Shown: positions 1 through 64,000 of the stretch, one piece after another
How positions within the stretch are numbered: position 1 is the stretch's first letter
Layout of the letters: each line of letters opens with the position of its first letter
Source of the DNA: an uncultured Spirochaetales bacterium
Lineage (GTDB): Bacteria; Spirochaetota; Spirochaetia; Sphaerochaetales; Sphaerochaetaceae
Direction of reading: 5' to 3'
Assembly: GCA_949299185.1 (NCBI GenBank)
Contig: CASFZR010000007.1
Span: 28,834-92,833, forward strand
DNA length: 64,000 nucleotides
Position numbers and translations under genes: made by a program
Notes under the pieces: generated by a model
The model's database searches: none
What the model was told of the DNA's origin: nothing
What the model saw: the letters and a program-made list of their open reading frames with translations, nothing else

Positions 1-62
1 TGATGAGAATGCAAGGATCCTTCTGAATGCCAGCATGGTGCAATGATAGCACTTAACCTCTC

Positions 63-944
63 TCAGCGAAAGGACGGAAGGAGCGAAGGATCGAAGGAAG
101 GCGTGTCGGGAACTGGCTGTCCTGCTCTCGTGCATGATGATAGGACGAAGGTGCTTTCATCAGCCTCCCCGTTCCAGCTTGAGCGGTATCTCCTGTCGAT
201 ATGCCCGGAGAACGAGCAATCCAGGAACGAGGCCTTGCCCTCCGGACGCCAGGGCCGCATCAGGAAGACGCTCTCATCAGGAAGGCCGTCGGAGACGAAG
301 GCGGAACGGAGGAAGACGAATCCCGTCCCATCCTTCCTGCCTGACGGGGCTGCCACATAGCCCGGCTCGGTGCTTCTTATGATGCAATCCTCGAAGAGCG
401 CGTCACCACCGCCGAAGATGAAGTCGATCGATCCGGCGATCTCGCAGGAGGAAAACACTGCACGGCATGGCTTCCTGGGAGAAAGATACCGAGGACCGTA
501 GAAGCCACCCTTCTCACGTTCGGCAGCGGGAAGAGGGGCGATGAAGAGGGTATCCTGATGGGAAAGAAGCGTGATGGAAGAACATCGGGCCTCAGATGCG
601 TCAAGGTAGAGGGCAACGGCCTGCCCGACATCCTCGCCCCGTCCGGCGTCGTTCACTATCGTGAGATCAGCAAGGGCGATGTACTCTCCGGAGAAGAACG
701 CGGTATAGGAGCGGAAAGTGCCAAGCTTCCGCCCTGCAGCATCCTTCTTATAGGCGAAGTCTGAGCAGATGATGCGCACATTCCCCTCGCCTCTTATCGT
801 GAGATGCCTCTTGTCGGAAAAGAGCTTCTCCCTGTATTCCCCTTCCGATACCACTATCTCGGCCTCCACGTCATACGGCACGGCGTTTATTGCCTCCTGT
901 ATGGTGGAGTAATCCTCTCCTCTGCGGCCTACGGTTATCCTCAT
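63..944 (-). CDS. Pectinesterase (CE8 family), apparently cytoplasmic
   Basis: Would hydrolyse methyl esters of pectin or of pectin oligomers. The 293-residue protein has the family's conserved points: Gln108 in QAVAL, Gln130-Asp131 in QDTLF, the catalytic Asp174 in SIDFIFG and Arg233 in the MRPWR segment, all on a beta-helix-like sequence. No signal peptide is visible: the protein starts directly with the first repeat (MRITVGRRGEDYSTIQ), so it may act on imported, already depolymerised methyl-oligogalacturonides. Its start codon overlaps the stop of the upstream thiN by four bases (ATGA), so the two are probably cotranslated. The functional link between them is unclear. The family call is firm; the substrate and location are inference. 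Confidence 0.88.
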   Translation of the reverse strand: MRITVGRRGEDYSTIQEAINAVPYDVEAEIVVSEGEYREKLFSDKRHLTIRGEGNVRIICSDFAYKKDAAGRKLGTFRSYTAFFSGEYIALADLTIVNDAGRGEDVGQAVALYLDASEARCSSITLLSHQDTLFIAPLPAAEREKGGFYGPRYLSPRKPCRAVFSSCEIAGSIDFIFGGGDALFEDCIIRSTEPGYVAAPSGRKDGTGFVFLRSAFVSDGLPDESVFLMRPWRPEGKASFLDCSFSGHIDRRYRSSWNGEADESTFVLSSCTRAGQPVPDTPSFDPSLLPSFR

Positions 945-1561
945 AGCGTCCTTCCTATCATGATCCGCTCATGATCCTCCGCCCTCATGCGCATCAGTAT
1001 CGTCCCATCTATATCGAGGGAGACGAGGGAGGCACGCATCCTGTTTGAAAGAGAGACCGACGATGGGGAGAGCGGAAAGCCGTCAAGCTCCCAGAAAAGC
1101 CCCTTAGAGCGGACCTGCACCGTGCCCTCAATCGACATGAACGACAGCTCCGTCCCCTCTGCCGCGCTCAGCTCAACATGGCCGGAGAGCGAGGCGACAG
1201 TATCAACGCGCATGAACCAGAGAGATGGATAGCCGCAGCGTATGAAGGTGGAGAAGAGCGAGAGCGTGTGATCGATACGTCCCTCGCCACCTCCCAGAAG
1301 ATCATACTCGCCGCTTCCCGACGCTATCGCCAGCTCCGTGTCGCTCTCATCCTTGTCATGGCTGCAGCCCCTGATGCCCATTGCCTCGATCTCCTCACGG
1401 TACGATGTCGAATCGAGATCCCCGACGACGGAATCTACGGGAATGGAAAGACGGCGTGCAGTGTCATAGCCGCTGTCAGCGGCCACGACTGAGCCGTATA
1501 CCGAGCGATCGAAGCTGAACGATGATGGGGCGCTTCCCCCGATGACTATCAGGCGTTTCAT
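941..1561 (-). CDS. thiN: Thiamine pyrophosphokinase
   Basis: Transfers pyrophosphate from ATP to thiamine to give thiamine diphosphate. The 206-residue protein shows the family signature in order: AADSGYD (about residues 27-33), GDLDS (about 47-51), DKDESDTE (about 69-76), and GGGEGRIDH (about 90-98), followed by the short C-terminal beta domain. The first gene of a two-gene minus-strand unit with the pectinesterase. The start codon is preceded by TAGAAT six bases upstream and no Shine-Dalgarno sequence, which suggests leaderless translation. The gene is divergent from the DUF1015 gene. Confidence 0.92.
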   Translation of the reverse strand: MKRLIVIGGSAPSSFSFDRSVYGSVVAADSGYDTARRLSIPVDSVVGDLDSTSYREEIEAMGIRGCSHDKDESDTELAIASGSGEYDLLGGGEGRIDHTLSLFSTFIRCGYPSLWFMRVDTVASLSGHVELSAAEGTELSFMSIEGTVQVRSKGLFWELDGFPLSPSSVSLSNRMRASLVSLDIDGTILMRMRAEDHERIMIGRTL

Positions 1562-1606
1562 GCCACGATTCTACAGCATAGGGGATTATCGTGTATAATG
1601 GGCAAC
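1562..1606. promoter_or_regulatory. Divergent pair of start-proximal -10 boxes
   Basis: Only 45 bases separate the two divergent genes. On the plus strand TATAAT (1594-1599) lies seven bases before the ATG at 1607. On the minus strand TAGAAT lies six bases before the thiN ATG. Neither gene has a ribosome-binding site, so both transcripts probably begin at or next to the start codon. Confidence 0.6.
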
Positions 1607-2884
1607 ATGAAGAGTTCAGGATTTTCAAGCGCGGAGATACTCCTGCCGAAGAAGGGCATCGATCTGGAACGCTGGGCAACGATAGCCTGCGACCAGTTCA
1701 CATCTGATCCCGCCTACTGGGAAGAGGTCGAGGGTATCGTCGGCGATGCTCCGTCCACGCTCAGGATCACGCTACCGGAGATCTATCTGGAGCAGGATGG
1801 GAAGGAAGGCCGGATCGAGGAGATAAATAGGAAGATGAAGGAATACCTCGAAGAAGGCATCTTCACCGCATACCCCGATTCATTCATCCTCGTGGAACGG
1901 CGCACGGGAAACGGCGTGCGCTACGGGATAGTCGGGAAGCTCGATCTTGAGGAATATGACTACAGTCCGGATTCAAAGTCCCTCGTGCGCGCAACCGAAG
2001 GCACGATCCTCTCCCGCATCCCTCCTCGCAAGGAGATAAGGATGCACGCTCCGCTTGAGCTGCCGCACATAATGGTACTCATATCCGATGAGAAGAGGAG
2101 CGTCATCGAGCCTCTCGTGGCAAGAAGGGATAGCCTCACCGTCGTCTACGACACGCCGTTGATGATGAATGGAGGCCATGCGAAAGGCTACCTGATAGAC
2201 TCGGAATCCGATAAGAACGGCATCGAAGGCGCGTTGCAGGCCATCCTCTCCTCTCTCGATCCGGCCAATCCCCTTCTCTTCGCCATGGGGGACGGGAACC
2301 ACAGTCTCGCCACGGCCAAGAGCATATGGGAGGATATCAAGAGGGGGCTGGACGAGGAGGAAAGGAAGAGCCACCCCGCCCGCTACGCGCTCGTGGAAAT
2401 TGAGAACATCTATGATGACGGCCTTGAGTTCGAGCCGATACACAGGGTCTTCTTCTCGCTGGGGAAGGAGGCGTTCATCACGGCGCTATCTGCAGTCGCT
2501 CCTGACTTCACCACGGAGACGATCGGCCGGGATGAGATACATGATCGTGTCAATGAGAGCAGAAGCTCATTCGTGACCTATGATGGCGAGGAGTATTCTC
2601 TCTTCAGGCTCCGCAATACCGCGAAGGAGCTTGCGGCATGGACGGTGCAGGGCGTGATCGACGCGCTCCTTGAGAGCAAGGCCTGCACGGTCGACTACAT
2701 CCACGGCATGGATGAGACTCTTTCGCTGGGAGGTGACGGGAATATCGCCCTGATACTCCCTGATATCTCCAAGGAGACCTTCTTCGCGTCCATCCTCTCT
2801 GACAGCGCCTTCCCGAGAAAGACCTTCTCGATAGGGCACGCGGAAGAGAAGCGCTACTACATGGAGGCCCGCCGCATCAGATGA
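1607..2884 (+). CDS. DUF1015 family protein
   Basis: A member of the widespread DUF1015 family, whose biochemical function is not settled. The family hallmark GDGNHSLATAK (about residues 227-237) is present, as are the N-terminal strand-rich region and a full-length C-terminus (425 residues). An in-frame ATG at 1598 overlaps the TATAAT box, so I prefer the ATG at 1607, which leaves a seven-base gap after the box. The 3' end overlaps the convergent tsaC-like gene by eight bases. In other bacteria the family often sits near amino-acid metabolism genes; nothing here narrows the role. Confidence 0.85.
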   Translation: MKSSGFSSAEILLPKKGIDLERWATIACDQFTSDPAYWEEVEGIVGDAPSTLRITLPEIYLEQDGKEGRIEEINRKMKEYLEEGIFTAYPDSFILVERRTGNGVRYGIVGKLDLEEYDYSPDSKSLVRATEGTILSRIPPRKEIRMHAPLELPHIMVLISDEKRSVIEPLVARRDSLTVVYDTPLMMNGGHAKGYLIDSESDKNGIEGALQAILSSLDPANPLLFAMGDGNHSLATAKSIWEDIKRGLDEEERKSHPARYALVEIENIYDDGLEFEPIHRVFFSLGKEAFITALSAVAPDFTTETIGRDEIHDRVNESRSSFVTYDGEEYSLFRLRNTAKELAAWTVQGVIDALLESKACTVDYIHGMDETLSLGGDGNIALILPDISKETFFASILSDSAFPRKTFSIGHAEEKRYYMEARRIR

Positions 2885-3431
2885 CGTAGGCTCCCTGGCG
2901 AAGCACCTTGAACGGCCTCACTGTCGCATCGATGAGCGTGGAGGCCGTTCCGCCATGGATCGATGGATCGGAGACGATGAAGTCCACCAAGGAGGAGAAG
3001 ACCGGCAGGATATCCTCGAACGATAGGAGGCTCTTCTCTCCGGAGAAGTTGACCGAGGTCGAGTATATCGGTCCGGATATAGCCATCACGCGCTGGATGT
3101 AATCATCATCGGGAACCCTGACAGCCACCGTCTCTCCGCTTGCTCTGTCACGGAGTATCGCGGTAAGCGGCGCGGGCCATATCCCGAGAAGCTCAGAAGG
3201 AACCTCGAGAGAGCTTCCTTTAAGCTGGCAAAGCGTCATCAGCGTGATGAATGACTTTGACTGAGGACGCCGCTTTATCTCGTAAAGCCTATCGGCCGAA
3301 GCCTTGCCGACAATGCCTGAAAGTCCGTATATCGTGTCGCAGGGAAGCACTCCGACAGCCCCTTCCCTGAGCATCATCCCTACCCTCTCGGCGCTTCCCT
3401 CTTCCGCCTTCTTTATCACCAATGCGTCCAT
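2877..3431 (-). CDS. tsaC: Sua5/YciO/YrdC family L-threonylcarbamoyladenylate synthase
   Basis: Predicted to make threonylcarbamoyl-AMP from Thr, bicarbonate and ATP for the t6A modification of tRNA position 37. The 184-residue single YrdC domain carries the ATP/RNA-binding KRRPQSKS segment (about residues 53-60), PAPLTAIL (the family PGPxT region), the SxxN motif in STSVN (about 124-128) and the GGTASTLID loop near the C-terminus. A strong GGAGG sits six bases before the ATG. The Sua5 C-terminal domain is absent, as in short TsaC proteins. YciO-type paralogues look similar, so the exact function is slightly uncertain. Confidence 0.85.
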   Translation of the reverse strand: MDALVIKKAEEGSAERVGMMLREGAVGVLPCDTIYGLSGIVGKASADRLYEIKRRPQSKSFITLMTLCQLKGSSLEVPSELLGIWPAPLTAILRDRASGETVAVRVPDDDYIQRVMAISGPIYSTSVNFSGEKSLLSFEDILPVFSSLVDFIVSDPSIHGGTASTLIDATVRPFKVLRQGAYVI

Positions 3432-3491
3432 ATAATGCCTCCAATACGCGAAAATAGACTAAATCGAGTCATTCTTATATGCAATATGTCC

Positions 3492-3520
3492 TTGTAAACA
3501 CGATATTACACTGATATAAT
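3492..3520 (+). promoter_or_regulatory. Sigma-70 type promoter for the VPVE-repeat protein
   Basis: TTGTAA (3492-3497), a 17-base spacer and a perfect TATAAT (3515-3520). The start codon at 3554 has its own GGAGGAA ribosome-binding site, giving a leader of roughly 27 bases. Confidence 0.75.
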
Positions 3521-3553
3521 AGCCGTAAGCGTATCATTCGCCCCGGAGGAAAC

Positions 3554-4477
3554 ATGGCTAAGCCTTCCAATACAGTAAAGCTAGTCGTCACAAGCATCAT
3601 CATATCGCTGATCGTGCTTGCGGTATTCGTAATGCTGTTCCTTAACTTCATCGTTCCGGCGTATCAGATAACCGAGGAGCAGATATACTCAGTGATGGTC
3701 AAGCTCTTCCCGATCCTCATAGGACTCGCGCTGATCCAGATCGGGGTGATGGTCGCAAAGAGAGGAGAGCCGGAGTACAAGGATACGATCGACAGGCTTT
3801 CACCTAACGCCTATGACAGCTCGCTCTATACCGAGCCGAAGGATGATCCGATGGCCCGCGGCCGCGTGGATGGATCTGGATTCGGCGGCACGGCCCAGGA
3901 GCCTAGGGTGATTGAGAAGGAAGTACCTGTCGAGGTTATCCGGGAAGTTCCTGTGGAGGTGATCAAGAAGATCGAGGTGCCGGTGGAGATCATCCGTGAG
4001 GTCCAGGTTCCTGTTGAGATCATAAAGGAAGTCCCTGTCGACAAGATCGTCATCAAGGAAGTGGTTAAGGAAGTCCCGGTAGAGAAGATCGTCGAGAAGG
4101 AAGTAATCAAGGAAATCCCAGTCGAGGTCATTAAGGAAGTGCCTGTCGAGGTCGTCAGGGAAGTTGAGAAGGCTCCTGAGATGCTTGGCTTCCGTGAGGT
4201 TCTCGATACCGAGACCAGAGATGCCGTCGACATGGGCTATGACCTCTCGCTCGTCGCTGTCAAGGAAGGAGACGGCAGGACGGCAGAGAGCGTCGAGGCG
4301 GCATTTGAGGAAGACACGCTCGTATTCGACGAAGGCAGCTCCATCTACGCTATCCTCCCGCTCTATACCAAGGAAGATGCCGAGAAGGCTGCTGAATCCC
4401 TTGAGCCTAAGAAGATCGCCTCTGTCGATGGCAGGAAGATCGGTGGCTCCGTCCTCATAGAGGAAACGAGATTCTGA
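3554..4477 (+). CDS. Membrane protein with VPVE(V/I)I repeats and a possible degenerate GGDEF-like end
   Basis: 307 residues; not assigned to a named family. Two hydrophobic segments (about residues 11-34 and 47-64) suggest an inner-membrane hairpin. Residues about 115-215 are about a dozen near-repeats of the pattern EVPVE(V/I)I(R/K), alternating hydrophobic and charged, likely an extended rod or coiled structure. The last 95 residues (from MLGFREVLD) have an order of strands and helices that recalls the C-terminal half of a GGDEF domain, with EGSSI where the signature would be, so no cyclase activity is expected. That likeness is my inference. It is transcribed alone, between its own promoter and a strong terminator. 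Confidence 0.7.
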   Translation: MAKPSNTVKLVVTSIIISLIVLAVFVMLFLNFIVPAYQITEEQIYSVMVKLFPILIGLALIQIGVMVAKRGEPEYKDTIDRLSPNAYDSSLYTEPKDDPMARGRVDGSGFGGTAQEPRVIEKEVPVEVIREVPVEVIKKIEVPVEIIREVQVPVEIIKEVPVDKIVIKEVVKEVPVEKIVEKEVIKEIPVEVIKEVPVEVVREVEKAPEMLGFREVLDTETRDAVDMGYDLSLVAVKEGDGRTAESVEAAFEEDTLVFDEGSSIYAILPLYTKEDAEKAAESLEPKKIASVDGRKIGGSVLIEETRF

Positions 4478-4498
4478 TTCATATCAATGCAACGCAAG

Positions 4499-4528
4499 GG
4501 TACATGGCCTAGGCTGTGTACCTTTTTT
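4499..4528 (+). terminator. Rho-independent terminator
   Basis: Nearly perfect hairpin with arms GGTACATGGC and its complement (allowing two G-U pairs), immediately followed by CTTTTTTAT. It lies 21 bases after the stop of the repeat protein. Confidence 0.85.
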
Positions 4529-4530
4529 AT

Positions 4531-4582
4531 TTGACAAATACGGCGATGTTACATACATTAATGTTACAAACATTTTTGTTTG
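4531..4582 (+). promoter_or_regulatory. Promoter with direct and inverted repeats
   Basis: TTGACA (4531-4536), 17 bases, TACATT (4554-4559). Downstream are two 13-base near-identical direct repeats, TGTTACATACATT (4547-4559) and TGTTACAAACATT (4562-4574), and a palindrome CAAAC-N6-GTTTG (4567-4582). The first repeat covers the -10 box, so a repressor site is plausible. The regulated gene is the ATPase starting at 4613. Confidence 0.55.
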
Positions 4583-4612
4583 CAACTTTATTATATGCAT
4601 CAAGAGGTGGTG

Positions 4613-5980
4613 ATGAGATTCATAGGCAGGGAAAAGGAACTGCAGTCAATACGGAACCAGCTTAACCAGCATGGCCCCTCTGCGCTATTGCTCTATGGCA
4701 GGAGGCGCGTAGGCAAGACCACGCTCCTCAGGGAAGCCCTGAAGGATATCGACGCAATACGGATCATATACACGTGCATGCCCGTCGATCTAACGGGAAA
4801 TGCAAGGGCCTTATCAAGCGCAGTCCTTGAAGCACTTGGCCTTGCCCCCCTCTCCTTCGACACATTACCAGATCTGTTCTCCTTCCTCAGGAAGCGATCC
4901 GAGAGAATCATCATCGTACTTGATGAATACCAGGATATGAAGAGAAGAGCCGACAACGAGTATGTGGATGCGCTTTTCAGGACGATCATAGATGAGCTTG
5001 GAGAGAATCTGTCTCTGGTACTCTCAGGATCCTCCATGAGGCTGATGAGTGCCCTGCTTGAGGCCGACAACCCGCTATTCCAGCGATTCTCTCTAACGAT
5101 CAGGCTTGATGAACTTGACTATTCAGAAGCCTCATCATTCTATCCTGCCGCTACTATACGGGACAGGATAATGCTGTATGGCGTGTTCGGAGGAATGCCT
5201 CAGCTGAACGCGTACATAAACCAAGAAAAGAGCGTGAAGGAGAATATAATAGATCTCTTCATCGATGAGAACGGAATCGCCAGAAACTATGTCCGCAGCG
5301 TCATCGATACGGAAATATCCTCCATACCCGATGCCTTTACAATCATAAGCGCACTAGGAAACGGGAAGAAGAAGTATACAGAGATACTATCCTATCTACA
5401 CGATCAGGCAAGCAGGATACAGCTTCCCCGAACACTGAAAAGGCTCATCACTGCAGGCCTTATACGCAAGAGGATGCCGATAAACTCAGATAACAGGAAC
5501 ACTGTGTTCTACGAGCTTTGCAGCAATTGCATCAGATTCTATTTCGCATATCTATTGCGCTCAGATGATTATGTGACAGCCAATAGCAACGGCTTCTTCG
5601 ACAGGATGATCACCCCTTCCCTTACGACATTCGTCAGCTACCGCTTCGAGGAGATTGCCAAGGCCTATTTCCATCGCATGGCAAAGGAAGGCCTGAGGGA
5701 TGACATACTCAGGATAGGAAGCTACTGGTACGATGATCGGAAAAGCAGGAAGAACGGCGAGTTTGATGTAGCACTCGAAACGTACGATGGCTATGAGATC
5801 TATGAATGCAAGTTCCTTGAGGCAAAGGCAGCATCATCCCTAGTGCGCTCAGAGAAGAGGAATGTGGAGGAGATAGAAGGAATCAATGCCAGCAAGTTCG
5901 GCTTCATATCCTCATCAGGATTCGAGGAAGAGATAGATGGAGTAACGTTGATATCCGGCGAGGATATCTATGGCATATAG
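4613..5980 (+). CDS. AAA-type ATPase with C-terminal DUF234-like nuclease-fold region
   Basis: A 455-residue member of the prokaryotic ATPase group with P-loop YGRRRVGKTTLL (about residues 27-38), Walker B IIVLDEY (about 102-108) and sensor segment LVLSGSSMR (about 138-146). A winged-helix-like middle follows, then a C-terminal part with EFDVALETYDGYEIYECKF, which has the D-x(n)-E-x-K spacing of a PD-(D/E)XK fold. The ATG at 4613 with AGGTGG upstream is preferred over a TTG at 4580. Members of this family are frequent in gut bacteria and archaea and their role is unknown; defence or mobile-element association is often suspected. It is convergent with the next ATPase. Confidence 0.8.
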   Translation: MRFIGREKELQSIRNQLNQHGPSALLLYGRRRVGKTTLLREALKDIDAIRIIYTCMPVDLTGNARALSSAVLEALGLAPLSFDTLPDLFSFLRKRSERIIIVLDEYQDMKRRADNEYVDALFRTIIDELGENLSLVLSGSSMRLMSALLEADNPLFQRFSLTIRLDELDYSEASSFYPAATIRDRIMLYGVFGGMPQLNAYINQEKSVKENIIDLFIDENGIARNYVRSVIDTEISSIPDAFTIISALGNGKKKYTEILSYLHDQASRIQLPRTLKRLITAGLIRKRMPINSDNRNTVFYELCSNCIRFYFAYLLRSDDYVTANSNGFFDRMITPSLTTFVSYRFEEIAKAYFHRMAKEGLRDDILRIGSYWYDDRKSRKNGEFDVALETYDGYEIYECKFLEAKAASSLVRSEKRNVEEIEGINASKFGFISSSGFEEEIDGVTLISGEDIYGI

Positions 5981-5992
5981 GGTTGCTACAGG

Positions 5993-7171
5993 TCAGCTGA
6001 TGATACCGCCACTCCATAGCCGTTCCAGGAAGGATCTCCATGGAAGTATGAGGATGCCATCATCAAGCATCCTCGGACTCTCTTCCCTCGATACGACAAT
6101 GTAGCTTGAGAATATGCCTTCCTCCTTGAGTTCTCTGAGATTAGCAAGGTGCTTGTCAGTGACTGACCTTGCGCTCTTCACCTCGATTGCAACCTCATCT
6201 CCGATAATGAAGTCGACCTCCCTCTTCCCATCGCTGGTACGATAATATGTAAGATCCGCGTTATGGAGTCCTGAATAGTCGATGTAGGCAGAAAGCTCCA
6301 TCGCGATATAAGTCTCGAAGAGCGTTCCATACTCCGTCATCGTCTCTGTAGGAACATTCATCCTGGCAAGGCTCCTTACGACTCCTACATCGAAGAAGTA
6401 GAAGCGGGAGAAGGATGTCTCCTTCCTCTTCTTCGTCTTTCCGTATGGCTTGATCTCCTTTACCATCAATGTATCAAGAAGGATCTTATACCAGGTCTTA
6501 ATTGCCTGACGGCTGACACCGACATCGGAGGCAAAAGCGGAGAAGTTTATCTGCTGCCCATTCGAAAGCGCTGCCTTCTCAAGGAAGTTGATGAAACCCG
6601 GAAGGTCATTGACTTCATTCTCAAGCTGGATCTCAGTTTCCAGATACAGCCCCTCATAGGCTTCAAGTGCCTCATCAGCATCCTCTGGATTGAGGTACAT
6701 ATCTGGCAGAAGGCCGGTTCTGAATACCCGCTCAAGGGTATAATCGCCTCTATCCTTGATCTCTGGATAGCAAAGAGGATGGAGCTTCTTCTCAAATGCA
6801 CGTCCACCAAGAAGGTTGACACCTCCGGCCTTCAGCTTCCTTACGCTAGAGCCAGTCATCAGGAATACGAGATCCGTATCCTCAATGAACTGATGGACGG
6901 TATACAGCAGCTGAGGCGCACGCTGGATCTCATCAATAACAACAAGCCCTTCCCGTAACCCCTCAGCCTTGAGCGTCTCCTCAAGAAGAGCCGGATTACG
7001 CACGATGCGGTAGTATAGGGTGTTTGAAAGAAGATTCCAGTAAAGCACAGGCTTCCTGACCTCATTCTTCGCATACATCGATTTCCCACACATCCTAGGA
7101 CCGATGAGAAATACGGATTTCCTATCAAGGAGCCTGTCTAGATTGATGTAACGCTTTATATACTCCTTCAT
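5993..7171 (-). CDS. AAA ATPase with DUF4143 C-terminal domain
   Basis: 392 residues. P-loop FLIGPRMCGKSMYA (about residues 22-35), Walker B GLVVIDEIQRAP (about 74-85) and VFLMTGSSVRKL form the AAA core. The C-terminal DUF4143 region ends in KREVDFIIGDEVAIEVKSA, a PD-(D/E)XK-like D-x(n)-E-x-K arrangement. The ATG at 7171 has AGAGG five to six bases upstream and is preferred to an ATG at 7192. A promoter is visible just upstream. The biological role is unknown. It sits in a run of three NTPase genes at the edge of the AT-rich polysaccharide island. Confidence 0.85.
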   Translation of the reverse strand: MKEYIKRYINLDRLLDRKSVFLIGPRMCGKSMYAKNEVRKPVLYWNLLSNTLYYRIVRNPALLEETLKAEGLREGLVVIDEIQRAPQLLYTVHQFIEDTDLVFLMTGSSVRKLKAGGVNLLGGRAFEKKLHPLCYPEIKDRGDYTLERVFRTGLLPDMYLNPEDADEALEAYEGLYLETEIQLENEVNDLPGFINFLEKAALSNGQQINFSAFASDVGVSRQAIKTWYKILLDTLMVKEIKPYGKTKKRKETSFSRFYFFDVGVVRSLARMNVPTETMTEYGTLFETYIAMELSAYIDYSGLHNADLTYYRTSDGKREVDFIIGDEVAIEVKSARSVTDKHLANLRELKEEGIFSSYIVVSREESPRMLDDGILILPWRSFLERLWSGGIIS

Positions 7172-7190
7172 ATTTACCTCTGCTATATTC

Positions 7191-7218
7191 ATTATATAGC
7201 AAATATTGAATCTGATAA
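7191..7218 (-). promoter_or_regulatory. Promoter of the DUF4143 ATPase
   Basis: On the minus strand TTATCA (7218-7213), 16 bases, then TATAAT (7196-7191). The surrounding 60 bases are very AT-rich. Confidence 0.55.
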
Positions 7219-7356
7219 ATTCAAAATTTATGCAAATATGAATATGACGAATACATAAATAGAAAGCTCTATTCCTAAATCAAGGGAAACGAACCATGAG
7301 TCTCATTTCCGAGAATCGCAGGTTCCGTCTTCTCTCCCTCTACTATCAGCAGGATC

Positions 7357-8454
7357 CTACTTCCCAAACTCACCTCCAAGCATCATCTTCTCAAGGTTGT
7401 GTCCCTGCCTTATGACCTTTGAGGTGCTATCAGAAAAGCTGGTTATACGGCCATTCTTGAGTATCGCATAGCAATCTGGCCGCATAAGCTCATTATCAAT
7501 AAGATACGTATTGTGAGATGTAAGGATCGACTGGAACTCCGAACGATCATTCACATATCGGAGTATGTGCGTAGAAAGTTCATAATGATAGAACGCATCG
7601 AACTCATCAAGATACACAAATGAGATATTCTTCGTCCTCTTCATCCAATAGAAGAACAGCCACAACGAATTAGTACCGGAAGAAGCTACCCTATCGAACC
7701 TGGCGGAGAAATTCCCATACTTAACGCCAATATAATGCTTTCCGCCCTCAGTGATCTCACACAACCGGTAATCCTGCCCACAGCCGCGGAGGAATGACTC
7801 AAATTCGCCAAGAAGCCTATTGTTAATTACGAAATCATCAAGATCCTCCCCATTGGCCATCACCCCCATAAACTCATTTATACGAAGGCTACGGAACCAG
7901 AGCATATTATTGACGAATTCCATCAATAGCCTGACGGGGCTATCAGCCTCCCAATACATCGTATTGTTATAGATATACTTCAAGGCAGACATAGCCATGT
8001 TCTTCTTGCTGATATCTATCGTCGATGCCTCTGGAATGGAATTCTCAAACCTGTTGGAAACATAATTGTATTTGAATAGGATCCGATTCCCTTCACTCAG
8101 CTCCTCAGAAAGAAGTCTTCTGGATGCATCCTTCGAATACCGATAGACAATGGTCTTGTCTCCAAAGAGGAACTCATAGCAGAACGAAGCAGCATCCTCA
8201 ACGGAATCACCATTCAGATAGTAATCATAAAGCGGATTGTAATTCAGATTATCAGTAAGGTGCGTCGTGATATCCATGATCGCAGCTCCGAGATTGCTCT
8301 TCCCGGAGTTATTCGGGCCATAGATAAGCATCTTATTAACCAATCCGTTCTTTATAAGAGACTCGTTGAATTCATAATCCCGCACTCTGGAAAAATCCAG
8401 AACAAGCTCATCCTTGAAATTCTTGAAGCCTTTGACACTGAATAGCCTTATCAT
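7357..8454 (-). CDS. OLD/RloA-like AAA family ATPase
   Basis: 365 residues related to the SMC/OLD-like ATPases (AAA_15/AAA_21 types). The N-terminus MIRLFSVKGFKNFKDELVLDF is the typical first strand. The P-loop IYGPNNSGKSNLGAAIMD lies at about residues 44-61. A long, charged middle region follows. Near the C-terminus come a signature-like ASSGTNSLWLFFYW (about 256-269) and a Walker B FVYLDEFDAFYH (about 279-290), then ILTSHNTYLI (about 310-319) with the H-loop. Proteins of this type occur in defence loci, but no partner nuclease or reverse transcriptase lies beside it, so the role is open. AAGGA precedes the start codon. Confidence 0.8.
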   Translation of the reverse strand: MIRLFSVKGFKNFKDELVLDFSRVRDYEFNESLIKNGLVNKMLIYGPNNSGKSNLGAAIMDITTHLTDNLNYNPLYDYYLNGDSVEDAASFCYEFLFGDKTIVYRYSKDASRRLLSEELSEGNRILFKYNYVSNRFENSIPEASTIDISKKNMAMSALKYIYNNTMYWEADSPVRLLMEFVNNMLWFRSLRINEFMGVMANGEDLDDFVINNRLLGEFESFLRGCGQDYRLCEITEGGKHYIGVKYGNFSARFDRVASSGTNSLWLFFYWMKRTKNISFVYLDEFDAFYHYELSTHILRYVNDRSEFQSILTSHNTYLIDNELMRPDCYAILKNGRITSFSDSTSKVIRQGHNLEKMMLGGEFGK

Positions 8455-8543
8455 TCCTTACCACCAACTACAGGATAAGAGGATAAGGTAATCCATGCAA
8501 GGTAAATGTAAAATATTTACATCACTAATGTCGTCAAATTACA

Positions 8544-9497
8544 TCAATCATGACGGGATAGCAACACGGAATAATTAGTCTTCATTCCCCCATTCTCTTT
8601 CTTCCAGCTGCCATTCCAGCGAAGCTTGGAGAACAGGTTTTCCTTCAAAGCCTTATTCAAGGCTTCCTCGTCATAAGGCTCATTGAGGATATCAACAAGT
8701 CCATAAAGAGTCTCGCTGGTCAGATCAAGGCTGTCTATCATTGCCTTGATATCCGGCATATTGAAATACTGGAACATCATCGAGTAATCAAGGAGATAGT
8801 AGTCCAGCATCGCATCATGGGTCTTACAATAATCAGAGAAGAAATCACGCTCGAATTCAAAGAACTTGGAACCCTTGCCACCCCCCAGCACGAACGTATA
8901 GAAGCGATCATCTGCAACGAAAGGAGTCTTATGATGGTCAGAATGAAGCGAATAGAATGGCTTGGTGAATATATCCTCTGGAATAGACCGGGAAACATAG
9001 ATCGTGGAATCCAGCCAGAGTCCGCCATACCCTGCCAGCAGGAACATCCTGGTGATATCAGCAAGATGCGCAAAGGAAATAACACCTGCCCTATGCTTCT
9101 CTATGATGTAATCTGGAATATCCACATAATCACGGTAGTTGTCCTTCGTGATTACTACGACCTCTGCCCCGTTCGCATTTCGTCTTATGCTGTCTATGCA
9201 CATCCTGACAAGCTCAGGAGCAGCCTGCTCACCCTGCCACCACATCACCCAGATATACCGATGCTCAGGAACCACCGCCCCAAGAGGCTTATCCTTGTAT
9301 CTATCGATCAGGTATGAGAAATCACGCTCCAGATATGAGAATACGCAGCGATGCTTAGCCTCAACGATACGATATACAGAATCCCGATGGAACGCAGGAA
9401 CGAAGTAAAGCAATGAAGCAAGAGTCTCGAAGCTGAGCTTCCAGGAAATCCTATGCCCTACCCTAAACCAATTCCTTATGAGCCATCTGGTGTTCAT
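8544..9497 (-). CDS. Capsular polysaccharide-type glycosyltransferase
   Basis: 317 residues of the capsular-polysaccharide-synthesis transferase family (GT32-like, PF05704 type). Visible marks are the first strand YIWVMWWQGEQAAPELV (about residues 81-97), VVVITKDNY (about 112-120), SFAHLADITRMFLLAGYGG (about 140-158) and the DxD-like WLDSTIY that should bind the metal-nucleotide. Last gene of a four-gene minus-strand unit; its ATG overlaps the stop of the GT2 gene by four bases. The sugar transferred cannot be told from sequence. Confidence 0.85.
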   Translation of the reverse strand: MNTRWLIRNWFRVGHRISWKLSFETLASLLYFVPAFHRDSVYRIVEAKHRCVFSYLERDFSYLIDRYKDKPLGAVVPEHRYIWVMWWQGEQAAPELVRMCIDSIRRNANGAEVVVITKDNYRDYVDIPDYIIEKHRAGVISFAHLADITRMFLLAGYGGLWLDSTIYVSRSIPEDIFTKPFYSLHSDHHKTPFVADDRFYTFVLGGGKGSKFFEFERDFFSDYCKTHDAMLDYYLLDYSMMFQYFNMPDIKAMIDSLDLTSETLYGLVDILNEPYDEEALNKALKENLFSKLRWNGSWKKENGGMKTNYSVLLSRHD

Positions 9498-10480
9498 TGG
9501 GCCCTACCTATTTTCAAAATCAAATGCAAGAATGGTTCTGCCATTTTTAAATAGATGATATCTTTTGGCATTTTTCTCCATTCATTTTGATTAACTATTG
9601 TTCTAAGCCTGGTTAACCAATTCAGATGCATATTTCGATACTTTTTGCATTGTCCAACCCAACCAAATGTCTCATACCAGCATCTACGATATATAAAAGC
9701 ACCAGCCCCCTGATACTCATCACTATCCTTGCCTTTCTGCTCTGCAAGAAATGGCAGGATATAATCTGTATAAGCAGAATAAGCACGTTCTTCTGATATA
9801 GTATGCGAAAGACTTTTAGGGTTAAAATTATATTGATAAAGAATATCTGGGATATAGAGGCATTTATCAACTGTATTCAGGAAGCCCAATTGCCATAATT
9901 TATCCTCATAAAGAGTGATATTCTGGTTAAATCGCCCTAATCTATCTTTACCAATAACGGCAAGATTGAATACTTTACTCCAAGTATACCCAGTCATAAT
10001 ACTGCAACCTATTGATAAAGAGCGAAAAGCCTCCTTGCCATCGAAGGAAACACGTTCCTTGCATACCCTCTTATCCAAAATCTTACCGGAGTCTTGTTTC
10101 TCACAATAACCAAAGATAAGTACGGCAATATCATCATCAGCTTTGAACTCATTTAAGATCTTTGAAACAGCACATTTCTCTGGGATATAATCGTCAGGAT
10201 CGATTATCCACAACAGATTTCCACTTATATGTTCAAGACCAAAATTCCTAGCAGAAGATAATCCTCCATTAGGTTTATGGAATACACTAGCATTTGGAAT
10301 TCTTTGTCTTACTTTTTCTAAAGACGCCAATGATTCTGGATTCGTACTTCCATCATCAACTATTATCAATTCAAAATCATCAGAATCTTGGTTCTCGATG
10401 CTTTCAAGAAACGGAAGGAATAAAGAATCAGGAATGTTATAGAAAGGAACGACAATACTTAATTTATAAGAGTTTCCCAT
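9494..10480 (-). CDS. Family 2 glycosyltransferase
   Basis: 328 residues with a standard GT-A domain: LSIVVPFYNIPDSLFLPFL (about residues 7-25), IIVDDGSTNPESL (about 38-50), PNGGLSSARNFGLEHI (about 69-84) and the DxD in LWIIDPDDYIP (about 89-99). It should add one sugar to the surface glycan of this locus. It follows the cytidylyltransferase gene by six bases and overlaps the next transferase by four. The DNA is distinctly AT-rich compared with the genes outside 7-17 kb. Confidence 0.88.
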   Translation of the reverse strand: MGNSYKLSIVVPFYNIPDSLFLPFLESIENQDSDDFELIIVDDGSTNPESLASLEKVRQRIPNASVFHKPNGGLSSARNFGLEHISGNLLWIIDPDDYIPEKCAVSKILNEFKADDDIAVLIFGYCEKQDSGKILDKRVCKERVSFDGKEAFRSLSIGCSIMTGYTWSKVFNLAVIGKDRLGRFNQNITLYEDKLWQLGFLNTVDKCLYIPDILYQYNFNPKSLSHTISEERAYSAYTDYILPFLAEQKGKDSDEYQGAGAFIYRRCWYETFGWVGQCKKYRNMHLNWLTRLRTIVNQNEWRKMPKDIIYLKMAEPFLHLILKIGRAQ

Positions 10481-10486
10481 ATAAAG

Positions 10487-11203
10487 TCAGACTCCAAATA
10501 CCCTCGAATTCTCTCTAGCTTCAACATATGCCTTGAATACAAAGAAGTCAGCTGGAACAGTTATCTTTATATTATCAATAGGTCCCTGAACCGCATGAAG
10601 GCTATATCCATAGTGATCCATAAGGCTTGCAGAATCTACGAATTCCAATCCTTCTGCAACAGCTCTCTCATGAGCATTAAAGATGTCATTGAGGATGAAA
10701 CACTGAGGAGCGCGAGCTACATGGCATTGTGAACGATCAATAACCGATGAAATAATATCATCACTCTCAATCTCAACGATTGTCTCGATGACATCCGCGA
10801 CGGTCACAGCAGAACCATGGTTCTTAACAGACTTAATACAATCAGAAATCAACTTAAGATCAATCAATGGTCGAACTCCATCATGAATTAGGATAATGGA
10901 ATCACCAGGATACACTTCCATTGCTTTCCGCAACCCATTACCGATTGAAGCAAAACCTGTACGTCCCCCTGGAATAACGGAAGACACCTTAGACAATCCA
11001 AATTTCCTTATCAGCTCATTGCAATATGGAATCCAATCTTCCAATGAAACAAGGATTATACCGTCAATCTCAGAAGAATTCTGAAAATGCTCAATCGTAT
11101 AAACAAGTATGGGCTTGCCGCCTAATTTGAGAAATTGCTTCGGAACAGACTCAGAGTGCATCCTTTGTCCGACACCACCTGCAAAGATAAGAGCTATATT
11201 CAT
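10487..11203 (-). CDS. IspD/TarI-family cytidylyltransferase, probably for a CDP-polyol of the surface glycan
   Basis: 238 residues with the nucleotidyltransferase marks AGGVGQRM (about residues 8-15), PKQFLKLGGKPIL (about 20-32), LIHDGVRPLID (about 104-114) and DNIKITVPAD near the C-terminus. The family covers IspD (CDP-methylerythritol) and TarI/Bcs1-like enzymes (CDP-ribitol). Being sandwiched between a LicD gene and glycosyltransferases argues for a glycan precursor rather than isoprenoid synthesis, but the sequence alone does not decide. Its ATG overlaps the licD-like stop by four bases. Confidence 0.82.
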   Translation of the reverse strand: MNIALIFAGGVGQRMHSESVPKQFLKLGGKPILVYTIEHFQNSSEIDGIILVSLEDWIPYCNELIRKFGLSKVSSVIPGGRTGFASIGNGLRKAMEVYPGDSIILIHDGVRPLIDLKLISDCIKSVKNHGSAVTVADVIETIVEIESDDIISSVIDRSQCHVARAPQCFILNDIFNAHERAVAEGLEFVDSASLMDHYGYSLHAVQGPIDNIKITVPADFFVFKAYVEARENSRVFGV

Positions 11204-12057
11204 CTTGATTCATCCTTCGTATATCTTACGCCTTTTAGATGCCCTCCTTTCCGGTCTTTCTCAGGAGGTGGCGTCATATAATCCCCATAAACATTCGTAA
11301 GCATTGCATCATATGCTGCAGGCGCCATAAAGTAATGACCCTCGAACTCAAGCTCAATCACTTTATCATACCATTCCTTCTTATATAGAAGCTTATCAAT
11401 CTGATTTGGCTCTGGGCCAAAAGCAACTAAGAGCAAATCAGTTTCTTTACCTTCTGAAAGGTTCTTCTGGAATCGGTCGAACTCGATATTATTCAAGGCT
11501 GCATCACGGAATAGGTATGAGAATCTATGCTTTCCCTTATAGATTATCAAATTCCAAAGGTTACCGAACTTCCATATGCCCGGAGCATATCGAATATCAG
11601 TAATCATCTGCCGACGATTGAAAAGTATCAGCTGATCCTGTAACGCCTGCTTCTCCTGTTCAGATGACAATTCAACATAATCTAAGGGAAATACATCAAC
11701 GAAAAGCCCATAGGCGAAAGGAGGGACAAGCGATTTCTCATGCAATGAGGTATCAAGGTTGATTACCTTTGCATATCCCCAAAGATAATTCTTTTCAGTA
11801 TATGGGCTGATCAATCTAAACCTAGGATTTGCATGCTTATTGAATTCAGATAAGAATATCTCATAATCCTTACGCATCATTGAAATATCGACATCATCAT
11901 CCCATGGTATGAATCCCTTATGCCTTACTGCACCAAGCAAGGTCCCGGCAAAAAGGAAATATCTCAATCCAAGAAGCTTAGCAACTCGATCTATTTCAAC
12001 GAGAACAGAAAGCATCTCCTGCTTTATCTCGATATCTGAAAGATTCCTTTTACTCAT
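11200..12057 (-). CDS. LicD-family phosphotransferase
   Basis: 285 residues from the ATG at 12057; a possible eight-residue longer start exists at 12081. The LicD core is clear: YFLFAGTLLGAVRHKGFI (about residues 33-50) followed by PWDDDVDISM, the metal-binding nucleotidyltransferase motif, and PLDYVEL further on. LicD proteins move phosphocholine or, in fused relatives, polyol phosphates from CDP-activated donors to glycans. With the neighbouring cytidylyltransferase this would make and attach a phospho-substituent on the surface polysaccharide. First gene of the minus-strand glycan unit. Confidence 0.87.
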   Translation of the reverse strand: MSKRNLSDIEIKQEMLSVLVEIDRVAKLLGLRYFLFAGTLLGAVRHKGFIPWDDDVDISMMRKDYEIFLSEFNKHANPRFRLISPYTEKNYLWGYAKVINLDTSLHEKSLVPPFAYGLFVDVFPLDYVELSSEQEKQALQDQLILFNRRQMITDIRYAPGIWKFGNLWNLIIYKGKHRFSYLFRDAALNNIEFDRFQKNLSEGKETDLLLVAFGPEPNQIDKLLYKKEWYDKVIELEFEGHYFMAPAAYDAMLTNVYGDYMTPPPEKDRKGGHLKGVRYTKDESR

Positions 12058-12214
12058 TGGAAGTATTCTTACACGAATCAAGATTATTTAATAGTCAGGA
12101 AATCTAATTAATTAGGTTAAGTAAATCACATGAATACCAATACGCCTGAACAAATCATCCTATCCCCTTCATACTATCGATGATTATCATATAACATAGT
12201 CTTGAGGTTACGAT

Positions 12215-13372
12215 ATGAGCAATGAGAACCATTCTGCTGGTGCTGTAAGGAAAATACTCGTTTATGGTATGACAGGAAATATTGGTGGACTTGAGAATTA
12301 TATCATGTATCAATACCGCCAATTTGATAAATCAAAGATTCATATTGACTTCATATCAGCATATAAGGATGTTGACAAGATTGCGTTCCAAGATGAAATC
12401 CTTGACAACGGAAGCAAGATATTCAAATTAACAACGATTCCTTTATGGGAAAGGTTCTTAACCGAACATAGTGGCGAGTATCACACCATCATCTTTAATA
12501 ATACGAATCCATTGGAACTTAATATGCTAGACCTCGTGAAAGAAAAAGGAGGCTTTAAAAGGATAATCATCCATTCACATAATGGGGGAATCGACTTCAG
12601 CCCTCTGATTCAGAAGATGTTACGAAAGAAATTCCTGAAAAGGCAACAGGATTTTAGAAATATAGGAGCAACCTTATGGGCTTGCTCAGAACTTGCTGGG
12701 AAATGGATGTTCGGAGATTCCGCCAAATTCACTATTATCAAAAATGGAATTAATACTGATACCTTTCGATTTGATGCGAGGATCCGGCAAGAAGTCAGGA
12801 AAGAATTAGGATTTACAGATAATGATTTTGTAATTGGTAATGTAGCTCGTTTTGCCTTTCAGAAAAATCATAAATTCATGATAAGCCTGTTCAAGGAAAT
12901 ATCTAAAGATATGCCGGATGCAAAGCTTGTTCTCATTGGCCAGAACTCTCCTGCGATAAATAAACTCAAAGAACTAACGCAAATAAGAGTATTCCTCAAA
13001 GGTGTTTCCAAGAATGTCCGTTTCCTCGGTTTAAGAAAAGATACAGCAAGATTATATCAGGCGATGGATGCCTTCATACTCCCCAGTCATTACGAAGGTT
13101 TGCCTGTCGTAGGAGTTGAAGCTCAGTGTTCTGGGCTACCATGCTTCTTTTCAGATACAATAACTAAAGAAGCAAAGCTGACAGCCAATACATATTACCT
13201 TCCTATACAGCCAATAAGACCATCCTTACAGATCTGGAAAGATAAAATCTTAAAAATAAGTAGAAGGAATGATATAAACCGGAGTATGGCTTTCAAGATA
13301 ATCAAAGATAAAGGATTTGACATAAAGGATGAAACGAAGAGAGTCGAAATCCTATTGCTGTCAGATAATTGA
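12215..13372 (+). CDS. Family 4 glycosyltransferase
   Basis: 385 residues, GT-B fold. The N-terminal nucleotide-free domain starts KILVYGMTGNIGGLENYIM. The C-terminal donor-binding domain has VIGNVARFAFQKNHKFMI (about residues 206-223) and the E-x7-E region HYEGLPVVGVEAQCSGLP (about 287-304). GAGG lies seven bases before the ATG at 12215. Begins a plus-strand pair with the flippase, divergent from the licD unit. Sugar specificity is unknown. Confidence 0.87.
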   Translation: MSNENHSAGAVRKILVYGMTGNIGGLENYIMYQYRQFDKSKIHIDFISAYKDVDKIAFQDEILDNGSKIFKLTTIPLWERFLTEHSGEYHTIIFNNTNPLELNMLDLVKEKGGFKRIIIHSHNGGIDFSPLIQKMLRKKFLKRQQDFRNIGATLWACSELAGKWMFGDSAKFTIIKNGINTDTFRFDARIRQEVRKELGFTDNDFVIGNVARFAFQKNHKFMISLFKEISKDMPDAKLVLIGQNSPAINKLKELTQIRVFLKGVSKNVRFLGLRKDTARLYQAMDAFILPSHYEGLPVVGVEAQCSGLPCFFSDTITKEAKLTANTYYLPIQPIRPSLQIWKDKILKISRRNDINRSMAFKIIKDKGFDIKDETKRVEILLLSDN

Positions 13373-13437
13373 ATCCTTTGGATAACCTGCGATCTGGCGT
13401 GATATTGAAACTTTAGCTGATTTAAGGTGTTATATCG

Positions 13438-15009
13438 TTGTTTATGGATGACAACCGCGTAACAGAGCGAAGATTAAATCGAATTGAAAAAGCGAAGCTT
13501 AATACAACGATCATGCTCGCTACATCGATAATCATGGGGGTTGTCAGCTTCGCCGAGAGGACGATATTCAACAGGTTCTTCATTGCCGACTATCTCGGAT
13601 TATATAGCTTCTTCAACAATGTCATAGGAGTACTTAGCGCTGCAGACCTCGGATTAGGAACCTCTATAGCATTTGCATTATACGCGCCTCTTGAGTACAG
13701 GCAGGAAGATCAAATCGCGGCAATCATGCGATTCTTCCGTAAGGCATATCAAATCGTAGGAACAGTTATCCTCCTATGCGGAATCGGAGTAATGCCGTTC
13801 CTTTCATTTCTGCTAAATACTGAAATCCCGCTATCAAGCGTAAGGCTGTACTTTTTATTCTTTATATTCAAGACAGTCTCTAATTATTATTTTGGGTATA
13901 AGGAAACGCTCCTTGCCGCAAATCAGGAGCAATATAAGATAACTCTTGTAAATAATGTTTCCTGGACCATCCTGTATCTAATAGATATTGCGATCTCCAT
14001 ATTCACACAGAATTTCCTTCTATACTCCATCAGTATCTTTGTAATCAATCTCATAAGAGCTGCGATACTAAACATAATGACATCACGGGAATTCCCTGAA
14101 ATGCGCAAATATAAAGGTGCAAGGATTGATCAGGCAAATATACGGCACCTAATTAGAAATACAAAGGGCTTGATAATGTCAAAGCTGTCGAGCGTACTCG
14201 TAAGCACTACCGACTCGATATTAATCAGTGCGATGGTTGGAACGGCATTCCTCGGTAAATATTCCAACTATCAGATGATTACGACAGGATTGATGACTGT
14301 ATCTACGGTACTGCCCAAATCCATAACAGCAGGAGTCGGCAATGCAGGCGTTACTGAATCCAAAAGGATGATTTCTAAAAGCTTCGACGCCCTTAATCTT
14401 GCATCATTCCTTATCTATAGCTCACTATCAATCATACTAATCAATATATCCAATCCTATAATCAGCACATTCTTCGGAAAAGATCGCGCACTCCCCATGT
14501 CCTCGGTGATACTTATTTGGATAAACTTCTATCTAAATAACCAACGAGAAATACTACTGACTTTCAAGTCATCGCTTGGTCTTTACTGGGAAGACAGGAA
14601 GCGTCCTATGATAGAAGGACTTACGAACCTGGTAATCTCCATAATCCTCGGGTATTGGTGGGACTTCAATGGAATCATAATCGGGACAATCTTCACGAAT
14701 ATAGCTATAAATCTCATGATAGAACCAAGGGTAATATTCCATGATGGATTACGAAGTTCAGCTTTCTGGTACTATGTAACAGTAATCGGAAGATTCACCA
14801 TGTCCGCAATCATTACGATAATAACCCTAGTAATTAATAGTTTCTTGCCATTTACTGGTATCCTTGGAATACTGATTAAAGCCATCGTATCGCTTATCGT
14901 GATAATAGTTGCCTTTATGATCGTCTACCACAATAATCCCAATGCAAAAATAATATCTGACACTGTAAAGATAGCATTCTTAGACAAACGCAATAAGAAT
15001 CCTGTTTGA
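13438..15009 (+). CDS. Wzx-type polysaccharide flippase
   Basis: About 520 residues with some 12-14 predicted membrane segments, of the MATE/MOP exporter superfamily. It should flip lipid-linked repeat units across the inner membrane. The N-terminus with charged helix then LATSIIMGVVSFAERTIF and the repeated polytopic pattern are typical. The TTG at 13438 has AAGGTG eight bases upstream; an ATG two codons later is the alternative start. It follows the GT4 gene by 65 bases. With no clear Wzy polymerase in the window, either assembly is by short units or the polymerase lies elsewhere. Confidence 0.82.
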   Translation: MFMDDNRVTERRLNRIEKAKLNTTIMLATSIIMGVVSFAERTIFNRFFIADYLGLYSFFNNVIGVLSAADLGLGTSIAFALYAPLEYRQEDQIAAIMRFFRKAYQIVGTVILLCGIGVMPFLSFLLNTEIPLSSVRLYFLFFIFKTVSNYYFGYKETLLAANQEQYKITLVNNVSWTILYLIDIAISIFTQNFLLYSISIFVINLIRAAILNIMTSREFPEMRKYKGARIDQANIRHLIRNTKGLIMSKLSSVLVSTTDSILISAMVGTAFLGKYSNYQMITTGLMTVSTVLPKSITAGVGNAGVTESKRMISKSFDALNLASFLIYSSLSIILINISNPIISTFFGKDRALPMSSVILIWINFYLNNQREILLTFKSSLGLYWEDRKRPMIEGLTNLVISIILGYWWDFNGIIIGTIFTNIAINLMIEPRVIFHDGLRSSAFWYYVTVIGRFTMSAIITIITLVINSFLPFTGILGILIKAIVSLIVIIVAFMIVYHNNPNAKIISDTVKIAFLDKRNKNPV

Positions 15010-15079
15010 TTACGATGTCAAATCAATCCCTTCATTAAATACATAACCCCGATCCCAAGCGATTGCAGATGAGTCTCTT

Positions 15080-16242
15080 TTATATGCTCTTACAAAACAT
15101 CCGAATTGAATCTATCGTCTTATGCTTATAAAGCTCTAGATTTGATTTATCGTAATCATAATCAATTGCTTCAATTATCTTATCCGATATCGATACTCCA
15201 TCTAATTGTGATGCTTCACAGAATAAAGCCTCGACTCCCATTATCTTAGCAAAGAAACGCAACTTATCATCCCATAACAATCCAACAATTGGGATTCCTA
15301 AGGCATATGCGGTCAGGCAGGCATGAAACCGTGCACAGAAGATGACATCGAAATGCTGAATCATATCAATATATGACTCAGCAGATAGAGGTCTAGGAAG
15401 CAATTTATCAGATGGGAGATTTAGCTTAGACAATATGTGCTTTCCCATTGCATAATCAGCCTTCATACCATTGCAGAACATCACCCAGTCAATTCCACGT
15501 TTATCCAATTCCCTGATCAAGGAAATATAAATCATCTCTTCATCTATTGAATCAGTACCATAATCTTTATATATATTCCTACGGACCAATCCTATCCCAA
15601 CCAGATTGTCACGATTATCAAAATGCAAGGGAATCTTATATACATCAGGAATCAATAATGCTGGATCACCTACATAATCAATCACGATATCAGGATTAAG
15701 AACATAACCAGACGAAAGACGGCTTACACCATCAATTCCATCTCTGGTCGTGATAATCTTCACACAAGGCATATTCAAAGCCTCAACAAGCTGATGATAC
15801 CGCCAATCACCATTATTGGGCTTCTCAATGCTTGCAGCGCTAAAGAAAACAGGAATATCAAGAGAAGTCGCTACTTCAGTTAATATCTTAAATATAAAAC
15901 TGAAATCCTGCGTAGAGAATTTCAATGCACCAACAGCTGTTACGATGCCATCAAGTCCTGAAAATTCATTGGTAAAAAATCTAGTCAGTCGGACTCGATA
16001 TGCAACCATAGTTAGCCTATAATTCAAAGGCCCTTTGAAAATATTAGCAATACAAAATAAAATACTAGACACCGTGGCTTTGAATATACCGATCTTCTTA
16101 TATGAGGGATTCAGCGAAATTGATATTACCCCCCCCCCATCGTGCCAGCAATAGATTCGATTAAAACTTCCGTAATATGCCTAAGCAATTCCTCTCCGAT
16201 ATTATCTATGGTATCAAGAGAAACCACACCTACTCTTTTCAT
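15080..16242 (-). pseudogene. Polysaccharide pyruvyl transferase, switched off by a poly-G tract
   Basis: Encodes a WcaK/CsaB-type pyruvyl transferase in two frames. Translation should begin at the ATG at 16242, which has GGAGAGG six bases upstream, giving MKRVGVVSLDTIDNIGEELL, the usual family N-terminus. At codon 35 it enters ten consecutive G and meets TAA immediately afterwards, giving a 38-residue peptide. With eight or eleven G the frame would continue through VISISLNPSYKK into the long frame (from 16072 to 15080), which carries FDVIFCARFHACLTAYALGI and the rest of the enzyme. The enzyme would add pyruvate ketals to a sugar. Best read as a phase-variable gene in the OFF state; a sequencing error in the tract cannot be excluded. 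Confidence 0.83.
16129..16138 (-). repeat. Homopolymeric G10 (C10 on plus) tract
   Basis: Ten C on the plus strand inside the 5' part of the pyruvyl transferase reading frame. Such tracts change length by slipped-strand mispairing. It is the only mononucleotide run this long that I saw in the window. Confidence 0.9.
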
Positions 16243-16381
16243 CACAAACCTCTCCAAAGGAATCAGTCATATAAACGCTTGTCTTTTTAGTGCATAGACA
16301 ACTGTAACATCATAAATATATGAATTGCTATTATTCGAACATTAAATATGATAAAAAGAAACCGGAGAATGGAATCTAATC

Positions 16382-17434
16382 ATGTGGATAGAGAATAAGA
16401 TACTAGAAGAGGATCTGGAGAGGATCGTGGCATCAGAATTCATCGACTGGGATGGATTCAGGGATTCCAGCGTGTTCATCACAGGGGGTACAGGGCTCAT
16501 CGGACAGACGGTGATCAATGTCCTGCTCTATGCTAACAAGGCAAGGAACCTCGGCATCAGGGTCACGGCGCTGGTACGAGACAGGGAGAAGGCAGAGATG
16601 CTCTTCTCCGAGCAGCTTTCTGAATCGAAGGTTCTCTCCTTCATCGACGGATCGGTAGAGGATCTCCCAGCCCTGCCTCATTTCGACTATATGATCCATG
16701 GGGCAAGCCCTACCCAGAGCAGATACTTCGTCACCAACCCTGTCGAGACGATCAAGGCAGCAGTAGGTGGAACGATGAACATGCTTTCTGCGGCAGTAGG
16801 AATGAAGCTCAGAGGATTCGTGTATCTCTCATCGATGGAGGTCTATGGTACCCCGCTCACAGATGAGAAGATCGATGAGAGCTACCCATGCAACATCGAC
16901 CTCTCCCTGCCAAGGAACTCCTACCCAGAGAGCAAGCGGCTCTGTGAATCGCTCTGTGCCTCATACGCTGCTGAGTATGGGATCCCTGCAAGATCAGTGC
17001 GCCTTGCCCAGACCTTCGGGCCGGGAGTAAATAATAATGATATTCGTGTATTTGCTCATTTTGCCAGATCTGCCGTTAATGGAGTAGATATCACCTTAGC
17101 GACCGCAGGAACTACGAAAAATACATATCTTTATACAGCAGATGCTGCCTCCGCTATTCTTACGGTATTGAGCAAAGGAAAAGACGGAGAAAGCTATAAC
17201 GCTGCAAACGAATCGACCTACTGCTCAATACGCGAAATGGCAGAACTTGTTGCAGGACTATATCCTGAAAAAGGAATCAAGGTTATCTGCAACATATCAA
17301 ATGATAATTCACAATATCCATCTGAAGCACATAGGAATCTTTCCTCAGATAAGCTTAAGGGCCTGGGCTGGATGGCATATACAGGACTTGAGGAGATGTA
17401 CAGGAGGATGATCCAATCTGATTTCATGGATTGA
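16382..17434 (+). CDS. NAD-dependent epimerase/dehydratase (extended SDR)
   Basis: 350 residues. NAD-binding FITGGTGLIGQTVIN (about residues 32-46), the SSMEVYG strand (about 157-163) and the catalytic YPESK (about 181-185) mark an extended SDR acting on a nucleotide sugar. The first two thirds use the GC-rich codons of the surrounding genome, while from about base 17030 onward the sequence becomes clearly AT-rich like the island genes, with the change in the conserved QTFGPGV segment. This looks like a recombinant gene. The exact sugar reaction (dehydratase, epimerase or decarboxylase) cannot be told. Confidence 0.83.
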   Translation: MWIENKILEEDLERIVASEFIDWDGFRDSSVFITGGTGLIGQTVINVLLYANKARNLGIRVTALVRDREKAEMLFSEQLSESKVLSFIDGSVEDLPALPHFDYMIHGASPTQSRYFVTNPVETIKAAVGGTMNMLSAAVGMKLRGFVYLSSMEVYGTPLTDEKIDESYPCNIDLSLPRNSYPESKRLCESLCASYAAEYGIPARSVRLAQTFGPGVNNNDIRVFAHFARSAVNGVDITLATAGTTKNTYLYTADAASAILTVLSKGKDGESYNAANESTYCSIREMAELVAGLYPEKGIKVICNISNDNSQYPSEAHRNLSSDKLKGLGWMAYTGLEEMYRRMIQSDFMD

Positions 17435-17461
17435 TAATCATTCCTTTTAAAGAAGTTAATA

Positions 17462-18595
17462 TCAGGATTTGATATTGGCATCCTCTACCACAATGCTAGC
17501 AAGATGCCTTGCGCTGTACTCTATCGGGATATGGCTGAAATTCTCATCCAGCTCATCCAGCTTCTCAGGATGGGAGGCGTAATCAAGGACCAGGCGGACG
17601 CTCTCATCCTTCTTCCCCGTCATGTTCCAGCCGACCTTGTACTTCTCGACATAATCGGCGGACGGGATGACGGTATAGACAAGCTCGGTGATGAGGAACG
17701 GGCGGTGGGCATACATCGCCTCTACTATCGTGTTTATCCCGGCGCGCCCCGCGATGATATCAGAGGCAGCAAGATACGACCTTACGTCAGAGATGAAGCC
17801 TCGGATATATACCTTGGTGTTCTTCGCGCGCATCATCGATATGACATGGCTTATGTACCTTTCCGTCTTCTTCTTCATGCCACCGATGATGACGATCTGC
17901 ATCGGGATATCCCTCTTCAGGAGTCCCTCAAGGAGAGCAAGCGAGCCAAGCCCCTCTCCTCCGAGATTCAGCTGGAGCGTGAAGAGATCCTCATCGAGAT
18001 CGAGCGCCCTGCGCGCTCCCTTCTTCCCCGGCATCGGCACGTCGCTTATCTCCCTCTGCAAAGGGAATGGACATACGATGAGCCTATCATCGGACTGACC
18101 GTATGACCTTGCGACCGTAGCCCCCTCCTCCGTAGGGATAAGAAGGGCCTTGAGCTTGTTGGAGACACCGGACTTCGGCGTCATGAAGACATCAGTAGCG
18201 TAGTAATACACTGGGATATCCAGACCGAGATCGGAGAGCATCTCGCACATGATCGCGCTGCCATAGGGATGGGTCGCGAGTATGAGGTCAGGCTTGAACT
18301 CCTCAAGCCGGGCGCGCAGGTTCTTCTTGAGGCTTGCATCGGAGAATCTGGCAAGAAGCCCTATCCCTCCGGAATCCTTGTCGAAGAACCTCACGACATG
18401 GCGCTCGATGAATGGGAAGCGTAGCATCAGGCGCCAGAAGCGGTTGTTGAAGCGTCCGAGCCACCGGGCTCCGAGATAATCGAAGACCTCCTCCAGCCGG
18501 GAGTCTATCCCCATCTCGATAAATGAATCATGGATAGCCTTGGCAGGTACATAGTGCCCCTTCCCGGCAACGACATACAAGCAGAGCGCCTTCAC
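17462..18595 (-). CDS. MGDG-synthase-like glycosyltransferase, copy 2 (glycolipid synthesis)
   Basis: 377 residues, GT28/MGDG-synthase-like. The N-terminal acceptor domain shows AGKGHYVPAKAIHDSF (about residues 9-24). The donor half has LQLNLGGEGLGSLALLEGLL (about 206-225), and AGRAGINTIVEAMYAHRPFL (about 282-301) is the UDP-sugar-binding signature. Such enzymes glycosylate diacylglycerol or related lipids on the inner face of the membrane. GTG start; its first base is also the first base of the upstream copy's stop codon, so translation is coupled. Very similar to the adjacent copy, hence a tandem duplication. Confidence 0.85.
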   Translation of the reverse strand: MKALCLYVVAGKGHYVPAKAIHDSFIEMGIDSRLEEVFDYLGARWLGRFNNRFWRLMLRFPFIERHVVRFFDKDSGGIGLLARFSDASLKKNLRARLEEFKPDLILATHPYGSAIMCEMLSDLGLDIPVYYYATDVFMTPKSGVSNKLKALLIPTEEGATVARSYGQSDDRLIVCPFPLQREISDVPMPGKKGARRALDLDEDLFTLQLNLGGEGLGSLALLEGLLKRDIPMQIVIIGGMKKKTERYISHVISMMRAKNTKVYIRGFISDVRSYLAASDIIAGRAGINTIVEAMYAHRPFLITELVYTVIPSADYVEKYKVGWNMTGKKDESVRLVLDYASHPEKLDELDENFSHIPIEYSARHLASIVVEDANIKS

Positions 18596-19740
18596 TACAT
18601 CCTCTCATCATGTGCCGCTATGGCATCATCGACTACCATACGGGCAAGCCGCGCCGCGCTGTACTCGATGGGTATGGAATCGAAGTTCCTGTCAAGCTCG
18701 GCAAGCATCGCCGGATCCTTGGCGTATCCCAGGACGATATCGACGCTTTCCTTCCTCTCACCCGAGCAGTTCCAACCGACCTTATGCTTCACGACATAGT
18801 CCGCGGATGGTATGACGGTATAGACAAGCTCGGTGATGAGGAACGGACGGTGGGCATACATCGCCTCTACGATCGTGTTTATCCCGGCTCGTCCCGCTAT
18901 GATATCAGAGGCGGCAAGGTACTCATCGACGTTGGAGACGAATCCCCTGTTATAGACCCTGACATTCCCTTCCTTAGCCTTCTCCACGATCGAGTCGATG
19001 CGCTTCATCATGGCCTTCTCCATGCCGCCTATTATCACTATCTGCATCGGTACGTCATGGCGTATCAGGGACTCTAGGAGGTAGAGCGAGCCAAGGCCCT
19101 CTCCTCCAAGGTTGATCTGGAGCGTGAAGAGATCTGGATCCAGATTCAGCTTCCTCCTGGTTCCAGCCTTATCCAGGGACCTTACGGACACGACGGACTT
19201 CTGCAGGGGGAATGGGGCAAGCATGAGCGTGTGAGCAGGCTGCCCCATCTTCCTCACCGTCTCAAGGCCCTCTTCCGTGGAGATCAGGAAGCGCCTGAGC
19301 TTATCGCAGATGGAGGCAACTGGAGCGGAGAAGACATCGGTCGCGAAGTAATAGACGGGGATCGATATGCCGGCATGGCTGAACATCTCCGAGAGGATCG
19401 TTCCCGCATATGGGTGTGTCGCGAAGACGAAATCAGGGCGGAACTCCTCAAGATTCGCCAGAAGCATCCTCATACAGTGCTTGTTCGCGAAGCGCACGGC
19501 CATCTCCATTCCGTTGGAATCACTGTCGTTATGCTTCGAGACATGGCGTTCGATAGCCGGCATCCTGAGCATGGTACGCCAGAAGCCCTTGTTTATCCGG
19601 CCCATCCATCTTATGTCAAGATAATCGAAGAACTCCTCAAGGGCGCACTCAACGCCCATCGCCTCAAGCTCTTCCTTGACAGCCTTAGCTGGAACATAAT
19701 GGCCCTTACCGCCATCTACGTAAACACAGAGTCCTCTCAC
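18595..19740 (-). CDS. MGDG-synthase-like glycosyltransferase, copy 1 (glycolipid synthesis)
   Basis: 381 residues, paralogous to the following gene along its whole length. Shared marks are GGKGHYVPAKAVKEEL at the N-terminus, LQINLGGEGLGSLYLLESL in the donor half and the identical AGRAGINTIVEAMYAHRPFL. GTG start with AGAGG seven bases upstream. Two tandem copies suggest stepwise addition of two sugars to one lipid, or different sugars. This fits a spirochaete-like outer envelope built on glycolipids, which is an inference. Confidence 0.85.
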   Translation of the reverse strand: MRGLCVYVDGGKGHYVPAKAVKEELEAMGVECALEEFFDYLDIRWMGRINKGFWRTMLRMPAIERHVSKHNDSDSNGMEMAVRFANKHCMRMLLANLEEFRPDFVFATHPYAGTILSEMFSHAGISIPVYYFATDVFSAPVASICDKLRRFLISTEEGLETVRKMGQPAHTLMLAPFPLQKSVVSVRSLDKAGTRRKLNLDPDLFTLQINLGGEGLGSLYLLESLIRHDVPMQIVIIGGMEKAMMKRIDSIVEKAKEGNVRVYNRGFVSNVDEYLAASDIIAGRAGINTIVEAMYAHRPFLITELVYTVIPSADYVVKHKVGWNCSGERKESVDIVLGYAKDPAMLAELDRNFDSIPIEYSAARLARMVVDDAIAAHDERM

Positions 19741-19829
19741 CGCTTAACCTCTATCAGAGGATAGCACAATAACGCGGCATTTGGAAAATAAGGATGGTCA
19801 CTCCGGCAAAATATCAACGGTATCAGCCA

Positions 19830-20084
19830 TTATTCATCAGACACCGGTATACATTCATCATAAAGATGCTCAGGAGCTATATCGCTATCATCAGGCCATA
19901 CGACAGAGGAATACATAGCCTTAGCCTTCATGAAAAAGGCGATATTCCTCTGCTTTGCGTAAACAGGATACATCAAGTCCTTCTTGAAATCATATACACC
20001 CTTCTTCCCATCGGCAAATGTCAGAAGCAATGTATAGTCATCCCTAGGAACAACGCTGACAACGCTCCATCTTGGCTTTATCAT
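19830..20084 (-). CDS. DUF2442 domain protein
   Basis: 84 residues starting IKPRWSVVSVVPRDDYTLLL, with TFADGKKGVYDFKKDL, the usual DUF2442 core. The ATG at 20084 is chosen because AGGAGG lies six bases upstream; an ATG at 20090 touches that site. The ribosome-binding site overlaps the end of the DUF4160 gene upstream, so the two are cotranslated. DUF2442 and DUF4160 genes commonly sit side by side; the pair has a toxin-antitoxin-like layout but no established activity that I can vouch for. Confidence 0.82.
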   Translation of the reverse strand: MIKPRWSVVSVVPRDDYTLLLTFADGKKGVYDFKKDLMYPVYAKQRNIAFFMKAKAMYSSVVWPDDSDIAPEHLYDECIPVSDE

Positions 20085-20095
20085 AAGCATCCTCC

Positions 20096-20356
20096 TTAGC
20101 GAAGAGGCTCTATAGAGAATAACTGCTCATGCTCCTCAACGAGCCTCCAGTCGGCTTCAAGCTCCTCTCTATGCAATTCTGTCCAGGCTGATATCAATCG
20201 TGTCTGACGTTTTGGCATCTCCCCATCGATCATATTGCCATCGAAATCGAACATAGCCTCATACTCCTGATAAAAAGCATGAAAATGAGGAGGGTTATGC
20301 TCATTTGAATTAAACATGCGGATCAGGATTCCATAAAACATAGAAATCGTAGGCAT
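20096..20356 (-). CDS. DUF4160 domain protein
   Basis: 86 residues beginning MPTISMFYGILIRMF. The family core is NEHNPPHFHAFYQEYEA (about residues 18-34), a histidine-rich strand-turn, then the helix AWTELHREELEADWRL. A good GGAGAGAAG site precedes the ATG at 20356. It lies eleven bases upstream of the DUF2442 gene, forming a two-gene unit. No function is known. Confidence 0.84.
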   Translation of the reverse strand: MPTISMFYGILIRMFNSNEHNPPHFHAFYQEYEAMFDFDGNMIDGEMPKRQTRLISAWTELHREELEADWRLVEEHEQLFSIEPLR

Positions 20357-20521
20357 ATTCTTCTCTCCATGCTTACATATTAACATAAGGACAAATGAGA
20401 ATCTCAACCAATCTGATTCATACAGGGATATTCATCATGCTGTCCAGCTTCTGAAGATACTCGTGCATTTCCCCCAGAGGCAATACAACACATACAATAC
20501 ACATATGGCCTGGGCGTGTCG

Positions 20522-20550
20522 TTGCCGTGCGCCGGCATTGACGGTATCAT
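20522..20550 (+). promoter_or_regulatory. Start-proximal promoter of the RND/MMPL gene
   Basis: TTGCCG (20522-20527), 17 bases, TATCAT (20545-20550), then six bases to the ATG at 20557. No Shine-Dalgarno sequence; a leaderless mRNA is expected. Confidence 0.65.
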
Positions 20551-20556
20551 TGAACC

Positions 20557-23052
20557 ATGGAAAACAGATCACATCATCCTGTCGAGCGTCTTATCTCGGC
20601 AGTGATGCGTCATTCGGTCCTGACCCTGGTGATAATAGCCATCATCACCATCATCTGCGCTGTGCTGATGCTGCGGCTGCAGCTTGATGCCAACGTGTTC
20701 ACATACGCCGCGGCGGCACCACCTCCGGAGATCGTGGATTCACCGGATCAGGCTCCTTCGAAGCCATTATATCTGAGAGGAATAGGAGAGATAGCAGTAA
20801 AGCCGGAAAAGGGCGAGGCCGCGGAGGTACCGGTGAGGACAAATCTCATCGCCGCCGAGGAATATGAGAATCCTGGCGGATTCGTTCCCGTCGAGCCTGT
20901 GATAAACGAGTTCGAAGGCGATAAGAGCGGCGGGAACTTCCACGATGGCTACGTCATCATATTCACCTCAGACCGCATGTTCGATCCAGAGGTCCTCAAC
21001 ACGATATACGAGGTCAGGGATAACCTCTCCAGACGCTGGGAGATCGGGCCATGCCTCTCCCCGTTCGACTATGTCACGGTAGAGAAGAAGGGCACCAGGC
21101 TCTCGATCGTACCGATATCACCGGTACAGCAGGGCGAGACATGGACGGAGGAGGATGCAGAGCTGTTCAGGAGCCGCCTGATGAATGACTCGGTTGCTAA
21201 GAACTACCTCTACTCCGATGATGGCTCCACGATAATGATCTACTACAGGGCCCGAGGCCTCAACGCCCAGTCGATAGCCGAGCTTGATACGCTCGTCAAT
21301 CCGCTCAGGGAGTATGGCCGTGTCGCGCTCAACGGAGGAGGGCTCATAAGCAATGCAGTGATGAACTACCTGAACAAGGATCTCATCACGCTCCTTGTGC
21401 TGTGCCTCGCCGTCATACTAGTGGTATTCTATCTCTCCTTCAGATCGATAAGGGCGGTGCTGCTTCCGGCATCCCTTGCTCTGATAGGCATCATCTGGAC
21501 GCTGGGAACGATGGCAGCCACAGGCTTCAAGCTCAATATCGTGACGGTACTCACGCCATGCCTCGTGCTTACCCTCGGCTCCTCATACTCGATACATATG
21601 ATCAGCGAGTACTTCGAGGCAGTGGTGACGAAGGATGAGAAGCGCCTTGCCTATCATTTTGCCAAGATATCGAGGACGATATTCTTCGCCATGGCAACGA
21701 CGGTCGCGGGCTTCCTCGCCCTCCTGATATGCCGTACCCCGCTCTTCAAGGAGTTCGGCATAACGATCGCGATAGGCGTCTTCTACTGCGCGCTCCTGGC
21801 CTTCACATACATCCCCGCGATGCTCTCGCACATGCGTATGCCGCAGCCAAGGCAGCTGAACGTCGTGAGGTCCGGAGTGCTGACGAAGGCCGTACACGGC
21901 ATAGCCGCCATGATAACCCGTGCCTGGTGGGTATTCCTCATCATCACTGCCGCGATAGCGGTATGGTTCGCCTTCATAAAGGATGACATAGGCTTCGACT
22001 CGAACTACATGTCCTACTTCCCATCGGATGATCCGATCGTCCAAGACTCCATATACTTCGCCAAGACGCTCGGCGGCACCGACCCATATTACATAACGAT
22101 CACCGCCCCGGAGGGAGAGGAGGGATTCTTCCTCAAGGCTGAGAACCTGAAGGAAGTGTATGCCTATGAGATGGCGGTCATGGCCGCATGTCCCGATATC
22201 GTACAATCGCTCTCCTTCACGCAGTATGTGAGCTTCCTCAACGAGGTCTACAACGGAGAGGGAGGCATCCCCGACAGCAACGGGCTGATAAACCTCCTTG
22301 CCAGGGTGCTCAAGCAGATAGAAGGCCAGATCGGATCGAACGTGCTTGACGTGCTGATCAACGATGATGCGTCGGAGGTTACGCTCGCGATGAGGAACTT
22401 CGACTCCGTGGAGCAGGATCTCCAGACGACCGCAAGCGCAAGGCGCATAGAGACGACGATGGATTACTACCGCTACATGCTTCCGGAAGGGACCAGGAGC
22501 GAGATCCACTGCGCAGCCTCGAACGGCGTAAGGGCCAGCGATATGATCATGGTAGACCAGAACAGGGCGACGCTGCTTTCATTCCTGCTGATCTTCATCA
22601 TCGCATCGATCGCCGTGCTATCCGCGCCATTCGGACTGGCGGCGCTGGTGCCTGTCTCGGTCGGCGTGATGATAAACTACATCTTCATGTGGACATTCTC
22701 CATCCCGTTCGACATCGTCACGGTAGGCTTCTCGTCGGTAGCGATCGGATGCGGCGTCGATGATGCGCTCCATTTCATCATCCGCTATCGTCTGAGGAGG
22801 AAGGAGAACCCGCAGCTCTCTACCATAGAGACGGTGAAGGCGAATATCATAGAGACGGGACGGCCTATCATACTCACCACCGTAAGCGTGGACGCCGGCC
22901 TGATAATGCTCCTCTTCGCATCATACACGCCGATAAAGTACTTCGGAGTGCTGATGTGCGTGGCCCTCACGGCGGCGATGCTAGCGACGCTGTGCGTGCT
23001 GCCGCCGGTGCTGATAGCCGCGGATAAGCTGAGAAGCCTCTTCAGGAAATGA
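20557..23052 (+). CDS. RND/MMPL-family membrane exporter
   Basis: 831 residues with the two-fold repeat of RND-superfamily exporters. A first membrane helix (about residues 20-40) is followed by a large periplasmic domain. A first bundle of helices starts LNKDLITLLVLCLAVILVVF (about 273-292) and runs to about 425. Another helix lies at about 452-470 (WWVFLIITAAIAVWFAF), then a second periplasmic domain and a second bundle from about 665 to 825 with GFSSVAIGCGVDDALHFI. Related proteins (COG1033 type) export lipids or other hydrophobic molecules. No adaptor or channel gene is beside it. The substrate is unknown. Confidence 0.86.
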   Translation: MENRSHHPVERLISAVMRHSVLTLVIIAIITIICAVLMLRLQLDANVFTYAAAAPPPEIVDSPDQAPSKPLYLRGIGEIAVKPEKGEAAEVPVRTNLIAAEEYENPGGFVPVEPVINEFEGDKSGGNFHDGYVIIFTSDRMFDPEVLNTIYEVRDNLSRRWEIGPCLSPFDYVTVEKKGTRLSIVPISPVQQGETWTEEDAELFRSRLMNDSVAKNYLYSDDGSTIMIYYRARGLNAQSIAELDTLVNPLREYGRVALNGGGLISNAVMNYLNKDLITLLVLCLAVILVVFYLSFRSIRAVLLPASLALIGIIWTLGTMAATGFKLNIVTVLTPCLVLTLGSSYSIHMISEYFEAVVTKDEKRLAYHFAKISRTIFFAMATTVAGFLALLICRTPLFKEFGITIAIGVFYCALLAFTYIPAMLSHMRMPQPRQLNVVRSGVLTKAVHGIAAMITRAWWVFLIITAAIAVWFAFIKDDIGFDSNYMSYFPSDDPIVQDSIYFAKTLGGTDPYYITITAPEGEEGFFLKAENLKEVYAYEMAVMAACPDIVQSLSFTQYVSFLNEVYNGEGGIPDSNGLINLLARVLKQIEGQIGSNVLDVLINDDASEVTLAMRNFDSVEQDLQTTASARRIETTMDYYRYMLPEGTRSEIHCAASNGVRASDMIMVDQNRATLLSFLLIFIIASIAVLSAPFGLAALVPVSVGVMINYIFMWTFSIPFDIVTVGFSSVAIGCGVDDALHFIIRYRLRRKENPQLSTIETVKANIIETGRPIILTTVSVDAGLIMLLFASYTPIKYFGVLMCVALTAAMLATLCVLPPVLIAADKLRSLFRK

Positions 23053-24813
23053 TCATAGATGCCATGTGAATCCGACTGTCGCCATCGGGCTCACATGGCT
23101 CTTTCCTTCCACGTTGCCGTAGTTCAGGTACACATTCACGCCAGCAAGCCCGTAGAGCCTAATACCGATATCCGCGAAGAGATAGCTTCCGCTGGCCTTC
23201 AGCTGGATAAGATGCTCCGCCCTCCTCCAGCCACCCGATGGCGTCATCACGCCGATAAAGTCATCGCCTATCAGGGCATCGGACATATCGATCGAGGTGT
23301 CGTAAAGGCCATTGTAGCCATGCGAGAGGTGCTTCAGCCCCCGGAGCCGGTACATGATGCTGCCGCCGGCATCCCAGAGTCCTTCATCATGGTAATACCT
23401 GCTTCCAAGCGCGAGGACGATTGAGTCCGGCCCATATTGATAGCCTGAGTAGCCGTAATCGGCAAGCGTACTCATCTCATAGCCCACGATATAGTCGAGG
23501 TTGAAGTCATAGGAGCCATCCTCCTCTACCTTCTGGTTGAGATAGAGATACGGATTGGTATAGACACCCTCTATCCACGAGTCCAGGACCCCGCTGCCGA
23601 TGCGCGTGGAATGTCTCAGGTTCAGCAGCACGCCATACGCAGAGGGCACGCTCGCCTTGTTCTCCCAAGGCATCTGCGCCTGATCGATCGCTATCTCCCC
23701 ATAGATGGAAAACCCGCCTCCAAGCATCCATTCAGTACTCAGGCTGATGATGTTATTCGCCTCGTCAAACGGCCTCTTGGTAGTGCTGTTGTCATAGTTG
23801 TAGTAATTGTGTCCCAGTACGAACGGGTAGAAGAAGCGGAGGTCGAACCCGAAGTCTGAGTTATAGATCGTTCCGAGGTTCAGCGATACCCTGCCCCTGT
23901 CGATGATCGGGACATCGAAGCGATGGATGACCCTGTACTGCTGAGGGCCCGTGAACTCATTTCGCGATGTGTCAGTGATAAGGCTCCCCGGCCCCTTGCT
24001 CTCCATCTGATCGAACCGAGTGACAGAGATGTTATAGGTGAAATAACGGCTCATGAACGAAAGGGCCGCCACCTCCTGGTAGATGAAGTTATCGCCGACG
24101 ACGAGATTGCCGGTAACGCCAGAGCCTATGCTATGAGGGTAGCGCCCGATGATGAAGGAAACATGATCACTGCCAGCGGAAAGCCCCGCGCGTAGCGGCA
24201 GCTCCCCCGGAGGACTCGTAGGCCCGTTGCTACCGAAGACGGAAAGAGAGCCATCATAGCCTGTGAGGAGCCATCCGAACGTACTCTCGTACATATGGTG
24301 GTTATTGTTCTGGAGAGCGAAGTCACCATCCATATAGATATGGTCACCGAAGTAGAATCCCGGATGTATGGAAATGGCAGGCTCCTCGAAACGGTACTGC
24401 AGGAGCGCATCGAAGCGCCTGTCAGGGGCAATCCCGGAGGAGTTCGACCAGTCGAAGTCAGCATAGTCAGCGATATTCACCCCGACGTTTATTCCCACAT
24501 CGAGCTCCATCGCGAAGCCATCCGCGTCGACAAGCCTGCCCCCATCCCCTTTGATCTCTGCAAGAAGGCGGTCATACTCCGCCCTGTCCGCAGCATCAAG
24601 ATCCGCCTTATCTATCCGCTCCAGAGCCATCTCAAGGCCACGGGCGGAAAGCGGAGAAAAGGCAGAAGGGCCTGAGACGCCGGCTATGCGGCATAGCCTC
24701 TCGACACGCTGATAGACCGCGTCACGCGCGGTATAGACCTTCTGCATATTAGCAGCGGATGCAGGGATGAGCAGGAGAAACAGGCATGTTATGAAAACTA
24801 ATGGCTTCCTCAT
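23053..24813 (-). CDS. Outer-membrane beta-barrel protein, Wzi-like (paralogue A)
   Basis: About 586 residues. Signal peptide MRKPLVFITCLFLLLIPASA, then a short helical N-terminal region (VYQRVERLCRIAGVSGPSAF) and alternating beta strands to the C-terminus GFTWHL. The layout resembles capsule-assembly Wzi-type barrels, which hold surface polysaccharide, but the match is by pattern only. Paralogous to the divergent neighbour: both have IGR-(S/Y)-x(n)-G-x-G-(I/V)-TGN-(M/L)-V-(I/V)-GDNF in the middle. Upstream ATG codons are possible starts; I chose the one at the beginning of the signal peptide. Confidence 0.78.
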   Translation of the reverse strand: MRKPLVFITCLFLLLIPASAANMQKVYTARDAVYQRVERLCRIAGVSGPSAFSPLSARGLEMALERIDKADLDAADRAEYDRLLAEIKGDGGRLVDADGFAMELDVGINVGVNIADYADFDWSNSSGIAPDRRFDALLQYRFEEPAISIHPGFYFGDHIYMDGDFALQNNNHHMYESTFGWLLTGYDGSLSVFGSNGPTSPPGELPLRAGLSAGSDHVSFIIGRYPHSIGSGVTGNLVVGDNFIYQEVAALSFMSRYFTYNISVTRFDQMESKGPGSLITDTSRNEFTGPQQYRVIHRFDVPIIDRGRVSLNLGTIYNSDFGFDLRFFYPFVLGHNYYNYDNSTTKRPFDEANNIISLSTEWMLGGGFSIYGEIAIDQAQMPWENKASVPSAYGVLLNLRHSTRIGSGVLDSWIEGVYTNPYLYLNQKVEEDGSYDFNLDYIVGYEMSTLADYGYSGYQYGPDSIVLALGSRYYHDEGLWDAGGSIMYRLRGLKHLSHGYNGLYDTSIDMSDALIGDDFIGVMTPSGGWRRAEHLIQLKASGSYLFADIGIRLYGLAGVNVYLNYGNVEGKSHVSPMATVGFTWHL

Positions 24814-24911
24814 GCATCTCATATAGCACAGATGGTGTGAAAGCACCATATATTCACCCTCAGTGGTTTCCTGCTATCATATAGGGGCCGAACCATATGG
24901 AGGTATAGAAA

Positions 24912-26636
24912 GTGAGAAAACGCATCAATACCATCATAATGCTGCTATTAGCCGCTATCGCAATGCTTCCTGCAGGCAACCTGCAGAAGACATACCTCAT
25001 GACAGATGACATCTGGATAAGGGCGAACAGACTCTGCATCACGACCGGAAATCTCGGGCCGGCCCCTGTGTCTCCGACGACGGGTGCCGAGATCATGCAG
25101 GCGCTTGAGAGGCTGGACTACGCCTCACTCACGCAGCGGCAGAAGGATGAGTATGACTATATCGCATCCAGGCTTGAGGATCCCTCCGTCGGCATAACGA
25201 TAGAATCAAGATACGCAGAGTTCGATCCCGAGCTTTTCATCGGATTCGAGGCCTATGCGTTCAATAACGTGAAATCAACCCCTACCGACGAGTTCTTCAT
25301 CCCCTACCGCGACCGTATCCCTCTTATATACGGAGAGGCGCACGCGTACTTCGGGGATATCGTCTATCTTGACCTGCAGTACATGTTCAAGGACGGTCCT
25401 CAAGGCTTCATCGTGAATGACACGGGGCTGCATCAGGCGCAAGACGGGCTATTCTATAACTTCACCAACGCAGGATTCCTTCTCTCCCCTGCTCTCGATG
25501 GCTCATGGCAGTACTTCGGCAACAGCAGGAATATCTACACGGTACTGAACTACCAGCCGATAAAGGCCGGCGGCTCGATAGGAAACGACTTCCTCAACCT
25601 CTTCATCGGACGCTCACGGCAGGAGTTCGGCAATGGCATTACGGGCAATATGGTGATCGGAGACAACTTCTCGTATCAGGAGATGATCAAGCTTTCCGCC
25701 TTCTCAGATATCTTCTCCTACTATCTCTCGCTGACCCACTTCGACAACATAGAGGAAGGAAGGGATTTCCAGCTAGATGGCCTTCATCAGAACAGGCTTA
25801 TCCACAGGTTCGACCTCAACATACTCAACAAGGTGAGATTCGCGGTGAACATCGGCGCAGAGATGCTCACGGACGCACCATTCGATCTGAGGATGCTCAA
25901 CCCCATGATGATCATCCATAACTGGAACAACAACTCCGAGTCAGTCGATCTCGTGATCGGAAACGGCGATGAGCTGAACAACATCCTCGGCTTCGAGCTT
26001 GAATACGCCTTCCTGCCTGGCTTCATAGCGACAGGACAGCTCGTGATCGACCAGATGAGGATATACGGAGAGGTCAACAGCACCGTTCCTGCGGCCTTCG
26101 GCTTCCTGCTGAACGTGAGGAACATACTCACCCTCGATGACGGCTATCTCGATTCCTACATAGAGGGTGCCTATACCTCCCCCTATCTCTATCTGAACTA
26201 CAAGACGCTGGACGGTGAGGACTGCTATATGCTTGACCACATCATCGGCTACCGCTTCAGCCAGAACAATACGACGGAGGAGAGCTACACGGGATATATC
26301 TACGGTCCGGATGCGATCGTCCTTTCAATAGGAACCGAATATACCTCACTGGATGCCTGGAGCGTCAAGGGCAGCCTGCTCTATATGGCGCACGGGGACA
26401 ACGGCAAGGAGGACTGGAGGGACAGGAACAACAGGACCGGCCTGACGGACTCCACGCCGACGGGAATCGTCGAGCATACATTCTCCACGAGAGTAGGAGG
26501 AAGCTACTCATTCATGGAGAACCTCAAGCTCACCGCTGAGGTCGCAGGCATCTTCCAGTGGAACTATCATAACCAGCGCGACGTATTCCGTCCGACGTTC
26601 CAGGCCGCTATCGGGATATCCTGGACAGCACTATGA
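24912..26636 (+). CDS. Outer-membrane beta-barrel protein, Wzi-like (paralogue B)
   Basis: 574 residues from a GTG with GGAGG eight bases upstream. Signal peptide (residues 1-22), then the same helical start (DDIWIRANRLCITTGNLG) and the shared FGNGITGNMVIGDNFSYQEM segment as paralogue A, and strands to GISWTAL. It should sit in the outer membrane. The divergent arrangement of two related barrels with a 98-base shared control region suggests alternative or paired expression. A role in anchoring surface glycan is inference from the Wzi-like architecture. Confidence 0.78.
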   Translation: MRKRINTIIMLLLAAIAMLPAGNLQKTYLMTDDIWIRANRLCITTGNLGPAPVSPTTGAEIMQALERLDYASLTQRQKDEYDYIASRLEDPSVGITIESRYAEFDPELFIGFEAYAFNNVKSTPTDEFFIPYRDRIPLIYGEAHAYFGDIVYLDLQYMFKDGPQGFIVNDTGLHQAQDGLFYNFTNAGFLLSPALDGSWQYFGNSRNIYTVLNYQPIKAGGSIGNDFLNLFIGRSRQEFGNGITGNMVIGDNFSYQEMIKLSAFSDIFSYYLSLTHFDNIEEGRDFQLDGLHQNRLIHRFDLNILNKVRFAVNIGAEMLTDAPFDLRMLNPMMIIHNWNNNSESVDLVIGNGDELNNILGFELEYAFLPGFIATGQLVIDQMRIYGEVNSTVPAAFGFLLNVRNILTLDDGYLDSYIEGAYTSPYLYLNYKTLDGEDCYMLDHIIGYRFSQNNTTEESYTGYIYGPDAIVLSIGTEYTSLDAWSVKGSLLYMAHGDNGKEDWRDRNNRTGLTDSTPTGIVEHTFSTRVGGSYSFMENLKLTAEVAGIFQWNYHNQRDVFRPTFQAAIGISWTAL

Positions 26637-26802
26637 GCATACAGGGTCCCTTCCATCCGATAGAGAAGGGACTCCTTGATCCTCTCCTGCGGCATCTCCC
26701 TGCCCTTATGCGCATACGACTCATGCGTTCCGCTTCCGTAAAGCATCGGGAGATGTCTGGATCCTTACGACATTCGCTGCTGATCATCACAAAGCCATTC
26801 AT
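26608..26802 (-). pseudogene. Remnant downstream of an orphan leader copy
   Basis: An AGGAGG and ATG at 26802 follow a leader like those of the three small-protein genes. The 64-residue frame it opens (MNGFVMISSECRKDPD...) has no likeness to that family and runs into the 3' end of the barrel gene. I read it as what is left after a fourth copy was lost or joined to other DNA. A short functional peptide is possible but unsupported. Confidence 0.35.
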
Positions 26803-26897
26803 ATTGCCTCCTGCTATATATACGCCTTGGCCCTGCATTTTGACCAACGTGATGTCCTCATTGACTGATATAACGGCTGATGATACAGTCTGATTAG
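26803..26897. promoter_or_regulatory. Conserved bidirectional leader, copy A
   Basis: On the plus strand TTGACT (26861-26866), 17 bases, TACAGT (26884-26889) reads toward the 3' end of the first small-protein gene. On the minus strand TTGGTC and a TATAT box read leftward to the remnant. The block from the TATAT box to the TACAGT box is about 80 percent alike in copies A, B and C. Confidence 0.55.
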
Positions 26898-26990
26898 AAG
26901 AGCCGTGTAGGTCGGAGATGTCGACGGCAGCAGGATTCCATTGATCCTGGCCAGCAGGGTGCGTGACGAACACAGACGGCTCTTATTTTA
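26896..26990 (+). ncRNA. Candidate structured antisense RNA, copy A
   Basis: Downstream of the plus-strand promoter, AAGAGCCGT (26898-26906) pairs perfectly with ACGGCTCTT (26976-26984). Inside is a second hairpin CAGGAT/ATCCTG (26931-26936 with 26944-26949). ATTTTA follows the outer stem. The RNA would overlap the stop codon of the small-protein gene ending at 26983. Copies B and C have the same design with different stem sequences. Confidence 0.5.
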
Positions 26991-27480
26991 ATGACTTGAG
27001 ACAGGTGTCTGGCTTCTTCCCTGTCTTGAAATAGGTCATATATGGGACTATCTGCTGTGTATTGCTGTCTAGCTCGGCAACGCCTTTGAACCAATGGTCA
27101 TCAATCTTATTGATGAAAATCAGGGCCTTAGTCTTCGAATCATCGTCAATCAGGATATCCGAATCGGGAGAAGAGCTTGTAAATGTATCAAGCATCGCAA
27201 GATAATCTCCTACGCTAAGATCACCATGCCTGTTTACGGCATGATCGATGAAATAACCTCGATTGGAATAGACCCGAGGATCATCAACACCAAAATACCT
27301 AACGGCATCTATAGGCAATTCTGCAACAGGATATCTTTTATATCCTCCTGTCGCACTTATGATATCTGCCCTGAACATGCCTTTGTATTTCCTTATATCC
27401 TCTCCGGCAAGCCACTCCAGTATCCTTTCCTCATGCTCCTTCCTCCTCTCTTCAAAGCCATCAAGCATCTGCCGGGGCAT
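26983..27480 (-). CDS. Small PBECR-like protein, copy 1
   Basis: 165 residues, one of three tandem paralogues sharing the N-terminal (M)PRQMxxGFEERRKE and a core YFxxHAxxRHxxLSVxDYxxMxD. The core, followed by a beta-rich end (ALIFINKIDDHWFKGVAEL), resembles the phage/mobile-element barnase-EndoU-colicin-RelE-like (PBECR) nuclease group; this is a pattern-level inference, moderately supported. His-Ala-x2-Arg-His would supply active-site residues. Compared with copies 2 and 3 the C-terminus stops early; the region beyond the stop still resembles the others in another frame. AGGAGAC lies before the ATG. Confidence 0.68.
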   Translation of the reverse strand: MPRQMLDGFEERRKEHEERILEWLAGEDIRKYKGMFRADIISATGGYKRYPVAELPIDAVRYFGVDDPRVYSNRGYFIDHAVNRHGDLSVGDYLAMLDTFTSSSPDSDILIDDDSKTKALIFINKIDDHWFKGVAELDSNTQQIVPYMTYFKTGKKPDTCLKSLK

Positions 27481-27580
27481 ATCATGTCTCCTGATAGATA
27501 TATGCCCTAGCCCTGCATTTTGACCAACGTGATGTCTTCGTTGACTGATATAAAGGCTGATGATACATTCTGATTAATCT
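27481..27580. promoter_or_regulatory. Conserved bidirectional leader, copy B
   Basis: Minus strand: TTGGTC (27527-27522), 18-19 bases, a TATAT box, then AGGAGAC and the ATG of copy 1. Plus strand: TTGACT (27541-27546), 17 bases, TACATT (27564-27569), reading toward the 3' end of copy 2. Confidence 0.6.
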
Positions 27581-27675
27581 AAGCATCGTCTTGACTAGAG
27601 ATGGCTAAAGCGTCTGAGGACTATCTGTCCTCGGGGAGGGAGAGTGGAGTGCCGACCACTGGCGATGCTTCTGAT
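27576..27675 (+). ncRNA. Candidate structured antisense RNA, copy B
   Basis: AAGCATCG (27581-27588) pairs with CGATGCTT (27663-27670) and encloses the hairpin GAGGAC-tatct-GTCCTC (27616-27632). The 3' arm lies in the last codons of copy 2, so the RNA would be antisense to that gene's 3' end. A 41-codon frame from the ATG at 27600 also exists on this strand, but the other copies do not keep it. Confidence 0.5.
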
Positions 27676-28139
27676 ATCTCATGCCACTTCCGGCTTTTCC
27701 GCCTTCCACCAAAGAACGATCTGTAAAGGATAAGCCTGCCGGTATTTCCATCAAGGACGATTATGACCTGTCGTGATGGCTTCCCCTCCTTGAGTAAGAC
27801 AAGCGCACCATCATCCTGACTATACAGGCTATCGTAATCCGTCAATACATCAAGCATACCCACATAATCCTCTACGCCAAGTTCCTTATGACGATTGACG
27901 GCATGTTCTATGAAATAGGCAGGCCCCGCATAAACGCAAGGATCATCAGTTCCGTAGTACATCAGGATCTCATCAGGAACCTCTCCTACCGGAAGGAAAT
28001 CGTTTCCAACGACAGCTCTTATCTCACCGATCGTCTTTCCTGCCAAGCATCTATGATTCTCAGGGCTCAGCCATTTCCGTATCCTTTCCTCATACTCCTT
28101 CCTCCTTTCTTCAAAACCTTCACGCATCTGCCGGGGCAT
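27621..28139 (-). CDS. Small PBECR-like protein, copy 2
   Basis: 172 residues; paralogue of its two neighbours. N-terminal amphipathic MPRQMREGFEERRKEYEERI, then GKTIGEIRAVVG, VPDEILMYYGTDDP, the core YFIEHAVNRHKELGVEDYVG (about residues 75-94) and beta-strands ALVLLKEGKPSRQVIIVLDG ending RLILYRSFFGGRR. Same PBECR-like reading as copy 1, with Arg- and Tyr-rich last strands. The C-terminal 17 residues (ASPVVGTPLS...) align with those of copy 3. Own leader with AGGAGA ahead of the ATG. Confidence 0.7.
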   Translation of the reverse strand: MPRQMREGFEERRKEYEERIRKWLSPENHRCLAGKTIGEIRAVVGNDFLPVGEVPDEILMYYGTDDPCVYAGPAYFIEHAVNRHKELGVEDYVGMLDVLTDYDSLYSQDDGALVLLKEGKPSRQVIIVLDGNTGRLILYRSFFGGRRKSRKWHEISEASPVVGTPLSLPEDR

Positions 28140-28238
28140 ATAATATCTCCTGATAGATATACGCCCTGACCCTGCATCTAGACCAACGTGACATCTTCGT
28201 TGACGGATATGGCAGCAGATGATACATTCTAATAAACG
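28140..28238. promoter_or_regulatory. Conserved bidirectional leader, copy C
   Basis: Minus strand: TTGGTC, then GTATATC and AGGAGA before copy 2. Plus strand: TTGACG (28200-28205), 17 bases, TACATT (28223-28228), facing the 3' end of copy 3. Confidence 0.6.
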
Positions 28239-28325
28239 GCATCACGTAGACTGGAGATGGCGACAGCGGCTGATTATTCATCAGGCCTGTAGGGTGAGAG
28301 GCCGAACACCCGTGATGCTAATATC
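28235..28325 (+). ncRNA. Candidate structured antisense RNA, copy C
   Basis: GCATCACG (28239-28246) pairs with CGTGATGC (28311-28318); inside are CTGAT/ATCAG (28270-28284) and GGCCT/AGGCC (28284-28303), alternative or stacked hairpins. The 3' part overlaps the last codons of copy 3. Relative to copy B both arms of the outer stem have changed together. Confidence 0.5.
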
Positions 28326-28795
28326 TTCTTATTCGAATCCACTTCTCTGCTAGGTCCATAATACGAGATATATAGGATCGTATTATTACCATGGTTCTTT
28401 CCGATAATACATCTCCAATATCTATCTGACTCTCGCTTGGAAAAAATCAGGCGGCAATCATCTGCCACATCTGCAATGTATATATTCTCATAATCATGTA
28501 AGACATCGATCATCCTCACGTAATCCTCCACAGAGAGATCTGGATGTCGGGTGAAGGCATGTTCCATGAAATATGCCGCTCCGGAATATACACGAGGGTC
28601 ATCAACGCCAAAGAACTCCTGGGCAATGGAAGGGACCTCTCCTACAGGTAGATAAGCAGGGCTGATTCCAGCCATTATTTCCTTCAGCGTCTTGCCCTTG
28701 AAATGTTCCCTGTTCTCATTGCTCAGCCATTCACGTATCCGTCTTTCATACTCCTTCCTCCTCTCTTCGAATCCATCATGCATCTGCCGAGCCAT
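28274..28795 (-). CDS. Small PBECR-like protein, copy 3
   Basis: 173 residues from the ATG at 28795, which has AGGAGAC just upstream; a 13-residue longer frame exists but would include the leader. Same plan as copies 1 and 2: MARQMHDGFEERRKEYERRI, GKTLKEIMAGIS, FFGVDDPRVYSG, core YFMEHAFTRHPDLSVEDYVR, then CRLIFSKRESDRYWRCIIGK and NTILYISYYG. First of the tandem set on the minus strand. Its upstream leader lacks the plus-strand promoter found in copies A-C, as expected if that promoter belongs to a 3' antisense RNA of the preceding gene. Confidence 0.7.
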   Translation of the reverse strand: MARQMHDGFEERRKEYERRIREWLSNENREHFKGKTLKEIMAGISPAYLPVGEVPSIAQEFFGVDDPRVYSGAAYFMEHAFTRHPDLSVEDYVRMIDVLHDYENIYIADVADDCRLIFSKRESDRYWRCIIGKNHGNNTILYISYYGPSREVDSNKKILASRVFGLSPYRPDE

Positions 28796-28860
28796 ATAAT
28801 GTCTCCTGATAGATATACGCCCCAGCTCTGCCATCTGACCAACATCAGGTATCCGCTGAC
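28796..28860 (-). promoter_or_regulatory. Leader copy D, minus-strand part only
   Basis: Keeps CTATCAGGAGAC, the GTATAT box and TTGGTC (as GACCAA on plus) ahead of copy 3, but the likeness to copies A-C stops where their plus-strand promoter begins. Confidence 0.5.
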
Positions 28861-29015
28861 AGGCAGGAACCCAACGGACCTGTAAGACACATGCTAAATG
28901 TAATTAACAGGCATTTCCTTGTTTTATATAAAATTATATTCAATAATCAGCAAGAAGTCCGGTGCATTGCCTTTTGATTATATTGCCATTGCCACCTCTT
29001 ATGGCTTTATAGGCT

Positions 29016-29116
29016 AGCCAAGCGGGGGTTTGGCTGTTATCATTCTCTCGCAATCACGAGGCATTGCCTCGGAGACTTAACGAGATTAAAGGGCTGGCAT
29101 TGCCAGACAGATAACA
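29016..29116 (+). promoter_or_regulatory. Structured leader of the diaminobutyrate operon
   Basis: A hairpin AGCCAA-N8-TTGGCT (29016-29035) is followed by a three-way junction: closing stem TGTTATC/GATAACA (29035-29041 with 29110-29116), arm TCTCG/CGAGA (29046-29050 with 29081-29085) containing CGAGGC-att-GCCTCG (29057-29071), and arm CTGGC-att-GCCAG (29094-29106). GGAG follows the closing stem directly, so folding could mask ribosome entry. No known riboswitch class was recognised. The sequence from 28861 to 29015 is AT-rich and shows no gene. Confidence 0.5.
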
Positions 29117-29134
29117 TGGAGTGACGACAAAGAG

Positions 29135-30484
29135 ATGGAAATGACACAGACCAACAAGTACTTTATCTCTCGTCAGAGCGACTTCGAGTCCTCTGCTAGA
29201 AGCTATCCTAGGAAGTTCCCGTTCGCGCTTAAGAAAGCGAAGGGATCATGGGTCGAAGATGTGGAGGGAAACAGGTATCTTGATTTCCTCTGCGGAGCAG
29301 GAACGCTCGCTCTTGGACATAACGATGACGAGGTGTCGAAGGCAATGGTCGATCTGATAACCAGCGATGCACCGCTGCACACTCTCGACCTCACGACACC
29401 GGTAAAGGACAGGTTCGTTGAGACGGTCATATCCATCCTTCCTGAAGAGATGCGGAACAACGTGAAGATACAGTTCTGCTCTCCCTCAGGTACCGATGCC
29501 ACCGATGCTGCGATAAAGCTATGCAAGACAGCAACAGGCATGGGCAATGTCATCGCATTCAGCGGCGGCTATCATGGGATGGGGCATGGAGCCCTAGCCC
29601 TTACGGGCAATCATAACGCGAAGAAGAGCGTGCAGAACCTGATGCCTGGCGTCCAGTTCATGCCTTATCCCTACTCATACAGATGCCCGTTCGGAATCGG
29701 AGGAGAGAAAGGCGCGGAGGCCTGCGGGGCATATTTCGAGCGTATGCTCAAGGATCCAGAGAGCGGAGTGACGCTCCCTGCCGCCGTGATAATCGAGCCT
29801 ATACAGGGAGAAGGCGGCGTGATACCGGCTCCAAAGGGCTTCCTGCAGACCGTGAGGAGAGTCACTAAGGAACTGGGAATACCTCTCATCGTCGACGAGA
29901 TCCAGTGCGGCATAGGACGCAGCGGCGACTTCTTCGGCTTCCAGGAATCTGGAATCATCCCTGATGTAATCCTGATGAGCAAGGCCGTAGGAGGCAGCCA
30001 GCCGCTGAGCATCGTCGTATATAACAAAGATCTCGATAAGTGGACCGCAGGCGCCCATGCAGGGACCTTCAGAGGCAATCAGCTGGCAATGGCCGCAGGA
30101 ACCGTCCTCATGAAGAGGGTATCACAGCCGGAGTTCCTCGCGGACGTGAGGAAGAAGGGCGAGTACCTCAAGACTGCGCTTGAGTCTCTCAAGGAAGAGG
30201 TCAGCATCATCGGGGATGTACGCGGACGCGGCCTGATGCTCGGCATAGAGTTCATCGATCCGAACGGCAAGAAGGACCTTATGGGAAATCCTGAGCCATC
30301 CGGAGAGATTGCCGCCACAGTCCAGCGCCTCTGCTTCGAGAACCATCTCGTCATGGAAAAGGGAGGACGGAACGGAAGCGTCATGCGCTGTCTTTGCGCC
30401 CTCAATGTCTCCATGGATGATATCAACACGATGCTCAGGATATTCTCCAGCGTCGTAAGGAAGGTAAATGCTGACCACGCTTGA
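29135..30484 (+). CDS. dat: Diaminobutyrate--2-oxoglutarate aminotransferase
   Basis: 449 residues, class III PLP aminotransferase of the Dat/EctB group; converts aspartate semialdehyde plus Glu to L-2,4-diaminobutyrate. Visible marks are FLCGAGTLALGHNDDEV near the start, SPSGTDATDAAIKL (about 112-125), SGGYHGMGHGALALTG (about 140-155), IVDEIQCGIGRSGDFFGFQ (about 251-269) and the PLP lysine in LMSKAVGGSQP (about 280-290). Followed at once by the matching decarboxylase, with 17 bases of overlap, which supports diaminobutyrate over ornithine or GABA as substrate. A second ATG six bases in is an alternative start. Confidence 0.87.
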   Translation: MEMTQTNKYFISRQSDFESSARSYPRKFPFALKKAKGSWVEDVEGNRYLDFLCGAGTLALGHNDDEVSKAMVDLITSDAPLHTLDLTTPVKDRFVETVISILPEEMRNNVKIQFCSPSGTDATDAAIKLCKTATGMGNVIAFSGGYHGMGHGALALTGNHNAKKSVQNLMPGVQFMPYPYSYRCPFGIGGEKGAEACGAYFERMLKDPESGVTLPAAVIIEPIQGEGGVIPAPKGFLQTVRRVTKELGIPLIVDEIQCGIGRSGDFFGFQESGIIPDVILMSKAVGGSQPLSIVVYNKDLDKWTAGAHAGTFRGNQLAMAAGTVLMKRVSQPEFLADVRKKGEYLKTALESLKEEVSIIGDVRGRGLMLGIEFIDPNGKKDLMGNPEPSGEIAATVQRLCFENHLVMEKGGRNGSVMRCLCALNVSMDDINTMLRIFSSVVRKVNADHA

Positions 30485-31919
30485 TGACAAGGCAGTCCTA
30501 TCCTCCAGAAGCGAGGATAAGGACGCATTGAAGGCACTCATCACGGACACGCTCGACGCCATCCTCGACTCTATCGAGGATGACTCGGCGTTCTCTGGCA
30601 TAGATCCATACCGCCTGAGGGATGCGGTGGCAGGACTGGGCTTCCTCCCTGAGGAAGGAATGGAATGGCAAGACACCATGGAGAGCATCAGGAAGACCAT
30701 ACTCCCCAATATGCTCAGGCCATGGTCTCCCTCCTATATGCCGCACCTTCACTCCCCTGCACTCCTGGAGTCAATCGCCTCAGAGCTTATCATCGCCGTG
30801 TTCAATAACAGCATGGACAGCTGGGATCAGAGCCCTGTTGCGACAGAGATCGAGGAATCCATGATCCACGGCCTCTGCTCGCTCTTCGGCTATGAAGCGG
30901 ACGCCGATGGCACATTCACATCAGGAGGCAGCCAGTCTAATATGTCTGCCGCGATCGCTCACCGGGACAGGTACATAGCAGAAAGGCTCGGATGGGACGT
31001 CAAGAAGGAGGGCTTGCCTCCAGAGGCGCGGAAGCTGAGGATGTACACATCGGAGATAGCCCATTTCTCTTTCCAGAAGAGCGCCCACGTCATGGGACTA
31101 GGATATGATTCCGTCGTCCTTCTCCCCATCGACCGCAATGCTCGCATTAATATCAGGAAGGCAGAGGAGATCATCAGCAAGGACGCAGAGGAAGGATACC
31201 TTCCGTTCCTGATCATAGCCACTGCAGGTACCACTGATTTCGGCAGCATCGATGATATATCCTCGCTACGGAATATCGCGGATAGATACGGAGCCTATCT
31301 CCACGTAGACGCGGCATATGGCTCTGGAGCCATCATGAGCAGCCGTTACAAGGACAGGCTTGGAGATATCCACAAGGCAGACTCCATAACCATAGATTTC
31401 CACAAGATGTTTCTCCTTCCGATAAGCTGCTCAGCGGTACTCGTGAAGGAACGGAAGGCCCTCGACTGCTTCCTCATCCACGCGGACTACCTCAACAGGG
31501 AGGAGGACGAGGAGGACGGATACATAAACCTCGTGGGGAAATCGATGCAGACGACAAGGCGCTTCGACGCACTGAAGGTCTATATCTCATTCAGGACAAG
31601 AGGCCGCAGGGGATACGAGAGGATCATAGACACAGCGATAGAGAACGCCGCCTATCTCTATCAAAGGATATCCTCAGACGATGCCTTCGTAGCACCAGTA
31701 CGGCCAGAGCTGAGTTCTGTCGTGTTCGCGCTAAGAGGCGGAGACGAGCTGAATAAGAGGATAAGGAGAGAACTACTCTCAAGGGGAACGGTAATCGGGC
31801 AGACCGTATACCAGGATCACGTGATGCTCAAGTTCACGCTCCTCAATCCAGCACTCACCCATGAGCATCTCGACACGTTGATAGCGACGATCAAGGAAAC
31901 GGCCGCATCACTCGCATGA
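30468..31919 (+). CDS. ddc: L-2,4-diaminobutyrate decarboxylase
   Basis: 483 residues, group II PLP-dependent decarboxylase. FTSGGSQSNMSAAIAHRD (about residues 148-165), IATAGTTDFGSIDD (about 251-264), HVDAAYGSGA (about 278-287) and the PLP-binding lysine in TIDFHKMFLLPISCS (about 307-321) are intact. With the overlapping aminotransferase gene it would make 1,3-diaminopropane, a precursor of norspermidine-type polyamines. AAGGAAGG lies ahead of the ATG. No carboxynorspermidine genes are in the window, so the end product is not shown. Confidence 0.86.
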   Translation: MLTTLDDKAVLSSRSEDKDALKALITDTLDAILDSIEDDSAFSGIDPYRLRDAVAGLGFLPEEGMEWQDTMESIRKTILPNMLRPWSPSYMPHLHSPALLESIASELIIAVFNNSMDSWDQSPVATEIEESMIHGLCSLFGYEADADGTFTSGGSQSNMSAAIAHRDRYIAERLGWDVKKEGLPPEARKLRMYTSEIAHFSFQKSAHVMGLGYDSVVLLPIDRNARINIRKAEEIISKDAEEGYLPFLIIATAGTTDFGSIDDISSLRNIADRYGAYLHVDAAYGSGAIMSSRYKDRLGDIHKADSITIDFHKMFLLPISCSAVLVKERKALDCFLIHADYLNREEDEEDGYINLVGKSMQTTRRFDALKVYISFRTRGRRGYERIIDTAIENAAYLYQRISSDDAFVAPVRPELSSVVFALRGGDELNKRIRRELLSRGTVIGQTVYQDHVMLKFTLLNPALTHEHLDTLIATIKETAASLA

Positions 31920-31931
31920 GGATGCGGACCT

Positions 31932-33542
31932 CTACTCCACCTTCTCCTTCCATTCCACGATCTGCCGCTTGTCCTTGCTTATATCCAGTCCAACGATATG
32001 CATCGTGATGCCGTTGCTCCTGGACCAATGGATGAACTTATCGGAATACCCCTTCGCCTCGATCTGCCTTATCGCAGACTCAGCGCTCTGGTCGATCTTA
32101 GTCTCGAAGATATATGCATGTCTGCCTGACCTGGCAAAGAGATCTATGCGGCCACGCGTGGTATGTTCCTCTCCTCTGGGAATGCTCTCAAGGGAGATAC
32201 CAAGCATCGAAAGGAAGAGACTGTCGAAGAATCTCTCATCAAGGCGGAAGCCATCATATGTCACGAACGTAAGCCCGTGGTTCAGGCACTCTATGATAGT
32301 CGCCGTATCACCAGCCTTCATTGCCTTTGCTATCTTATAGGCAATCGTATCGCTCAGGTTCACCTGAGGAGGAACATACACGCTCTCCCACTCATATGCA
32401 AGCGTCCTCAGCACCTCCTTGTTCGGAACGCGGAGACACAGCCTGCCCTCCTCATTCCTCTCTCCAGTGAATGTGAGGTAGCCAGTCATCAGCAACAGAG
32501 CCAGAAGCTTATCATCGGAAAGCGTACCGCCGGAAAGGAAGTCTATGATGCTGAAGGTCGCAAGGGAATCGAGATTGATCGACATATCACCGATCGCATC
32601 AAGCGACAGCTGATGCTTCCTCGCATAGTTAACGACTATCGTTGAGAGCCCTGTCCTGATCCAGTAGTTCTCAAGCTCAAGATAGTACATGAACATCCCG
32701 ATAGACACCGGATTGTATACCCGCACCCCTCCGGGTGAGAGGAGGTAGCCGTCATACATCTCCCTCAGCGCCTCATACACCCCCTCCTCGCTCATCCCCT
32801 CCTTCTCAGCATACTCCTCTATGCCCTCATGGAAGTACTCCCTCACCTCCTCCTCGGTATAGCCGAACATCCCTGCGAACCTGTCATCCATCGAGATGTC
32901 CACCAGGTTGTTCAGCCCGCTGAAGATGCCGAGTCCGCTGAACTTCAGGATCCCCGTTATGTAGACCAGATGCAGCCTCGGAGAGAGCCCCTTGAACACG
33001 GAATAGAACCTCCTCAAAGCCTGCTGTATCTCCGGAAGCCTCTCCGTCTCATCGCAGGAGTTGAGAGGCCTGTCGTACTCATCTATGAGGATCACTGGAG
33101 CGGAGTCATACTTGAGCCAAAGCTCATCGACAAGATCCGCTAGCATATCCTTGGGCTCAGCAAGTTCCATATCCAGCCCACATAGCCGGGCAGTACGCCG
33201 AAGCTCCCTTGACAGGAACGAATCTATGCCGGCAGACGTGAAGGTTCCGAGAATTGCGAAGTCTATGTGTATGACGGGATGGAACTCGTAGTCATAACCT
33301 GTACCGTCTATGTAGAGCCCCTTGAAGAGTTCCCTCTTACCCAAAAAGAGGCTCTCAAGGGTAAAGGCGAAGAGACTCTTCCCCATCCTCCGGGGAGCCG
33401 TACAGACCACGACATTGGAATCAAGATCGAGAAGCCTCTTGATATACATCGTCTTATCGACGTATACCGTTCCCCTCTTCCTGATACGCTCAAAATCGAA
33501 GCTTGAGAAATTCGCCCTATCCATATCCTTCTCTCTGGCCAT
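31932..33542 (-). CDS. AAA-ATPase-like / PD-(D/E)XK nuclease superfamily protein
   Basis: 536 residues of the common gut-bacterial family pairing an AAA-ATPase-like N-terminus (YVDKTMYIKRLLD, P-loop variant CTAPRRMGKSLFAFTLESLF, Walker B PVILIDEYDRPLNS) with a C-terminal nuclease-fold domain (GRIDLFARSGRHAYIFETKI, whose D-x(n)-E-x-K residues fit PD-(D/E)XK). Often present in many copies per genome; function not established. GGAGG precedes the start. Its leader resembles that of the three PBECR-like genes. Confidence 0.85.
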   Translation of the reverse strand: MAREKDMDRANFSSFDFERIRKRGTVYVDKTMYIKRLLDLDSNVVVCTAPRRMGKSLFAFTLESLFLGKRELFKGLYIDGTGYDYEFHPVIHIDFAILGTFTSAGIDSFLSRELRRTARLCGLDMELAEPKDMLADLVDELWLKYDSAPVILIDEYDRPLNSCDETERLPEIQQALRRFYSVFKGLSPRLHLVYITGILKFSGLGIFSGLNNLVDISMDDRFAGMFGYTEEEVREYFHEGIEEYAEKEGMSEEGVYEALREMYDGYLLSPGGVRVYNPVSIGMFMYYLELENYWIRTGLSTIVVNYARKHQLSLDAIGDMSINLDSLATFSIIDFLSGGTLSDDKLLALLLMTGYLTFTGERNEEGRLCLRVPNKEVLRTLAYEWESVYVPPQVNLSDTIAYKIAKAMKAGDTATIIECLNHGLTFVTYDGFRLDERFFDSLFLSMLGISLESIPRGEEHTTRGRIDLFARSGRHAYIFETKIDQSAESAIRQIEAKGYSDKFIHWSRSNGITMHIVGLDISKDKRQIVEWKEKVE

Positions 33543-33547
33543 CCGGG

Positions 33548-33592
33548 ACCTCCTATATTATATACGCCTTGGGTCCCCTTTTCTGCCAACGA
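33548..33592 (-). promoter_or_regulatory. Promoter of the AAA/nuclease-fold gene, like the small-protein leaders
   Basis: Minus strand: TTGGCA, 19 bases, TATATAAT, then AGGAGG. The order and the shared GCGTATAT and CCAACG stretches match leaders A-D at 26.8-28.9 kb. Confidence 0.5.
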
Positions 33593-33613
33593 TATGGACG
33601 AAAAAGATAAAGA

Positions 33614-33641
33614 AAGCAAAACAGGCCCCCGAAGGAGCCTG
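33614..33641 (-). terminator. Rho-independent terminator of the porin gene
   Basis: Minus strand: CAGGCTCC-ttcg-GGGGCCTG followed by TTTTGCTTTCTTT. Lies 28 bases after the porin stop codon. Confidence 0.88.
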
Positions 33642-33668
33642 CCATTTGGTTCTTGTTCGATACCGCTA

Positions 33669-34800
33669 TTAGAAGTTAAGAGCGATGATCGGGGTGATGG
33701 AGAAGCCCTCAGCCTTGACAGCGCCGTTAGAGACATCGCCACCGTTAGCAGTCATGTAACCACCCTTTGAATACTGGAGGTTGAGCTGGAGAGAAACACC
33801 GCCAGCAACCTCATAACCAACGTTACCACCAACATAGAAGTTGTCGCCGATAGCGGAGAAGTCAGCGATACCACCATAGACGTTGAGGAGAACGTTCTCA
33901 ACAGCGTTGATGTTAGCACCGAGGTGGAGCTTAGAAACATCGCCATCAAGTACATACTCAACATAAGCATCGAATGCATCTACGCCACCATAGACCTGAG
34001 CAGCAAGGACGTTCTTCTCTGCACCATAGTAGTACTTGTCAGCAACGCCTACTCCGAGGTCGAAGTCAAGGCCAGCAAGAGCGCCAACGTTGACATCAGC
34101 AGCTGCACCTACGACACCATAAGCATCCTTGTTAACATATGCAGGAGTAGTGTCAGTAGCAGCTACGTTAGCCTGATCACCAACATAAGCCCAATCAACG
34201 GAGATTGCGAGTCCGTCCATCGGCTTCGTCATGACAGATGCGATGAAGTCACCGTCGCCCTGGCCACCGAGCTTGTCAGCGGTTCCGGTAAGAGCAGGAG
34301 CGCCACCGACCTGAACCTGAATGAGGCTACCATAACCAAGAACGAGGTTCGTCCAGAGGCCCGGCTCGTCAGTCCTTACGCGGTCATAGTTAAGACCGGA
34401 CTTATTGGTGTAAGCCCTAAGAGCGGTGATCCTGTCGTTAGCGACAAGAGAAAGAGCTGCAGACCAGTCGGTGTCAGCGCCGCCGATCATCTTTGCGATG
34501 TCAAGCGTGATGTCTCCAGCAATCCTGTTTCCAGTCGTGGAAGCATTGAGGTTAGATCCATCAAGATAGACCTCGCCCTCGAGTCCGACAGTCCAGTAGC
34601 CATTCTCATCAGCGAAACCAAGGTTGAGCTTGGTCTGGTTAGTATTCGTATTATCCTGTCCGAAAATCTGGTTGTTCCATGTTCCGTCATTGACAGCGAA
34701 AACATAGCCCGTCTTGAAATTTCCAGAGAAGTTTACTGCTGCGAAAGCGCCAGAAACAGCGACTGCAAGTACGAGCAGTGATACAAGTACTATCCTCCAT
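33669..34800 (-). pseudogene. Major outer-membrane porin-like protein with a disrupted start
   Basis: Encodes a mature-sized beta-barrel of about 350 residues with alternating strands and a C-terminal phenylalanine (FSITPIIALNF). The reading frame runs upstream of the first in-frame ATG (34490) through strands and a clear signal peptide (RIVLVSLLVLAVAVSGAFA), then hits TGA with no ATG, GTG or TTG in frame. An ATG at 34798-34800 would give the expected signal peptide if one G of ATGGAGG were absent. So the gene has a one-base insertion at its first codon, or a sequence error, or a phase switch. Strong promoter and terminator flank it, as for an abundant porin. Confidence 0.75.
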
Positions 34801-34859
34801 TTAACTCAGGGTAGGCCTCAAAGAAGCCTATTTGCTCCCTTTTCCGTTAATTCAGCAAA

Positions 34860-34889
34860 ATTGTAGCAACCGCTTCATTCAATTGTCAA
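34860..34889 (-). promoter_or_regulatory. Strong promoter of the porin gene
   Basis: Minus strand: TTGACA (34889-34884), 18 bases, TACAAT (34865-34860). The leader then holds a small inverted repeat TAGGC-N9-GCCTA (34812-34830). Confidence 0.8.
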
Positions 34890-35194
34890 GCTAAATCCAT
34901 ATTCCTCACAGTTCTTACACAATAAAAAATATATGTGTTAAATATAAGCAAAATATGCATTTTATCTAACATATTGTTAGCTAATTATAGTTTATTTTTA
35001 TGAAAATCAGACACTTTGTATTGCAACTAAAGCCAAGTCGACAGGCTGTCTGGAGAGAGATCGAACGGGGCTCGGAAAAAGTTTTTCAGGAAAATCACAG
35101 CTGGGGGGATTATCTGCCGATAGTGAATCCTCACTACATCATAATCCCTACACATCGCTTTCAAGTGTCGGGGAATTGGCGTGGAATCATAGAG
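34890..35194. other. Gene-free stretch between porin promoter and enolase terminator
   Basis: AT-rich in its first 110 bases, with an inverted repeat CTAACA-N3-TGTTAG (34966-34980). A 73-codon frame (35000-35221, plus) has no ribosome-binding site and ends in the terminator, so it is unlikely to be a gene. GGATTATC and GATAGTGAATCC (about 35108-35131) could form an imperfect hairpin. I see no recognisable RNA. Confidence 0.5.
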
Positions 35195-35219
35195 AAAGCC
35201 CGGCTTTTCACCGGGCTTT
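35195..35219 (-). terminator. Terminator of enolase
   Basis: AAAGCCCGG (35195-35203) and CCGGGCTTT (35211-35219) form a nine-base stem with a seven-base loop. It lies 18 bases past the enolase stop. The symmetrical arms could also work on the plus strand. Confidence 0.85.
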
Positions 35220-35237
35220 GAAGGGGCATCAAGGCTC

Positions 35238-36542
<1,305 letters not shown>

Positions 36543-36571
36543 CTATTGATATATTCAGTTTAAAGCTACAG

Positions 36572-36602
36572 TTAATATCAGCTGTTTCGCTTCAAAAGTC
36601 AA
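36572..36602 (-). promoter_or_regulatory. Probable enolase promoter
   Basis: Minus strand: TTGACT (36602-36597) with GATATT after 17 bases or TATTAA after 19. About 40 bases of leader follow before the start codon. Confidence 0.5.
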
Positions 36603-36782
36603 GGAATGGCAAGCACACCCATGCCAATGCGCTTGGAGCGGTCCAGGCATTTAAGATCGCGTGAAACCGACAAAGTGATGGGAAATGACGAGCGATGACG
36701 GCAATCTGCTCATTTGCTATGGCACAGCCTGTGAAGTTCTGCTAGTATCTCAAAGAGAAATGAACAAGGGGTTGGAATCCTG

Positions 36783-38045
36783 ATGCATATAGCCTTCGGG
36801 TTCGACATTTTCTATCCAGAGACCAACGGTGTCATAACGACAACGATCAATCTCGCCAACAACCTGATCGATATGGGACACCAGGTCTGGTTCTTCGTAC
36901 CGAGGGAAAAGGCCTTCAAGGCCGATGTGATAGAGAAAGGCATCAGGATCGTGCACGTCAAGGCGATCCCGGCATGGATTTACAAGGGCATAAAGCTCCT
37001 GCCGATCTACGGATCATACCTCATGCCCTACCTGATCAAATACAGGATCGACATCGTACACAACACCTCCCCATGGCTCATGGGCATGGCCCTCAATCAC
37101 GCGGCGCGTCGATTACACATACCTACCCTGGCGACGCATCATACCCTGATAGACAATCCTATATATATAAAGTACGCGCTCAAAAGCACGAAACTCGCCA
37201 ATGCCGCGCAGGATGCGATCTGGACAGTCGTGTTCAACCCCTTCTTCCGCCTTACCTGGATGGCCACTGCTCCTAACCGCGAGACCTGCCGCCATGTCGA
37301 GGAGAAGATCCCCGGGCTTGAGGTGAGGTATGTCTCGAACGGAATAGATATCTCCCGTTTCGAGAACGAAGGAAAGGAAAGGCCTCTTCCATCTGCGATC
37401 GATCCATCATGGCTTGGGAAGCGCACGCTCCTATACGTCGGAAGGCTTGGTTACGAGAAGGCCATAGATATAGCGATCGAGGCCTTCGCCATCTGTCTGA
37501 AGAAGAATCCGGACGCACGGTTCATCATCATAGGCCAAGGACCTGCCCATGAGGCGCTCGTGAAGTTCGTCCAGAACCTGGGGCTGGAAAGCAACATCCA
37601 TATGACAGGACTCATACCGAATGACGAGATCATCGGCTCCGGGCTCATAAGGAAGGTATCATGCTTCGTGACCGCATCGCTTTCTGAGAACCAGGCGATC
37701 ACCGTGATAGAATCGCTATGCTCCGGCACTCCTGTCATAGCCGCCGATGTCGATAACATGAGGGCACTATTCTCCGAGAACGAGGGCTGGTTCTTCCGTG
37801 GCGGCGATCCTGAAAGCCTTGCCGAGGTAATGGATCATGTGCTCAACAGCCCAGAGGAGCGCGATGAGAAGGCGGCGAGCGCCGTAAACCTCCGCTCGCG
37901 CTTCGACGGCAGGGTCGTCGCAAGGCAGTTCGAAGGCATATACAAAGAGCTTCTGGAGATGAAGGATGAGGGATTCTACGTCCCAGGCGGGGAGAAGAGG
38001 GCCAGGAAATACCTCAAATCGATTCAGAAGAAGGCCGAGAAGTAG
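36783..38045 (+). CDS. Family 4 glycosyltransferase, likely diacylglycerol glucosyltransferase
   Basis: 420 residues. The N-terminus IAFGFDIFYPETNGVITTT and THHTLIDNPIYIKY are typical of the GT4 subgroup that includes 1,2-diacylglycerol 3-glucosyltransferases. The donor half has LLYVGRLGYEKAIDIAIEAF (about residues 219-238) and CFVTASLSENQAITVIESLC (about 299-318), the E-x7-E region. Expected at the inner membrane, making the first glycolipid step. Together with the two MGDG-like enzymes at 17.5-19.7 kb it suggests a glycoglycerolipid-rich envelope. The 3' end overlaps the convergent barrel gene by 22 bases. Confidence 0.83.
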   Translation: MHIAFGFDIFYPETNGVITTTINLANNLIDMGHQVWFFVPREKAFKADVIEKGIRIVHVKAIPAWIYKGIKLLPIYGSYLMPYLIKYRIDIVHNTSPWLMGMALNHAARRLHIPTLATHHTLIDNPIYIKYALKSTKLANAAQDAIWTVVFNPFFRLTWMATAPNRETCRHVEEKIPGLEVRYVSNGIDISRFENEGKERPLPSAIDPSWLGKRTLLYVGRLGYEKAIDIAIEAFAICLKKNPDARFIIIGQGPAHEALVKFVQNLGLESNIHMTGLIPNDEIIGSGLIRKVSCFVTASLSENQAITVIESLCSGTPVIAADVDNMRALFSENEGWFFRGGDPESLAEVMDHVLNSPEERDEKAASAVNLRSRFDGRVVARQFEGIYKELLEMKDEGFYVPGGEKRARKYLKSIQKKAEK

Positions 38046-39208
38046 GCTCCCAGCTCATAATCGAATCCTCCTGAGTACCCTTCCATTGGCATATAGTCAT
38101 AGAAGATACTCACATAGGCGCGGAACACGCCCATCACGTTAAGCTGAAGCCTAGCGCCGACAGAGCCATAGAACTTAACGCTCTCGCTCCGGTCGAGGCT
38201 GTTAAGCACCCTTCCAGCCGACACCGCGTTCTCAAGGAAGACATAGAGCTGAGGGTAAGTACCTACCGTAATAAACTCAGGACCATTGAGGATGACGCCG
38301 AAATAGGCATCGGTTATGAAGGAGCGAGGAGGTATCTCATCGCCGCGGAATCTCACGGAGTATGCATAGCGCGGGACATCCGAGCCGAAGAGGAACTGGC
38401 AATGGAGACTGAAGTCGGTGACGATGGAAAACAGGTTCATGTCTCCGGAGCTGAGTTCATATGCCGTATACTTCCACGATGCATCATAGAGGAGCCTGTA
38501 ATAGTCGATCCTGGCGCCTGTATTGATCAATGAGAGCCCATCATTGAAGAGCCACCATGGGGCGAACGAGGCGGAGATGGAGAAATCATAGCCATCTGGA
38601 TGAATGTAATGATTGTCGAGATTGCGGAACTCAAGCCCGAAGTTCAGCGAGGTCGCGAGCGAATAGAGGTTGCCGGAAAGCTCAGGCGTACCCGGATAGT
38701 CCTTGCGTCCTCCTGGGAAATATGCTTGGTTGCCGAACACGCCGCTTCCGCCATTGACATTTCCCTGGATATCCGCGAGGGAGGCGAAGGCCTGCTCCCA
38801 CCTCATTCCAAGGGAGAAATCGAAGACAAGGAAGTCCGGATCACCCTTCTCCAGTCCACCCACGACCCCCTGCTCGAATCCGACGGTTCCATATGAGAAC
38901 ACGACCGAGTAGTTCTCGGCAGATCCTGGATTATGATCGGTTATGAGCGCTCCTGTCTCTGGATACTGGCGTAGCGTGCGCTGTGCCATGCCAGCCTCCA
39001 CCCTGACGACGACCTTGGTGTTCAGATCAGGGAAGAGATCGATATGGTCTATGCCGAACTCCCCCCAGAAGCTTATCGGGAAGGCACCCATCGCGAAATC
39101 GGTAAGGTATGATGCATTGACTATATTAGAGAAGAACACCTCGCCCTCCGCAACAAGCGAGGAGATCGACAGTGAGAGGATAAGCAGCAGTGCCCTTACG
39201 CGACGCAT
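38024..39208 (-). CDS. Outer-membrane beta-barrel protein, family not recognised
   Basis: 394 residues. Signal peptide (about residues 1-20, LLLILSLSISSLVAEG), then a continuous run of amphipathic strands ending YELGAYFSAFF, a typical barrel C-terminus. No domain name can be given with confidence. TAAGAT preceded by TGA (extended -10 form) lies six bases before the ATG, so the message may be leaderless. Divergent from the queuosine transporter gene with only 47 bases between start codons. Confidence 0.75.
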   Translation of the reverse strand: MRRVRALLLILSLSISSLVAEGEVFFSNIVNASYLTDFAMGAFPISFWGEFGIDHIDLFPDLNTKVVVRVEAGMAQRTLRQYPETGALITDHNPGSAENYSVVFSYGTVGFEQGVVGGLEKGDPDFLVFDFSLGMRWEQAFASLADIQGNVNGGSGVFGNQAYFPGGRKDYPGTPELSGNLYSLATSLNFGLEFRNLDNHYIHPDGYDFSISASFAPWWLFNDGLSLINTGARIDYYRLLYDASWKYTAYELSSGDMNLFSIVTDFSLHCQFLFGSDVPRYAYSVRFRGDEIPPRSFITDAYFGVILNGPEFITVGTYPQLYVFLENAVSAGRVLNSLDRSESVKFYGSVGARLQLNVMGVFRAYVSIFYDYMPMEGYSGGFDYELGAYFSAFF

Positions 39209-39217
39209 AGGATAATC

Positions 39218-39246
39218 TTATCATTTTGCGCTTCCTGTGGTATAGT
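39218..39246 (+). promoter_or_regulatory. Start-proximal promoter of the queuosine-transport pair
   Basis: TTATCA (39218-39223), 17 bases, TATAGT (39241-39246) preceded by TGG (extended -10), then nine bases to the ATG at 39256. Confidence 0.65.
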
Positions 39247-39255
39247 CTTGCCGCT

Positions 39256-39927
39256 ATGAATAATAAGGTACCGGAAAACCCACTGGAAAACCGGATCGGC
39301 AGCTTTCAGCCACTTACCGTGGTGACTGCCCTTCTCGTCACGCTCTATCTGACGGCGAACCTCATGGCCGTCAAGATAATCACGATCGGCCCGCTGGCGC
39401 TATTCGATGCGGGAACCATCACCTTTCCGTTCGCATACATGCTTGGAGACGTACTGGCCGAGGTATGGGGCTACAGGACGGCGAAGAAGGTCATAATCCT
39501 GACGTTCGCCTGCAACCTCATGCTTGTCATCTTCACCGCGATCGGCGTGGTTCTTCCCTATCCGGAGTACATGGAGGACGTACAGACGGCATACGCGACG
39601 ATCTACACCTATGTGCCAAGGATCGTGCTGGCATCGCTTCTAGCATTCCTTTCCGGGGAGCTGCTGAACGCGAAGGTGCTTGTGGCGATGAGGAACAGGC
39701 AGAAGGATGGCAGGAGGCTCTGGATGAGGACCATCGGCTCCTCTGCCGTGGGCTATGCCATAGATTCAGCGGTCTTCGTGCTTATCGCATTCTCCGGGAC
39801 ATCTCCGGCGGAGGACCTTCTGTCGATGATAGCCGTCCAGTACGTTGCCAAGCTAATCCTGGAAGCGATCTTCGGCACGCCGCTTGCATATGCCGCGATA
39901 GGATACCTGAAGAGGAGGTATGCATGA
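39256..39927 (+). CDS. Queuosine-precursor transporter (YhhQ/VUT family)
   Basis: 223 residues, a six-helix inner-membrane protein of the vitamin-uptake-transporter family that imports queuine or preQ precursors. ALLVTLYLTANLMAVKII (first helix, about residues 24-41), DAGTITFPFAYMLGDVLAEV (about 50-69) and a C-terminal VQYVAKLILEAIFGTPLAY (about 194-212) are characteristic. The ATG at 39256 is chosen for its promoter spacing. The following radical SAM gene overlaps by four bases, which ties that enzyme to queuosine salvage. Confidence 0.88.
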   Translation: MNNKVPENPLENRIGSFQPLTVVTALLVTLYLTANLMAVKIITIGPLALFDAGTITFPFAYMLGDVLAEVWGYRTAKKVIILTFACNLMLVIFTAIGVVLPYPEYMEDVQTAYATIYTYVPRIVLASLLAFLSGELLNAKVLVAMRNRQKDGRRLWMRTIGSSAVGYAIDSAVFVLIAFSGTSPAEDLLSMIAVQYVAKLILEAIFGTPLAYAAIGYLKRRYA

Positions 39928-40613
39928 GCGATCTCGAGCGCTACAGCGTGATAAATCAGGGAATGAGGCGGGAGTTCATCCTACTCCAAGGCACGGGCTG
40001 CAGGTGGAAGAGATGCGCGTTCTGCGACTACCATCTGGACACCTCCTCAGATCCATACGCAGTGAACAGGCCCGTCCTTGAGAGCGTCACTGGGGAATAT
40101 GGCGTCCTTGACGTGATAAACTCCGGTTCCGCGCCGGAACTCGATGGGAGGACGATAGAGCATATCAAGGCGATCGTGAAGGAGAGAGGCATACATGACC
40201 TGTGGTTCGAGGCGCACTGGATGTATAGGAACGTGCTGCCACGCCTCGCATCCCTCTTTTCCTGCCGCGTCCACTTCCGCACAGGCGTCGAGTCCTTCGA
40301 TCCCGCGATCAGGGAAGCGTGGAACAAAGGAATACCTGAGGACGTCACCCCGGAGATGATCAGGGAGCATTTCGAGGGGGTATGCCTCCTTGCCGGGATA
40401 AAGGGACAGACAAGGGAGAGCATCATGAAGGATGCGAAGATAGCCGACAGGCTCTTCTCCTATTACTCCGTAAACCTGTTCACGCCCAACACGACAGCCA
40501 CCGAGAGGGATGAGGCGCTATGCAGGATATTCGTCGAGGAGCTGGCTCCGATCATAAGGAAAAGCCCGAAGGCGGAGGTACTTGTCGAGAACACCGATCT
40601 CGGTGTCGGCTGA
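39924..40613 (+). CDS. Radical SAM protein, candidate queuine-salvage lyase
   Basis: 229 residues, small for a radical SAM enzyme. Cys26, Cys31 and Cys34 (GCRWKRCAFCDYH) form a CX4CX2C cluster motif instead of the usual CX3CX2C. VINSGSAPEL and HFRTGVESFDPAIREAWNKG fit the barrel, and LAGIKGQTRESI may bind SAM. Its start overlaps the stop of the YhhQ-type transporter. Known queuine lyase (QueL, from Clostridioides difficile) is a radical SAM protein encoded near queuosine transporters, so a similar salvage role is likely; this is inferred from context. The longer upstream frame is only a shadow of the transporter gene. Confidence 0.78.
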   Translation: MSDLERYSVINQGMRREFILLQGTGCRWKRCAFCDYHLDTSSDPYAVNRPVLESVTGEYGVLDVINSGSAPELDGRTIEHIKAIVKERGIHDLWFEAHWMYRNVLPRLASLFSCRVHFRTGVESFDPAIREAWNKGIPEDVTPEMIREHFEGVCLLAGIKGQTRESIMKDAKIADRLFSYYSVNLFTPNTTATERDEALCRIFVEELAPIIRKSPKAEVLVENTDLGVG

Positions 40614-40714
40614 TGGCTCAGAATTGACAGAAGAGCTATAAGAATGGTAGCGTTAGAAGAGCTGTTTCCATAGGGAACAGCTTGCTTATATCAACGGGAA
40701 AAAGAGGTCTTGAG

Positions 40715-42139
40715 ATGCCTTCAGATAACGAAAAGGGTATTGAGTTCCCCAAGAACGGCAATAAGAGCGCCGAGGGAAAGCACAAGAAGCAGAAGAAGTC
40801 GATCGGATGGATCATCGGAGTCGTGGTCCTCATCCTGATCTCCGTCACGTTCATACTCCCGACTACCGTATTCTCCGGCAGCAGCTCGATAGAGTTCGGC
40901 AGATACAACGGGGAGAAGATAGAGCTTGAGTACGGCAACTACTTCTACAATCAGGTGGCTACCCTTTCCAGCCAGTATCCGATGAACGCGATGAACAGCC
41001 TCCAGATCTACATGCAGGCATATTACAGCACCGTGTTCGAGATGGCGCTGAGGCAGATGGCTGAGCAGGCCGGCATCAGGACCACCGATTCCACGGTAAA
41101 TGACGCGATAATCCAGAGCGGCTACTTCAACAACGAGGATGGAGTATTCGACTCCGAGGTATACAGGAACGCATCGCAGATGGAGAAGTCAGCGGTTCGC
41201 GCGCAGGTCGAGGAGCTGCTGCCTTCGCAGATGGTGCTTGCTGATATCACATCGGTGAGGACCTCGGATGCGGAAAGCGACTTCGTGGCCGCGCTCAACG
41301 GCAACACCAGGACCTTCCAGTATATCACTGTCGGACCTGAGACCTACCCTGACACCGATGCCTGGGCATATGCGGAGGCAAACCCCACTCCGTTCCAGGC
41401 CATGGACCTTTCCGTTATCACGGTCGCCACGGAGGACAGCGCCAATGAGCTTCTCGCCTCCATACAGAACGGTGAGGCGACCTTCGAGGATACCGCCCTT
41501 GCAAGCTCCACCGACAGCTACAAGGACGCATCCGGAGAGATGGGTAGCGTCATGTACATGACCCTTGAGGACCAGGGCTATTCGCTCTACAGGGTGAACA
41601 GCGCGGCGGCCTCGGCTGACCTTGAGAACGAGGAGAACCTCAACGCGGTCAAGGAGTATATCGCGGAGAACGACAGCGAGACGATGAGCGCATATCTCCA
41701 GGCCAAGGCCGATGAGGTGTATGCCGTCGCGGTTGAGAGCTGGGATGATGCAGCGGCCATCAGCGGCGTGAGCGTGACCGATGTCGCGGCAGCGGCGCCG
41801 AACCCGGCAAGCTCATCTCTGATCAACGGACTAGCGTTCGCGGATCCGGACAGGCTCCTGTCAGGCGCAGTCGCCGGCAACGAGGCCTTCGAGAGCGAAA
41901 TCTTCAATGCGGAGCTTGATTCCGTAATCGCACCGAGGCTCTCGGGCGATGAGTATATCATCGTCCGTCCTCTTGCCGCGGACAGCTCATCCGAACTCAG
42001 CTCCTCCTATATGACATCGCTCTATCCCACGATATTCGTTCCTTCGCTGTCCCAGATGGATCTCCAGTCATCGGTGCTTTCATCGGATGGATTCGAGGAC
42101 AACTTCTTCGAGGTATATCTCTCAAGGATTTCCGGCTGA
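40715..42139 (+). CDS. PpiD/SurA-like membrane-anchored periplasmic chaperone
   Basis: 474 residues from the ATG at 40715 (AGAGG upstream). A lysine-rich cytoplasmic start is followed by one membrane helix (about residues 29-52), then a SurA_N-like helical domain (MALRQMAEQAGI, VNDAIIQSGYFNNEDGVFD). A parvulin-like segment follows (NELLASIQNGEATFEDTALA ... GEMGSVMYMTL). The C-terminal half repeats helical chaperone features. Proline-isomerase residues are not all recognisable, so it may be a chaperone only. It likely helps the many barrel proteins of this organism to reach the outer membrane. Followed by a strong terminator. Confidence 0.78.
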   Translation: MPSDNEKGIEFPKNGNKSAEGKHKKQKKSIGWIIGVVVLILISVTFILPTTVFSGSSSIEFGRYNGEKIELEYGNYFYNQVATLSSQYPMNAMNSLQIYMQAYYSTVFEMALRQMAEQAGIRTTDSTVNDAIIQSGYFNNEDGVFDSEVYRNASQMEKSAVRAQVEELLPSQMVLADITSVRTSDAESDFVAALNGNTRTFQYITVGPETYPDTDAWAYAEANPTPFQAMDLSVITVATEDSANELLASIQNGEATFEDTALASSTDSYKDASGEMGSVMYMTLEDQGYSLYRVNSAAASADLENEENLNAVKEYIAENDSETMSAYLQAKADEVYAVAVESWDDAAAISGVSVTDVAAAAPNPASSSLINGLAFADPDRLLSGAVAGNEAFESEIFNAELDSVIAPRLSGDEYIIVRPLAADSSSELSSSYMTSLYPTIFVPSLSQMDLQSSVLSSDGFEDNFFEVYLSRISG

Positions 42140-42159
42140 GGAAGATAAAGGCATCAAGG

Positions 42160-42184
42160 AAGGCGGCTACGGCCGCCTTTTCTT
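42160..42184 (+). terminator. Rho-independent terminator
   Basis: AAGGCGGC-tacg-GCCGCCTTTTCTT, 20 bases after the stop of the PpiD-like gene. Confidence 0.9.
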
Positions 42185-42192
42185 GTTATAAT
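42184..42192 (+). promoter_or_regulatory. Extended -10 promoter of the DUF2804 gene
   Basis: TGTTATAAT with TATAAT at 42187-42192, six bases before the ATG. No -35 box, since the terminator occupies that place. Likely a leaderless transcript. Confidence 0.65.
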
Positions 42193-42198
42193 ACACCT

Positions 42199-43224
42199 AT
42201 GGAACAAGAGATCCTTTCCCCTATTCCCCTGCTCACGCCAAGGGGCGCGCTCACCGAAGAAGGCTGGGCCCGCCGCCCATATTGGCAGTTCTCGGCAAAC
42301 GACACGAAGAAGGCACTGCTGAAGCAGGCGGACAGATACATCATAACCGATCCGGAGAACGGACTGACAATAACCGTCGACATGCTCATCCTTGGCCTGC
42401 GCCGCTTCTTCTCCATAGCCTTCGTCGATATGAAGAACGGCCATATAGGCAGGGCTGAGGCTGAGGGAATCTCCAGAGGCAAGGACGCGCTGCTGCCGGA
42501 CAACCCCATCTCAGACCATGAATTCTCATATTTCGATGAGGGTATCACCATGGCTGTGGTAAGAAGAGGAAGCAAGCTGCAGCTCCTCGTCACCGCACCA
42601 TATATGAGGCTCTCATGCGGAGATATCGGTATCAAGGCGCATATCCTCCTGCATGACGAGAAGGGGGAATCGATGAACGCGGCCTTCTGCCAGAAGGAGG
42701 AGAGGCGGCACTGGATCGTCTGCTCGGCACAAGGCCCGATGAAGGCAGAGGGCACGCTCTTCGTAGGCCACAGGAGGAAGGAGCTTTCAACCATGAGCCT
42801 AGGCTCATATGAATGGGAACGGAGCCGATGGAACGATGGTACGGTATTCCGCTCCTCCTGGATATCAGGAGAGGCGGCTGGCATCCCTTGGGCGCTCGTC
42901 ATCGGAGACGGAAGCGGAAGCGGCAGGAACATGAATGCCATTATCCGCGACGGCCGTGTCCACAGGATCGGCAGTGTCATGATAACCCCCTCGGATGAAG
43001 GCTTCCACATCAGCGGCGATGGCATTTCGATAGAGATGAGGGCCTGTGCCAGGCGTGAGATATCCGCAGGAGGCACGCTCTCTACATATCACGGCAGGCA
43101 ATGCTTCGGACTCTGTCGGGGAGAGATATCGGCAGAGGGGCTATCCCCAATATCCTTCACAGAGGCTATCGGGCTTCTGGAGACTGAGGTCGGAAGAGCG
43201 CGACGCAGGCTGGTCCTACCCTGA
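42199..43224 (+). CDS. DUF2804 family protein
   Basis: 341 residues. Begins with LLTPRGALTEEGWARRPYWQ and carries the DUF2804 pattern of paired beta sheets, FSIAFVDMKNGHIGRAEAEG, and the closing RGEISAEGLSPISFTEAIGL. Homologues are found in many bacteria and fungi. A role around lipids or envelope has been guessed from neighbours but is not established. Here it lies between a chaperone gene and a helicase gene with its own start-proximal promoter. Confidence 0.8.
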   Translation: MEQEILSPIPLLTPRGALTEEGWARRPYWQFSANDTKKALLKQADRYIITDPENGLTITVDMLILGLRRFFSIAFVDMKNGHIGRAEAEGISRGKDALLPDNPISDHEFSYFDEGITMAVVRRGSKLQLLVTAPYMRLSCGDIGIKAHILLHDEKGESMNAAFCQKEERRHWIVCSAQGPMKAEGTLFVGHRRKELSTMSLGSYEWERSRWNDGTVFRSSWISGEAAGIPWALVIGDGSGSGRNMNAIIRDGRVHRIGSVMITPSDEGFHISGDGISIEMRACARREISAGGTLSTYHGRQCFGLCRGEISAEGLSPISFTEAIGLLETEVGRARRRLVLP

Positions 43225-43252
43225 TGGACAGTTCCGCACATTCTGATACAAT
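43225..43252 (+). promoter_or_regulatory. Promoter of the DEAD-box helicase gene
   Basis: TGGACA (43225-43230), 16 bases, TACAAT (43247-43252) with a TGA extended element just before it, then eight bases to the ATG at 43261. No ribosome-binding site. Confidence 0.7.
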
Positions 43253-43260
43253 GGCATCAT

Positions 43261-45081
43261 ATGGATGAACTACTCCCAGGATTCAGGGCGCTGGGCCTTA
43301 CGGAACCAACGCTCAAGGCATTGAAGGAAAAGGGGTTCGAGGAACCCACTGAGATACAGAGGCTCGCGATACCTCGCCTCTTGGAAGAGGGCACGGAGAT
43401 CGTCGGGCAGGCACAGACCGGAACAGGCAAGACGGCAGCGTTCGCACTGCCCATCCTTGAGACGATCGATCCCGCATCAAGCGATGTCCAGGCTCTCATA
43501 CTCGTACCTACGCGAGAGCTTGCTGGGCAGGTAGCGGAGGAGATCGGATCCCTACGCGGCGAGCGGAAGCTTGAAGTCTCCCCGATATACGGCGGCGCGA
43601 GCATGGAAGCCCAGCTGAAGAAGCTGAGGAAAGGCGTGCAGATCGTGGTCGGAACGCCGGGCAGGATCCTTGACCACATAAGGCGAGGCTCCCTTAAGCT
43701 TGAGGCCTTGCGCTTCATGGTGCTTGATGAGGCCGATGAGATGCTGGACATGGGCTTCATCGATGATATCGAGCAGGTACTGAGGGCGGTACCGGAGAAG
43801 AAGAGGATGCTCATGTTCTCCGCGACGATGCCACCGCAGATCATGAGCCTTGCCGAGAGCTTCATGAAGAACGCCGAGGTAATCAGGACGCAGAAGAAGG
43901 AAAGCGCTACGCTCAGCGCCGACCAGATCTACTATGAGGTCAGGGAATCTGACAAGCTTGAGGCCCTCACCAGGATCATAGACAAGGAGAGCGACTTCTA
44001 CGGAGTGGTATTCTGCCGCACCAAGCTCCAGTGTGATGAGATCGGCAGCAAGCTCCGTGACAGAGGCTATGACGCGGCATCACTCCATGGCGACCTGTCG
44101 CAGAGGGAGCGAGAGCAGATCCTTAAGAAGATGAAGGATCATCAGATCTCGATACTCGTTGCAACCGATGTCGCCGCGCGCGGCCTCGATATCCAGGACC
44201 TGACGCATGTCATCAACTACTCCATACCGCAGGATCCAGAGATCTACATCCACCGCGTAGGACGCACGGGAAGGGCCGGGAAGAACGGAACCGCCATCAC
44301 CTTCATCACCCCCTCAGAAGCAAGGAAGTTCTCCTTCATACGCAAGGCATCGCGCGCGGAGATCCGCAAGGAGGAGATACCGGAGGCCGAGGAGATCATC
44401 GAAGGAAAGAAGGCGCGAATCACGGCACAGGTGGAGAGCGCCCTCTCGGAAGAACCGCAGAACGAATACCTCGAGATCGCGAGGAAGGTACTCATTGGGC
44501 GTGATCCAGAGATGGCCTTCGCCAGCATCCTCGGCTTTATCTACCGAAATGAGCTGGACATAACCCAGTACAGGAAGATCGAGGCGATAGTCCCCAAGGC
44601 AAGGAAGGAGAAGGCCCGTAAGAGCGATAAGTCCCGCAGGAACGACGATGAGGATATGACTAGGCTCTTCATCGCCAGAGGCCGGCGCGATGGGCTCACG
44701 AAGGGAATGCTCGCGAACATCATCATCGAGCAGGCAGGTGTCAGGGATGAGGACCTGGTGGATATCGAGGTGCTGGACGACTCGTCATTCGTCAGTGCCC
44801 CCTATTCCGTCGCGGAGACTATCCTTAAGGCATACTCCGAGCGCACCATCAAGGGAAAGCCCATCGTCACCAGGGCCCGTCAGGAGAAGAGGAAGGGCGA
44901 GCCGAAGCGCAAGGCCTCAGGCAAGCGCGACGCCTTGAAGGGCAGGAAGCGCAGGAAGGGCTGGGAGGAGGAGTTCCAGCCATATGGACGTGACACGAGG
45001 GCCGGTGAGGATGGCCGCCTTTCGTTCCCCGACCGTCATAAGGGACCGAAGCAGAAGAGAGCGCAGAGAAGGAGGAAGTGA
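43261..45081 (+). CDS. deaD: DEAD-box ATP-dependent RNA helicase with DbpA-type RNA-binding domain
   Basis: 606 residues. Q motif (GFEEPTEIQ), Walker A AQTGTGKT (about residues 51-58), PTRELA, TPGRIL, DEAD in VLDEADEMLDMGF (about 155), SAT, and the second-lobe motifs LHGDLSQRERE, ATDVAARGLDI and HRVGRTGRAG are all intact. Residues about 460-540 match the DbpA/CsdA RNA-binding fold (MTRLFIARGRRDGLTKGMLA), followed by a very basic tail. Expected role is RNA unwinding in ribosome assembly or cold adaptation. The next gene starts on its stop codon (TGATG). Confidence 0.94.
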   Translation: MDELLPGFRALGLTEPTLKALKEKGFEEPTEIQRLAIPRLLEEGTEIVGQAQTGTGKTAAFALPILETIDPASSDVQALILVPTRELAGQVAEEIGSLRGERKLEVSPIYGGASMEAQLKKLRKGVQIVVGTPGRILDHIRRGSLKLEALRFMVLDEADEMLDMGFIDDIEQVLRAVPEKKRMLMFSATMPPQIMSLAESFMKNAEVIRTQKKESATLSADQIYYEVRESDKLEALTRIIDKESDFYGVVFCRTKLQCDEIGSKLRDRGYDAASLHGDLSQREREQILKKMKDHQISILVATDVAARGLDIQDLTHVINYSIPQDPEIYIHRVGRTGRAGKNGTAITFITPSEARKFSFIRKASRAEIRKEEIPEAEEIIEGKKARITAQVESALSEEPQNEYLEIARKVLIGRDPEMAFASILGFIYRNELDITQYRKIEAIVPKARKEKARKSDKSRRNDDEDMTRLFIARGRRDGLTKGMLANIIIEQAGVRDEDLVDIEVLDDSSFVSAPYSVAETILKAYSERTIKGKPIVTRARQEKRKGEPKRKASGKRDALKGRKRRKGWEEEFQPYGRDTRAGEDGRLSFPDRHKGPKQKRAQRRRK

Positions 45082-46178
45082 TGAGGGATCACTACGATTT
45101 CATCGTCGTCGGCACGGGATTGTTCGGATCGGTATTCGCCCATGAGGCTGTCAGGAAGGGCCACACCGTGCTGGCGCTGGAAAGGCGTGGCCACATAGGG
45201 GGGAACATCTACACGGAGAGGCGTGATGGCATAGATATCCACCGCTACGGGGCCCATATCTTCCATACCTCTGACAAGGAGGTGTGGGACTATGTGAACG
45301 CGCTCGTTCCCTTCCGTCCCTTCATCAACTCCCCCATCGCGAACTACAAGGGCCGCATCTACAACATGCCGTTCAACATGAACACCTTTTCACGGATGTG
45401 GGGAATCGTGACACCGGATGAGGCCGCGGCCATCATCGCCGAGCAGAGGAAGGAGATCAAGGGCGAGCCAAGGAACATGGAGGAACAGGCCATTAGCCTC
45501 GTGGGACGCGACATATACCAGACGCTCGTGAAGGGCTACACGGAAAAACAGTGGGGACGAAGCGCCGCGGAGCTTCCCCCCTCGATCATCAAGCGTATCC
45601 CCGTGCGCTTCACCTATGACAACAACTACTTCAATGATATCTACCAAGGAATTCCCGCAGAGGGCTATACCGCTCTGATCGAGAGGCTCCTTGAGGGCGT
45701 GGATGTGATCCTCGGCACGGACTACGCAGAAGAGAGGGAGCGCTGGGACAGCCTCGGGGACAAGGTGCTTTATACAGGGTGCCTTGACAGGCTATATGGC
45801 TATGCGGAAGGAAAGCTCCAGTACCGCTCGGAGATCTTCGAGGAAGAGAGGATCGAGAAGGAGAACTACCAGGGCGTGGCCGTGGTCAACTACACCGACC
45901 GAGAGACGCCATATACCAGGATCATCGAGCATAAGCACTTCAGCGCGGCATCCTCACCTGTCACATGGATCAGCCGGGAGTATCCCGTGGACTACGAGAA
46001 GACAGATGAGCCGTTCTATCCGATCAACGATGAGAGGAACAATGCTCTCTACGCACGCTATAGGGCGATTGCGGAGAAAGACGGCCTCATCATCGGAGGC
46101 CGCCTCGCAGACTATGCCTACTACGACATGGACAAGACGGTAAGGGAGGCCCTGAAGGCCGCTCAGATGTGGGTATGA
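45081..46178 (+). CDS. glf: UDP-galactopyranose mutase
   Basis: 365 residues. FAD-binding VVGTGLFGSVFAHEAV and the flavin loop ERRGHIGGNIYTE are followed by RYGAHIFHTSDKEVW, the family signature. INSPIANYKGRIYNMPFNM and the C-terminal IGGRLADYAYYDMDKTV complete a full-length enzyme. Interconverts UDP-galactopyranose and UDP-galactofuranose, so the surface glycan or glycolipid probably contains galactofuranose. GGAGGAA lies before the ATG at 45081. Linked to the helicase gene only by position. Confidence 0.94.
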   Translation: MRDHYDFIVVGTGLFGSVFAHEAVRKGHTVLALERRGHIGGNIYTERRDGIDIHRYGAHIFHTSDKEVWDYVNALVPFRPFINSPIANYKGRIYNMPFNMNTFSRMWGIVTPDEAAAIIAEQRKEIKGEPRNMEEQAISLVGRDIYQTLVKGYTEKQWGRSAAELPPSIIKRIPVRFTYDNNYFNDIYQGIPAEGYTALIERLLEGVDVILGTDYAEERERWDSLGDKVLYTGCLDRLYGYAEGKLQYRSEIFEEERIEKENYQGVAVVNYTDRETPYTRIIEHKHFSAASSPVTWISREYPVDYEKTDEPFYPINDERNNALYARYRAIAEKDGLIIGGRLADYAYYDMDKTVREALKAAQMWV

Positions 46179-46513
46179 TCCTCATCATAGCGCGATGAGA
46201 GGAGGCGGCGCATGAAGCCGTCCTCCTTCTTCAGCATACGCGATCCCCTTGTTATCTTGCAGAGGGAGAGCCCTCTTTCCGACGCGATCTCACGCTGTGG
46301 CTTTCCCCTGTAGATATCATCCATCAGAAGCCAGCGGGCGATCATGTCCTTGCGCTCCGACTCGGTGAAGAGATCATCGAAGAGCGCCTTCATATCATCG
46401 GTATCAGAGGTCGCGGCGAATACGGAGATTATATCCTCATAAGCGGCCCTCGCCTCCTCTTCAGGGGTCGGCTTCGGCGGAGCCTTCCTTCGCTTTCTAT
46501 CTACAGTATCCAT
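46163..46513 (-). CDS. TrpR/YerC family DNA-binding regulator
   Basis: 116 residues from the ATG at 46513; a longer frame would run into the cls gene. The helix-turn-helix region DIYRGKPQREIASERGLSLC (about residues 71-90) and the flanking FTESERKDMIARWLLM are the TrpR-superfamily core. It may be a Trp repressor or a YerC-like regulator of unknown ligand. Its promoter is start-proximal (TTGACT, 17 bases, TACTCT, six bases, ATG). The 3' end overlaps glf by 16 bases, convergent. Confidence 0.85.
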   Translation of the reverse strand: MDTVDRKRRKAPPKPTPEEEARAAYEDIISVFAATSDTDDMKALFDDLFTESERKDMIARWLLMDDIYRGKPQREIASERGLSLCKITRGSRMLKKEDGFMRRLLSSRYDEDHTHI

Positions 46514-46519
46514 ATGGAA

Positions 46520-46548
46520 AGAGTACGGCCTTCGAGCCTTACAGTCAA
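46520..46548 (-). promoter_or_regulatory. Start-proximal promoter of the TrpR-family gene
   Basis: Minus strand: TTGACT (46548-46543), 17 bases, TACTCT (46525-46520), then six bases to the ATG. Confidence 0.6.
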
Positions 46549-46550
46549 TC

Positions 46551-48071
46551 TCAAAGAGCCGGGGAGAAGAGACGCAGGAAATAGCGTACCACGCGCATGG
46601 GGAGGCTGACGCTGCGGGCCATCGCCACCGTCTGCTCGCGGGACATGTCAAATGTCCTCTCGAAATCACGGCGTACGCTCTCGACCACAGGAGAGCGGAA
46701 GAAAAGCACCGAAAGCTCGAAATGGAGATAGAACGACCTGTAGTCGATATTCGTGGTCCCTACGATCGCGACCTCATCATCTACAAGGAAGGTCTTGGAA
46801 TGGAGGAACCCAGGAATATACTCGTAGATCCTGACGCCGGCCTCCAGAAGCTGGAGGTAGTTCGATCTGGAGACCTCGAACACGGAGCGCTTATCAGGGT
46901 GATGGGGCGTTATTATGCGCACATCCACCCCTGAGCGCGCGGCATCGGAAAGCGCCTCTATCATCGTGTCATCGGGCACGAGATACGGAGTCGTTATCCA
47001 TATGTGATCGCGAGCCATGCTGATCATCTTCTTATAGACATTCTCCGTGGTCGTGTCTGAATCGAGAGGGTTATCGCCGAAGGGCTGCACGAAGCCCTCG
47101 CTCCGGCCCATCACGGTCGGAAGATACAGGGACAGGTCATCATGGCCTCCTGCGACACCCATCCACATCTCCAGGAAGAGGTAGGTGAAGTTCCAGACGG
47201 CCGCACCCCTTATCTTCACGGCATTGTCCTTCCAATACCCGAAGCGGATCATGTCGTTGGAATACTCATCGGCGAGATTGAGGCCGCCTGTATAGCATAT
47301 GTTCCCGTCTATGTTGAATATCTTTCTATGATCACGGAAGTTCAGGCGCGGATTGAAATGTATCCTCACGCGGTTGAAGGCAACGGCCTTCAGCCCCTTG
47401 GCCCTGAGGCGCCTATCATAGTTCTTGGGAAGGGCGCTTATAGAACCCAGATCGTCGTATATGACTCGTACATCCACCCCTTCCCTGGCCTTCTGCTCAA
47501 GCACGGAGAGGATCCGCTCCCACCAATGGCCTTCCCCGATGATGAAGTACTCGATGAATATGAAGCGCTCCGCCCTCTCGACCTCCGAAAGGAGATCGCA
47601 GAAGAAATCATCGGCATACTCGAAATACCTGCACTCGGTGTCCTTCCATGCAGACATCCCCGTGGAGTTCCGCACGAACAGCGAGAGCTTCCTGAACTCC
47701 GGGGAGATGGAATACAGCTCCTCATCGGCGTTCCTCTGGAAGCTGTCCTCACGCGGCAGCGACTTATGGAAGGCGGCCGTCTTCTTACGCGAGAAATAGC
47801 CGAGCTTCTTATTGGCCATAAGGAAGTAAAGCACCGCGCCATAGAGCGGGAATATGCAGATGAGGAAGATCCACACGGTCTTGTACGCAGGCTTCTCAGG
47901 ACGCGTGAAGACCACGAAGCCCATCAGGATCGAGAAGATGAAGAAGAAGTAGAAATACCCCTTGTAATAGCTGGCCCAGATCACGAAATAAGCAATGACG
48001 GCAAACTGGAGTATGAACGCGAGTACAGACCACAGAAGGCGTGATGTGAGTACCTTGAAGAGCTTTCTCAT
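46551..48071 (-). CDS. cls: Cardiolipin synthase (phospholipase D family)
   Basis: 506 residues. Two N-terminal membrane helices (about residues 12-32 and 38-56) and a third near 66-84 are followed by two HKD motifs, FRDHRKIFNIDG (about 237) and LHSKTFLVDDEVAIVGTTN (about 421), each with its downstream Gly-Gly/Gly-Thr-Asn. Makes cardiolipin from two phosphatidylglycerols at the inner membrane. Its ATG overlaps the queH stop by four bases, so the two are one unit. Confidence 0.93.
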   Translation of the reverse strand: MRKLFKVLTSRLLWSVLAFILQFAVIAYFVIWASYYKGYFYFFFIFSILMGFVVFTRPEKPAYKTVWIFLICIFPLYGAVLYFLMANKKLGYFSRKKTAAFHKSLPREDSFQRNADEELYSISPEFRKLSLFVRNSTGMSAWKDTECRYFEYADDFFCDLLSEVERAERFIFIEYFIIGEGHWWERILSVLEQKAREGVDVRVIYDDLGSISALPKNYDRRLRAKGLKAVAFNRVRIHFNPRLNFRDHRKIFNIDGNICYTGGLNLADEYSNDMIRFGYWKDNAVKIRGAAVWNFTYLFLEMWMGVAGGHDDLSLYLPTVMGRSEGFVQPFGDNPLDSDTTTENVYKKMISMARDHIWITTPYLVPDDTMIEALSDAARSGVDVRIITPHHPDKRSVFEVSRSNYLQLLEAGVRIYEYIPGFLHSKTFLVDDEVAIVGTTNIDYRSFYLHFELSVLFFRSPVVESVRRDFERTFDMSREQTVAMARSVSLPMRVVRYFLRLFSPAL

Positions 48072-48598
48072 CGCCTGTCCCTCAGAGAGAACTCACAGCC
48101 GCAGTAATCCTGACGATACAGCCCGTATTCCCTAGAAAGCCGCACGGAACGGTTGAATCCATCCTTCTTCTTGAAGTCTATCCTCTGGAATCCTTCTAGA
48201 TCCCCCGCCGCGCTGAAGATCGCGGCGCTGGACTTGAACCTGGAGACGGTAAGGGTCGTGGTGAACTCATCTATCCTCAGCTCACGAGCCTTGACCGCGG
48301 TCCGAAGCAGGTTGAAGCGGAAGCAGAGGGAGCATCTCTCTCCATGCTCCTTGTCCAGCTCATGTCCCTTCACGGCCTCTCTCCAGGCCGCATGGTCATA
48401 GTCATCGAGGATCACCTCAAGGCCATGACGTCTGGCGACGATGAGGAGATTCTCATAGCGCTTCAGGAATTCGGATTCGGGGAATATGTTGCTATCAGAG
48501 AAGAAGAGTACAGGCTCATAACCCTCAGAGATGAGCCGTTCCACGCTGGATGTGGAACATGGTCCGCAGCAAACATGAAGCAGTATCCTCTTTCCCAT
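48068..48598 (-). CDS. queH: Epoxyqueuosine reductase QueH
   Basis: 176 residues from the ATG at 48598 (MGKRILLHVCCGPCS). The four cysteine pairs typical of QueH/DUF208 are present: CCGPC at the N-terminus, ERCSLCFRFNLL in the middle and YCGCEF near the C-terminus. Reduces epoxyqueuosine in tRNA to queuosine with a metal/FeS centre. TTGAGT, 17 bases, TATCAT lies 11 bases before the start. A queuosine transporter and radical SAM gene are 8 kb away, so this organism probably combines salvage with the last step of the pathway. Confidence 0.92.
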   Translation of the reverse strand: MGKRILLHVCCGPCSTSSVERLISEGYEPVLFFSDSNIFPESEFLKRYENLLIVARRHGLEVILDDYDHAAWREAVKGHELDKEHGERCSLCFRFNLLRTAVKARELRIDEFTTTLTVSRFKSSAAIFSAAGDLEGFQRIDFKKKDGFNRSVRLSREYGLYRQDYCGCEFSLRDRR

Positions 48599-48648
48599 AG
48601 GCTTAGAGGATGATAACATACTGAAAATCAAGACTCAACGGTGGAAGC

Positions 48649-49722
48649 ATGCTAAGGAAATATCAACAATGGCCGGCAATAGCGATGCTGGTGCTGGCAA
48701 TCGTATTCATGGTGACGCCATCCGTGCCGCCATTCATCGTGTTCATCCTGCTGATAGCATCAGCGGTACTGTTCTTCATCTCTTCCAGAGGCTCCTATTA
48801 CTTCTCCAAGGCCTATAAGATCTTCAAGGCGGGCGACATCGTCCGCTATGAGGAGGGACTGGGATACATACTCAAGGCCGTCAAGGCAGGGATGCCTGAC
48901 AACTATCTCGTGATCGCGGCGTCAGTGATGATGCAGTATGGAGACATAGAGGAAGCGAGGAAGGTGCTGGAGCCGCTGGTAGGCGGCAAGGATAAGCAGA
49001 CGGCCGCGCTGGCGAAGATCACGCTCTCGATGTACTACTTCGCCCACGATGATCTGGAAAGGGCGATAGAGCTTTGTGAGAGCGCTAGGGATGAGGACAA
49101 GTCAGAGGATCGAAACCTCTTCGTGAACCTCTCGATATACTACCTGAAGAGCGGGAAGAGAAAGGATTTCCGCAGATGCGTGAAGGACGCGATGAGCCGC
49201 TTCCCCTCCTCCCCTGCCGTTGCAGATATGCAGGCGATGATGTTCATGATCGATGAGAGATGGGACCTCGCAGGTGGAATCCTCTACGCGATGTTCGAGT
49301 CGATGACACCGTCATTCGCGGATCCGTATGTACACATGGCCATGGTCTATCTGCACTACGGGGAGATCGGGAAGGCCCGCAGGGAGCTGGATAAGGCAGC
49401 CGGAGCGATATTCACCAACATATCGATGTATAAGAGGGAGGATATCGAGGCGATCAAGGAAGCGCTTGAGACGCCTGACGAGGCGCTGGAATGCACGCTT
49501 GCCATCAATGGCAACGCCGCTGCGGTAGCCGCCGGAGTGAGGCCCGAGTGGCAGAAGGGCGAGAGCATCGAGGATATGTCACTGCTCCCCGGCTTTCCGC
49601 CTGAGCCTGACTTCCGCAAGGCCGCGACCCCTGCCAAGGATGATGTGGAAGGGGAAAGCGGCGAGGTCAACACCGAACTCACGGAAGCCGATGAGAAGTG
49701 GCTCGAGAGGCACGAGGACTAA
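48649..49722 (+). CDS. Membrane-anchored TPR-like protein
   Basis: 357 residues. Two closely spaced N-terminal helices (about residues 10-26 and 28-45) form a hairpin, then a row of helical pairs to about residue 270 resembles TPR repeats (LVIAASVMMQYGDIEEARKV; LAKITLSMYYFAHDDLERAI; DPYVHMAMVYLHYGEIGKAR). A disordered acidic tail ends TEADEKWLERHED. Likely a scaffold facing the cytoplasm. Not assigned to a named family. GGTGG precedes the ATG. The 3' end overlaps the convergent patatin gene by four bases. Confidence 0.75.
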   Translation: MLRKYQQWPAIAMLVLAIVFMVTPSVPPFIVFILLIASAVLFFISSRGSYYFSKAYKIFKAGDIVRYEEGLGYILKAVKAGMPDNYLVIAASVMMQYGDIEEARKVLEPLVGGKDKQTAALAKITLSMYYFAHDDLERAIELCESARDEDKSEDRNLFVNLSIYYLKSGKRKDFRRCVKDAMSRFPSSPAVADMQAMMFMIDERWDLAGGILYAMFESMTPSFADPYVHMAMVYLHYGEIGKARRELDKAAGAIFTNISMYKREDIEAIKEALETPDEALECTLAINGNAAAVAAGVRPEWQKGESIEDMSLLPGFPPEPDFRKAATPAKDDVEGESGEVNTELTEADEKWLERHED

Positions 49723-51710
49723 TACTTCAACGAGATCAGGAATGAGGCTGCGAAGCTGTTTGCCCATGAGTCGTAGCCCAGCCTGATCCTCAGCGGCAGC
49801 TCCATCAGCCCGATCAGGGAGATTGCTGTCTGCAGCTCCACTCCTGTGGAGACGTTTACCGTCGTATCCCTTATCAGGAGATCGCAGTAGATCCCCACTT
49901 CGCTATCCTCGATGATGAGGAACTCCCCGAAGGTCGGGGTATAAGGCACATCATAGCCGAAGGCCACAGAAAGCATCGTGATATGGCTGGTGGCCGCATC
50001 TGTGAAATCAGCATCCTTGCCAAGCATGGGGCTGGTGTATCCATCTGAAAGGAACATCGGCACGTGTCCGCTTCCATCAACGCTTATCCTGGAGAACACG
50101 CGGGCATCGATGAAGAGCGAATCGGCAGGCGGAAGCAGGAAGCGCGATGATATGTCGATATCCAGATAATTCCCCATGTTGCGGAAATCGATCTCGTCAG
50201 CCACGAGCATATAGCCGAGGGAGATATCAGGGTTGAACCAGTCAAGGGTAAGCCAGCCATCGAAGAAGGCCGAGGCAACGAGGGCACTGCCGCCCTGGAA
50301 GTCAGTACGGTATTCGAACGCCTCCTTGAATGATACCCCGAAGAGATCCTCGGTGGTCATGATCACCCAGTCCAGTCCCTGACGTGCGTACAGCTCGGGG
50401 ATGTACCACGGGTCATGGCCGAAATCGAACGAGCTTTCAAGGGTAAGGCGGAGGTTGTCGAGAGGATAGTATGCAAGATAGCCCTCGATCATCGGATAGG
50501 CGCCTGTCGTCTGCGGAGTCGTGAAATCAAAGGCGAATCCTGCGGATACTCCGGCCTCGAAGCCGAAATAGCGGTAATCGAAATCGACGGCAAGATCTAC
50601 TGCGTCATTGAGATAGCGGCGGAAATCCCCGTTCTGATCGGACTCGAAGCAGATACCGAGCGTATATGATGGGGATACAGCCTCCACCCGATCGAAGTAC
50701 TTGAGACCCTTCTTCACGGTGGCGATCGCCCCTTCATATCCTCTTCTCTCGCGCGCAAGGCTACCGCTTATCCCTCCGTACCGATAGATACCGGAAAGCT
50801 CATCGGCCATTGCCTCGGCACTGCTATAGCCTATTCCAGCCATCTCCTCCATCTTATCGAAGTCCATGAAGGAGAACTGCTCCACGTCACAGCGTATCCA
50901 TATGAAGTCATCGTGGGCCTTCATGTCAGATGCGGCCTTCTGGTTCTTGCCTATGTCAAAGGAGGAATTAAGGACGGTCACGACGTTGCGCAGGTTTATC
51001 GAAGAGACATCGTAGAACGTCGTGGATACGATTATGGTATCGGAATACTCAAACGCGGCGCTCACGGGGGCCAGGGATATCACGCCACCATCGATCAGCA
51101 GATGCCCCTTGTACTCCCTTGGGGCGAAGTACACAGGAAGCGCGAAGGAGGCAAGAAGCACATCGGTGAAGTCTCCCTCGCAGATCCTTATCTCACGCTT
51201 GGTGACGAGATCCTCGCATACGACCATCACCGGGATATCGAGATCCTCAAGCTGGAGGTCCTTGCCTACTACGCCTCTTATCAGAGTCTCCAGTCCCGCA
51301 GGATGGAGAAGGCCTCCTTCTATCGGGAGGGTGAACGAGAACAGCGAGGAGAGATTTGCTGAGGTAAGCACCTCGATGATCTGCTCAGGAGAGAGGCCGG
51401 CAGCGTAGAGCAGGCCGATGATGGAGCCCATGCTGTTCGATATGATGAAATCAGGGACTATCCCCTCGCTCTCAAGATATGAAAGCACCCCGAGATGAGC
51501 CAGCGCACGGGCGCTTCCACCAGTGAGGACAAGCCCTACAGGATCGCGCTTTCCCTCAGTCTTCTCCAGTATCCTCTCGCGGAACGACTGATCTCCGTAT
51601 GTGACGGGCATATCTGAGATAAGGATGCGCGACGCGCTCTCATCGAGGGCGGCAAAGAGCGAAACAGACAGCAACAGCACCGTGATAAGCGAAACTAGTC
51701 TCTTGAGCAT
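49719..51710 (-). CDS. Patatin-like phospholipase with C-terminal beta-barrel
   Basis: 663 residues from the ATG at 51710. Signal peptide (residues 1-19), patatin domain with oxyanion region VGLVLTGGSARALAHLGVL (about 58-76), nucleophile region ISNSMGSIIG and catalytic Asp in LLIDGGVISLAP. Strand-rich half to the end FLISLKY resembles the surface-presented patatins with an outer-membrane barrel. The usual GxSxG is SNSMG here: the first Gly is replaced by Ser, which may matter for activity. A frame extending to 51842 overlaps the tRNA and is not coding. Confidence 0.86.
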   Translation of the reverse strand: MLKRLVSLITVLLLSVSLFAALDESASRILISDMPVTYGDQSFRERILEKTEGKRDPVGLVLTGGSARALAHLGVLSYLESEGIVPDFIISNSMGSIIGLLYAAGLSPEQIIEVLTSANLSSLFSFTLPIEGGLLHPAGLETLIRGVVGKDLQLEDLDIPVMVVCEDLVTKREIRICEGDFTDVLLASFALPVYFAPREYKGHLLIDGGVISLAPVSAAFEYSDTIIVSTTFYDVSSINLRNVVTVLNSSFDIGKNQKAASDMKAHDDFIWIRCDVEQFSFMDFDKMEEMAGIGYSSAEAMADELSGIYRYGGISGSLARERRGYEGAIATVKKGLKYFDRVEAVSPSYTLGICFESDQNGDFRRYLNDAVDLAVDFDYRYFGFEAGVSAGFAFDFTTPQTTGAYPMIEGYLAYYPLDNLRLTLESSFDFGHDPWYIPELYARQGLDWVIMTTEDLFGVSFKEAFEYRTDFQGGSALVASAFFDGWLTLDWFNPDISLGYMLVADEIDFRNMGNYLDIDISSRFLLPPADSLFIDARVFSRISVDGSGHVPMFLSDGYTSPMLGKDADFTDAATSHITMLSVAFGYDVPYTPTFGEFLIIEDSEVGIYCDLLIRDTTVNVSTGVELQTAISLIGLMELPLRIRLGYDSWANSFAASFLISLKY

Positions 51711-51716
51711 GAAAAT

Positions 51717-51745
51717 ACGATAACCAAAACGAAAATTACATTCAA
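51717..51745 (-). promoter_or_regulatory. Start-proximal promoter of the patatin gene
   Basis: Minus strand: TTGAAT (51745-51740), 17 bases, TATCGT (51722-51717), then six bases to the ATG. Confidence 0.6.
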
Positions 51746-51790
51746 CATGGCTTGCCCGCTTCACCGTCATTCTGCTATCATCGGCTATCT

Positions 51791-51872
51791 GCCGGCGTGG
51801 TGAAATTGGTAGACACAGTAGACTCAAAATCTGCCGGGGCAACCCTTACCGGTTCAAGTCCGGTCGCCGGTA
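51791..51872 (+). tRNA. tRNA-Leu (anticodon CAA)
   Basis: 82-base cloverleaf. Acceptor GCCGGCG pairs with CGCCGGT; anticodon stem GTAGA/TCTGC holds the loop CTCAAAA with anticodon CAA; a long variable arm (GGGCAACCC) marks class II; T-arm CCGGTTCAAGTCCGG. CCA is not encoded. Confidence 0.95.
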
Positions 51873-52025
51873 TATAGATTTACCGCTTCAAATGAAGCCA
51901 TAAAGAGATAACAGCATTGGCTTTTTCATCCACCATCTGGATATTTTTGATGATAATAATAGCATGTGATGAGTCTACCCGTTGCTATGCAGAGGAATAT
52001 TTATATATAATATAAATAAATCATA

Positions 52026-53318
52026 TTACGGCTTCAAGCATCCTAGCGGTACGACATAAACCCCATCAGGACGCCTGTAGGCCGTGTTCTTAGCCGTAAT
52101 CACGATCATGCAGGAAGGAGCAGGCATCGTAGAAGTATCTATGATACCTGCAAGCTTCAGGAGGTGAGCCGCTGCAGCATCGATATCCTCCTGCCTCCCA
52201 AACTTAACCTCGATCAGGGCATACCTGCCATCCTTGAGATGGACAACCGCATCAGCTTCCAATCCATTGCTATCACGATAATGATACAGCCTGCCATTCA
52301 AGGCAGAGGCATATATCCTGAGATCCCTTATGCAAAGGGATTCAAAGAACAATCCAAACGACTTTAGGTCACCCATCAGGTCATTCGGCCCCAGCCCGAG
52401 GCTCGCAGTCGCTATCGAAGGGTCGGTAAGATGCCTAACACGAGCAGACTGTACCCTAGCCTTAGACCGTATATTCGGATTCCATGCCTCCAGTTCCTCG
52501 AATACGAACAAACTGTCAAGAACAGAGAAATAACTTGAGAAGGTCTCATCATCAAAGACTTCTTCACCATTCCTCTTCATATCCCTTATCAGCAGGGCCT
52601 TCGTGGCGGGAGTGCTGATGCTGCGGGAATATGAAGCCATCAGATGACGTACCCTGTCCTCATTATTCGGAGGACCTCCTGCCTTCACGAAATCAGTGGA
52701 GACTAGTTCATCAACGTAATTCACCGATTGCTCAAGGGCTATGTCATCATCAGTATCCATGGCCATAGGCCATCCCCCACGACAAGTCAGATACGCATAG
52801 TCAGGCAGGCGCTTTTCACAGGTAGCCCCTATCGGCTCCCCGTTAAACATGCTAGATAAGGATACCGTACCAGAGGAATCGCCTGATTCATAAAGAGACA
52901 TGGTCCACATCCGCATACGGGTTATCCGCCCGATGCCTGAATGCCTGATCTCGCTTTTGCTCTTAATATCCAATGGAGTTGCCGAGCCCGTAAGGATGAA
53001 CTGACCGAAAGATCTACGCTTATCGACCTCGAATCGGATCGAATCCCAGATGATAGGAGCCTCCTGCCATTCATCGATCAGCAGAGGAGGCCTACGATCA
53101 AGGAATATCGCAGGTTCATTATAAGCAAGGGCTATATCCTGGTCCCTTGTCATAGGATCCTGGAGATAGACTACGCTATTAGCCTGCTGCTCACAGGTCG
53201 TTGACTTACCACACCATTTCGGCCCCTCTACAAGCACTGCCCCGGAGGATCTAAGCTTTTTCGCTAGAATACTATCAGTAATACGTTCTATATAATTGAA
53301 TCCAGAATCCTTAATCAT
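52026..53318 (-). CDS. AAA ATPase with DUF4143 domain
   Basis: 430 residues. P-loop VEGPKWCGKSTTC (about residues 34-46), Walker B PPLLIDEWQEAP (about 77-88) and FILTGSATPLD form the ATPase core; the DUF4143 C-terminus has DSNGLEADAVVHLKDGRYALIEVKF with the PD-(D/E)XK-like residues. Similar in layout to the gene at 5993-7171 but not a close copy. Promoter TTGACA, 16 bases, TAAAAT, six bases, ATG. A four-unit tandem repeat lies just upstream. Role unknown. Confidence 0.85.
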   Translation of the reverse strand: MIKDSGFNYIERITDSILAKKLRSSGAVLVEGPKWCGKSTTCEQQANSVVYLQDPMTRDQDIALAYNEPAIFLDRRPPLLIDEWQEAPIIWDSIRFEVDKRRSFGQFILTGSATPLDIKSKSEIRHSGIGRITRMRMWTMSLYESGDSSGTVSLSSMFNGEPIGATCEKRLPDYAYLTCRGGWPMAMDTDDDIALEQSVNYVDELVSTDFVKAGGPPNNEDRVRHLMASYSRSISTPATKALLIRDMKRNGEEVFDDETFSSYFSVLDSLFVFEELEAWNPNIRSKARVQSARVRHLTDPSIATASLGLGPNDLMGDLKSFGLFFESLCIRDLRIYASALNGRLYHYRDSNGLEADAVVHLKDGRYALIEVKFGRQEDIDAAAAHLLKLAGIIDTSTMPAPSCMIVITAKNTAYRRPDGVYVVPLGCLKP

Positions 53319-53324
53319 ATCATT

Positions 53325-53352
53325 ATTTTATATAATTATATAGAATTGTCAA
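53325..53352 (-). promoter_or_regulatory. Promoter of the DUF4143 ATPase
   Basis: Minus strand: TTGACA (53352-53347), 16 bases, TAAAAT (53330-53325), then six bases to the ATG at 53318. Confidence 0.7.
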
Positions 53353-53355
53353 TCC

Positions 53356-53447
53356 ATCCGACAAAATGCAGGCATTTTATCCGGTGTTTTGCAGGGTGTT
53401 TATCCGACGTTTTGCAGGCAATTTATCCGACGAAATGCAGGACAATA
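53356..53447. repeat. Four tandem 23-base repeats
   Basis: Units at 53356, 53379, 53402 and 53425, each ATCCG(A/G)(C/T)(A/G) then AAATGCAGG or TTTTGCAGG and a variable end. The period is exactly 23. No spacer structure, so not CRISPR. Lies immediately beyond the -35 box of the ATPase gene. Confidence 0.85.
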
Positions 53448-53540
53448 TACAACCAATTACAGGCCATGATCAATCATGACTATCACCTCTTCCGAGATGG
53501 TAAGATCCATCCAGATCATGCAAATGATGAGAATTGACTT

Positions 53541-53569
53541 TTTACAGATCCTCCGATCGACCGTAAAGT
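53541..53569 (+). promoter_or_regulatory. Start-proximal promoter of the hemolysin III gene
   Basis: TTTACA (53541-53546), 17 bases, TAAAGT (53564-53569), six bases, ATG at 53576. Confidence 0.65.
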
Positions 53570-53575
53570 CAGGGC

Positions 53576-54241
53576 ATGGAAAACTGGATAGACACCCATA
53601 TAACGCTGCCGTTGCACATGCCGACTCTCTCCGAGGAGAAGGAGAACGCCTATTCCCATTTCCTTGGCCTGATACTCTCCTTCATAGGGCTGTCATTCGT
53701 GCTTGGCTCCTCAGGGGCATCCGGCCACGGCATCTCGAAAGCGGGCATGGTCATATTCGCCCTTTCGAACATCGTGCTATACGCGGCTTCGGCCTTCTAC
53801 CATATCGCGCCTGCAGGAACGGCGAAGAAAGCGCTGAGGGTATTCGACCACAGTGCCATATATATACTCATCGCAGGCTCATATACCCCGCTGCTGATGT
53901 ATATAGGAACTCCCCTCACCCTATCATTCACCGCCGCGATCTGGGCGGCCGCACTGATAGGCATACTAACGACACTGCGATTCTGGGGACGATTCTACCC
54001 TGTGCATATCGCTCTGTATGCGCTGATGGGATGGTCTGTGGTGCTGATCTGGAACGAGGTCATCCCCCACATCCCGCGGCAGCTCTTCCTCTTCATGCTC
54101 TCCGGCGGGATAACCTATACCCTAGGGATCATCTTCTACAGCATCAGGAAGATCCCGCATAACCATCTGATCTGGCATCTCTTCGTCCTGGCAGGAAGCA
54201 TCTGGTTCTTCGTAGGATACTGCACGTACCTTCTTGCCTAA
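53576..54241 (+). CDS. Hemolysin III / PAQR family membrane protein
   Basis: 221 residues with seven predicted membrane helices. ENAYSHFLGLILSFIGLSFV (about residues 23-42), FALSNIVLYAASAFYHIAP (about 61-79), DHSAIYILIAGSYTPLL (about 93-109) and the C-terminal HNHLIWHLFVLAGSIWFF (about 193-210) contain the conserved Ser, His and Asp that bind metal in this family. A true haemolytic role is not implied; relatives act in membrane-lipid homeostasis. Confidence 0.9.
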   Translation: MENWIDTHITLPLHMPTLSEEKENAYSHFLGLILSFIGLSFVLGSSGASGHGISKAGMVIFALSNIVLYAASAFYHIAPAGTAKKALRVFDHSAIYILIAGSYTPLLMYIGTPLTLSFTAAIWAAALIGILTTLRFWGRFYPVHIALYALMGWSVVLIWNEVIPHIPRQLFLFMLSGGITYTLGIIFYSIRKIPHNHLIWHLFVLAGSIWFFVGYCTYLLA

Positions 54242-54262
54242 CATAGCCCATCCGTAGAGACT

Positions 54263-54733
54263 ATGGCCATGAAGACGAACGCAATGAGGATCCTGGAATC
54301 CCTCTCCATACCATATACGGTGCATACCTATCAGTTCGACGAGGACCATCTCGACGCGATACATGCGGCAAGGAACGCGGGCCTCGATCCAGAACGCGTG
54401 TTCAAGACGATAGTCATGCGCAACTCAGACAACCAGATCTTCGTCTTCTGCCTACCCGCGGAGTTCGAGATATCGATGAAGAAGGCCAGGGCGCTGACGG
54501 GGAGCAAGGATATCGACCTGATAAGGCAGACAGAGATGCTGTCCCTTACAGGATACATACGGGGAGGATGCTCACCGCTAGGGATGAAGAAGCACTATCC
54601 TACGTTCATAGAGGAGACCGCGCTCCTAGAGGAGACGATCTTCGTCAGCGGAGGACAGAGAGGCGTACAGCTTGAAGTGAGGCCTGAAGACCTGCAGAGG
54701 GCCGCAGAGGCACGCTTCGCCGACTTCACCTGA
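54263..54733 (+). CDS. ybaK: Cys-tRNA(Pro) deacylase, YbaK family
   Basis: 156 residues. YbaK/EbsC fold with VFKTIVMRNSDNQIFVFCLP (about residues 45-64, Lys near 47 being the conserved catalytic residue), SMKKARALTG, LSLTGYIRGGCSPLG and the C-terminal SGGQRGVQLEVRPEDL. Hydrolyses Cys mischarged on tRNA-Pro; a tRNA-Pro gene happens to lie 0.6 kb on. An ATG two codons later is a possible start. The 3' end overlaps the convergent nitroreductase gene by eight bases. Confidence 0.9.
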   Translation: MAMKTNAMRILESLSIPYTVHTYQFDEDHLDAIHAARNAGLDPERVFKTIVMRNSDNQIFVFCLPAEFEISMKKARALTGSKDIDLIRQTEMLSLTGYIRGGCSPLGMKKHYPTFIEETALLEETIFVSGGQRGVQLEVRPEDLQRAAEARFADFT

Positions 54734-55247
54734 CGTATCTTACCCTGCCCTCCTTGCGAGGCTTCACAGGAGCCTCCTCAATGGCATAGCCGAGGATGCA
54801 GTGACCTACTCCCCTCCAATCCCCATCGATTCCCCAACGTCTCAGGAATCCCTTTCCTTCCTCTGAGGAGAACTCCTCATAGGCCCTGTGTATCCAGCAT
54901 GATCCGATACCTAGGGCATGAGCGGCGTTAAGCATGTTACCAATCACGAGGCTGCCATCTTCGACGCCTGTATGGGACTCTTCCTTGGCAAGCACCACGA
55001 TCACCGTGGGCGCTCCGTAGAACGGATCATGGGAGGATCCCATTATCCGAGCATTAAGCTGTGACAGCTTCCTTATCTCATCAGGATCCTGGATGACGGC
55101 CATCATCACATCCTGCCTATTCGACGCGGACGGGGCATAGAGCCCTGCCCTCACTATCTCCTTGAGTATATCATCGGGTATCTGCTCGCTTCTGTAGCTA
55201 CGGCAGCTCCGCCTCTCGATAAGGCCCTTGATAACATCGTTCATCAC
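54726..55247 (-). CDS. Nitroreductase family FMN protein
   Basis: 173 residues. IERRSCRSYRSEQIPDDIL (about residues 10-28) and LYAPSASNRQDVMMAVIQD (about 37-55) form the FMN-binding start, and HALGIGSCWIHRAYEE (about 110-125) the second conserved block. Probably an NAD(P)H-dependent reductase of nitro compounds or quinones; the true substrate is not predictable. GAGGTGAAGTG precedes the ATG, with TATCAT about 25 bases upstream. Confidence 0.88.
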   Translation of the reverse strand: MMNDVIKGLIERRSCRSYRSEQIPDDILKEIVRAGLYAPSASNRQDVMMAVIQDPDEIRKLSQLNARIMGSSHDPFYGAPTVIVVLAKEESHTGVEDGSLVIGNMLNAAHALGIGSCWIHRAYEEFSSEEGKGFLRRWGIDGDWRGVGHCILGYAIEEAPVKPRKEGRVRYVR

Positions 55248-55282
55248 TTCACCTCTTCAGTGATGATAGCACATGAAATGGA

Positions 55283-55306
55283 AAAGCCGCATCAGACGAT
55301 GCGGCT
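55283..55306 (-). terminator. Terminator after tRNA-Pro
   Basis: AGCCGCATC-gtct-GATGCGGCT followed by TTTTCC on the minus strand, a nine-base perfect stem just downstream of the tRNA. Confidence 0.88.
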
Positions 55307-55313
55307 ATCCTAG

Positions 55314-55386
55314 TCGGGCAGAGAGGATTTGAACCTCCGACCCCTTGGTCCCGAACCAAGTGCGCTAGCCCCTGCGCTACTACCCG
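55314..55386 (-). tRNA. tRNA-Pro (anticodon CGG)
   Basis: 73 bases. Acceptor CGGGTAG pairs with CTGCCCG; anticodon stem CTTGG/CCAAG holds loop TTCGGGA (anticodon CGG); T-arm GGAGGTTCAAATCCTC. Discriminator A; CCA not encoded. Confidence 0.94.
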
Positions 55387-55561
55387 AAAACAAGGCGATT
55401 ATACTTACTTGTCCGCACTGTGTCCACAACCCCGGGCCGAAACAGCTCTCATTTCCCTAGTAGTTATTCACTACTTAATACTGTATCATATGGTTAAGTA
55501 CTGTGTTATTGACACTTTAGCATTGATTCGTAAGAATAGGACCCGGTCAAAGAGGATTCAA

Positions 55562-57280
55562 ATGGCAGAACATATCTGGAACGAACTAGACAGCTTCAGG
55601 GGAAGGATCATCAAGGGCGAATGGCCCACGATCCCTCAGTTATTCATGATCTCGACCGAGAGGTTCGGAGATAACATCGCCTTCTCGGTATTCGAGCCAG
55701 ACAAGAAGGCACTGACATACAAGGAGGCCTTCCAGAAGATCATGAAGGCCGCGGCCTACCTTCAGGCTAAGGGCATAAGGAAGGGAGACAGGGTACTCCT
55801 GAACGGCAAGAACAGCCCTGAATGGGCAATAGCATATTTCGCCATACTCGCAGCCGGCGCTGTCATCGTCCCGATAGACAACCAGATGCATACCGACAGG
55901 TGCATGAGGCTCTCTGAGTACGCTAAGGTCAGGTTCGCCATCTGCGACCTCGATGTCCTGGAGAAGATGAAGGGCATCGGAGGCGCCTGGTACGATTCGC
56001 TCTATGGAGTGGCGCTGCTGAAGGGAAAGAGCGACAGCTACCAGAGGATCATGGATGTCGATACGGATCCGCTTGCGCAGCCTGTGGAGGTAAGCGAGGA
56101 TGACTATGCCGCCATACTCTTCACCTCCGGAACTACGGGAAACGAGAAGGGCGCCGTCCTCAGCCACAAGAACATCGTGAGCAATGTATATCAGGCGGCG
56201 GAGTTCGTACCGTACCTTACCGACAAGGAGGTCTTCTACGCGCTCCTTCCTCTCCATCACAGCTACTGCTGCACGACGGTGCTGCTTGAGAGCGTGAAGT
56301 TCGGAGCAGAGTGCCTCTTCGGACACGGCATCATCGTCTCCAGGATGATCAATGATATGAAGATGGGCAAGGTCACCGTATTCATGGGAATCCCGCTGCT
56401 CTACAACAAGGTCATCGCGGGCGTGATGAAGAAGCTCAAGGACAAGGGCGCCTTCACATACAACCTAGTAAAGACGCTCATGGCGATCAACGGCTGGTGC
56501 AAGAAGGCATTTGGCAAGTCACCGTTCAAGGGGTTCTTCCAGAAGAAGATCCTCAGCCAGCTCGGCCTTGATCACTCAAGGATACTCATCTGCGGAGCAG
56601 GTCCCCTCTCACCTGTGGTATTCAAGCAGTACCAGCAGCTTGGACTGGACTTCCTGCAGGGCTATGGCCTTACCGAGGCCTCCCCTGTCGTGACGCTCAA
56701 TCCGCCATCGCACTTCAAGGTCGACTCGATCGGCTGCCCGCTTCCATTCATCGATATGATCATCGCTGATAAGAACGCTGATGGCATCGGAGAGATAAGG
56801 ATCAAGGGACCGAACGTCTGTCTCGGATACCTCGATGACGAGGAGAACACCAAGGCACTCTTCGATGAGGATGGCTATATGAAGACAGGTGATCTCGGCT
56901 ACATGGACAGCGAAAGCTATGTCTACCTCAAGGGTCGCGCCAAGAACATCATCGTCACAGAGGGCGGCAAGAACGTCTTTCCTGAGGAGATCGAGGATAT
57001 GTTCCAGCTCTACGGGCAGGTCGAGCAGATCCTCATCCGCGGCTTCCAGATGAAGAAGGATGTCCCGAGTGAGTCGATAGAGGCGGTAATCTACCCGTCG
57101 CAGGACTACGCGAAGGAGAACAACCTTGATAAGGAAGGCATGAGGAAGGAGATCGAGGCGATCATCAAGGAGGTCAACAAGGACCTCGTAGGCTATAAGA
57201 AGATCGAGAAGCTGACGATCGTCGACGAGCCGATGCAGATGACGACCACCAAGAAGATAAAGAGAGCCACGGTACAGTGA
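55562..57280 (+). CDS. Long-chain fatty acid--CoA ligase (AMP-forming)
   Basis: 572 residues from the ATG at 55562 with AGAGG six bases upstream; a frame extending to 55409 begins next to the tRNA and is unlikely. AMP-binding motifs: LFTSGTTGNEKGAVLSHKN (about residues 186-204), GYGLTEASPVVTLNPP (about 368-383), MKTGDLGYMD (about 440-449), KGRAKNIIVTEGGKNVFPEE (about 459-478) and the C-terminal lysine in TTTKKIKRATVQ. Activates fatty acids for phospholipid or glycolipid synthesis. Ends in a clear terminator. Confidence 0.92.
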   Translation: MAEHIWNELDSFRGRIIKGEWPTIPQLFMISTERFGDNIAFSVFEPDKKALTYKEAFQKIMKAAAYLQAKGIRKGDRVLLNGKNSPEWAIAYFAILAAGAVIVPIDNQMHTDRCMRLSEYAKVRFAICDLDVLEKMKGIGGAWYDSLYGVALLKGKSDSYQRIMDVDTDPLAQPVEVSEDDYAAILFTSGTTGNEKGAVLSHKNIVSNVYQAAEFVPYLTDKEVFYALLPLHHSYCCTTVLLESVKFGAECLFGHGIIVSRMINDMKMGKVTVFMGIPLLYNKVIAGVMKKLKDKGAFTYNLVKTLMAINGWCKKAFGKSPFKGFFQKKILSQLGLDHSRILICGAGPLSPVVFKQYQQLGLDFLQGYGLTEASPVVTLNPPSHFKVDSIGCPLPFIDMIIADKNADGIGEIRIKGPNVCLGYLDDEENTKALFDEDGYMKTGDLGYMDSESYVYLKGRAKNIIVTEGGKNVFPEEIEDMFQLYGQVEQILIRGFQMKKDVPSESIEAVIYPSQDYAKENNLDKEGMRKEIEAIIKEVNKDLVGYKKIEKLTIVDEPMQMTTTKKIKRATVQ

Positions 57281-57286
57281 GCGATG

Positions 57287-57314
57287 AGAAAGGTCCTTCG
57301 GGGCCTTTCTTCAT
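57287..57314 (+). terminator. Rho-independent terminator
   Basis: GAAAGGTCC-ttcg-GGGCCTTTC followed by TTCATTCT; seven bases after the acyl-CoA ligase stop. Confidence 0.88.
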
Positions 57315-57332
57315 TCTAATGCTCCGATGCGC

Positions 57333-57338
57333 TACAAT
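57333..57338 (+). promoter_or_regulatory. -10 box of the mtaD operon
   Basis: TACAAT six bases before the ATG at 57345; the -35 region (TTCATT, 57310-57315) is weak and falls in the terminator tail. Confidence 0.5.
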
Positions 57339-57344
57339 AAGGCC

Positions 57345-58625
57345 ATGACGACGCTTATCAAGAACGCGCTTATCATCCCGATGACAGAGCGCGAGAAGAC
57401 GCTGGAAGCAGATATACTCATACGCGATGGAATCATCGCGGGCGTAGGTAATGAATATACCGAGGCCGATGAGATCATCGAGGCCTCAGGCATGATCGCG
57501 ATGCCCTCATTCATCAATGCGCACACACATCTGGCAATGGTCCTGATGCGCAACTACAAGGACACGGCAGAGAACCTGCAGGACTGGCTTTCCGAGATAT
57601 TCCCCATAGAGGACAAGCTGATCGATGAGGATATCTACTGGGCATCCCTCCTTGGCGCGGCAGAGCTGATAGACTCAGGCTGTACGGCCTTTGCGGATAT
57701 GTACTTCTACGCCTGGAACACGGTAAAGGCGGCAAAGCGCGCCGGTATAAGGGGTATCATCGGGCAGACGCTCTTCGGAGATGGAGAAGAGACCAGGAAG
57801 AGGCTCAGGGAGACCGTGCCTCTGATAGATGAGGCGATCGATGGCTCTGACATGTTCCGTCTCGATGCGGCCCCCCATTCAATCTACACATGCACCGCAG
57901 AGACATACGAGGAAGCCGCGCGCTGGACAGCAGAGCGAGACACGATGCTCCACACGCATCTTTCCGAGACAAGGAAGGAGGTGATGGATGCAGAGCGTGA
58001 ATTCGGCATGAGACCTGCTGAATACCTGGAGAGGCTCGGCGTGCTGTCAGTGCCATGCTATCTTGCCCATTCGGTGCATATCGATGAGGAGGAGATGGAT
58101 ATCCTCTCCTCCCATGAGAGGCTCTCGGTGGTACACTGCCCCTCATCGAACATGAAGCTGGCATCGGGAGTCGCTCCTATAAGGGAATATAGGGAGAGAG
58201 GCATAAATGCCGCGCTCGGTACCGATGGGGCCTCCTCGAACAATAACCTCTCGATGATCAAGGAGATGAACGCCGCGGCGATGCTCGCGACTGTTTCCAC
58301 GCTCACCCCATCAGCCGCGCGCCCATATGATGTGCTGGAGATGGCGACGATAAGAGGCGCAAGGGCGCTCGGGCTGGACGGGAGGATCGGAACGATAGAG
58401 ACCGGCAAGGATGCTGATATCGTGCTGATCAACGCCAGCGATGTGAATATGACGCCGATGAATGATCCGTTCTCGGCAATCATATTCTCCGCGGACAGGA
58501 AGAACATAGACACGGTGTTCTGCCGTGGACGGAAGCTTAAGGAAAAGGGACAGCTACTCACCATAGACCGTGAGGAAGCGATGAGAAAGACAATGGCATG
58601 CTGGAATGGCATCCTGAGGAGGTAA
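57345..58625 (+). CDS. mtaD: 5-methylthioadenosine/S-adenosylhomocysteine deaminase
   Basis: 426 residues, amidohydrolase fold. Metal ligands in INAHTHLAMVLMRN (about residues 55-68), HTHLSETRKE (about 203-212), HSVHID (about 240-245) and GTDGASSNNNLSMIKEMN (about 293-310); the C-terminal IETGKDADIVLINAS closes the second beta domain. Converts methylthioadenosine to methylthioinosine. First of a three-gene operon with a cupin and mtnA. The ATG at 57345 suits the -10 box; 57327 is an earlier in-frame ATG. Confidence 0.92.
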   Translation: MTTLIKNALIIPMTEREKTLEADILIRDGIIAGVGNEYTEADEIIEASGMIAMPSFINAHTHLAMVLMRNYKDTAENLQDWLSEIFPIEDKLIDEDIYWASLLGAAELIDSGCTAFADMYFYAWNTVKAAKRAGIRGIIGQTLFGDGEETRKRLRETVPLIDEAIDGSDMFRLDAAPHSIYTCTAETYEEAARWTAERDTMLHTHLSETRKEVMDAEREFGMRPAEYLERLGVLSVPCYLAHSVHIDEEEMDILSSHERLSVVHCPSSNMKLASGVAPIREYRERGINAALGTDGASSNNNLSMIKEMNAAAMLATVSTLTPSAARPYDVLEMATIRGARALGLDGRIGTIETGKDADIVLINASDVNMTPMNDPFSAIIFSADRKNIDTVFCRGRKLKEKGQLLTIDREEAMRKTMACWNGILRR

Positions 58626-58627
58626 AA

Positions 58628-58957
58628 ATGCAGAAGTTCTTTCTAGACCAGGACATCACGAAGAAGACTCTTGACGAGAAATCAGGGCGCAAGGTGCTTG
58701 CGCACGCCAAGGACCTGATGGCCTGTCATCTCTGGTTCGACAAGGGTGCTGTGGGAACGCCTCACACACACCCGCATACGCAGATAGCATACATAATCTC
58801 CGGAAAGTTCGAATTCACGGTTTCCGGGGAGACGCATACGGTAGGAGCCGGGGACAGCGTACTCATTCCTTCCGGAGAGCTTCATGGGACAGTCTGCCTA
58901 GAGAAGGGAGAGCTTATAGACATCTTCACCCCAGAACGAGAGGACTTCCTCGGATGA
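58628..58957 (+). CDS. Small cupin protein in the methylthioadenosine operon
   Basis: 109 residues from the ATG at 58628 with GAGGAGG five bases upstream. Single cupin_2 domain: first motif GTPHTHPHTQIAYIISGKFE (about residues 44-63), with Gln where the usual metal-binding Glu would be, and second motif GDSVLIPSGELHG (about 77-89). The cupin at this place could act on a later methylthio sugar phosphate; a cupin methylsulfurylase is known in the MTA-isoprenoid shunt of Rhodospirillum rubrum, but the relation here is a guess from position. Overlaps mtnA by four bases. Confidence 0.82.
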   Translation: MQKFFLDQDITKKTLDEKSGRKVLAHAKDLMACHLWFDKGAVGTPHTHPHTQIAYIISGKFEFTVSGETHTVGAGDSVLIPSGELHGTVCLEKGELIDIFTPEREDFLG

Positions 58958-59979
58958 TGAAGGATATAAAGGCGCTGGAGTTCGTGGATGGAGCCCTTCG
59001 GCTGATAGACCAGCGCCAGCTGCCTATGCATCTTGGATACTGTGAGGCAAGGAGCGAGGAGGATGTATTCCAGGCCATCCGCACCATGATAGTCCGCGGA
59101 GCCCCTGCGATAGGAGGAGCCGCGGCCTATGGCGCGTACTTCGCGCTATGCGAGGCAAAGGGGAATCCTGACTCATTCAAGGCCGGATGCGCCCATCTGA
59201 TATCGGCTAGGCCGACAGCTGTGAACCTCGAATGGAGCGTGAGGCGCATGATGAGGAAGGCTGAGGAGACGGAATATGATAAGGACGCCCTCCTAAGCGA
59301 AGCCCATCTCATCGTCAAGGAAGATGAAGAGATGAACCATCGCCTCTCTGAGATAGCGCTTCCGCTCATACGCCATGGCGATACAATCCTCACCCACTGC
59401 AATGCCGGCGCTCTCGCGACTTGCGGCTGGGGAACGGCCCTTGGAGTAATACGCACGGCCTGGGATGCCGGGCTTGATATCAAGGTCTATGCCGACGAGA
59501 CGAGGCCAAGGCTGCAAGGGGCCAGGCTCACCGCCTGGGAGCTTACCGAGGCCGGTATTCCCGTAACGCTCATTCCGGATAGCGCCGCCGCGACGCTTAT
59601 AAGGGAAGGCAGGATCGATCTCATCGTGCTAGGAGCCGACAGGATCACTGCAAACGGGGATGTGGCGAATAAGCTCGGGACATTCCCGTTATCGATAGTC
59701 GCCAAGGAATATGGCGTACCGTTCTACTCAGCGGCCCCGACCTCAACGATCGATTTCTCCATGAATGACGGTAAGGATATCCCAATAGAGGAAAGGGATC
59801 CCGATGAGGTCAGGATGATCGATGGGGTGCAGATAGCCCCGAAGGACGTACCTGTATTCAATCCGTCATTCGATGTGACGCCCCATCAGAACATAACCGG
59901 GATAATCACGGAGAAAGGCATCATCCGCCCACCATTCGACAGGAACATCGAGAGGATAAGGCAGGGAGAGACGCTGTAA
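58954..59979 (+). CDS. mtnA: S-methyl-5-thioribose-1-phosphate isomerase
   Basis: 341 residues, normal length. TMIVRGAPAIGGAAAYGAYF (about residues 46-65), THCNAGALATCGWGTALGVI (about 148-167, with the catalytic Cys), VYADETRPRLQGARLTAWEL (about 177-196) and VLGADRITANGDVANKLGTF (about 228-247, catalytic Asp) are intact. Isomerises methylthioribose-1-phosphate to methylthioribulose-1-phosphate. No nucleoside phosphorylase, MtnB or RuBisCO-like gene is in the window, so the downstream route is unknown. Last gene of its operon. Confidence 0.94.
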   Translation: MMKDIKALEFVDGALRLIDQRQLPMHLGYCEARSEEDVFQAIRTMIVRGAPAIGGAAAYGAYFALCEAKGNPDSFKAGCAHLISARPTAVNLEWSVRRMMRKAEETEYDKDALLSEAHLIVKEDEEMNHRLSEIALPLIRHGDTILTHCNAGALATCGWGTALGVIRTAWDAGLDIKVYADETRPRLQGARLTAWELTEAGIPVTLIPDSAAATLIREGRIDLIVLGADRITANGDVANKLGTFPLSIVAKEYGVPFYSAAPTSTIDFSMNDGKDIPIEERDPDEVRMIDGVQIAPKDVPVFNPSFDVTPHQNITGIITEKGIIRPPFDRNIERIRQGETL

Positions 59980-60040
59980 TAATGCCGAGCCACTGCGCAT
60001 CTGCAATGACCCGGCGAGGGGGATGGAGTAATATCAGGAT

Positions 60041-61939
60041 TCAATAGATCCTTATCTCGAATACCTTAGCTGAAGGAGACCCATTTGTAGACTCTATCCT
60101 GATCAATGCCTCATCAGCCCGCACTGAAGGTATCTTCACGATATTCAGCCTCTGATAGTTATTCCTTACTGACGTGCGGAAGACCTCCTGCCCGTCAAGG
60201 CTAAGGATTATCGTGTAGTCCTTGACAAGGTCCTTGGCAACTCCTATAGGCTCCTTATCAAGGAAGGCCTTTGATACGGATATACAGCGCTCTTCCGAAA
60301 GATCCGGATCGAATGTAAGCCGTACCTCATTCACAGTATGAGCTTCGCTAAACCTGAAGTCCAGGGCAGCCTCGCCTTCTGACAATGGTCTGGATATCCA
60401 CTCATTGCACTCGATATCCGTATTGCGGCTTATGCCGTTGATTACCTTACAGGCCTCGGCCCCTGGCTCCTCAGACGTAGCCGTCACCTTTGCTTTCCTC
60501 GCGATATCATCAGGATCCTCATTGCGTACGCCAAGGATATAGCAATCATCCTTCAGAAGGGCCTGCCGAAGCTCCTGTATATGCTTTTCTCCATACTCCT
60601 TTGGAGAAAGTCCAAGCCTTGCAGCTGCAGCAGCTGCGGTTCCCACAGCCTGACCGCCTATGGCGCAAGTGGCCATCACGCGTGTAGAGCCCATGGCAAG
60701 CTTGCTTGCGCTTATATCACGGCCGGCCATCATGAGGTTATCGAATCCCTTTGCGCAATAGCAGCCATACGGGATTCCATAGAACCCATCGAAACTCCTT
60801 ACCTTAGATGGTATCTCACCCTTCGCCGCGAATCCACCTGCGGTATGCTCATCCATCGGCCAGCCGCCATAGGCTACTCCATCTTCGAACTCCTTATTCG
60901 AGGAAATATCGTTCTCTGTAAGGATATAATCACCTACGAGCCTGCGGCTCTCACGCATCCCTGCAAGGTTGCCGACCCAGACAAGATCGTAGTTCTCCGC
61001 GCCATGATCCCCGCCGTTCTTGATATGATCCCATACTCCATAGATGGTCTTATACAGCTCCCAGCGGATCTCCTCGCTGCTCTTTATGATATCATCCCAG
61101 TCTCCGCCAAGCTCGATCCACCAGTATCCGGACTGGACATCGTATTTCTCCACGAGCTGATCACGATGATCCTCATAGTCCTCATCGGGCTTAAGCACGA
61201 CGACATCATCTGCATCATGGTACACGACGATATCCCCATGATAGCGGTGCTTGAAGAACGACTCATCGAACGTATAGGCCCAGTCAGGCTTTATAAAGCG
61301 TACCGGATGTCCCATATCACGGGCAACGAAGTATATGGTATTGCCCATCGTCTCGCCATCTGGCTTCTCCGGAGCATCCTTCTCATTGAACTCCCCCTTC
61401 TCCTCGCGTCCGATCCTGTACTCAGCACCTGCGAAGTATCCAAGGGTTCCGTTGCCGGTAGCATCGATGAAGATACCGCCTTCGATGCGATACTCAGTCT
61501 CCGTAGTCATCTGATAGCACTTCACGGCCTCGATATGCGACCCATCCGAGATGACCTCATGCATGGTCGTATTCATGAAGCAGTCAAGATTCGGCTCGGC
61601 CTTGATCATGGACCAAAGCACGCCATCCCAGATGGAGTAATTGTAGCTATCATTTAGGTACTTGTTCTCAAGCTGGGCCTCCATGAGGATGCCCGTCTCA
61701 GCCGCATTGCGCTTTCCCCAATGGCATGAGGCTCCGCTTATGTGCATCCGCGTCTCACTGCTCGCATTGCCTCCGAAAACGCTACGATCCTGTATGATCA
61801 CCGTCTTAGCACCATGGCGAGCTGCGGCTATGGCAGCGCAGAAGCCGCTCATGCCACCACCGATGACAATCACATCATACTTCCTTACTATGGCCTCATT
61901 CGTAGAGCTGCTACGCTTCTCCCTTACGTATCCTTTCAT
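60041..61939 (-). CDS. FAD-dependent oxidoreductase with C-terminal beta-sandwich
   Basis: 632 residues. Rossmann start KYDVIVIGGGMSGFCAAIAA (about residues 23-42), NASSETRMHISGASCHWGK (about 62-80), IFIDATGNGTLGYFAGAEYR and the C-terminal FAD block AMGSTRVMATCAIGGQAVG (about 410-428) mark the FAD_oxidored family. The last 130 residues (ECNEWISRPLSEGEAALDF onward) look like a discoidin/F5-8-like sandwich. These genes typically sit in sugar-use loci and act on carbohydrate derivatives. Its ATG overlaps the stop of the damaged paralogue (TGATG). Substrate unknown. Confidence 0.86.
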   Translation of the reverse strand: MKGYVREKRSSSTNEAIVRKYDVIVIGGGMSGFCAAIAAARHGAKTVIIQDRSVFGGNASSETRMHISGASCHWGKRNAAETGILMEAQLENKYLNDSYNYSIWDGVLWSMIKAEPNLDCFMNTTMHEVISDGSHIEAVKCYQMTTETEYRIEGGIFIDATGNGTLGYFAGAEYRIGREEKGEFNEKDAPEKPDGETMGNTIYFVARDMGHPVRFIKPDWAYTFDESFFKHRYHGDIVVYHDADDVVVLKPDEDYEDHRDQLVEKYDVQSGYWWIELGGDWDDIIKSSEEIRWELYKTIYGVWDHIKNGGDHGAENYDLVWVGNLAGMRESRRLVGDYILTENDISSNKEFEDGVAYGGWPMDEHTAGGFAAKGEIPSKVRSFDGFYGIPYGCYCAKGFDNLMMAGRDISASKLAMGSTRVMATCAIGGQAVGTAAAAAARLGLSPKEYGEKHIQELRQALLKDDCYILGVRNEDPDDIARKAKVTATSEEPGAEACKVINGISRNTDIECNEWISRPLSEGEAALDFRFSEAHTVNEVRLTFDPDLSEERCISVSKAFLDKEPIGVAKDLVKDYTIILSLDGQEVFRTSVRNNYQRLNIVKIPSVRADEALIRIESTNGSPSAKVFEIRIY

Positions 61940-63689
61940 CAGTATATCCTCACCTCATATACCTTAGCGGCTACATCACCGTTAGTACTAAGAATCCTGA
62001 TAATCACCTGATCAGCCTCAATCCCATCAAAGCCACATATGCTGAGACGCTGATGATTACCTTGCACAGACCTTACAGCCACTTCCTTTGAATCCCTAAG
62101 CAGCATGACCTCATAATCCTTCACAAGACTCCGAGGAACTCCGATCTCTTCCTTATCGATGAACGACTTGGCCACTGATATCGTCTTCTCCTGATTGAGA
62201 TCTGGATCGAAGGTAATCCGTACCTCATGTATGGAGCTAGGAGATGCAAGGCTGAATTCCAGCATTGCGCCGTCGCTACCAAGGGGTTCTGAAATCCACA
62301 GATTGCAATCATCGCCGACGGTTCTGGAAACCCCGTTTATCACATTCTCCGGGGGATATCCGGATACAGATGAGGAAGCCGATACACAGCTCGAACGAGC
62401 AAGATCTCCAGCATCCAAATTCTTTGCCCCAGGGATATAGCAATCGTCCCTGAGAAGCTGCTGTTGCAGCTCATCGATATGCGATACCCCTAGCTCATGA
62501 GGAGTGATATGATACCTCACAGCCAAGGCAGCCGCCGTTCCTACGGCCTGACCTCCGACAGCGCATGTCCCCATCACCCTAGTAGATCCCATCGCCTGCT
62601 TGCTGGCACTGATTATCCTGCCGCAGAAATAGAGATTGTCGACATCCTTTGAGACATAGCATCCATATGGTATCGAATAGAGACCTTCGAAGCTTCTTAC
62701 CACAGAGGGGATCTTACCTTTTGCCCGGAATCCTGCAGCTGTGTGGTTATCCATTGGCCAGCCGCCATAAGCGACCGCATCGGGGAATATCCTGTTGGAT
62801 AGGATATCATCCTCCGTAAGGACATATTCACCGATGATCCTCCTGCTCTCCCGTATTCCAGGCAGATTCCCGACCCACAGAAGCTCATAGTTCTCCGCAC
62901 CATGGTCACCGCCGTTCTTTATATGGTCCCATATGCCATACACCGTCCGGTAAAGCTCCCAGCGTATATCCTCCGAATCCTTTATGATGTCATTCCAGTC
63001 TCCGCCTAGTTCGATCCACCAGTACCCTGACTGCACATCATACTTCTCGACAAGCTCACCTTCTGCAGATTCGTAATCCTTGCCCTTCTCCATGACGACA
63101 ACATCATCGGCTCGCAATCAGGAGCGCTCTTCTCTCCATATTCGGAAGATGACTCCGTTCCGAACCTGTACTCCGCACCGGCGAAGGCCGACAGCGTTCC
63201 TAGGCCGGTCGCATCGACGAATATCTCCGCAGAAAGGCGATATGCCTGCTCTGTAGTCATCTGGTACGTCATTATGGACCGTATATGACCTTCATCGGCA
63301 TCAACGGAAACCATGGAGGTATTCATATAGCAATCAAGGTTCTCCTGGCTCAGTATCCTGGACCAGAGAACGCCATCCCAGATGGAGTAATTGTAGCTAT
63401 CATTGAGATACTTGTTCTCAAGCTCAAGCTCCATCACTATCCCTGTCTCAAGCGCGTTCTTCTTACCCCAATGGCAGGAAGCTCCACAGATATGCATGCG
63501 TATCTCGCTACTGGCATTGCCGCCGAACACGCTACGATCCTGGATTATCGCGGTACGGGCACCGGTACGCGCAGATGCGAGGGCCGCGCATATACCGCTC
63601 ATGCCGCCACCGACGACAATCACATCATATTCCTTGGATATGGAAGTACCCATATGTGGATCATGCTTCTCATGGATGAAGAATCTCAT
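61939..63689 (-). pseudogene. FAD-dependent oxidoreductase paralogue broken by an internal deletion
   Basis: Homologous to the next gene along its length but split into two frames. The 5' part (63689 to about 63115) ends after EYGEKSAPDCE; the 3' part (from about 63117) resumes at ADDVVVMEKGKDY. Compared with the intact copy about 46 codons (the TMGNTIYFVARDMGHP to VVYHD segment) are missing and the frame shifts. The remaining parts are well conserved, so the event looks recent, or it is an assembly error. It begins four bases after the ABC permease stop, so it was part of the same operon. Confidence 0.84.
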
Positions 63690-63693
63690 ATCA

Positions 63694-64000
63694 TCAGCCC
63701 TTTACGGCTCCTGCCGTCAAACCGGAGACAAGCTGCCTGCCGGCTATCGTGAAGACGATGAGGATAGGGATGACTGCTATCGTCGTCGAGGCGGTCAGAG
63801 GTCCCCACTCCAGACCGAAGAATCCCATGAAATCATAGATGGACTGCTGTATGACCTTGAGGTTTCCGCTGACCATCACAGATGCGGTGATGTAATCATT
63901 CCAGCTGCCTATGAATATAAACAGCGCAGCAGAGGCAATGGATGGCTTCACCAGAGGAGGAACCAGACGGGTAACGATATAATGCTGGCTGACTCCATCG
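63694..64000 (-). CDS. Carbohydrate ABC transporter permease (3' part)
   Basis: Runs off the right edge; about 102 residues seen. DGVSQHYIVTRLVPPLVKPS holds the end of the cytoplasmic EAA loop that docks the ATPase, followed by FIFIGSWNDYITASVMV and the closing helix IPILIVFTIAGRQLVSGLTA then GAVKG, the usual MalG/UgpE-type end. Imports a sugar or oligosaccharide, probably the substrate of the FAD enzymes behind it. Confidence 0.9.
   Translation of the reverse strand, partial: DGVSQHYIVTRLVPPLVKPSIASAALFIFIGSWNDYITASVMVSGNLKVIQQSIYDFMGFFGLEWGPLTASTTIAVIPILIVFTIAGRQLVSGLTAGAVKG

What the first reader, a model, noticed from the sequence alone, without database searches (positions are those of the whole stretch)
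26803..28860. Triplicated small-protein module with a convergent antisense RNA at each 3' end
Three tandem paralogous genes (copies 1-3) share a PBECR-like nuclease-type core. Between them lies a conserved block with two back-to-back promoters: one drives the next gene, the other (TTGACT/G, 17 bases, TACATT/TACAGT in all three copies) fires toward the 3' end of the preceding gene. This is the geometry of type I toxin-antitoxin pairs whose antitoxin RNA overlaps the toxin mRNA 3' end (txpA/ratA, bsrG/SR4). The leader of copy 3, with no gene before it, lacks the second promoter, as this model predicts. A nuclease-type toxin controlled this way would be a new combination.
Basis: partly seen in the sequence, partly recalled or inferred. 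Interest (0 to 1): 0.88.

Follow-up and report, generated by a model that had tools for sequence, protein, structure and literature searches.

The report
RNA gene opposite phage-type nuclease genes
Three neighbouring bacterial genes for a phage-type RNA-cutting enzyme each carry, on the opposite strand of their last part, what looks like a small folded RNA gene with its own start signal, and the same pair recurs in distant gut bacteria and viral contigs, which suggests a toxin that carries its own RNA antidote.

Summary
Each of three PBECR3-like nuclease genes (minus strand) is overlapped at its 3' end by a convergent plus-strand RNA element of about 85 nt (26898-26984, 27581-27670, 28238-28320): a closing stem, three arms and a contact between the first and third loops, the arm order of a tRNA. 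In 29 sequences 19 of 21 pairs show changes on both sides. The element lies at the same place in 23 of 23 PBECR3-like gene places that could be tested, in Spirochaetota, Bacteroidota, one Puniceicoccales MAG and viral contigs; ten of these trained no model. The promoter-like signal fits the host: TTGAC-17-TAnnnT in 7 of 12 rows of the genus, TAnnTTTG in 10 of 12 Bacteroidota rows. No Rfam family matches above chance level. The window genes look like cut-down remains of a phage polyvalent protein that kept nuclease plus RNA. Best reading: an RNA antidote encoded inside the nuclease gene, acting more likely on the protein (type III-like) than by antisense (type I). The RNA is well supported; transcription and antidote function are inferred.

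The parts
26983..27480 (-). copy 1, PBECR3-like nuclease gene, 165 aa
   Evidence: Pfam PBECR3 E 0.0011, 19.3 bits, below the curated cut-off of 30
27621..28139 (-). copy 2, PBECR3-like nuclease gene, 172 aa
   Evidence: no Pfam hit alone; aligns with copies 1 and 3
28274..28795 (-). copy 3, PBECR3-like nuclease gene, 173 aa from this start (an upstream ATG at 28834 gives 186 aa)
26898..26984 (+). RNA element 1, antisense to the 3' end of copy 1
   Evidence: 65.1 bits; the stop codon of copy 1 lies at its end
27581..27670 (+). RNA element 2, antisense to the 3' end of copy 2
   Evidence: 80.8 bits
28238..28320 (+). RNA element 3, antisense to the 3' end of copy 3 (model match 28237-28320)
   Evidence: 82.9 bits
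26861..26889 (+). promoter-like TTGACT-17-TACAGT of RNA 1
27541..27569 (+). promoter-like TTGACT-17-TACATT of RNA 2
28200..28228 (+). promoter-like TTGACG-17-TACATT of RNA 3
27481..27540 (-). leader of copy 1 with ribosome-binding-site-like AGGAGA
   Evidence: identity 0.85 and 0.80 to the leaders of copies 2 and 3
28140..28199 (-). leader of copy 2
28796..28855 (-). leader of copy 3; no RNA promoter behind it
26800..26860 (-). fourth copy of the leader, beyond RNA 1, without a nuclease gene
   Evidence: 0.70-0.83 identity to the other leaders

Best explanation
Each unit is a toxin-RNA pair taken from a phage polyvalent protein. The minus-strand gene makes a BECR-like endoribonuclease (His in the N-terminal helix, Ser/Thr in the last strand). 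A separate promoter on the other strand, placed so that transcription would start at or close to the closing stem, makes an RNA of about 85-130 nt whose arms and loop contact follow the arm order of a tRNA. The RNA is encoded inside the 3' end of the nuclease gene, so the two cannot be separated. The RNA most likely binds the nuclease and blocks it, perhaps as a decoy for a tRNA-like substrate, and so protects the cell that makes the protein. In the phage form the nuclease would be injected without the RNA and be free to act; in the window the nuclease and RNA survive as small cut-down copies. Shown here: the conserved structure, its promoter-like signals, its fixed place opposite the nuclease gene, and the fold class at a weak level. 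Inferred: transcription, toxicity, binding, protection, the injected phage form.
For: Covariation: 19 of 21 pairs with both-side changes, 147 such cells against 43.3 +- 5.3 in shuffles, lost on sliding by 1-3 columns (alignment fitted to the model); in 12 genus sequences 15 of 23 pairs, including two of three loop-loop pairs. Loop-loop: a complementary G+C-rich triplet in 24 of 29 rows, 10.0 +- 2.4 with shuffled loops; any such triplet was counted, and in L068, L072, L073, L074 and L075 the one reported is not the usual GGC/GCC. Strand: 35 G-U against 12 A-C cells, p 0.0005, optimistic because rows are related. Association: 16 of 16 testable relatives from a protein-first scan, 4 of 4 viral relatives, 3 of 3 window copies, on the opposite strand at the end of the domain. 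RNA-first: in 393 genomes of one order the only match at E <= 1e-4 is the known place beside a nuclease gene (strict filters, 11 candidates scored per genome). Promoters: TAnnTTTG ending 0-2 nt before the RNA in 10 of 12 Bacteroidota rows (shuffled mean 0.22), TTGA[CT] and TAnnnT with a 14-18 base spacer in 8 of 14 spirochaete/other rows (shuffled mean 0.15). Terminator-like hairpin after the RNA in 13 of 17 rows from outside the genus. Catalytic pattern: H79, H84, Y92 invariant and Ser/Thr at 144 in 18 of 18, as described for PBECR in PMC5512222 (passages). RNA pair on contig C2 without a nuclease gene, behind TTGACA-16-TATAAA. Predicted-structure matches at E <= 0.001 among viral proteins: four phage proteins, one named PolyVal ADP-ribosyltransferase.
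Against: No expression, binding or toxicity data. In the window's genus the -10 boxes are weak (TACATT, TACAGT, TACTGT); of 12 RNAs, L022, L023 and the second C2 unit do not match the promoter pattern and L024 only with a 14-base spacer; none of 12 has a separate terminator hairpin by my criteria. The antisense hexamers in spirochaetes are also the reverse complement of conserved codons (TVSS..EDVN), so part of their conservation can be coding, and block 1 of the window is still an open frame. Five of 29 rows lack a loop-loop triplet. Not every RNA has a nuclease gene: the C2 pair, L022 and L023 do not. tRNA likeness is of arm order only; ARAGORN finds no tRNA. The structural match to BECR toxins is weak. 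The window copies do not reach the Pfam PBECR3 cut-off. The Bacteroidota and Puniceicoccales loci are mostly MAG contigs, so their assignment can be wrong.
Confidence: 0.55

Rival explanations
1. Type I-like control: the RNA base-pairs with the 3' end of the nuclease mRNA and leads to its degradation or blocks translation, as RatA does for txpA.
For: The RNA is complementary to the 3' part of the mRNA by its place; RatA acts at the 3' end of txpA mRNA (PMC4147584 passages); SymE/SymR and RalR/RalA show that nuclease toxins can be type I.
Against: Antisense pairing does not need a conserved folded shape; stems are kept by compensatory changes while the sequence diverges, and loop-loop contacts are mostly kept.
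Confidence: 0.2
2. The RNA is a cofactor, guide or substrate of the nuclease, or regulates another target, and is not an antidote.
For: RNA pair without a nuclease gene on C2; PMC5512222 discusses phage or host RNA, including CRISPR RNA, as possible PBECR targets (passages).
Against: In the genomes searched the RNA was not found away from such genes or their remains, except the C2 pair and L022 at a contig end.
Confidence: 0.17
3. The structure acts as DNA or in the mRNA strand: a recombination site between protein modules (attC-like) or a palindromic selfish insert inside coding genes.
For: It lies at a module boundary of long phage-type proteins, occurs in tandem, and the coding strand is open through it in several relatives.
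Against: G-U excess on the antisense strand, promoter and terminator signals at its ends; no TIGR02249 integron integrase over the cut-off in the genome; only 5 clear copies in the genome.
Confidence: 0.05
4. By-product: conserved peptide motifs create promoter-like and palindromic DNA by chance, and there is no RNA gene.
For: The spirochaete -35/-10 motifs are the reverse complement of conserved codons; in L056 such a motif occurs behind a MuF_C domain where I saw no hairpin; block 1 of the window is an open frame.
Against: A compensatory pair between L021 and the first C2 unit changes an amino acid on both sides of the closing stem; the promoter-like signal changes type with the phylum; blocks 2 and 3 stay conserved though their frame is broken.
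Confidence: 0.03

Closest known systems
Type III toxin-antitoxin systems (ToxIN, CptIN, TenpIN)
   Same: Endoribonuclease paired with a structured RNA that has tertiary (pseudoknot or loop-loop) contacts; single or tandem RNA units.
   Different: Type III RNA lies upstream in the same operon, with a terminator before the toxin gene (PMC5086642 passages); here the RNA is convergent, inside the 3' end of the toxin gene on the other strand, mostly a single unit, and the toxin is BECR-like.
Type I systems with 3'-overlapping antisense RNA (txpA/ratA, bsrG/SR4) or nuclease toxin (SymE/SymR, RalR/RalA)
   Same: Cis-encoded antisense RNA; nuclease toxins occur (PMC4147584 passages).
   Different: Here the RNA has a fold conserved across phyla; the toxin is a phage PBECR-like domain, not a small hydrophobic peptide.
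PBECR domains of phage polyvalent proteins, including MuF-C (PMC5512222)
   Same: Domain family, catalytic His plus Ser/Thr, solo and polyvalent forms, phage context (passages).
   Different: No RNA partner turned up in the passages seen ('noncoding RNA' occurs 0 times in that paper) or in the listings of the paper searches.
MuF polymorphic toxins of temperate phages (PMC5576092)
   Same: Phage-borne nuclease toxin that calls for protection of the producer.
   Different: There the proposed protection is a small downstream immunity ORF (passages); here the candidate is an RNA on the opposite strand.

Membership tests
PBECR3 / BECR-fold nucleases | Pfam PBECR3 score over the curated cut-off | tested here: not met
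   Window: copy 1 19.3 bits against 30, copies 2 and 3 no PBECR3 hit. Of 18 aligned members 14 match at E <= 0.01, best 1.6e-11. Hence 'PBECR3-like'.
PBECR3 / BECR-fold nucleases | His in the N-terminal helix and Ser/Thr in the late strand | tested here: met
   H79 and H84 invariant, helix 73-83; Ser/Thr 144 in 18 of 18, strand 139-146; description in PMC5512222 passages
PBECR3 / BECR-fold nucleases | BECR fold | tested here: inconclusive
Type III toxin-antitoxin | RNA binds and blocks the toxin protein | not testable with these tools
   needs binding and toxicity assays
Type III toxin-antitoxin | Repeat RNA upstream of the toxin in one operon, terminator between | tested here: not met
   RNA convergent at the 3' end, own promoter-like signal; definition from PMC5086642 passages
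Type III toxin-antitoxin | Pseudoknotted or tertiary-folded RNA antitoxin | tested here: met
   prediction only: loop-loop triplet in 24 of 29 rows; covarying in the genus
Type I toxin-antitoxin | RNA complementary to the toxin mRNA | tested here: met
   RNA overlaps the 3' end of each gene on the other strand
Type I toxin-antitoxin | RNA acts on translation or stability of the mRNA | not testable with these tools
   no expression data
Integron gene cassettes | Integron integrase in the genome | tested here: not met
   no TIGR02249 match over the cut-off; only XerC/D-like ORFs on C12. Genome 95% complete.
Known Rfam RNA families | match at the RNA sites | tested here: not met
   Window stretch and 10 loci scanned, 8 of them with the RNA. 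Only overlap: PART1_3 on L031, 17.8 bits against a cut-off of 40, E 4.3, taken as chance.

The most novel reading that the evidence does not exclude
A new class of toxin-RNA system in which a phage-delivered RNase and a tRNA-shaped inhibitor RNA are encoded on opposite strands of the same DNA, so that the antidote gene lies inside the toxin gene. The pair is conserved over two phyla at least (Spirochaetota, Bacteroidota), with a third resting on one Puniceicoccales MAG contig, and the RNA promoter is rewritten to suit the host phylum. A second, shorter hairpin class behind MuF_C nuclease domains may be the same idea with another RNA.
Probability: 0.4. Interest if true: 0.93.

Novelty: new variant of a known kind. 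Interest (0 to 1): 0.86.

Why it matters
Phage polyvalent proteins carry RNase domains, and how the producing cell stays safe is not settled in the passages I saw. An RNA antidote encoded antisense inside the nuclease gene would answer this for one family, gives a directly testable pair of about 170 aa plus 85 nt, and adds an RNA family that Rfam 15 did not match, with a rare case of two overlapping genes that both show selection. If the RNA mimics tRNA it would also point to the substrate of these nucleases.

Tried and rejected
Integron cassette array: rejected; no integron integrase over the cut-off and the ends of the element lack a fixed core. Leader peptide in the block: rejected; stops in the old frame of blocks 2 and 3 and no start seen. 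Rfam and tRNA search: no match above chance. First AlphaFold2 job from three sequences was poor, pLDDT 43.5, and its fold search is ignored. My first pairing scheme for arm 2 was replaced after RNAalifold and a column scan. Model R2 was built with one mistyped pair in arm 3, 34-56 in place of 34-54; the counts were redone with the right pair, and R3 does not carry it. Viral-contig scans with close queries found nothing; the deeper alignment found four. Phage and plasmid records: no relative of the L074 nuclease at E <= 1e-3. PHROGs: no family for the window copies. Phylum-wide search with R2: 2 of 392 genomes, both of the window's genus (strict filters). Weak hits of R1 in the own and other genomes (L018, L019, L020, L025-L028; E 0.06 to 2.65) were dropped as chance.

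Results against the reading: no terminator hairpin in the window's genus, weak -10 boxes, RNAs without a nuclease gene, window proteins under the Pfam cut-off, an open frame over block 1. The M-element sequences were picked by eye, so their test is biased; one of 11 (L047) has no good stem.
Full report
What is in the window. Three minus-strand genes of 165, 172 and 173-186 aa lie in tandem at 26983-28834. They are 39-46% identical in protein and 54-57% in DNA; third codon positions are only 43-45% identical. Between them lie blocks that are much better conserved: the segment from the plus-strand -35 box to the RNA start is 76-92% identical (three copies), and the gene-side leader 70-85% (four copies). 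A stop codon separates every block from its nuclease frame; in the old frame blocks 2 and 3 have one and two further stops, while block 1 is still an open frame (26608-26973). So present-day coding is an unlikely cause of the conservation of blocks 2 and 3, and not excluded for block 1.

The RNA. The genome holds five clear copies of an element that starts just after these hexamers: three in the window and two in tandem on contig C2 (next hit E 0.21). The C2 pair has no nuclease gene beside it and sits behind a different, stronger promoter-like sequence, TTGACA-16-TATAAA. A covariance model from these five found relatives in other genomes of the genus; with the second model 7 of 49 genomes have it. 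The structure is a closing stem of 8-9 bp, three hairpin arms, and a contact between the loops of arms 1 and 3 (commonly GGC with GCC). With 12 genus sequences, 15 of 23 pairs have changes on both sides, including two of the three loop-loop pairs. G-U cells outnumber A-C cells, so the plus strand, antisense to the gene, is the folded one: 12 to 2 in the genus, 35 to 12 in all 29.

It belongs to the nuclease. Searching by protein, 3 of 140 genomes of the family have relatives of copy 3, with 6 gene places in all (one split by a frameshift), and each has the RNA at its 3' end. A scan of GTDB genomes with the protein alignment gave 17 loci: three are places already seen in the genus (L060, L061, L062), twelve come from Bacteroidota records, one from a record titled Spirochaetes and one from Puniceicoccales. 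Model R2, trained on genus sequences only, already hit the antisense strand at the gene end in seven Bacteroidota loci, E 1.5e-5 to 0.12. Model R3 hits 16 of the 16 loci whose gene end is on the contig; the 17th, L076, ends inside the gene. Six of these 16 (L066, L067, L068, L069, L071, L073) and all four viral relatives found later (L088-L091) trained no model and still match at the expected place and strand, with rough E-values from 2.9e-7 to 3.4e-14. L089 and L090 gave the same match. Counting the three window copies, the three genus loci, the 13 others and the four viral ones gives 23 of 23 gene places. In the other direction, the ten source genomes searched whole have no copy beyond these places at E <= 0.01 (L070's record was not held), and 393 genomes of one order gave only the known place (strict filters that lose weak matches).

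Statistics over 29 sequences. 19 of 21 pairs have changes on both sides; 147 cells against 43.3 +- 5.3 in shuffles; 92% of cells paired against at most 50% when slid. The alignment is fitted to the model, which favours the structure; the held-out hits and the fixed place do not depend on that. A complementary G+C-rich triplet between the loops is present in 24 of 29, 10.0 +- 2.4 with shuffled loops; the count accepts any such triplet, not only the GGC/GCC one.

Signals at its ends. In 10 of 12 Bacteroidota rows TAnnTTTG, the -7 box of Bacteroidota promoters (recalled, no call), ends 0-2 nt before the element, mean 0.22 in shuffles; of the two misses, one (L063) has TACCTTTA and the other is L068. 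In 6 of these 10, and in L063, a TTTG lies 17-21 nt further up. Of three viral rows two have TAnnTTTG and one has TTGACT-17-TACAGT. In the window's genus 7 of 12 rows have TTGAC with a 17-base spacer and TAnnnT; with spacers of 14-18 it is 8 of 14 spirochaete and other rows, mean 0.15 in shuffles. Behind the RNA, 13 of 17 rows from outside the genus have a hairpin with a T-rich tail; none of 12 in the genus has one by the same rule. A promoter-like signal that changes type with the host phylum at the same place is the strongest sign that the RNA is really transcribed.

Origin. The coding strand is open through the element in many relatives: the nuclease domain, a linker that overlaps the RNA, and in some further domains, up to a 4510-aa ORF in viral contig L089, where a portal-like ORF follows (the name portal is my reading). 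PMC5512222 (passages seen) describes PBECR RNase domains, of which MuF-C is one, in phage polyvalent proteins thought to be packaged and injected, and solo versions. Among predicted viral structures the model of copy 3 matches four phage proteins at E <= 0.001, one named PolyVal ADP-ribosyltransferase. In the window the genes stop inside or at the end of the RNA, and the rest of the long protein is gone. So the window copies look like cut-down remains in which nuclease, RNA and RNA promoter were kept together.

How it may work. An RNase with a convergent, strictly linked, folded RNA is best read as a toxin with an RNA antidote. The conserved shape and loop-loop contact favour binding to the protein; the order of arms, with contact of loops 1 and 3, is that of a tRNA, and BECR RNases often cut tRNA or rRNA (PMC5512222 passages), so a decoy is plausible. 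Antisense control at the mRNA 3' end stays possible. The C2 pair could be a stand-alone antidote. These steps are inferred.

Novelty. Rfam 15 has no match above chance at the RNA (the only overlap is PART1_3 on L031 at E 4.3). Paper searches for the combination listed nothing on an RNA partner of PBECR (search listings only). Nuclease toxins under antisense RNA are known (PMC4147584 passages), and type III RNA antitoxins are known (PMC5086642 passages). New here, as far as these searches go, are the RNA family, its place inside the gene it may control, and the phage PBECR-like partner.

A second class. Behind MuF_C nuclease domains in the family (13 of 140 genomes with a relative) another short hairpin follows a TTGAC-17-TATnnT-like motif, in two tandem copies in this genome (L003 2097-2195). 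Its outer stem differs in sequence between genomes but stays complementary in 10 of 11 sequences. These were picked by eye; I report them as a lead. The conserved peptide ILxKxDIVN on the coding strand produces the promoter-like motif, also where I saw no hairpin (L056).

Noticed in passing
L003 2040-2708 (-) (G000:C1:96010-96675), repeats at 2097-2195: MuF_C gene whose 3' end carries two tandem 45-nt hairpin units behind TTGACG-17-TATCCT on the opposite strand; similar hairpins behind MuF_C domains in other genera of the family.
   Followed up: partly
L003 1501-1541, upstream of a 145-aa ORF at 1546-1983: The gene-side leader of the window copies (TTGGTCAAAATG..TATATATCAGGAGG) recurs, 85% identical over 41 bases, before an unrelated ORF that looks like a single-strand DNA-binding protein (my reading, not searched).
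   Followed up: no
L002 1716-1955 (-) and 2244-2921 (+): 79-aa and 225-aa ORFs beside the tandem RNA pair on C2; no Pfam match. The 79-aa gene ends about 45 nt from the RNA pair.
   Followed up: partly
window 26567-26797 (-): Behind the fourth leader copy lies a broken ORF (MNGFVMISSECRKDPDIS...), perhaps a displaced fourth gene.
   Followed up: no
window 19830-20407 (-): DUF2442 and DUF4160 genes side by side, a pair that resembles small toxin-antitoxin operons (recalled).
   Followed up: no
window 31932-33542 (-): AAA-ATPase_like plus PDDEXK_9 protein.
   Followed up: no
L023 327-1278 (-): SocA_Panacea gene and a weak PemK-like gene lie next to an RNA copy and a piece of the polyvalent protein.
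   Followed up: no
L063-L075, nuclease C-terminus (KKPYA..SIR): In many Bacteroidota loci the conserved C-terminal peptide of the nuclease is read from the same DNA as the terminator-like hairpin of the RNA on the other strand.
   Followed up: partly
L065 6452-6541 and 6758-6844 (-): Two RNA units, 306 nt apart, in one open frame, with a partial repeat of the nuclease C-terminus between them: a tandem duplication like that in the window.
   Followed up: no
L074 1195-1686 (+): Residues 92-162 of this nuclease match the candidate defence family PDC-S60 of PADLOC at E 8e-5; the window copies do not.
   Followed up: no
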